20,314 nt of DNA from a virus. The translations under genes and the position numbers were made by a program. The notes beneath the pieces are model-generated. The model was not told the origin of the DNA. It made no database searches and was given only the letters and a program-made list of their open reading frames with translations. The stretch is from IMG/VR virus record IMGVR_UViG_3300027597_000053, positions 1-20,314 of that record; one strand, given 5' to 3'. Positions 1 to 20,314 of this stretch are shown here, piece after piece. Position 1 is the first letter of the stretch. Each line of letters starts with the position of its first letter.

Positions 1-510
1 ATCAGAATTAACAATAACTGAGTCATGGCCTTGTAGTAATGGGTATAAAAACTCATGCATTGAAATAGAAACATGTGATTCAAATCTTTTCTTAAAATCA
101 TCACGATCAAGCATTCGTGAAACAGTAATGGAAGATGAAAGTTTAATCATGTCGGCAGCAGTCATTTTAGACCACCAATCAGAATTAAACTTTACAATAG
201 TTTTATCTTTATCAAGGATGCGGAATATTTGACTTAAAAACTTTTCCGCATTCTCTTTTACTGTATGCTCTCTTAACTGAACTCTGGTGTTACTTTTACC
301 TGTAGGATCACCTATAGTAGCAGTAAAATCACCTATAATAATGATGACATTATGTCCTTCTAATTGAAAATCACGTAACTTTTTCAAAAGAACACAATGA
401 CCAAGATGTAAATGTGGTGATGTGGGGTCAAAACCAGCTTTTACATTTAATACTGGTTTATTAATTGGTGGTATAAAGTCAACTACACCACGGGTAAATA
501 ATTCTTTCAT
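1..510 (-). CDS. tyrS: Tyrosyl-tRNA synthetase, N-terminal 170 residues (3' end beyond window)
   Basis: Reading the minus strand from the ATG at 510-508 gives 170 codons open to the window edge. The protein shows the class I TyrRS hallmarks in order: GFDPT at residues 26-30, the HIGH-type motif HLGH at 35-38, then [15 protein letters not shown] around 59-73, a [11 protein letters not shown] stretch and [14 protein letters not shown] near the end. The style matches the bacterial type whose first motif reads KLGFDPT-x-DLHLGH. It would attach tyrosine to tRNA-Tyr. The KMSKS motif and anticodon-binding domain lie outside the window, so completeness cannot be judged. The gene has a weak Shine-Dalgarno (TTTGAG) and is transcribed divergently from gene 55, from a sigma70 promoter almost 300 bp upstream. 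No tRNA-Tyr was found in the tRNA array of this window. Family assignment is firm; phage-borne TyrRS is rare. Confidence 0.93.
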
Positions 511-804
511 GTTTATCTCAAAGTGGTTAAAAATGATATTATGCCATTTTTCGTCTGGTGTGTAAAGTTAAAAATTGTAATTTGTCGCAGACATGGGTGA
601 ATGAAATGAACCCATTGTGTTTTAGAGTTTTTTGTATTAAAATATGACTTGATTCGTTACACTCATCAAGTGTCCTACGGACAGCGTTAGCTCATTTTGT
701 ATAGTTGCATCTTTATCTATTCTTGGGCCAGCACATAACCTTTCATATCGGCCTCTGGCAAGGCCGTACTTTCAACACTCAGGCTTGCTCAACAACCTTT
801 GCTC
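511..804 (-). promoter_or_regulatory. Long structured 5' leader of the TyrRS gene
   Basis: About 290 nt separate the minus-strand promoter from the TyrRS start, with no supportable gene on either strand. The transcript would contain several hairpins: GGCC/GGCC around 742-757, a 5-bp stem TGTCC-GTA-GGACA at 683-671, ACTTGAT/ATCAAGT at about 671-646, and ATGGGT/ACCCAT near 618-592. A leader this long and folded suggests post-transcriptional control, but no known riboswitch or T-box consensus (AGGGUGGNACCGCG) was recognised. The GUA triloop equals the tRNA-Tyr anticodon; see findings. Function is inference. Confidence 0.45.
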
Positions 805-810
805 CGCAGG

Positions 811-840
811 ATTATACACACATATTAAAAATCTTGTCAA
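811..840 (-). promoter_or_regulatory. Sigma70-type promoter driving TyrRS leader
   Basis: On the minus strand, TTGACA (840-835) and TATAAT (816-811) are both exact consensus, with an 18-bp spacer. The 17 bases from 849 to 833 (A-rich tract, GTGC, -35, AG) are identical to the promoter at 17279-17295, which points to a shared strong early-promoter element. Expected start of transcription is near 804. Confidence 0.85.
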
Positions 841-918
841 GCACTTTTTACATATTTCCGATCAAATGTACAATTTTCCATCATTTCGTCATTTATTTCT
901 TTTTAATTGAAAAAAAGA

Positions 919-947
919 TTGACAAATGTTAACCAATGTAATATAAT
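919..947 (+). promoter_or_regulatory. Sigma70-type promoter of the gene 55-47 operon
   Basis: TTGACA at 919-924 and TATAAT at 942-947 are perfect consensus hexamers with a 17-bp spacer. The start should fall near 954, giving a leader of about 30 nt to gene 55. It is divergent from the TyrRS promoter. Confidence 0.9.
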
Positions 948-984
948 GTAATTGTTTAGTAACACCAATGGAAGGTGAAATATA

Positions 985-1641
985 ATGGAAATGAATTATA
1001 ATCCAGAACATAAGTATAAAAAGTCTACAATCATTAAGATTGGACAGGATAAGCCAGTAGCTGCTAAGGAAAGACACTACGTCGATAAACAAGAATTTTA
1101 TGAGGCTCTTGTTGAACGCCGTATTCGTGTTGATAAGTATAAAGCAGATTTAGAAATGGGATTGGAAGCAAAACCCCCTAAGATATCAGATAAGATAGGC
1201 GAATGCATATTAAAGATATGCACTAATTTGGCCAAGAAATATAACTTCGCAAACTTACCTTTTAAAGATGAAATGATAGGTGATGCCGTTGAACAATGTA
1301 TAAAGTATATTGATTCTTTCGACATATATCAAACAAAAAACCCTTTTTCGTATTTTACACAAACAGCATATTACCGTTACCTTGACCGAATAAAACTTGA
1401 AGAAGAGGAAACGTATGTCAAATATAAAGCATTGATGCAATCTCTAGTTTTATCAGAGCTTTCAGAACGTGACACAAACGCAGATAATTCCGAGCATTTA
1501 CATGATAACATAGTTCTTCCAGACTTAGACCATGTTACTGATTTTATCAAACGTTTTGAAGATAAGCAAGAAAACAATAAGAAAAAAACAAAAGTAAAAA
1601 AGAGCAAGGCTGCTACCCTTGATGATATATGGGCTTCTTAA
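985..1641 (+). CDS. 55: Late-transcription sigma factor, T4 gp55 family
   Basis: The 218-residue product is a small sigma factor of the T4 gp55 type, which directs host RNA polymerase to late promoters. The core is residues 94-140, with DEMIGDAVEQCIKYIDSFD and NPFSYFTQTAYYRYLDRIK; this is the region-2-like segment that binds the polymerase beta-prime clamp and melts the -10. T4 gp55 is about 185 residues, so this one has an N-terminal extension. The C-terminus is lysine-rich and ends TLDDIWAS, a short acidic-hydrophobic tail like the sliding-clamp-binding tails of T4 gp55 and gp33. A GGAAGGTGA ribosome-binding site at 970-978 supports the start at 985 (a second ATG follows two codons later). 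It is first gene of an operon with gp47, as in cyanophages. The co-activator gp33 is not in the window. Confidence 0.9.
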   Translation: MEMNYNPEHKYKKSTIIKIGQDKPVAAKERHYVDKQEFYEALVERRIRVDKYKADLEMGLEAKPPKISDKIGECILKICTNLAKKYNFANLPFKDEMIGDAVEQCIKYIDSFDIYQTKNPFSYFTQTAYYRYLDRIKLEEEETYVKYKALMQSLVLSELSERDTNADNSEHLHDNIVLPDLDHVTDFIKRFEDKQENNKKKTKVKKSKAATLDDIWAS

Positions 1642-1654
1642 AAGGAATAATAAA

Positions 1655-1810
1655 ATGGATACAATAAACAATATACAAGTAGATGCTAACTTCACCCACA
1701 ATATAATAACTTCTTATATGGTTTGTTATGATGATAATGTTTTCAACCCGATTGAATATTGCAATAACGTAAACTTAATGTTAGATAATCTTTCCATTAA
1801 AGTGTCGTAA
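1655..1810 (+). CDS. Small hypothetical protein, 51 aa
   Basis: The reading frame starting at ATG 1655 follows an AAAGGA site at 1641-1646. An upstream in-frame ATG at 1619 lies inside gene 55 without a ribosome-binding site. The 51-residue product has no recognisable motif; two cysteines and an Asn-rich composition are all that can be seen. It sits 13 bp after gene 55 and 12 bp before gp47, so it is probably co-transcribed and translated with them. I do not recognise it. Confidence 0.55.
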   Translation: MDTINNIQVDANFTHNIITSYMVCYDDNVFNPIEYCNNVNLMLDNLSIKVS

Positions 1811-1822
1811 GGTGAACATCAC

Positions 1823-2911
1823 ATGAAAATAGCATTTTTAGGTGATGTTCATTTCGGAATCAGGAATGATTCCGAAATACTTGCTGAGTATCAAAAAAAG
1901 TTTTTTATTGATGTGTTTTTTCCATATCTTAAAGAAAATGGTATTAGGAAAGTTATACAGGTTGGTGATTTTTTTGATCGCCGCCAATATATTAACTTCA
2001 AAACTCTTCATACATTAAAAGAATATTTCCCTAAACTATTACAAGATTATGATGTTGAAATATATGTTTTACTTGGAAATCATGATACTGCATTAAAAAG
2101 TTCCAATCACATAAACTCACCAAATTTGTTATTGAGTGATATACCAAACATACATGTTATCTCAACATTAACTGAATTGACATTAAACGAAAATAATGAT
2201 ACATTTACATGTGCAATAATACCTTGGATAAACAATTCTAACTACGCTGAGTCTATAAGCTTTATAAACAATACTGTTTGTGATTATGTCGCCGGGCACT
2301 TTGAATTGAAAGGTTTTGAAATGCATCGTGGTCATGTTTGCGAAACAGGAATGGATATAGAAATATTTGATCGCTTTCACAAAGTAATATCAGGCCATTT
2401 TCACACAAAATGTGACAGGGGAAATATTTTGTATACTGGAACACCGTATGAATTAAATTGGAATGATTGGAACGATAAAAAGGGGTTTTGGATTCTTGAC
2501 ACAAATACACATGAAATTAATTTCACTGTCAATCCCCATACACTATTTCACAAAATGGAGTATTGGAACACTCTTGAAAATGAAATAGTTCGTATAGACC
2601 CTCCAACTGATAGTATTAAAGGGAAGTATATCAAACTAATTTGTATAAAAAAAGAAGATGACTTAGCGTTTGAGCAATTTATTAAGAAATCATTGATGGA
2701 AATGCCAAGCGACTTGAATGTTGTTCTTTCTTCTGTTGAAATGTCAGATGATATGGATATTGATACGGCAAACAAAACTCTTACCCAGCTTATAATAGAA
2801 AATGTCAATAATTTAGATTTGAGTGAAATGACAGCAGACCCAGAAGATTTGAGAAAATCTACAATTGATCTTTTGGTTGGTATACACGCAGAAATAGGTG
2901 CAGAAATATGA
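1823..2911 (+). CDS. 47: Recombination endonuclease subunit gp47 (Mre11/SbcD-like)
   Basis: This 362-residue protein carries the full set of calcineurin-like phosphoesterase motifs of the SbcD/Mre11 family: GDVHFG at residues 7-12, GDFFDRR near 49-55, GNHDT near 90, AGHFELKG near 155, and GHFHTKCD near 190. T4 gp47 is about 339 residues, so length fits. In T4, gp47 pairs with the Rad50-like ATPase gp46 to resect DNA ends for recombination-dependent replication. Here gp46 does not follow; two small ORFs and the clamp gene do. The start is preceded by AAGGTGAAC. The next gene overlaps the stop by four bases (ATGA), which suggests coupled translation. Confidence 0.95.
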   Translation: MKIAFLGDVHFGIRNDSEILAEYQKKFFIDVFFPYLKENGIRKVIQVGDFFDRRQYINFKTLHTLKEYFPKLLQDYDVEIYVLLGNHDTALKSSNHINSPNLLLSDIPNIHVISTLTELTLNENNDTFTCAIIPWINNSNYAESISFINNTVCDYVAGHFELKGFEMHRGHVCETGMDIEIFDRFHKVISGHFHTKCDRGNILYTGTPYELNWNDWNDKKGFWILDTNTHEINFTVNPHTLFHKMEYWNTLENEIVRIDPPTDSIKGKYIKLICIKKEDDLAFEQFIKKSLMEMPSDLNVVLSSVEMSDDMDIDTANKTLTQLIIENVNNLDLSEMTADPEDLRKSTIDLLVGIHAEIGAEI

Positions 2912-3102
2912 GAAAAGATGTAGAAGATTTTATAACTGACTTAATTAGCTTTTGGCATGACTGTTCTGCCTCTGATTCCCTTAGTGTTTTCTTAGGTCTG
3001 AGCGACAAAGAATATGAAACTTTTATTCGTCACTGCACCGTACCAAAAGAATATGAAGAAAAGATAATAAAAATAATTGAGGGAAATAATAATGAAAAAT
3101 AA
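2908..3102 (+). CDS. Small hypothetical phage protein, 64 aa
   Basis: The start overlaps the gp47 stop in an ATGA arrangement. The central part reads SLSVFLGLSDKEYETFI, a pattern I know from many small uncharacterised phage proteins (SL..FLG(M/L)...EY..(W/F)); this is a recalled resemblance, not a search result. The protein is acidic and helical-looking, with no catalytic motif. It occupies the place where gene 46 usually follows 47. Function unknown. Confidence 0.7.
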   Translation: MRKDVEDFITDLISFWHDCSASDSLSVFLGLSDKEYETFIRHCTVPKEYEEKIIKIIEGNNNEK

Positions 3103-3382
3103 AATCAAAAAATTAATAAATGATTATACCATAAATTTTAATGTTATGAAGCTCGATGGCACTGACAATGAACTTTTGCGTCTCGTTGATAATATAATAG
3201 ATATTGTACACGATGAAGATAAAAACCCCAATGTGTATGTGCCTATAAATAAGTTGGAAGAAGAATATATTAGACAATTACGACAACAATTCATTTTCGA
3301 TAATTATAAAGATAAAAACAGAGAATTGTTAGTTAAACAAGCAGATTATTTTATTAACTACATTATGACTGGAAAAAGCTAA
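3092..3382 (+). CDS. Hypothetical protein, 96 aa
   Basis: ATG 3092 is preceded by GAGGG at 3079-3083; a TTG five codons upstream overlaps that site and is rejected as the start. The gene overlaps the preceding one by 11 bp. The product is charged, Lys/Asp/Asn-rich, and contains no motif I recognise. It is the last gene of the 55-47 operon: a hairpin terminator begins at its stop codon. Confidence 0.7.
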   Translation: MKNKIKKLINDYTINFNVMKLDGTDNELLRLVDNIIDIVHDEDKNPNVYVPINKLEEEYIRQLRQQFIFDNYKDKNRELLVKQADYFINYIMTGKS

Positions 3383-3407
3383 AGGAACGAAAGTTCCTTT
3401 TTTCTTT
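3381..3407 (+). terminator. Rho-independent terminator after the 55-47 operon
   Basis: AAAGGAAC (3381-3388), loop GAAA, GTTCCTTT (3393-3400), then TTTCTTT. The 8-bp stem is closed by a stable GNRA tetraloop, and its first arm overlaps the stop codon of the 96-aa ORF. It separates this operon from the clamp promoter 8 bp further on. Confidence 0.88.
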
Positions 3408-3414
3408 AAGGCTA

Positions 3415-3443
3415 TTGACAAACAGTTACACATACTATACAAT
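3415..3443 (+). promoter_or_regulatory. Sigma70-type promoter of gene 45
   Basis: TTGACA at 3415-3420, 17-bp spacer, TACAAT at 3438-3443 (one mismatch). Start expected near 3450, giving a short leader that ends in the strong site TAAAGGA before ATG 3484. The leaders of gp45 and gp41 share ATATATAAAGGA before a short A/T-rich spacer and ATG. Confidence 0.8.
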
Positions 3444-3483
3444 ACACCACATATGGAACAAACACATATATAAAGGAATTAAA

Positions 3484-4140
3484 ATGAAATTGAAATTAAA
3501 CCAAAACTCTATTGAAGTATTGAAGAACTTTGCGGCTATTTGTAACAACATACAATTTAAGACAGGAAACGTTGTTAAAACACGCTCTGCTTCTAACACT
3601 GTGATTGGTATGGCTACGTTGGATCAAACAATACCTACCGATTTTGCTGTATTTGACCTCTCTAAGTTTTTGTCGGTACTGTCTTTGTATAAAGACCCTG
3701 AATTAGATTTTAATGATCGTTATGTATCAATCGGTGAAGATAATCGTTACGTCAAGTATCAATATTCAGACCCAAAAACAATCGTTTCTTTTGACTACGA
3801 CAAAAAGCTTAAATCACCTCCTGTTTTAACAACCTTTAAAATAACTAATGAGCAATTCATTCGTATTATGAAGGCATCTAGTGTCCTTTCTTCACAAAAT
3901 ATTGTTATCGAAGGAAAAGATGGAAAGATATACGTCATGACACAAGATATAAAAAACCCAGCGAGTGACGTTTTTGAAATTGAGATTGGTGCCACTGAAA
4001 AAACATTCAAGGTTGTCTATGACGCATCAGTTTTCAAATTATTGCCAGAAGATTATAACGTAACAATTTTTGAATCTCAAATGACAATGCTTGAATGTGA
4101 TCGTGTGACTTATTATATCGCAGCAACAATTACCAAGTAA
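3484..4140 (+). CDS. 45: Sliding clamp, DNA polymerase processivity factor gp45
   Basis: The 218-residue product matches T4 gp45 (228 residues) in its opening (KLNQNSIEVLKNFAAICNNIQFKTGNVVKTR), in FDLSKFLSVLSLY and in the closing beta strands. As a trimeric ring it tethers gp43 to DNA and activates late transcription through gp55. An in-frame TTG at 3415 lies in the -35 element and cannot be the start; ATG 3484 has TAAAGGA eight to ten bases upstream. It opens the 45-44 operon. A perfect inverted repeat follows the stop, before gp44. Confidence 0.92.
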   Translation: MKLKLNQNSIEVLKNFAAICNNIQFKTGNVVKTRSASNTVIGMATLDQTIPTDFAVFDLSKFLSVLSLYKDPELDFNDRYVSIGEDNRYVKYQYSDPKTIVSFDYDKKLKSPPVLTTFKITNEQFIRIMKASSVLSSQNIVIEGKDGKIYVMTQDIKNPASDVFEIEIGATEKTFKVVYDASVFKLLPEDYNVTIFESQMTMLECDRVTYYIAATITK

Positions 4141-4150
4141 CCCAGCATTC

Positions 4151-4173
4151 AACAGGGTTTTCAAAACCCTGTT
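4151..4173 (+). repeat. Perfect 11-bp inverted repeat between genes 45 and 44
   Basis: AACAGGGTTTT and AAAACCCTGTT flank a single C. As RNA it would form an 8-bp stem with a 7-nt loop. No T-run follows, so it is not a standard terminator; an mRNA stabilising or processing hairpin that lets clamp and loader be made at different levels is the likeliest reading. Confidence 0.7.
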
Positions 4174-4195
4174 CATTTCAAACAAAGAGAGAATA

Positions 4196-5143
4196 ATGTA
4201 TAACTTAGAGCATGCTATTTGGGCAGAAAAATACAGACCGACAACTGTTAACGAATGTATTTTGCCAAAAAACACAAAGAAATCGGCATTAGGGTTTCTT
4301 AAAAGTGGTAAACTACCAAACCTTTTATTGTCTGGCCCTGCCGGAACAGGTAAAACCACTCTTGCCAAGGCACTATGCGCTGAATTGGGGTATGAGGTAA
4401 TGGTAATTAATGGTTCAAACGAAGGACGCCTAATTGATACCCTTAGAACTAAAATAACTCAGTTTGCAAGCACATATTCATTTGATGACACAAGAAAATG
4501 TGTAATTATAGACGAAGCTGATTACTTGACTACTGATTCAGTTCAACCAGCTTTGCGTAACTTTATTGATGAGTTTTCGGTGAATTGTACATTTATACTT
4601 ACCTGTAATTTTCCTAATCGTTTGATGGAGCCAATTCATTCTAGATGTACAAATATTGACTTCACAATACCGGCTGATGAACATCAAAATATGGTTAAGG
4701 AAATGTTTATTCGAACATCATTAATATTGGATGATAATGAAGTTGAATATGATAAGGTAAGTTTAGGAAAGATTGTAAAGAAATACTTTCCGGATTTCAG
4801 AAAAGTAATTAACACAGTTCAGCGTATAGCTGCAATTGGTAAAATAGATTCTGAAACAATTAATGCTGTCGAATCTGCTGGTATTGATGACCTAATTGAA
4901 ATATTGTGTAAGAAAAACTTTACAGGAATGCGTAAATGGGTTGCATCAACACCAAATTTGGAAATGACAGCCTTATGTAGAAAGATTTATGATAAATCCA
5001 ATACATTTATCGTGAATGATAGTTTGCCGCAACTAGTTCTTCATCTTGCAGATTATCAATATAAAGATAATTTTGTTGCAGATAAAGAAATTAATATAGT
5101 TGCACTTTTAACTCAAATAATGATGGATTGTGAAACAAAATGA
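4196..5143 (+). CDS. 44: Clamp loader large subunit gp44 (AAA+ ATPase)
   Basis: The 315-residue product (T4 gp44: 319) shows WAEKYRPTTVNECILP at the N-terminus, Walker A GPAGTGKT at residues 47-54, Walker B VIIDEAD at 103-109, a sensor 1 stretch FILTCNFPNR at 133-142, and the SRC arginine-finger motif at 149-151. It forms the ATPase ring that, with gp62, opens and loads the gp45 clamp. The start follows AAAGAGAG. Its stop overlaps the next start (ATGA), the arrangement T4 uses to couple 44 and 62. Here the coupled gene is not gp62, which lies 2.5 kb away next to gp43. Confidence 0.95.
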   Translation: MYNLEHAIWAEKYRPTTVNECILPKNTKKSALGFLKSGKLPNLLLSGPAGTGKTTLAKALCAELGYEVMVINGSNEGRLIDTLRTKITQFASTYSFDDTRKCVIIDEADYLTTDSVQPALRNFIDEFSVNCTFILTCNFPNRLMEPIHSRCTNIDFTIPADEHQNMVKEMFIRTSLILDDNEVEYDKVSLGKIVKKYFPDFRKVINTVQRIAAIGKIDSETINAVESAGIDDLIEILCKKNFTGMRKWVASTPNLEMTALCRKIYDKSNTFIVNDSLPQLVLHLADYQYKDNFVADKEINIVALLTQIMMDCETK

Positions 5144-5646
5144 ATATATTGAAAGATTTAACTGCGATGGTTGATGTCGCAGTTAATATGCTTGATAGCC
5201 GTATTATCAACGATAAGAGAAACGATGAAAAACCAACAGACGGAACACTTTTAACAAAAACTGTTGTCTTTAATCAGAGTGAGTATAAAATTTCTTTGGG
5301 TATTATTGACGAGCTTACTGCAATAAAAACATTTATAACAAAAGACATTAAAGAAGATATTAATTTGTATTCAATAACACCTATTACCGGATATTATGAA
5401 TCATCTTTTGATTATATGATTGAGGCAACTATTGAATATACAGTTGCTAAGAAAGAGTTTAAGGATGGAAACCTTGTTAAGCATGTGAAAAGCGGCGGCT
5501 TTTATCGTGTCCTTAGTAATAATGTTTTAAATGAAGCAGATAAAACAAAAATGGTAGTGTACCTTTCATTGCAAGATGGTGTTATATGGGTAAGACCATC
5601 GTCAGAGTTCAATGACGGAAGGTTTGTTTTGGCAATGAGCCTATAA
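5140..5646 (+). CDS. DUF1653-like C-terminal domain protein, 168 aa
   Basis: Translationally coupled to gp44 by ATGA. Residues about 118-168 (GGFYRVLSNNVLNEADKTKMVVYLSLQDGVIWVRPSSEF) follow the DUF1653 pattern: Y-x-V, then an acidic patch, VVY, and a W-VRP-F signature. The N-terminal two thirds is not recognised. DUF1653 is a small beta domain of unknown function found alone or fused in bacteria and phages. I first considered gp62 from position, but the sequence does not fit and a clear gp62 lies at 7644. It could modify or contact the replisome, but that is only context. Confidence 0.7.
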   Translation: MNILKDLTAMVDVAVNMLDSRIINDKRNDEKPTDGTLLTKTVVFNQSEYKISLGIIDELTAIKTFITKDIKEDINLYSITPITGYYESSFDYMIEATIEYTVAKKEFKDGNLVKHVKSGGFYRVLSNNVLNEADKTKMVVYLSLQDGVIWVRPSSEFNDGRFVLAMSL

Positions 5647-5668
5647 TGTTTACCAAAGGTAAAACAGA

Positions 5669-6091
5669 ATGATAATATACAAACTGGCAAAAGAAAACAT
5701 TTTCTTCAAATATTTGGAAACTGTTGGTGATTTAACAAAAATACAATCTATTGGCAATGGGAAAACATATAACATTCAAAGTTGGAGATTGTTGATAGAT
5801 TACGTCCCGTATTATGAAAATACTGGTATAATGGCAATAAAAGCAGATGAAGAACGTACATGGTATCTAAATCCAATAGATTATTGGCTAAAAAATTTTC
5901 ATATTCAAGATTCTAAATTGAATATGAAAATAGAAGGTATGGAAGAAGTAGCAGATCATACTTATATGTTACTGAATAATATACCCGGAGACGGTAATCA
6001 AGAATTATTACGTGCTGGTGTGCTTATTGTCACAAACCCAGAGTGGTATTATCAGAAACCAAATTATAAAGACCCTGATTATGAAAAATGA
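5669..6091 (+). CDS. Hypothetical protein, 140 aa
   Basis: The start at 5669 has AAAGGT about 12 bp upstream. The protein is Tyr/Trp-rich, with WRLLIDYVPYY near residue 41 and NPEWYYQKPNYKDPDYEK at the C-terminus, and has no motif I can name. It overlaps the following nucleotidase start by 11 bp, so the two are probably made together. The position in a DNA-replication operon suggests an early accessory protein. Confidence 0.7.
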   Translation: MIIYKLAKENIFFKYLETVGDLTKIQSIGNGKTYNIQSWRLLIDYVPYYENTGIMAIKADEERTWYLNPIDYWLKNFHIQDSKLNMKIEGMEEVADHTYMLLNNIPGDGNQELLRAGVLIVTNPEWYYQKPNYKDPDYEK

Positions 6092-6542
6092 TTTATCAAA
6101 AATTGTATACGTTGATATGGATGATACTATTGCTAATTATAGAAAGGCAATGTTAGAAAATCCATATAACTTGGACTACCCGCAAAGTGTTGTGGGATTT
6201 TATCTTGGGTTAGAACCATTAGAATATGCAGTCGAATCAGTAAAATATATTGATAGCTTGGACGATTATGACATTTGGTTTTTAACTGCGCCATCTGTCA
6301 TAAACGCTCACTCATACACAGAAAAACGTTTATGGATAGAAAAGTATTTCGGCCATGATAAATGTCATCAATTAATAATTGCACCGCATAAAGGTTTGCT
6401 ACTTGGTCAATATTTAATTGATGACATTACTTTTGGTAAAGGTCAAGATAGCTTTACCGGAGAATTGATACATTATGGTTCACTGCGATATCCTAATTGG
6501 AATGTAATTGTAAAATACTTAGAAAATAAAAGAGAGAATTGA
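6081..6542 (+). CDS. 5'(3')-deoxyribonucleotidase-like HAD phosphatase
   Basis: The 153-residue product opens with VYVDMDDTIANY; D12 and D14 are the HAD nucleophile and acid/base of a DxDxT motif. WFLTAPS near residue 70 is HAD motif II, and HKGLLLGQYLIDD near 109-121 supplies the motif III lysine and motif IV aspartates. This layout and size match the phage NT5C-type deoxyribonucleotidases, which dephosphorylate (deoxy)nucleoside monophosphates. ATG 6081 is chosen over a start at 6012 because the upstream part would be translated inside the preceding gene. It overlaps that gene by 11 bp. Confidence 0.85.
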   Translation: MKNDLSKIVYVDMDDTIANYRKAMLENPYNLDYPQSVVGFYLGLEPLEYAVESVKYIDSLDDYDIWFLTAPSVINAHSYTEKRLWIEKYFGHDKCHQLIIAPHKGLLLGQYLIDDITFGKGQDSFTGELIHYGSLRYPNWNVIVKYLENKREN

Positions 6543-6543
6543 T

Positions 6544-6828
6544 ATGCCATGTTATGATGCCGAATCGGCAATGGACAGAGAAGAAGAAAGAAAAAAGATT
6601 GCTGAATATGAAAAAATAAAATCTTTATTGTGTAGTACCTGTAGAATATTACAACAAAAAGGATATGACTTTGCACAAAACCCAGCATTACATGAATGGT
6701 GGTATGAACATCAAATTGAAGATAAGAAAAAAACCGAAGCGAAAATTATAAGTTCTATAAATCGTGAGCGTCAAGTACCATTAACAAATGAACAAATAAA
6801 ACTAATGAAAATATATGGAATAATATAA
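6544..6828 (+). CDS. Small CxxC protein starting MPCYD, 94 aa
   Basis: The protein begins MPCYDAESAMDREEERKK, has a CSTC pair near residues 30-33, and an HEWWYEHQ segment near 70. Small phage and bacterial proteins with an MPCYD opening and a charged helix followed by C-x2-C are familiar to me as an uncharacterised group; a metal-binding role is plausible but unproven. AGAGAG precedes the start. The stop TAA shares its last base with the start of the synthetase-like gene that follows. Confidence 0.75.
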   Translation: MPCYDAESAMDREEERKKIAEYEKIKSLLCSTCRILQQKGYDFAQNPALHEWWYEHQIEDKKKTEAKIISSINRERQVPLTNEQIKLMKIYGII

Positions 6829-7589
6829 TGCTACATTTGTATAATTATAATGGTCTGCCTTTTTACACTAACGACGATATTTCTTTACGAAATCATTTCA
6901 TTGCTACAATATCTGAAAAAATAAAAAATATACTTTGGGAGCAGAATAGAGCATGGGATTTTCATCAAATAGAATCATGTTCATTAATACCAACTGAATA
7001 CGTTAATAGTAATTATACAGAAGAGGATGTTTATTTTATTGGTGATTTAGCTTTGAAGCCTGAAACTACATCGGCAAGTTATTTTTATGCGGAGCATCTT
7101 TTCAATCAGCAACAAAAATTACCATTGTGTGTGTATCAAGCAAGTAAAAGTTTCCGTAAGGAACAAGACCAAGCGACTAAACATTGCCGATTCAAAGAGT
7201 TTTACCAATTAGAGTTTCAGTGCATTTATTCAGAAGATACAAAAAATGATTATCAACGTAATGTTATTGAAAAACTTGCTAACATGTTTAGTGAATTATT
7301 GACACTTCCAACTAGAATAGTTTTGTCTGATAGATTACCGTCATACTCTCTAAAAACAATAGACATTGAAGTTTTTAATAATGATAAGTGGATGGAAATA
7401 AGTAGTGTTTCGTTGCGAAATGACTTTAAGTACAAGCCTATAATGAAAAATAAAGAAATTAGGTGTTTAGTTTTAGAAATTGCAATTGGTCTTGACCGTT
7501 TGATTTATAATAATTCTTTAAAGAAAACAGTTAATAATATTTCGGTATCTAATTTATTGGAACAAGATATTGTCAACATTTCGCAATGA
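6828..7589 (+). CDS. Stand-alone class II aminoacyl-tRNA synthetase core, GlyRS-like
   Basis: The 253-residue protein has the class II synthetase signature in order. LALKPETTSASYF at residues 74-86 resembles the LRPETAQ segment of GlyRS. Residues 99-131 contain SFRKE, then RFKEFYQLEFQ, which is motif 2 with the GlyRS-like (R/K)EF-x-Q-x-E pattern. KWMEISSVSLRNDF at 187-200 matches the GWGE...R-D segment, and LEIAIGLDRLIY at 216-227 is motif 3 with its Arg at 224. GlyRS, ThrRS and ProRS normally carry a C-terminal anticodon-binding domain of about 100 residues; here nothing follows motif 3 except 26 residues. It may glycylate a tRNA by acceptor-end recognition, or act on another substrate. Three tRNA-Gly genes lie downstream. 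Class II fold: confident. Glycine specificity: inference. Confidence 0.75.
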   Translation: MLHLYNYNGLPFYTNDDISLRNHFIATISEKIKNILWEQNRAWDFHQIESCSLIPTEYVNSNYTEEDVYFIGDLALKPETTSASYFYAEHLFNQQQKLPLCVYQASKSFRKEQDQATKHCRFKEFYQLEFQCIYSEDTKNDYQRNVIEKLANMFSELLTLPTRIVLSDRLPSYSLKTIDIEVFNNDKWMEISSVSLRNDFKYKPIMKNKEIRCLVLEIAIGLDRLIYNNSLKKTVNNISVSNLLEQDIVNISQ

Positions 7590-7600
7590 AATGTTGACAA
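7570..7600 (+). repeat. Perfect 13-bp inverted repeat overlapping the gp62 promoter -35
   Basis: TTGTCAACATTTC (7570-7582) and GAAATGTTGACAA (7588-7600) flank GCAAT. The right arm contains the -35 TTGACA of the gp62 promoter, and the left arm carries the same hexamer on the other strand. The synthetase stop codon lies at the loop. No T-run follows. It can act as a DNA operator or, in read-through RNA, as a strong hairpin. Confidence 0.8.
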
Positions 7601-7622
7601 ATTGTAACATTGAAGGTATACT
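7594..7622 (+). promoter_or_regulatory. Sigma70-type promoter of genes 62-43
   Basis: TTGACA 7594-7599, 17-bp spacer, TATACT 7617-7622. It gives gp62 and gp43 transcription independent of the gp45-gp44 operon. The start would lie near 7629, leaving a leader of about 15 nt that contains the GGAG site. Confidence 0.8.
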
Positions 7623-7643
7623 ACCACACACATGGAGAAAAGT

Positions 7644-8048
7644 ATGGCAGAAATGGGATTTATAGAGGCATTGAACTCTATTAACAGTCGTGAAAAAATA
7701 AACATTATACGTGAATCAGATAGTCCAGAAGCCGCAGAAAAACAATACCCACCTTTTCCAGTTTTACGCTCATTATCATATAGCCTTGATAGCGTCCTCT
7801 TCATCAATGAATTGAACATTAGAGGTCTGTCTCAATTTAATGTAAGTAACTTGATGCATTATGAGTTTTTACTTTATCTTATACCGCCTGCGAAACGTTT
7901 TAATAAATGGGTCAAGGTTGAAAAGAATGAAACAATTGAAAATATTATCAAGTATTACAATGTGAGTTTTGATAAGGCTAGAGATATATATGATATTTTG
8001 ACCGAAGAACAACGAAAAGAATTAGATAAGATTTACGAAAAGAAATAA
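7644..8048 (+). CDS. 62: Clamp loader small subunit gp62
   Basis: The 134-residue product matches short gp62 proteins of cyanophage-type T4 relatives: EKQYPPFPVLRSLSYSLDSVLFINELN in the first half, then MHYEFLLYLIPPAKRFNKWVK, comparable to T4 gp62 [20 protein letters not shown]. T4 gp62 is 187 residues, so this is the short form. It completes the gp44-gp62 clamp loader. ATG 7644 has GGAG at 7634-7637; an ATG at 7632 would overlap that site. Instead of being coupled to gp44 it has its own promoter and lies 32 bp before gp43. Confidence 0.88.
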   Translation: MAEMGFIEALNSINSREKINIIRESDSPEAAEKQYPPFPVLRSLSYSLDSVLFINELNIRGLSQFNVSNLMHYEFLLYLIPPAKRFNKWVKVEKNETIENIIKYYNVSFDKARDIYDILTEEQRKELDKIYEKK

Positions 8049-8080
8049 TAGGAACCCATAGGGGCAAAGGGAATAAATTT

Positions 8081-10732
8081 ATGGCAAAATACTACAAAAA
8101 CTTTTATGTACACAAAAATAATGTTTTAGTTAGAGAGTATGACAACGGCATAGAAAACCGCTACAAAAGACGCATCGAACCGTCTTACTATTTTGAGACT
8201 GACAAAGAGTCTGAATACAAAACATTGCTTGGCAAATCATTAATTAAGATGGATTTTACATCACAATACGACGCAAAGCAATGGTTCGATACATACGAAA
8301 CAATGAAGCATAAAATATTCGGGTTTCCCCATTATGAATATATCATGATGAATGAAATGTATCCCGGCGACCTTTCAAGAGTTTTCAATACTGAACATCT
8401 AGTTGTTGGTAATGTCGATATTGAAACGGAAACCGAATATGGGTTTCCTGATATTGAAAAGGCTAATGAAAAGATAAGTTTGATATCATTGTCTTTAAAT
8501 GGAAATGGTCATAAAGGCGAAATATATTGTTTTGGTTACAAAGATGCTGTAATTAATGATAAAGATGCCAAGTTTATAAAATGTTTGGATGAAAAAGACT
8601 TACTGAAAAAATTTATACAACTTTGGGTTTCTAGTAATATAGATTATATTACAGGATGGAACATTGAAGGATTCGACTTGCCGTATTTGGTTAATCGCAT
8701 AGAGTTAGTTTTGGGTGAAGATTTTGTCAAAATGCTTTCGCCTTGGAAAATTGTAACTAAGAGAAATGCCAAAAATGGTTTTGGTAAAGATACTATAAAG
8801 GTAGAGATAGCTGGAATTAATATATTTGATTATCTTGAACTATATAAAAAGTTTTCGGGAAATCAGGCAGAGTCTTACAAGCTTGATTATATTGCAAACT
8901 TGGAATTAGGTGACAAAAAAGTTGAATATGATTGTTCTTTCAAAGATTTTTATACTAATCATTGGCAAACATTTGTCGAGTATAACATCCATGACGTTCG
9001 TTTGGTACGTAAACTTGATGAAAAGCTTGGTTTCATTTCGTTGGGATGTACGCTTGCTTACAAGGCAAAAATACTACCGTTTGATATATTCACCACTATT
9101 CGTATTTGGGATGTTATCATTACTAATGCGTTGAGTTCAAGAAAAATAATGGTTCCAACCTTTATCAGTGGTGATTCAGCAACATATGGTGGTGGCTATG
9201 TTAAAGACCCGTTATCTGGGTATTACGAATGGTTGTTGTCTATTGACGCCACATCTCTTTATCCGAGCATTGAACGTACATTTAACATTTCGATGGAAAC
9301 TATTTTGAATCCAACGACGTTTATACCATTGGAACCAAACGATATTATTTTCAATACCGAAAAGTATCAAAAAGCCCGTGAGTTGGCACATAGCCTGAAC
9401 GCATGTTTGACCGCTAATGGTGCAATGTTCAAGAAAGACAAACAAGGTATTATCCCTGAGCTAAACGAGTTTTACTTCAATCAGCGTAAGGCTGAAAAGA
9501 GCTTAGGTAAAGATTATGAAAAGGCGGCGGCACATATAGAAAAAGTATTTGTTAATCGTGGAGTAAAGGTTGATGAAATTGTTCGTGATAACACTACAAC
9601 TTTCCAGTTGTATAAACATGATCAATTAACCGAAATGACTAATGAACAGTTGAAGTATTTGATGGAAAATTATTCAGCAAAAGCGATTATACAGAAAAAT
9701 ATTGAACAGGCTATTAAGATTCTTATCAATTCTTTGTATGGTTATCTTGGCTCTGGATACTCTAGATTCTATAACAAATATATGGCAGAAGCAATTACAT
9801 TAACAGGTCAAGCACTTATTCAAAAATCTGCGCAGTTTATTAATGATGACCTTAATAAAATAACTGGTGTGGAAAAAGATCGTATTGTTGGTATAGATAC
9901 AGATTCTAACTATATTGATCTTACTGATGTTGTTTATTCTCCAAAAACAAATTGGTATAAAAAGTCAAAGGATGAAATCACAACACTTTTAGATAAGTTT
10001 TGTGATTCAAGATTGGAAAAAACTATAGAAAAGGGTTTTGACGATCTTATCATGGGGGAAATGAATGGTTTTGAGCAGTGTATTTTCATGAAACGTGAAG
10101 CAATTGGTGCCGGAGTATTTGTTCAAAAGAAACGTTATACAATGTATGTTTACGATAATGAAAAAGTTCGTTATTCTAAACCAAAATTGAAAATTACTGG
10201 TCTTGAGGCAATTCGATCAACAACACCAAAATATTTCCGTGAAAAGATGAAAAAGATTTATGAAATGATGTATACCTCAACACAGGAAGACATTTATAAA
10301 GAAGTTGAGGGTATTCGTAAAGAATACTTTGAAATGGATATTTCATTAATAGGGAAACCAACGGGGGTTAATGATTTGGAAAAGCATGAAAATGGTTCCA
10401 AAGAGCTTGGCAATTTCGCCAAAGGCGCACCCGGCCACGTTAAAGCGGCAATGACATATAATCGTTTGATAAAATATTTTGCAATTGATCACACATACAA
10501 GAATATTGTGTCCGGTGATAAAATAAAGCTTTATGAGGTTAGAGTACCAAATCCATATAAGAACGACAAAATAGCAATAGTAGACAAATTACCACCTGAG
10601 TTTGAGCTTGATAAATATGTGGATCGTGAAACTATGTTCCATGACTATTTTATTAAACCAGTTAGTGCGGTTCTTGCAATCCGTAATTGGTATGCGGAAG
10701 AACCTGTAAATCTAGATGGTTTGTTTGTTTAA
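8081..10732 (+). CDS. 43: Family B DNA polymerase gp43
   Basis: The 883-residue product (T4 gp43: 898) has complete motifs. The proofreading exonuclease has D113 and E115 (VDIETE), NIEGFD with D199, and YNIHD with D305. The polymerase has motif A IDATSLYPS with D389, motif B KILINSLYG ending at 554, and motif C GIDTDS with D606 and D608. All expected catalytic acids are present. The C-terminus ends NLDGLFV, a short hydrophobic-acidic tail of the kind that docks on the gp45 clamp. It is transcribed with gp62. The TAGGGGCAAAGGG stretch before ATG 8081 contains the likely ribosome-binding site. No RegA gene lies between 62 and 43, unlike T4. Confidence 0.97.
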   Translation: MAKYYKNFYVHKNNVLVREYDNGIENRYKRRIEPSYYFETDKESEYKTLLGKSLIKMDFTSQYDAKQWFDTYETMKHKIFGFPHYEYIMMNEMYPGDLSRVFNTEHLVVGNVDIETETEYGFPDIEKANEKISLISLSLNGNGHKGEIYCFGYKDAVINDKDAKFIKCLDEKDLLKKFIQLWVSSNIDYITGWNIEGFDLPYLVNRIELVLGEDFVKMLSPWKIVTKRNAKNGFGKDTIKVEIAGINIFDYLELYKKFSGNQAESYKLDYIANLELGDKKVEYDCSFKDFYTNHWQTFVEYNIHDVRLVRKLDEKLGFISLGCTLAYKAKILPFDIFTTIRIWDVIITNALSSRKIMVPTFISGDSATYGGGYVKDPLSGYYEWLLSIDATSLYPSIERTFNISMETILNPTTFIPLEPNDIIFNTEKYQKARELAHSLNACLTANGAMFKKDKQGIIPELNEFYFNQRKAEKSLGKDYEKAAAHIEKVFVNRGVKVDEIVRDNTTTFQLYKHDQLTEMTNEQLKYLMENYSAKAIIQKNIEQAIKILINSLYGYLGSGYSRFYNKYMAEAITLTGQALIQKSAQFINDDLNKITGVEKDRIVGIDTDSNYIDLTDVVYSPKTNWYKKSKDEITTLLDKFCDSRLEKTIEKGFDDLIMGEMNGFEQCIFMKREAIGAGVFVQKKRYTMYVYDNEKVRYSKPKLKITGLEAIRSTTPKYFREKMKKIYEMMYTSTQEDIYKEVEGIRKEYFEMDISLIGKPTGVNDLEKHENGSKELGNFAKGAPGHVKAAMTYNRLIKYFAIDHTYKNIVSGDKIKLYEVRVPNPYKNDKIAIVDKLPPEFELDKYVDRETMFHDYFIKPVSAVLAIRNWYAEEPVNLDGLFV

Positions 10733-10761
10733 AAAATTTACATAATTAGGAAAAATATATA

Positions 10762-11415
10762 ATGAGCGCAGAATGGTTAACATTTAAATTTGAAACACTT
10801 AACGACACCCCTTGGAATGCTACTGTTTTATCCGTAGCATTCGTTGGCGGGAAATGGTCTGACCTTGGTGTTAATGCTGATGTTGAAAAACTTTTAAAAA
10901 ATGGTGAAGAATACTTTTTTACCGTTAAAAATCAAAAAGAAACATATGGCAGGGTTTCTTCATCAGATACTATAGAATGGTGGAAGAAACAGCCAATAGA
11001 GGCCCAAAATAAGGTTTTCAAGCCTGAAAGTAAGATAGACCTTTCTCAACTACCATACGTCTTTAATGACTATTGTGAAAAGATTGGCCTTAATGACAAA
11101 ACGATGATAATGCTTAATGGAACAATATTTCATGCAACGCTTATGCAATCGCTGTATAAGACATTTAATGAAAAGATGCCGTATGAGTTTTGGAATATAC
11201 GTGATATACGAACCGCTCTTGATATCATATCGGGATCAACTAAATTATACGGCATAGACCAATATTGTAAAGAAAAATATCAATTGAACCGTTATGACGC
11301 ACTACATGAGTGTATTAAAAACATGCTACAGGTTTCTTTTGTATTATGTGAAACTGGTAAAGATATTAAGAAAGACTATGAGAATTATGGCATAAGCTTG
11401 TATACGAAATGGTAA
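10762..11415 (+). CDS. DexA-like 3'-5' exonuclease family protein with degenerate active site
   Basis: The 217-residue protein keeps the scaffold of the DexA / Rv2179c-like RNase H-fold exonucleases: FETL at residues 10-13, DTIEWWKKQP at 69-78, NG-x2-F near 119-123, FWNIRDIRTALD at 143-154. T4 DexA is 227 residues. The DEDDh catalytic residues are mostly changed: the DxE motif reads K9-F-E11, the second motif Asp is H124 (NGTIFHA instead of NGxxFD), and the last motif, normally HxAxxDA, reads Y178-D-A-L-H-E183-C. It is therefore likely non-catalytic, perhaps retained for DNA binding or replisome contact. It follows gp43 by 29 bp with the site TAGGAAA. Confidence 0.8.
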   Translation: MSAEWLTFKFETLNDTPWNATVLSVAFVGGKWSDLGVNADVEKLLKNGEEYFFTVKNQKETYGRVSSSDTIEWWKKQPIEAQNKVFKPESKIDLSQLPYVFNDYCEKIGLNDKTMIMLNGTIFHATLMQSLYKTFNEKMPYEFWNIRDIRTALDIISGSTKLYGIDQYCKEKYQLNRYDALHECIKNMLQVSFVLCETGKDIKKDYENYGISLYTKW

Positions 11416-11416
11416 A

Positions 11417-11441
11417 AAAAGGACGCTTAGCGTCCTTTTTT
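11417..11441 (+). terminator. Bidirectional terminator between DexA-like gene and minus-strand ORF
   Basis: GGACGC (11421-11426), loop TTA, GCGTCC (11430-11435), with a run of A before and a run of T after. It can end transcription from both sides and lies between converging genes. Confidence 0.9.
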
Positions 11442-11467
11442 ATTACAAACATAATATGTACTTTTTA

Positions 11468-11731
11468 TTAGCCCGGTACATAATCCAATAAAACACCCCT
11501 GCGAGCTTTTGCTTTAAAATATTTGTATGTTGGTTTGTCAATTTGAACGCCAGCATGATCAAAATACCAAAACTTAATTCTATTTCTGTCATTTATATTT
11601 TGTAAATGACGTATATAGAAGGGTTTATCAGCAGTAACGCCTGATGTATATTGGGTTTCCAAAGCTGGTTTATTTTTCATCGGAGCGTAAACAATGTTTT
11701 CGTCCAATGTAACTGCATCACTTAAACTCAT
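11468..11731 (-). CDS. Hypothetical protein, 87 aa, lone minus-strand gene
   Basis: The reading frame starts MSLSDAVTLDENIVYAPM with GGAG eight bases upstream (minus strand), so it looks genuine. It is rich in aromatic and basic residues (KFWYFDHAGVQIDKPTYKYFKAKARRG) and has no motif I can name. It is the only minus-strand gene after the TyrRS gene and ends at the shared terminator. A late-promoter-like box lies about 26 bp upstream, so it may be expressed late and be structural or lysis related; this is inference. Confidence 0.75.
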   Translation of the reverse strand: MSLSDAVTLDENIVYAPMKNKPALETQYTSGVTADKPFYIRHLQNINDRNRIKFWYFDHAGVQIDKPTYKYFKAKARRGVLLDYVPG

Positions 11732-11756
11732 AATAATCTCCGAAGTAAGTTTAAAA

Positions 11757-11764
11757 TTATTTAG
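11757..11764 (-). promoter_or_regulatory. Possible T4-type late promoter box
   Basis: The minus strand reads CTAAATAA (ACTAAATA with the preceding A). It matches six of eight positions of the T4 late box TATAAATA and resembles CTAAATA-type late boxes of T4-like cyanophages. It precedes the 87-aa ORF at a fitting distance, and no sigma70 -35 is seen on that strand. Such A/T boxes are common in AT-rich DNA, so this is tentative. Confidence 0.3.
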
Positions 11765-11797
11765 TTTTTCTGTTGTTTTGTTTAGTTTAAAAATAAC

Positions 11798-11826
11798 TTG
11801 ACATTTCTTTTAAAATAAGTTAAAAT
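11798..11826 (+). promoter_or_regulatory. Sigma70-type promoter of uvsX
   Basis: TTGACA 11798-11803, 17-bp spacer, TAAAAT 11821-11826, preceded by an A-rich tract. Start expected near 11833, leader about 60 nt ending in AAAGGA before ATG 11892. Confidence 0.82.
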
Positions 11827-11891
11827 AGGGCATACAAGGAAAGTAATAAATATTACTGCTTATACACATAACTCAAATAAAGGAAATATAT

Positions 11892-12965
11892 ATGTCTAAA
11901 GATTTATTAGCACGTCTAAAAAGGAATACTAATATTCAACACGCCAATGTTTTGGCTGATTCTAACTTCTTCTTCAATAAAAAAACAACAATCACAGATG
12001 TTCCAATTTTTAACTTGGCATGCTCCGGACACTTGAACAAAGGTTTTGGCGCTGGAATAACTATGTTTGCGGGGCCATCAAAACACTTTAAATCAAATTT
12101 TGGTCTTATGTTCGTCCGCTCGTTCCTCAATCAACATAAGGATGCAGTTTGCCTTTATTATGATTCTGAGTTTGGCTGTACACCTGAATATCTAAAATCT
12201 GCTGGTATAGACCCGGAACGTGTTTTGCACTTACCAATTACAAATATTGAAGATTTGAAGTTTGATATTGTAAAACAATTACAAGATATCAAAAAAGAAG
12301 AAAATGTTATAGTTTTCATTGACTCGGTGGGTAACTTAGCCTCCAAAAAGGAAGTTGAAGACGCTGTTAATGAAAAAGCGGTTGCCGATATGACTAGAGC
12401 AAAACAATTGAAATCATTATGGCGCATGGTTACACCCTATCTAACAATTAATGATATACCATGTATTGTTATCAACCACACATACGAAACACAAGAAATG
12501 TTTTCGAAAACTGTTGTCAGTGGTGGTACTGGTGGTGTATACTCTTCAAATACAATTTTCATCATCACAAAAGCACAAGAAAAGGAAAATGATGAGGTTG
12601 CTGGTTATAAATTTACATTGGTTGCCGACAAATCCCGTGCCGTCAAGGAAAAGTCGAAGTTTCCAGTTGTTGTCACATATGAAAGGGGTATCAATAGATG
12701 GTCTGGTTTGCTTGATATCGCCCTTGAAACTGGTCATGTAGTAAAACCGAAGGTTGGTTGGTATTCACGCCCTTGTGTTGAAGGTGATAAATCTTGGAGA
12801 GCAAAGGACACCAGCACCGCAGCGTTTTGGAAACCAATATTCGAAAATACCGATTTCAAAGAAGCATGCCATACCCGATACGCATTGGGTGAAGTAGAGT
12901 TGTTGCAACAAGACCCGGAAGATCAAGTTTCTAATATTAACCTTAGTGAGTTGGAAGAAGATTAA
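11892..12965 (+). CDS. uvsX: RecA-like recombinase UvsX
   Basis: The 357-residue product (T4 UvsX: 391) carries the UvsX-specific Walker A GPSKHFKSNFGL at residues 61-72 (T4: GPSKSFKSNFGL), an acidic YYDSEFG at 89-95, and Walker B VIVFIDSVGNL at 139-149, then VINHTYET and the SGGTGGVYSSNTIF loop that corresponds to the DNA-binding L2 region. It would form filaments on single-stranded DNA for strand exchange and recombination-dependent replication. The C-terminus is acidic (LSELEED), as in T4. The stop codon lies inside a 20-bp palindrome. Confidence 0.96.
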   Translation: MSKDLLARLKRNTNIQHANVLADSNFFFNKKTTITDVPIFNLACSGHLNKGFGAGITMFAGPSKHFKSNFGLMFVRSFLNQHKDAVCLYYDSEFGCTPEYLKSAGIDPERVLHLPITNIEDLKFDIVKQLQDIKKEENVIVFIDSVGNLASKKEVEDAVNEKAVADMTRAKQLKSLWRMVTPYLTINDIPCIVINHTYETQEMFSKTVVSGGTGGVYSSNTIFIITKAQEKENDEVAGYKFTLVADKSRAVKEKSKFPVVVTYERGINRWSGLLDIALETGHVVKPKVGWYSRPCVEGDKSWRAKDTSTAAFWKPIFENTDFKEACHTRYALGEVELLQQDPEDQVSNINLSELEED

Positions 12966-12973
12966 TCTTCTTC
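12954..12973 (+). repeat. 20-bp perfect palindrome over the uvsX stop codon
   Basis: GAAGAAGATT is followed directly by its own reverse complement. As RNA it gives a stem of about 8 bp with TTAA as loop, five bases before the AAAGGGG ribosome-binding site of the next gene. It may limit translation of the 104-aa ORF or protect the uvsX mRNA end. No T-run follows. Confidence 0.6.
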
Positions 12974-12988
12974 CCAAAGGGGAATAAA

Positions 12989-13303
12989 ATGAAAAATATC
13001 CTTCAAGTAAATTACGCAATTTTAAACGATAATATACCATTATACAAAATAGTTGATTCCAAAAAAGAATCAGAAGAAAATAAAAAGTTACTATCATTTA
13101 ATGCAATAATATTAGAAGGGCAATTTAAAGATACAATCATAAACTTTTTGAAAGTATCTTATAAGAAAAGTCATGTTGATTTTAGAACTTTTTATGAAAA
13201 CATTTATTATAATGGCATAAAAACAACAGAAGATCAGTATGAAGCCCAATTAAATGTATTAAGTAGTAACATTGCGCTTCGAGAACTATCAAAAACGTCA
13301 TAA
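12989..13303 (+). CDS. Hypothetical protein, 104 aa
   Basis: ATG 12989 has the strong site AAAGGGGA 9 bases upstream. The protein is Lys/Asn-rich with VNYAILNDNIPLYKIVDSKKESEENKKLL and a Tyr-rich segment FYENIYYNG; no domain is recognised. It sits between uvsX and 41, where T4 has gene 40, but I see no basis in sequence for calling it gp40. Confidence 0.75.
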   Translation: MKNILQVNYAILNDNIPLYKIVDSKKESEENKKLLSFNAIILEGQFKDTIINFLKVSYKKSHVDFRTFYENIYYNGIKTTEDQYEAQLNVLSSNIALRELSKTS

Positions 13304-13319
13304 AAATCTGAAAACAACC

Positions 13320-13348
13320 TTGACTATATGGTTACAGTTTGTTACAAT
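13320..13348 (+). promoter_or_regulatory. Sigma70-type promoter of gene 41
   Basis: TTGACT 13320-13325, 17-bp spacer, TACAAT 13343-13348. The -10 is the first part of a 10-bp inverted repeat. The leader ends in ATATATAAAGGA before ATG 13403, as in gene 45. Confidence 0.75.
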
Positions 13349-13373
13349 GTGCTCATGAATAGGGCACATTGTA
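13343..13373 (+). repeat. 10-bp inverted repeat across -10 and start of gene 41 promoter
   Basis: TACAATGTGC (13343-13352) and GCACATTGTA (13364-13373) are separated by 11 bp. The left arm is the -10 element, and the dyad centre coincides with the expected transcription start. Because the left arm would not be transcribed, a DNA operator fits better than an RNA hairpin. Confidence 0.7.
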
Positions 13374-13402
13374 GCACTAGGAAAATATATAAAGGATTAA
13401 AA

Positions 13403-14851
13403 ATGAGTTCATCAACAGAAACCCTTATTTTATCTGGACTTCTTCACGTACCAGATTATCAAATAAAAGTTTTACCATATATAAAAAACGATGTGTTTGA
13501 AAGCGCCGATGCTTCAACCATATTCAAAATGTCAAAAGATTTTTTTGACCAATATAATAGAATACCTACCAAAGAAGCTTTAGAAATTGAGCTTGAAAAG
13601 GCAAATGGTTTGCCAGAGCTAACATACAAAGAATCACAAAAACTCATAGATAAACTATTTTCTGATAGTGTTCAATCAGGTATTAAACGCCAAAATATTG
13701 ATTGGATGATTAACACCACCGAAAAATATGTTGTTAATCGTGCCTGCGAATTAGCAGTATTGGACGCATATTCTATTGTGTCTGGTGAAAACAAAAAACA
13801 AACCCTTGAATCAATACCTGATATGTTAAAAGAAGCAGTTAGTATATCTTTTGACACTGATATTGGTCATGATTATATGGAAGATTTTGAAAAGCGTTAT
13901 GATTTCTATCATGATGTCCAATCAAGAATACCATTTGGTTTGACAATGCTTAATCATATAACTAAGGGAGGCGTTCCTAGAAAATCGTTAATTGTTCCAG
14001 TTGCACCAACAGGTGTTGGTAAATCATTATTTTTGACTGACTGGACTTCTTATCTTCTTACCGAAGGTTATAATGTTTTGTACGTCACCTTGGAAATGGC
14101 GGAAGAACGTATCGCTGAGCGTATGGACGCAAAGTTGATGAACCTTAATATAGAAGAATTATCAACCATTTCAAAGGAAGTTTTTTCAACAAAAATAAAC
14201 AAGTTGAAGTCTAAACGCCTTGGAAAAATTATCGTTAAAGAATACCCAACTGGTACATTTAATGCCAATCACTTGAGACATTTATTACAGGAGTTGGCTG
14301 TTAAGAAAAAGTTCAAACCTGATGTTATAATGGTCGATTATTTGAACTTGGTTGCCAGTTATCGTATACCTATGGGTTCTAGTAGTTACGCTTATGTTAA
14401 GGCTGTTGCCGAAGAACTACGTAGTGTTGCAATGCAATTTAATTGTGTTGTTTGTGCTCCAACACAAACAAACCGTAACGGCCAAAATGCGTCAGATTTT
14501 GAATTGAATGAGGTTTCTGATTCTCATGGAGTTTCAATGACAGCAGACTTAATGTTTGGTTTTATATCATTGCCGGAGTTAGAACAACTTGGTCATATGA
14601 AAATAAAACAGTTGAAAAATCGCTATGGTAATTTGTTTGCCCCGAATACATTCTTGGTGGGTGTTGAAAGACCAAAAATGACATTATTTGATGTTGATAC
14701 AGTACAAAAAATGGTGATGAATAATATTGTTTCAACACCTTCATCTAAACCAGAAGAAAGTGTCGAGATACATGATGATGAAGAATTGTCATTTGGCAAA
14801 AAACCAGTTAAAAAACAAAAACTTCAATTCGGAGTTGACGACGATGAATGA
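13403..14851 (+). CDS. 41: Replicative DNA helicase gp41 (DnaB-like)
   Basis: The 482-residue product (T4 gp41: 475) has an N-terminal helical domain, a linker near 150-190, and a RecA-like ATPase with Walker A APTGVGKS at 201-208, TLEMAEERIAERMDAK at 229-244, Walker B VIMVDYLNL at 308-316, and CAPTQTNRNG (motif H3 with its Gln sensor). It would form the hexameric 5'-3' helicase at the fork. An in-frame ATG at 13328 lies between the -35 and -10 elements and is rejected; ATG 13403 has AAAGGA. The tail is charged and repetitive (KKPVKKQKLQFGVDDDE). It overlaps the next start by 8 bp. No gene 61 primase is found in the window. Confidence 0.96.
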   Translation: MSSSTETLILSGLLHVPDYQIKVLPYIKNDVFESADASTIFKMSKDFFDQYNRIPTKEALEIELEKANGLPELTYKESQKLIDKLFSDSVQSGIKRQNIDWMINTTEKYVVNRACELAVLDAYSIVSGENKKQTLESIPDMLKEAVSISFDTDIGHDYMEDFEKRYDFYHDVQSRIPFGLTMLNHITKGGVPRKSLIVPVAPTGVGKSLFLTDWTSYLLTEGYNVLYVTLEMAEERIAERMDAKLMNLNIEELSTISKEVFSTKINKLKSKRLGKIIVKEYPTGTFNANHLRHLLQELAVKKKFKPDVIMVDYLNLVASYRIPMGSSSYAYVKAVAEELRSVAMQFNCVVCAPTQTNRNGQNASDFELNEVSDSHGVSMTADLMFGFISLPELEQLGHMKIKQLKNRYGNLFAPNTFLVGVERPKMTLFDVDTVQKMVMNNIVSTPSSKPEESVEIHDDEELSFGKKPVKKQKLQFGVDDDE

Positions 14852-15884
14852 ACACATAAAACACCTTGAAGAACCATTATATTATGGAGATTTTACAAAC
14901 ACAAATCTAAACTTCTTGGACATGGTTTATTCGCCAAAGTTTTCTATAAAGATAGATGGAAGCCCATCTATCTTTTTTGGCTGCGTGGATGATAAGTTTT
15001 TCATAGCCACGAAATCTATATTCAATAAAAATAGAAAAATGTTTTTCTCTATTGACGAAATATATCAAAATACACAAGATGAAGAGTTGGCAGAAAAATT
15101 AAAAACTTGTTTTTTATCAATTGAAGGTGATTTCAAAAACAACTTAATATATCAGGCAGACTTAATATCTTGGAATAAAAATGAAAATAACATATATCAA
15201 CCAAATGTTTTAAAATATAAATTGAACACTGATTCTATTGTTAATTTTTCAATACACACAACATACTATGACCTTAATTTTGTAGAGCGTCAATACTTTG
15301 ATGATGTTAAACATGAATCAAACCATAACAATACTGTAGAGGTAGACCAAGAACTTTTTACTAAAATGTTGTTGAAATACCAAGAATGGCAAGAATATAA
15401 AAATGAAATTATAAGTTTTTTTAACACTGATATGATTCAACAAATACAATTTCTGTCAACAAAGTCTTTGCCTCTTGAGCGTTATTTTAATAATTGTATA
15501 CGTACCAACATAACACCATCAGCAAAAACATTTTCGGAATGGTTTGAGGAAAAACATCAGAACTTTTTTGAAGTAAAGGGAACTCCAGAATATAAAAAGT
15601 TTCTTGAAACATCAAAGAATATATACAATGCGGATTGGTTTCATAATTACATTGAGTTTTATAATTTTACGGTGATATGTAAAAACAGTTTAATAAAAGT
15701 AATTGATGATTATGTTTCTGAATACAACACAACACATATAAATCATGTGGCAAACTTTGAAATAATGAATGTCAACAATTGTCATGAAGGTTATGTTTTT
15801 TCTACACCATGTAGAAAAATAAAAATGGTAAACCGCTCAGAGTTTAGCTATCATAATTTTTTAAGTCACGGGATGAAAAAATGA
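14844..15884 (+). CDS. Ligase-fold covalent nucleotidyltransferase-like protein, 346 aa
   Basis: The motifs of DNA/RNA ligases and capping enzymes are visible in order: motif I KIDGSPSI with candidate adenylated/guanylated Lys36, motif III-like FFIATKSIF at 52-60, an IEGDF/YQADLI stretch near 100-115, motif IV EGYVF at 315-319, and motif V KIKMV at 325-329. T4-like marine phages carry related proteins, with HLEHLED openings and VKWDG/IKIDG motifs, which as far as I recall are uncharacterised. It could join nucleic-acid ends or load a nucleotide on a substrate. ATG 14844 (GGAG at 14831-14834) lies inside the gp41 3' end in another frame; it is coupled to gp41, and its stop overlaps the next start by four bases. 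Ligase fold is inferred from motifs; substrate unknown. Confidence 0.75.
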   Translation: MNEHIKHLEEPLYYGDFTNTNLNFLDMVYSPKFSIKIDGSPSIFFGCVDDKFFIATKSIFNKNRKMFFSIDEIYQNTQDEELAEKLKTCFLSIEGDFKNNLIYQADLISWNKNENNIYQPNVLKYKLNTDSIVNFSIHTTYYDLNFVERQYFDDVKHESNHNNTVEVDQELFTKMLLKYQEWQEYKNEIISFFNTDMIQQIQFLSTKSLPLERYFNNCIRTNITPSAKTFSEWFEEKHQNFFEVKGTPEYKKFLETSKNIYNADWFHNYIEFYNFTVICKNSLIKVIDDYVSEYNTTHINHVANFEIMNVNNCHEGYVFSTPCRKIKMVNRSEFSYHNFLSHGMKK

Positions 15885-16663
15885 CTAAAAAAAGCGATCA
15901 ATTTGAGTTATCAATCGTAAACAGCACAAAATATTATGCCCCTAACTTAATGGTAACACATACCGGGGGCAACGTTCATCTTTCTGATATACAAATATCA
16001 AATGGGAATGATAATACACACATAGAAGTTAAAATGTCGGGCGCTCAATTCGGAACACCAAGACTAAAATATGAAAACAGCACATGGTCAGGTATTGAGT
16101 GTAATTATATCACCGATAATATCTCAAAAATGTTAAACGAAAGCAATCATGTTGATAGTTTAGTTAATATGATGGTTGATGAAACAGAAAAGAAATATAC
16201 ACCAAAAGGAAACCCTTGGATTGGATATAAGCGAACACATTATCGTGACCATCGTGAATACCATTCTGGTTCTTCTGTAGAAACCGAAAATATTGATGGA
16301 ATGTTGTGTTATGATTCTATACAACATGTTTTGAAAAACATAAATGAAAATCAAACTATTTTATGGAATGAGGATTCCACGGAACTCAATAAAATAATAA
16401 CCAAATATTATATTGATAAAGGTGCAAATTATATTCAAGTCGGTGACAATTTTTATGCGTTGAATGAAGATACATCCGAGGCATTTGGTATAAAGGATGA
16501 TATACCTTTTATGCAAGGAGATTCTTATTTGACCGTTAGGTTTAGTTTTCGCAAAACCCATAAATGGATTGAAATAATACCAACATTGAAATATAAATCT
16601 ATGAACGAATCAAAATACAGTTTAAAACCGAACACGAAAAAAGAATCACCATTTAAAGAGTAA
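15881..16663 (+). CDS. Putative PD-(D/E)XK-fold nuclease-like protein, 260 aa
   Basis: The start overlaps the ligase-like gene (ATGA). Near the N-terminus, HLSDIQI then, 12 residues after D36, IEVKMSGAQFG give D36...E49-V-K51, the D-Xn-ExK pattern of restriction-endonuclease-like folds, with Glu9 as a possible helix-1 Glu. The middle contains WIGYKRTHYRDHREYH, rich in basic and aromatic residues; the C-terminus looks like a beta-rich accessory domain. I do not recognise the family by name. Its tight coupling with a ligase-fold protein suggests a cut-and-join or end-repair pair. The nuclease call rests on one short motif and may be wrong. Confidence 0.55.
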   Translation: MTKKSDQFELSIVNSTKYYAPNLMVTHTGGNVHLSDIQISNGNDNTHIEVKMSGAQFGTPRLKYENSTWSGIECNYITDNISKMLNESNHVDSLVNMMVDETEKKYTPKGNPWIGYKRTHYRDHREYHSGSSVETENIDGMLCYDSIQHVLKNINENQTILWNEDSTELNKIITKYYIDKGANYIQVGDNFYALNEDTSEAFGIKDDIPFMQGDSYLTVRFSFRKTHKWIEIIPTLKYKSMNESKYSLKPNTKKESPFKE

Positions 16664-16666
16664 ATT

Positions 16667-16865
16667 ATGAATATAGAAAAATTATCAATTCACAATATGT
16701 GTACTTGTGAGTGCCATATAAAAGGAAAAAAACATTAAACATTGTTTTCCTTGCTGCGAAAGAACATATGTAAAATACCTTATAGAAGACCAAGATGGTA
16801 ATGTGTCGTTTGATCCTGAAACCACAATTGATTTTGTAAATATTAATGGTGAAAAGTTGAGATAA
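16667..16865 (+). pseudogene. Cys-rich small protein, copy 1, interrupted by frameshift in A7 run
   Basis: ATG 16667 reads 23 codons, including CTCECHIKGKK, to a stop at 16736. Skipping one base in the AAAAAAA run (16726-16732) restores a frame IKHCFPCCERTYVKYLIEDQDGN to a stop at 16863. The joined product aligns with the intact paralogue that follows: CxCxCH...CCE...(V/L)KYL. Either a one-base insertion has broken the gene, a +1 slip occurs at the A-run, or the base is a sequencing error. Function unknown; the Cys/His pattern suggests zinc binding. Confidence 0.6.
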
Positions 16866-16874
16866 GGATAATAT

Positions 16875-17099
16875 ATGTGCAAAATATGCTTATGCGAATG
16901 TCACATGAAAGATAGTTTATCATTCAATCATGAAAATTATCAGTGTTGTGAAAAACAAGGATTAAAATATCTTTACGAATCATCAAGCGGTGAAATAAGC
17001 ATAGAGTACATAATATACTACCCTATAAAAGACAAATATTTTTTGACATATGGGGTTGACAAACGAATAATTGGAGACTATAATGAAGGCCACAATTGA
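16875..17099 (+). CDS. Cys-rich small protein, copy 2, 74 aa
   Basis: Begins MCKICLCECHMKD, then QCCEKQGLKYLYESSSGEISIEYIIYYP. Four cysteines and a histidine in the first 10 residues plus a CC pair near residue 25 suggest a small metal-binding fold. It has AAGGA upstream and overlaps the next gene by 17 bp. It is a tandem duplicate of the frameshifted copy just upstream, sharing the Cys spacing and KYL segment. Role unknown. Confidence 0.75.
   Translation: MCKICLCECHMKDSLSFNHENYQCCEKQGLKYLYESSSGEISIEYIIYYPIKDKYFLTYGVDKRIIGDYNEGHN
17056..17084 (+). promoter_or_regulatory. Consensus sigma70 promoter overlapping a start codon
   Basis: TTGACA 17056-17061, 17-bp spacer, TATAAT 17079-17084: both hexamers perfect. 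The last two bases of TATAAT are the AT of the ATG at 17083. A transcript from here would begin near 17091, inside that gene, and lack its start codon. Confidence 0.6.
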
Positions 17100-17265
17100 A
17101 GAATGTGTGATCACAACTGACAGTGTTGTTATAAAGACTCGTGTTGTAGGAGACATTCATTCTGGAACGGGTATGTTGCCAGAAGAAAAATACATTATCG
17201 AAAAATACATTGTTGTCAATAACAAGCTACATCTAGACAATGTTTTCGAAGAAAGCGTTTTTTAA
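17083..17265 (+). CDS. Small hypothetical protein, 60 aa
   Basis: ATG 17083 is chosen because GGAG (17073-17076) lies six bases upstream; an alternative start four codons earlier overlaps that site. The product is beta-rich and acidic (VVIKTRVVGDIHSGTGMLPEEKYIIEKYIVV) with no known motif. It is the last gene of the uvsX-41 gene series before the tRNA region. Confidence 0.7.
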   Translation: MKATIEECVITTDSVVIKTRVVGDIHSGTGMLPEEKYIIEKYIVVNNKLHLDNVFEESVF

Positions 17266-17287
17266 TGAAAAAAGTTTAAAAAAGTGC

Positions 17288-17316
17288 TTGACAAGCTGTA
17301 AAAAACACTATATAAT
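17288..17316 (+). promoter_or_regulatory. Consensus sigma70 promoter of the 34-aa peptide unit
   Basis: TTGACA 17288-17293, 17-bp spacer, TATAAT 17311-17316, with an upstream A-rich tract. Bases 17279-17295 are identical to the TyrRS promoter on the other strand at 849-833. Start near 17323. Confidence 0.92.
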
Positions 17317-17364
17317 AGTAAGCATGTCAAGACGACATACAAGATTTTAATAAAGGTAATAGAA

Positions 17365-17469
17365 ATGTCAAAGTTCAACTCAGGTTCGCATTCCAGTCAT
17401 CACGGCGCAGGGTCATGTGCATGGGCGGGCTTTGTCATGGCTTTTTGTGAGAATAAAGAAACTGTATAA
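17365..17469 (+). CDS. 34-aa Ser/His/Gly-rich peptide, monocistronic
   Basis: A short frame from ATG 17365 with TAAAGG 11-16 bases upstream, the same leader style as genes 45 and 41. The peptide opens MSKFNSGSHSSHHGAGSCAW and continues into a short hydrophobic stretch AGFVMAFC and a charged end. Flanked by a perfect promoter and a terminator, it forms a 190-nt transcription unit of its own, immediately before the tRNA array. It may be a highly expressed early peptide, or the transcript may mainly act as RNA. Function unknown. Confidence 0.6.
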   Translation: MSKFNSGSHSSHHGAGSCAWAGFVMAFCENKETV

Positions 17470-17484
17470 TGTTTCCTGAATCAC

Positions 17485-17512
17485 AAAAAGCCACTTTAAA
17501 GTGGCTTTTTTA
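17485..17512 (+). terminator. Rho-independent terminator after the 34-aa unit
   Basis: A-run, GCCACTTT directly followed by AAAGTGGC, then TTTTTT. Stem of at least 6 bp plus A/T extension. It isolates the peptide unit from the tRNA array. Confidence 0.9.
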
Positions 17513-17527
17513 TTGTCTGTAATAAAT

Positions 17528-17598
17528 GCGGGGTTAGTTTAGCGGTAAAATAGGTGGTTGCCATCCATCAGACGGGAGTTCAATTCTCCCACCCCGCA
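17528..17598 (+). tRNA. tRNA-Gly(GCC), discriminator A, encoded 3' end CCG
   Basis: Acceptor GCGGGGT/ACCCCGC (7 bp), D arm GTTT...AAAT, anticodon stem GGTGG/CCATC, loop TTGCCAT with anticodon GCC at 17560-17562, 4-nt variable loop, T arm GGGAG/CTCCC with TTCAATT. Base 73 is A, unlike the U73 of ordinary bacterial tRNA-Gly. It is followed by CCG, so CCA must be made after transcription. First gene of the array. Confidence 0.9.
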
Positions 17599-17614
17599 CC
17601 GAGTTTTATGTGAT

Positions 17615-17691
17615 GGTGTTGTTAGCTCAATCGGTAGAGTCCATGATTGTGAGTCATGTGGGTGTCGGTTCAAATCCGACACAACACCCCA
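17615..17691 (+). tRNA. tRNA-His(GTG), with G-1:C73 and encoded CCA
   Basis: G-1 at 17615 pairs with C73; acceptor GTGTTGT/ACAACAC; anticodon stem CATGA/TCATG, loop TTGTGAG; T arm with TTCAAAT; CCA encoded. All histidine identity elements are present, in contrast with the second GTG tRNA at 18114. Confidence 0.93.
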
Positions 17692-17714
17692 AACACAAAA
17701 TTACAGTTGTCTTG

Positions 17715-17742
17715 TTGACAAAGTTGAATGATGTGTTATAAT
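17715..17742 (+). promoter_or_regulatory. Sigma70-type promoter inside the tRNA array (before tRNA-Cys)
   Basis: TTGACA 17715-17720, 16-bp spacer, TATAAT 17737-17742, eight bases before tRNA-Cys. Start would fall at about the tRNA 5' end. Confidence 0.8.
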
Positions 17743-17749
17743 ATGTTAT

Positions 17750-17823
17750 GTCTTGTTGGCCGAGTGGCGAGGCGAACGGCTGCAACCCGTTCCACAGGGG
17801 TTCAAATCCTCTACAAGACTCCA
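17750..17823 (+). tRNA. tRNA-Cys(GCA)
   Basis: Acceptor GTCTTGT/ACAAGAC, D arm GCC...GGC, anticodon stem AACGG/CCGTT, loop CTGCAAC, T arm AGGGG/CCTCT, discriminator T as expected for Cys, CCA encoded. Regular cloverleaf; it is the intact counterpart of the truncated copy at 19292. Confidence 0.95.
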
Positions 17824-17844
17824 ACACAATAATAGGAGACACTA

Positions 17845-18030
17845 ATGCGTATAGTCGTTACTATAAGAGAGTTGATGGATTATGGTGTCTGGGATGACTA
17901 TTGTGAAAAAGTTGGTTGGGATGTATGGTGTGTAAAAAATGGCCGTGCAGATTCCTCCGAAGAAGTTTCACTTGATAAAGAAACAGCTATGCAATATGGT
18001 TTTATTGAAAGACCATGTTATTATAGATAA
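17845..18030 (+). CDS. Small hypothetical protein, 61 aa, within tRNA array
   Basis: ATG 17845 with AGGAGA upstream, 21 bp after tRNA-Cys. The peptide is Trp-rich (YGVWDDYCEKVGWDVWCVKNG) and ends ETAMQYGFIERPCYYR. It resembles small acidic phage ORFs in tone only; no domain is recognised. Its frame and ribosome-binding site make it a likely real gene, transcribed with the tRNAs from the promoter at 17715. Confidence 0.7.
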   Translation: MRIVVTIRELMDYGVWDDYCEKVGWDVWCVKNGRADSSEEVSLDKETAMQYGFIERPCYYR

Positions 18031-18039
18031 AGAGATGAT

Positions 18040-18111
18040 GCGGTAGTAGTTTAATGGCAAAATGGTTGATTTCCGATCCATCAGTTGTGGGTTCGATTCC
18101 CACTTACCGCT
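18040..18111 (+). tRNA. tRNA-Gly(TCC), copy 1, CCG end, abutting next tRNA
   Basis: Acceptor GCGGTAG/TTACCGC, D arm as in tRNA-Gly(GCC), anticodon loop TTTCCGA with TCC, T arm GTGGG/CCCAC, discriminator T. The anticodon stem GTTGA/TCCAT has a T-C mismatch at its third pair. CC at 18112-18113 is followed at once by the G-1 of the next tRNA. It looks like a diverged duplicate of tRNA-Gly(GCC). Confidence 0.8.
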
Positions 18112-18113
18112 CC

Positions 18114-18188
18114 GGTGACGTTATTCTAATCGGTTAAGAACCTTGATTGTGAGTCAAGTTTATGTCAGTTCGAGGCTGACACGTCACA
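18114..18188 (+). tRNA. tRNA with His anticodon (GTG) but A73, CCG end
   Basis: Acceptor GTGACGT/ACGTCAC, three-pair D stem, anticodon stem CTTGA/TCAAG with loop TTGTGAG identical to the canonical tRNA-His, T arm GTCAG/CTGAC. Base 73 is A, so the G-1:C73 pair that marks tRNA-His for HisRS is absent. Followed by CCG. Charging identity uncertain. Confidence 0.8.
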
Positions 18189-18199
18189 CCGAAAACATG

Positions 18200-18228
18200 T
18201 TGACAACCATGAAAAAATGTAGTAAAAT
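18200..18228 (+). promoter_or_regulatory. Sigma70-type promoter inside the tRNA array (before tRNA-Ala)
   Basis: TTGACA 18200-18205, 17-bp spacer, TAAAAT 18223-18228, ten bases before tRNA-Ala copy 1. A second re-initiation point within the array. Confidence 0.75.
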
Positions 18229-18238
18229 GTTTCAAATT

Positions 18239-18312
18239 GGGGTTTTAGTATAATGGGATTATAGCTGCCTTGCACGCAGTTGATTGGGGTTCGATCCCCC
18301 AAAGCTCCACCA
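18239..18312 (+). tRNA. tRNA-Ala(TGC), copy 1
   Basis: Acceptor GGGGTTT/AAGCTCC with the G3-T70 wobble pair that specifies alanine, anticodon stem GCTGC/GCAGT, loop CTTGCAC, T arm TGGGG/CCCCA, A73 and CCA encoded. Confidence 0.93.
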
Positions 18313-18321
18313 AAATAAAAG

Positions 18322-18395
18322 GCGGGTATGGTATATTGTCTGTGCCTCGGTCTTCCAAACCGAAGAGATGGGTTAGATTCCCATTACCCGCTCCA
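18322..18395 (+). tRNA. tRNA-Gly(TCC), copy 2
   Basis: Acceptor GCGGGTA/TACCCGC, anticodon stem TCGGT/ACCGA with loop CTTCCAA, T arm ATGGG/CCCAT with loop TTAGATT (unusual A at the third loop base), T73 and CCA encoded. The canonical tRNA-Gly(TCC) of the array. Confidence 0.92.
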
Positions 18396-18460
18396 AAGAA
18401 TTGAGGTTATGCCTCTGTGGCGGTAGGAGAATCCCCACGTAAAAAACTTAAACTCCTTGA

Positions 18461-18535
18461 GGGTATGTGGTAAAGAGGGATTACACGGTGCCGAAAGGTT
18501 CCGGGTCGTTGGTTCGATTCCAACCATACCCACCA
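18461..18535 (+). tRNA. Irregular tRNA, 8-nt anticodon loop (possible GAA/Phe)
   Basis: Acceptor GGGTATG/CATACCC, D stem GTAA/TTAC, T arm GTTGG/CCAAC with TTCGATT, A73 and CCA are all sound. The anticodon arm is not: no 7-nt loop with T33 can be drawn. The best fold pairs CGG/CCG and leaves an 8-nt loop CCGAAAGG after a T-T mismatch and G-T pair. The central GAA would be Phe. It is either a decayed tRNA or an expanded-loop tRNA. The 65 bp before it (18396-18460) hold two weak hairpins (GAGG/CCTC, GTGG/CCAC) and no gene I can name. Confidence 0.6.
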
Positions 18536-18543
18536 TTTATTTT

Positions 18544-18619
18544 GGGGCTAGGCGCTGCTAGGAGTGGCGACCGCACTTGCAATGCGGCTATCAGGTGGGT
18601 TCGATGCCCACTAGCTCCA
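18544..18619 (+). tRNA. tRNA-Ala(TGC), copy 2, CCG end
   Basis: Acceptor GGGGCTA/TAGCTCC with G3-T70, D stem CGCT/GGCG, anticodon stem CCGCA/TGCGG, loop CTTGCAA, 7-nt variable loop, T arm GTGGG/CCCAC, A73. CC is followed by the first G of the next tRNA. Confidence 0.9.
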
Positions 18620-18621
18620 CC

Positions 18622-18693
18622 GATTGTTGTGGTAAAGTGGTAATATGCCCGGTTGGCCGCTGGGAGGCGATGGTTCGATTCCATCCAACAATC
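18622..18693 (+). tRNA. Irregular tRNA, anticodon GGC, G-1:C73 acceptor pair, CCG end
   Basis: Acceptor ATTGTTG/CAACAAT extended by a G at 18622 opposite C73, a feature normally found only in tRNA-His. Anticodon stem CCCGG/CTGGG, loop TTGGCCG gives GGC (Ala codons) but with C at position 37. The alanine pair G3-T70 is absent. T arm GATGG/CCATC is sound. Amino-acid identity cannot be assigned. Confidence 0.6.
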
Positions 18694-18706
18694 CCGATTT
18701 TGGCGC

Positions 18707-18730
18707 TGGTATACCGCATTGTGTATACCA
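18707..18730 (+). repeat. 8-bp hairpin between tRNAs
   Basis: TGGTATAC and GTATACCA with an 8-nt loop, in the 40-bp gap between two tRNAs. No T-run. Possibly a processing signal in the tRNA precursor. Confidence 0.6.
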
Positions 18731-18734
18731 CTTT

Positions 18735-18807
18735 GGGGCTATAGTTCAGTTGATAGAACGTCGCACTTGCAATGCGAAGGTCGTCGGTTTGAGTCCGACT
18801 AGCTCCA
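18735..18807 (+). tRNA. tRNA-Ala(TGC), copy 3, CCG end
   Basis: Acceptor GGGGCTA/TAGCTCC with G3-T70, anticodon stem TCGCA/TGCGA, loop CTTGCAA, T arm GTCGG/CCGAC, A73. CC at 18808-18809 is followed by GGAG, the ribosome-binding site of the next small ORF. Confidence 0.92.
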
Positions 18808-18819
18808 CCGGAGTTAATT

Positions 18820-18981
18820 ATGCAAATATATATTTCGAAAAATTTGGTTGAAAAGGAAATAAACTCTTTTTTGGAAAGCTTTAAAAAGTTTGAAAATTTT
18901 AATGAAAGGCGTGACGAACAACTTCAAGAAATGAAAAAAGAGTTTGACAAATTGAAAAAACAAGTTAATGTGGGTCTATAG
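18820..18981 (+). CDS. 53-aa coiled-coil-like peptide wedged between tRNAs
   Basis: ATG 18820 has GGAG at 18810-18813, directly abutting the CC of tRNA-Ala copy 3. The frame runs 53 codons, MQIYISKNLVEKEINSF at the start, then a charged, likely alpha-helical or coiled-coil half, NERRDEQLQEMKKEFDKLKKQV. Its stop TAG (18979-18981) lies ten bases inside the next tRNA. Processing of that tRNA would remove the stop codon from the message. Function unknown. Confidence 0.6.
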   Translation: MQIYISKNLVEKEINSFLESFKKFENFNERRDEQLQEMKKEFDKLKKQVNVGL

Positions 18982-19059
18982 TTTAATTGGAAAAACACCG
19001 GCCTCCAAATCCGGGGACAGAAGATGCAAGTGGGAGTTCGAATCTCTCTAGACCTGCCA
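18972..19059 (+). tRNA. tRNA-Trp(CCA), copy 1, with 17-nt variable region
   Basis: Acceptor GGGTCTA/TAGACCT (G-T first pair), D stem GTTT/AAAC, anticodon stem CCGGC/TCCGG with inner C-T mismatch, loop CTCCAAA, T arm GGGAG/CTCTC, G73 as in bacterial tRNA-Trp, CCA encoded. The variable region is 17 nt instead of 5, with no clear stem. Confidence 0.85.
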
Positions 19060-19065
19060 GTTTTT

Positions 19066-19141
19066 AGGTTGTTAGTATAACGGTTATTATTCTGGCCTCC
19101 AAAGCCATGAGATTGCGGTTCGAATCCGTAGCGACCTGCCA
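19066..19141 (+). tRNA. tRNA-Trp(CCA), copy 2
   Basis: Acceptor AGGTTGT/GCGACCT, anticodon stem CTGGC/GCCAT with an outer C-T mismatch, loop CTCCAAA, 5-nt variable loop, T arm TGCGG/CCGTA, G73, CCA encoded. Confidence 0.9.
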
Positions 19142-19172
19142 AATGCTGATATAACATTTTAAGTATATTAAT

Positions 19173-19243
19173 AGAGAATTGGTGTAAGCGCACACGCTCC
19201 GGGCCTAATGGAGTGGGTTGAGGTTCAAGTCCTTGGTTCTCTG
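19173..19243 (+). tRNA. Irregular tRNA, possible Arg(CCT), G33, no GG in D loop, CCG end
   Basis: Acceptor AGAGAAT/GTTCTCT and T arm with TTCAAGT are sound; G73. The D stem GTGT/ACAC closes a 6-nt loop AAGCGC that lacks the usual GG. Anticodon stem CTCCG/TGGAG with loop GGCCTAA gives CCT but with G in place of T33. Followed by CCG. Probably decayed or structurally unusual. Confidence 0.55.
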
Positions 19244-19258
19244 CCGTTGCTAATGGTG

Positions 19259-19279
19259 TATCATAGTTAAAATATGATA
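19259..19279 (+). repeat. 7-bp hairpin upstream of truncated tRNA-Cys
   Basis: TATCATA and TATGATA with 7-nt loop GTTAAAA. No T-run; possible precursor processing hairpin. Confidence 0.5.
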
Positions 19280-19291
19280 TTCCTCCAATAC

Positions 19292-19347
19292 GTGTGGACT
19301 GAATGGTTGAGGCAGCGGTCTGCAAAACCGCTTTATGTGGGTTCGAG
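19292..19347 (+). pseudogene. 5' three quarters of a tRNA-Cys(GCA), cut in the T loop
   Basis: Anticodon stem GCGGT/ACCGC with loop CTGCAAA (GCA), a TTTAT variable loop, T stem GTGGG and TTCGAG follow one another, then the sequence changes to A/T-rich DNA leading to the HNH gene. The rest of the T loop, the T-stem 3' strand and the acceptor 3' strand are absent here and not found downstream. The exact 5' end is uncertain because the pairing partner is missing. Confidence 0.8.
19336..19347 (+). repeat. 12-bp direct repeat, left copy (tRNA T arm)
   Basis: TGTGGGTTCGAG here and at 20171-20182. The left copy ends exactly where tRNA-Cys is broken; the right copy is in the intact tRNA-Leu. The pair brackets the HNH gene, consistent with recombination between T arms. 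Confidence 0.75.
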
Positions 19348-19375
19348 ATTAATAAATAGTTCATGGAGATTAAAC

Positions 19376-20245
19376 ATGAACTATAAAAACATATACAATG
19401 ATATTATTGAAAAAAGAAAAGAAAACATACCAACAGGTTATACCGAAGAACATCATATAATACCTCGTTGTTTAGGTGGTACAGATGATAAAGATAATTT
19501 AGTTAAATTAACGGCTAAAGAACATTTTATCTGTCATTTGTTATTAACAAAAATGTATGAATATGGAACAATTGAATATTACAAAATGTGCAATGCTTTT
19601 TTGATGATGCTTGTTACTAGTAAAGATCATCAAAATAATAGATATATTACTTCTAGAAAATATGAAAAATTAAAAGTTTCATTTTCTGAAAGAATGTCAA
19701 CTTTACAAAGTGGTAAAAATAATTCTCAACATGGTACGATGTGGATTTATAATAAAGAATTACAACAATGTAAAAAAGTACCAAAAGATAGTGAATTAGA
19801 ATCTGGTTGGTATAAAGGAAGGGTTTTAAATTGGAATAAACAAATTAAAATAAAACCACCAAAATTAAAAAAGGAAAAATTATTATTTGAAAACATTTGC
19901 GATATATGTGGTAATATTTTTTCAACAATAGATAAAAATAGAATAATTTGTTCTGTTTTGTGTACACAGAAAAATGCTAGTAAAAAAGCATCTATAAAAA
20001 ATACAAAAAAAGTTATAGATGATAATGGTATTGTTTATAATAGCATGAAAGAGGCAGGAGAAAAATTAAATGTAACCCCTGAATGTATCTATTATAGAAT
20101 ACAAAGAGGAATTTACAAATATGCGAAAGTAGACCAACGGTTAGAGTCAAATGCCTTAGAAGCATTGTGTTGTGGGTTCGAGTCCCACCTTTCGCACCAG
20201 AAAGTTAGTATAATGAAGAGATATAGAGGACTCGTGAACGGGTAA
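19376..20245 (+). CDS. HNH homing endonuclease, C-terminus reading through tRNA-Leu
   Basis: ATG 19376 with GGAG at 19365-19368. Residues 25-55 hold the HNH core (EHHIIPRCLGG, then NL, KEHFICH). A WIYN...GWYKGR segment (123-149) typical of mobile HNH proteins follows, then a zinc-ribbon-like C175-x2-C178...C192-x3-C196, and a NUMOD-like DNA-binding helix VYNSMKEAGEKLNVTPECIYYRI (220-242). Such enzymes cut intron- or gene-free sites to spread their own gene. Codon 250 begins exactly at the first base of the tRNA-Leu gene, so the last 40 residues are tRNA sequence and beyond. The gene is more AT-rich than its neighbours, and sits directly behind a broken tRNA-Cys, both signs of recent transfer. 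Confidence 0.88.
   Translation: MNYKNIYNDIIEKRKENIPTGYTEEHHIIPRCLGGTDDKDNLVKLTAKEHFICHLLLTKMYEYGTIEYYKMCNAFLMMLVTSKDHQNNRYITSRKYEKLKVSFSERMSTLQSGKNNSQHGTMWIYNKELQQCKKVPKDSELESGWYKGRVLNWNKQIKIKPPKLKKEKLLFENICDICGNIFSTIDKNRIICSVLCTQKNASKKASIKNTKKVIDDNGIVYNSMKEAGEKLNVTPECIYYRIQRGIYKYAKVDQRLESNALEALCCGFESHLSHQKVSIMKRYRGLVNG
20123..20199 (+). tRNA. tRNA with anticodon TAG (Leu), short variable loop
   Basis: Acceptor GCGAAAG/CTTTCGC, D stem GAC/GTC, anticodon stem AATGC/GCATT, loop CTTAGAA with TAG, 5-nt variable loop, T arm GTGGG/CCCAC, A73 and CCA encoded. It reads CUA/CUN Leu codons by anticodon, but bacterial tRNA-Leu has a long variable arm, absent here. It lies entirely inside the HNH reading frame. 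Confidence 0.85.
20171..20182 (+). repeat. 12-bp direct repeat, right copy
   Basis: Second copy of TGTGGGTTCGAG, inside the T arm of tRNA-Leu(TAG). Confidence 0.75.
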
Positions 20246-20314
20246 GGCCGCATAGTTAAACACTCTATATTAAGTACGACCGGGAACATGCACCGGAATG
20301 TTGTGGTTAGATTC
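20204..20314 (+). other. Structured tRNA-like sequence cut by the window end
   Basis: GTTAGTATAATG (20204-20215) resembles the D arms of tRNA-Ala copy 1 and tRNA-Trp copy 2. ATATAGAG (20221-20228) pairs perfectly with CTCTATAT (20263-20270). Near the edge, CCGG...CCGG flanks GAACATGCA (with CAT), followed by GTGGTTAGATTC, like the T arm of tRNA-Gly copy 2. At least one more tRNA probably continues beyond the window, but I cannot draw a complete cloverleaf. Confidence 0.4.

What the first reader, a model, noticed from the sequence alone, without database searches (positions are those of the whole stretch)
6828..7589. Minimal GlyRS-like synthetase core encoded inside a phage replication operon
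The 253-aa protein shows class II motifs 2 and 3 in GlyRS style but no anticodon-binding domain. It is co-transcribed with gp45/gp44, not with the tRNAs. Phage-encoded synthetases are rare, and a bare catalytic core is rarer. It could recognise tRNA by the acceptor end only, charge the phage A73 tRNA-Gly, or use another acceptor (as the class II-derived ligases HisZ, PoxA/EpmA and BirA do).
Basis: partly seen in the sequence, partly recalled or inferred. Interest (0 to 1): 0.8.

Follow-up and report, generated by a model that had tools for sequence, protein, structure and literature searches.

The report
Bare-core glycyl-tRNA synthetase of jumbo phages
A large phage carries a working-looking but stripped-down version of the enzyme that attaches glycine to tRNA, without the part that reads the anticodon; the same stripped-down enzyme occurs in many giant phages and in the chromosomes of nearly half of Rhizobium species, and what it attaches glycine to is unknown.

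Summary
Window 6828-7589 encodes 253 aa that fold with high confidence (pLDDT 92) as a class II synthetase core; the best sequence and structure matches are alpha2-type glycyl-tRNA synthetases, and there is no anticodon-binding domain. It is not a truncated one-off: about 160 relatives, nearly all 220-270 aa, occur in jumbo phages and on chromosomes of Rhizobium (37 of 80 genomes), Devosia, Phenylobacterium and Paraburkholderia. The ATP residues and the three glutamates plus alanine that select glycine in M. tuberculosis GlyRS are (nearly) invariant, and bacterial copies are under purifying selection. Glycine activation is likely; the acceptor is open. The replication-operon context is peculiar to this phage: elsewhere the gene sits with other synthetases, tRNA-repair enzymes and tRNA genes, and this phage also encodes TyrRS. 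The A73 idea fails: nearly all tRNA-Gly of synthetase-bearing phages have U73. I favour acceptor-end charging of tRNA-Gly. In one phage clade and a few others the neighbour is a lone tRNA with a CUA (amber) anticodon, and the window's phage has such a tRNA elsewhere; a dedicated pair is not excluded but is not general to the family.

The parts
6828..7589 (+). 253-aa bare-core GlyRS-like class II synthetase
6957..6992 (+). motif 1 region, residues 44-55; conserved P51 is C51 here, P55 kept
7056..7070 (+). residues 77-81 KPETT; E79 aligns with Glu165 of M. tuberculosis GlyRS (holds the glycine amino group)
   Evidence: PMC12208437
7149..7220 (+). motif 2, residues 108-131 SFRKEQDQATKHCRFKEFYQLEFQ; R110, E112, F125, Q127, E129 align with Mtb Arg197, Glu199, Phe212, Gln214, Glu216
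   Evidence: PMC12208437
7329..7349 (+). residues 168-174 DRLPSYS, counterpart of the GlyRS lid motif [AS]HY[AS]; Tyr kept, His lost, Pro171 invariant
   Evidence: PMC12208437
7389..7427 (+). residues 188-200 WMEISSVSLRNDF; E190 aligns with Mtb Glu284 (ribose and metal)
   Evidence: PMC12208437
7470..7505 (+). motif 3, residues 215-226 VLEIAIGLDRLI; E217 and A219 correspond to Mtb Glu324 and Ala326, R224 to Arg331
   Evidence: aligned there to N. equitans VLELSFGVDR; PMC12208437
7536..7586 (+). C-terminal tail, residues 237-253, low confidence; no anticodon-binding domain
6544..6828 (+). upstream ORF, 94 aa (phrog_34941); its stop overlaps the synthetase start
7632..8048 (+). downstream clamp loader A subunit (gp62-like)
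1..510 (-). 5' part of a tyrosyl-tRNA synthetase gene running off the window (358 aa in the 99.87% identical 46.8-kb contig)
17528..17600 (+). tRNA-Gly(GCC), discriminator A73
18040..18113 (+). tRNA-Gly(UCC), discriminator U73
18322..18395 (+). tRNA-Gly(UCC), discriminator U73

Best explanation
The gene encodes a stand-alone catalytic domain of alpha2-type GlyRS that lacks the insertion and anticodon-binding domains. Inferred mechanism: (1) it binds ATP and glycine in a GlyRS-like pocket and makes glycyl-adenylate (about 0.85); (2) it passes glycine to the 3' end of a tRNA (about 0.6); (3) the usual substrate is tRNA-Gly, of phage or host, recognised through the acceptor end only, which works with any glycine anticodon and adds charging capacity during infection (about 0.5). 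Shown here by computation: fold, homology, conservation of active-site residues, absence of the anticodon domain, purifying selection on the chromosomal copies. Not shown: any activity, the amino acid, the acceptor.
For: Fold. Homology to GlyRS first. In 161 relatives R110, E112, R121, F125, Q127, E129, Q131, D179, E190, R197, D199, E217, G221 and R224 are invariant, E79 is in 160 and A219 in 159. By alignment these include the counterparts of the glycine-selecting Glu165, Glu216, Glu324 and Ala326 and of the ATP residues of M. tuberculosis GlyRS (PMC12208437, read). Bacterial copies show dN/dS well below 1, for example 0.05/0.38 and 0.12/1.39. Neighbourhoods are rich in tRNA functions: CysRS in 7 lineages (80% identity clusters), T4-type RNA ligase in 8, Thg1 in 3, PTH2 in 3, TyrRS, an AlaRS core; tRNA-Gly lies nearest on one side in several (L010, L041, L047, L057, L007). 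All synthetase-bearing phage genomes or large contigs scanned encode at least one tRNA-Gly.
Against: tRNA-Gly is the commonest tRNA in these loci anyway (31 of 232), and related phages without the synthetase have the same tRNA-Gly genes (Colossus, Gurke), so the tRNA set does not track the gene. All 14 host genomes tested already have normal GlyQ, and bacterial copies have no tRNA within 5 kb. The lid motif has lost its histidine and Glu218 is Gln. The protein is acidic (net charge -5), and no tRNA-binding extension remains.
Confidence: 0.5

Rival explanations
1. The core activates glycine but transfers it to something other than a tRNA 3' end (a protein side chain, a carrier protein, a modified base or a small molecule), as amino acid:carrier protein ligases, EpmA and GluQ-RS do after losing the anticodon domain.
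For: Loss of all tRNA-binding parts is the pattern of these paralogues (PMC9437257). Bacterial copies stand alone, with no tRNA and no translation gene conserved nearby, next to a complete GlyQ in the genome, and are dispensable: present in 37 of 80 Rhizobium genomes, some copies broken.
Against: No carrier protein or other conserved partner gene next to it. Phage neighbourhoods are rich in tRNA enzymes. Sequence is closest to GlyRS, not to SerRS or its relatives.
Confidence: 0.27
2. In at least one clade the partner is a dedicated tRNA with CUA anticodon: an orthogonal synthetase-tRNA pair that decodes or suppresses UAG, made possible because the core cannot read anticodons.
For: A tRNA-CUA lies 0.05-1.7 kb upstream of the synthetase in eight related jumbo-phage loci (L019, L020, L021, L023, L025, L027, L030, L031), 0.3 kb upstream in Phosso (62 tRNAs, nearest other tRNA over 55 kb away) and within 3 kb in L050 and L080. 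The synthetase-linked tRNAs of the clade and of Phosso have G73. The window's phage carries a tRNA-CUA (46.8-kb contig, 5501-5576) and so does XbC2. TAG stops are scarce in these phages: 0 of 18 window genes, 1.5% in XbC2, 8% in Phosso, against 15-31% in phages where no CUA tRNA was found.
Against: CcrSC and Domovoi have the synthetase but no tRNA-CUA; 14 host genomes gave no hit to the strict CUA pattern. tRNA-CUA is common in phages without the synthetase: only 4 of 22 strict-pattern records have it, and G73 versions occur there too. In the window phage, XbC2 and most others the two genes are far apart. The TAG comparison is confounded by GC content. An apparent giant gene with in-frame TAG in Phosso was an antisense artefact.
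Confidence: 0.13
3. A catalytically dead paralogue used as a structural or regulatory subunit, for example a replication accessory protein like mitochondrial POLG2 or a HisZ-like regulator, given its place between clamp-loader genes.
For: Location between gp44 and gp62/gp43 in the window.
Against: Catalytic and glycine-pocket residues are invariant or nearly so across 161 relatives; the replication neighbourhood is not seen in relatives.
Confidence: 0.04

Closest known systems
alpha2-type glycyl-tRNA synthetase (bacterial/archaeal; TIGR00389, NF003211; PDB 8u2q, 8slg, 5z5e, 1ati)
   Same: Class II core, motif 2 and 3 residues, the three glycine-binding glutamates, the specificity alanine of bacterial enzymes, best sequence and fold matches
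   Different: 225-250 aa instead of about 450-690; [quoted passage not shown] lid [AS]HY[AS] is P-x-Y-[SA]; Glu218 equivalent is Gln; scores far below the family cut-offs
Pyrrolysyl-tRNA synthetase without N-terminal domain (delta-PylSn type)
   Same: Similar size, class II core without a classical anticodon domain; some relatives of our protein lie beside a CUA tRNA
   Different: Weaker sequence match (E about 1e-5 to 1e-3); pocket residues are those of GlyRS, not of PylRS; no Pyl biosynthesis genes seen
Amino acid:carrier protein ligases (SerRS-like, Bradyrhizobium/Agrobacterium)
   Same: Class II core without tRNA-binding domain, activates small amino acids, occurs in rhizobia (own knowledge and PMC9437257)
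   Different: SerRS-derived and works with a carrier protein; ours is GlyRS-like and no carrier-protein gene is conserved nearby
GluQ-RS (YadB) and EpmA/PoxA
   Same: Stand-alone synthetase catalytic domains with new acceptors
   Different: Class I GluRS-like and class IIb LysRS-like respectively; different amino acids

Membership tests
alpha2-type GlyRS | Class II catalytic fold with motifs 1-3 | tested here: met
   AlphaFold2 pLDDT 92, Foldseek GlyRS E about 1e-13; motif 2 and 3 arginines invariant; the motif 1 proline is Cys in this copy
alpha2-type GlyRS | Glycine pocket: three glutamates (Mtb Glu165, Glu216, Glu324) and Ala326/Ser | tested here: met
   E79, E129, E217, A219 (PMC12208437)
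alpha2-type GlyRS | Lid motif [AS]HY[AS] | tested here: not met
   PSYS in the window; Pro171 in 161 of 161, Tyr173 in 161 of 161, position 172 mostly A, S or D
alpha2-type GlyRS | C-terminal HGTP anticodon-binding domain | tested here: not met
   No Pfam match; chain ends after the motif 3 helix; nearly all relatives 220-270 aa
alpha2-type GlyRS | Score above NCBIfam equivalog cut-off | tested here: not met
   49 bits against 312
alpha2-type GlyRS | Charges tRNA-Gly with glycine | not testable with these tools
   needs an in vitro assay
Amino acid:carrier protein ligase | Carrier-protein gene next to the ligase | tested here: not met
   none among window neighbours nor conserved at bacterial or viral loci
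Amino acid:carrier protein ligase | SerRS-like catalytic core | tested here: not met
   GlyRS scores best, SerRS much weaker
Orthogonal amber pair (PylRS/tRNA-Pyl-like) | tRNA-CUA encoded with the synthetase | tested here: inconclusive
   adjacent in one clade plus Phosso, L050 and L080; absent in CcrSC and Domovoi; common without the synthetase
Orthogonal amber pair (PylRS/tRNA-Pyl-like) | In-frame UAG codons read as sense | tested here: inconclusive
   no long TAG read-through in window contig or XbC2; Phosso candidate was an artefact; TAG rare as stop
HisZ / POLG2-type inactive paralogue | Loss of catalytic residues | tested here: not met
   catalytic residues invariant in 161 relatives

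The most novel reading that the evidence does not exclude
A phage family of anticodon-blind glycyl synthetase cores that, in at least one clade of jumbo phages, works as a dedicated pair with a G73 tRNA-CUA and places glycine (or another small residue) at UAG: an orthogonal class II pair besides PylRS.
Probability: 0.12. Interest if true: 0.85.

Novelty: new variant of a known kind. Interest (0 to 1): 0.55.

Why it matters
A natural, conserved synthetase core of about 230 residues tests directly how much of GlyRS is needed to charge tRNA, a question argued so far mostly from engineered fragments. The family is widespread in giant phages, was apparently taken over by rhizobial chromosomes, and is annotated only as hypothetical, serine-tRNA synthetase or 'aminoacyl--tRNA ligase-related'; I found no paper on it. 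If the acceptor is a special tRNA it is a ready-made orthogonal pair; if it is not a tRNA, a new glycylation reaction waits to be found.

Tried and rejected
(1) Giant gene with in-frame TAG in Phosso: antisense shadow of a 13.7-kb virion gene. (2) tRNA-CUA as general partner: absent in CcrSC and Domovoi, common without the synthetase. (3) The first CUA pattern had one base too many and missed its positive controls; corrected; a loose pattern was swamped by chance hits in bacterial genomes. (4) A73 tRNA-Gly link: U73 in relatives. (5) Replication-operon link: not seen in relatives. (6) Conserved bacterial neighbour genes: only lineage synteny. (7) tRNA sets of related phages with and without the gene (CcrSC, Domovoi against Colossus, Gurke) show no difference tied to it. 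(8) Literature searches for a described bare-core phage GlyRS found none. (9) I first read A219 as a departure from the GlyRS serine; the M. tuberculosis structures show that alanine is the state there.

Full report
OBSERVATION. The ORF 6828-7589 exists as stated: 253 aa, ATG to TGA. It starts on the last base of the upstream stop (TAATG) and is followed after 42 bases by a clamp-loader A subunit gene. Pfam recognises tRNA-synt_2b (E=1e-13, above cut-off); NCBIfam ranks glycine--tRNA ligase first, HisRS second. Profile searches against PDB sequences put GlyRS clearly first: 1.5e-17 for mycobacterial GlyRS, then N. equitans and T. thermophilus GlyRS, with SerRS, PylRS, ProRS and HisRS many orders weaker. 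AlphaFold2 with 55 sequences gives pLDDT 92, pTM 0.87 and the antiparallel class II core. Foldseek against the PDB returns GlyRS first (E about 1e-13); in the viral structure library the best hit is a 222-aa phage protein of the same kind.

FAMILY. Nineteen records of 50,697 in the phage collection have a full-length relative, all genomes of 311-636 kb: Xanthomonas XbC2, Sinorhizobium Phosso, Caulobacter Bertelyvirus, Brevundimonas phages and two metagenomic huge phages. IMG/VR gave 80 loci of 86 confirmed, bacterial genomes 80 of 82. ORF lengths are nearly all about 220-270 aa, apart from fragments and over-extended starts, so the bare core is the family state. The tree places the Rhizobium, Phenylobacterium and Devosia copies as one clade inside viral diversity with viral sisters (100/99), and the window with XbC2, L010 and a Paraburkholderia copy (98/99). 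The root is not known, so virus-to-host transfer is the simplest reading, not a proof. In Rhizobium 37 of 80 genomes have it, some copies broken, and intact copies show strong purifying selection. All 14 host genomes tested have normal GlyQ.

ACTIVE SITE. Across 161 relatives the motif residues are invariant. Mapping onto M. tuberculosis GlyRS: in the alignment to chain 8t5n_A the motif 2 arginine counts as residue 210 of the crystal construct and is Arg197 in the paper, so the offset is 13, and the same offset reproduces Glu165, Glu199, Phe212, Gln214, Glu216 and Glu284. This gives E79=Glu165, R110=Arg197, E112=Glu199, F125=Phe212, Q127=Gln214, E129=Glu216, E190=Glu284. For motif 3 the alignment to N. 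equitans (VLELSFGVDR) places E217, A219 and R224 at the positions that I equate with Glu324, Ala326 and Arg331. According to PMC12208437 the three glutamates hold the glycine amino group, and Glu324 with Ala326 blocks larger side chains. Departures are Q131 for Glu218 (N. equitans GlyRS also has Gln there) and P-x-Y-S for the lid [AS]HY[AS]. Glycine is therefore the likely substrate; this is inference.

CONTEXT. The replication operon is particular to this phage: tblastn of the window's replication proteins against the relatives' loci does not find the gp45/44/62/43 set around the synthetase; single partial matches to a polymerase (L029), a clamp loader (L067) or gp47 (L063, L077) occur. Instead, recurrent neighbours are CysRS, T4-type RNA ligase, a protein with P-loop kinase and phosphoesterase domains, Thg1, PTH2, TyrRS, ATP-grasp proteins and, in L007, a 248-aa AlaRS core. 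The window's own phage encodes TyrRS: its 5' half is window 1-510 on the minus strand, and the complete gene in the 99.87% identical 46.8-kb contig passes the equivalog cut-off.

WHICH ACCEPTOR. tRNA-Gly is nearest on one side in several arrays, but it is also the commonest tRNA. A lone tRNA-CUA lies close upstream in one clade of eight loci and in Phosso, and within 3 kb in L050 and L080. The contig of the window's phage and XbC2 have a tRNA-CUA elsewhere. TAG is rare as a stop in those phages, though GC content confounds this. Against a general pair: CcrSC and Domovoi have none, and many tRNA-CUA phages lack the synthetase. Related phages without the synthetase have the same tRNA-Gly genes. 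I therefore keep tRNA-Gly by the acceptor end as the leading idea at 0.5, a non-tRNA acceptor at 0.27 and the amber pair at 0.13.

KNOWN OR NEW. Huge phages are known to carry tRNA synthetases and many tRNAs (PMC7162821), jumbo phages suppressor tRNAs (PMC13037316), and catalytic-domain-only paralogues with new acceptors are an established theme (PMC9437257). The XbC2 paper mentions a tRNA synthetase/ligase without further study (PMC11273794). I found no description of an anticodon-domain-less GlyRS family in phages or rhizobia; most subscription journals are outside the library searched. Verdict: new variant of a known kind, moderately interesting, with a small chance of something larger.

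Noticed in passing
window 1-510 (-): 5' part of a tyrosyl-tRNA synthetase gene; complete (358 aa, above TIGR00234 cut-off) in the near-identical contig IMGVR_UViG_3300027123_000194.
   Followed up: yes
L179:5501-5576 (-) (contig of the window's phage, about 20.8 kb left of the window): tRNA with CUA (amber) anticodon, A73; none of 18 window genes ends in TAG.
   Followed up: partly
L003:7594-7669; L019-L031 loci; L050; L080: Lone tRNA-CUA close to the minimal synthetase in jumbo phages; G73 in Phosso and the L019-L031 clade. Many other jumbo phages carry one to four tRNA-CUA genes, often in tandem with different discriminator bases.
   Followed up: partly
L007:8887-9633: 248-aa stand-alone AlaRS-like core (tRNA-synt_2c) beside the GlyRS core and a Thg1 gene (10181-11020): another bare-core class II synthetase in a huge phage.
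   Followed up: partly
L089-L168: Chromosomal homologues in Rhizobium (37 of 80 genomes), Devosia, Phenylobacterium, Paraburkholderia; stand-alone, no conserved neighbours.
   Followed up: yes
window 18461-18535: tRNA-like gene with a four-base anticodon call (GAAA, eight-base loop), left undetermined by ARAGORN.
   Followed up: no
window 17528-20199: tRNA cluster with repeated isotypes (Gly x3, Ala x4, His x2, Trp x2) and, by eye, an HNH-type homing endonuclease ORF (19274-20245) within it.
   Followed up: no
BFVD A0A141HRQ2, A0A292GIB7, A0A2I7SAH4: Unnamed viral proteins of 185-217 aa whose predicted folds match the class II core: possible further bare cores.
   Followed up: no
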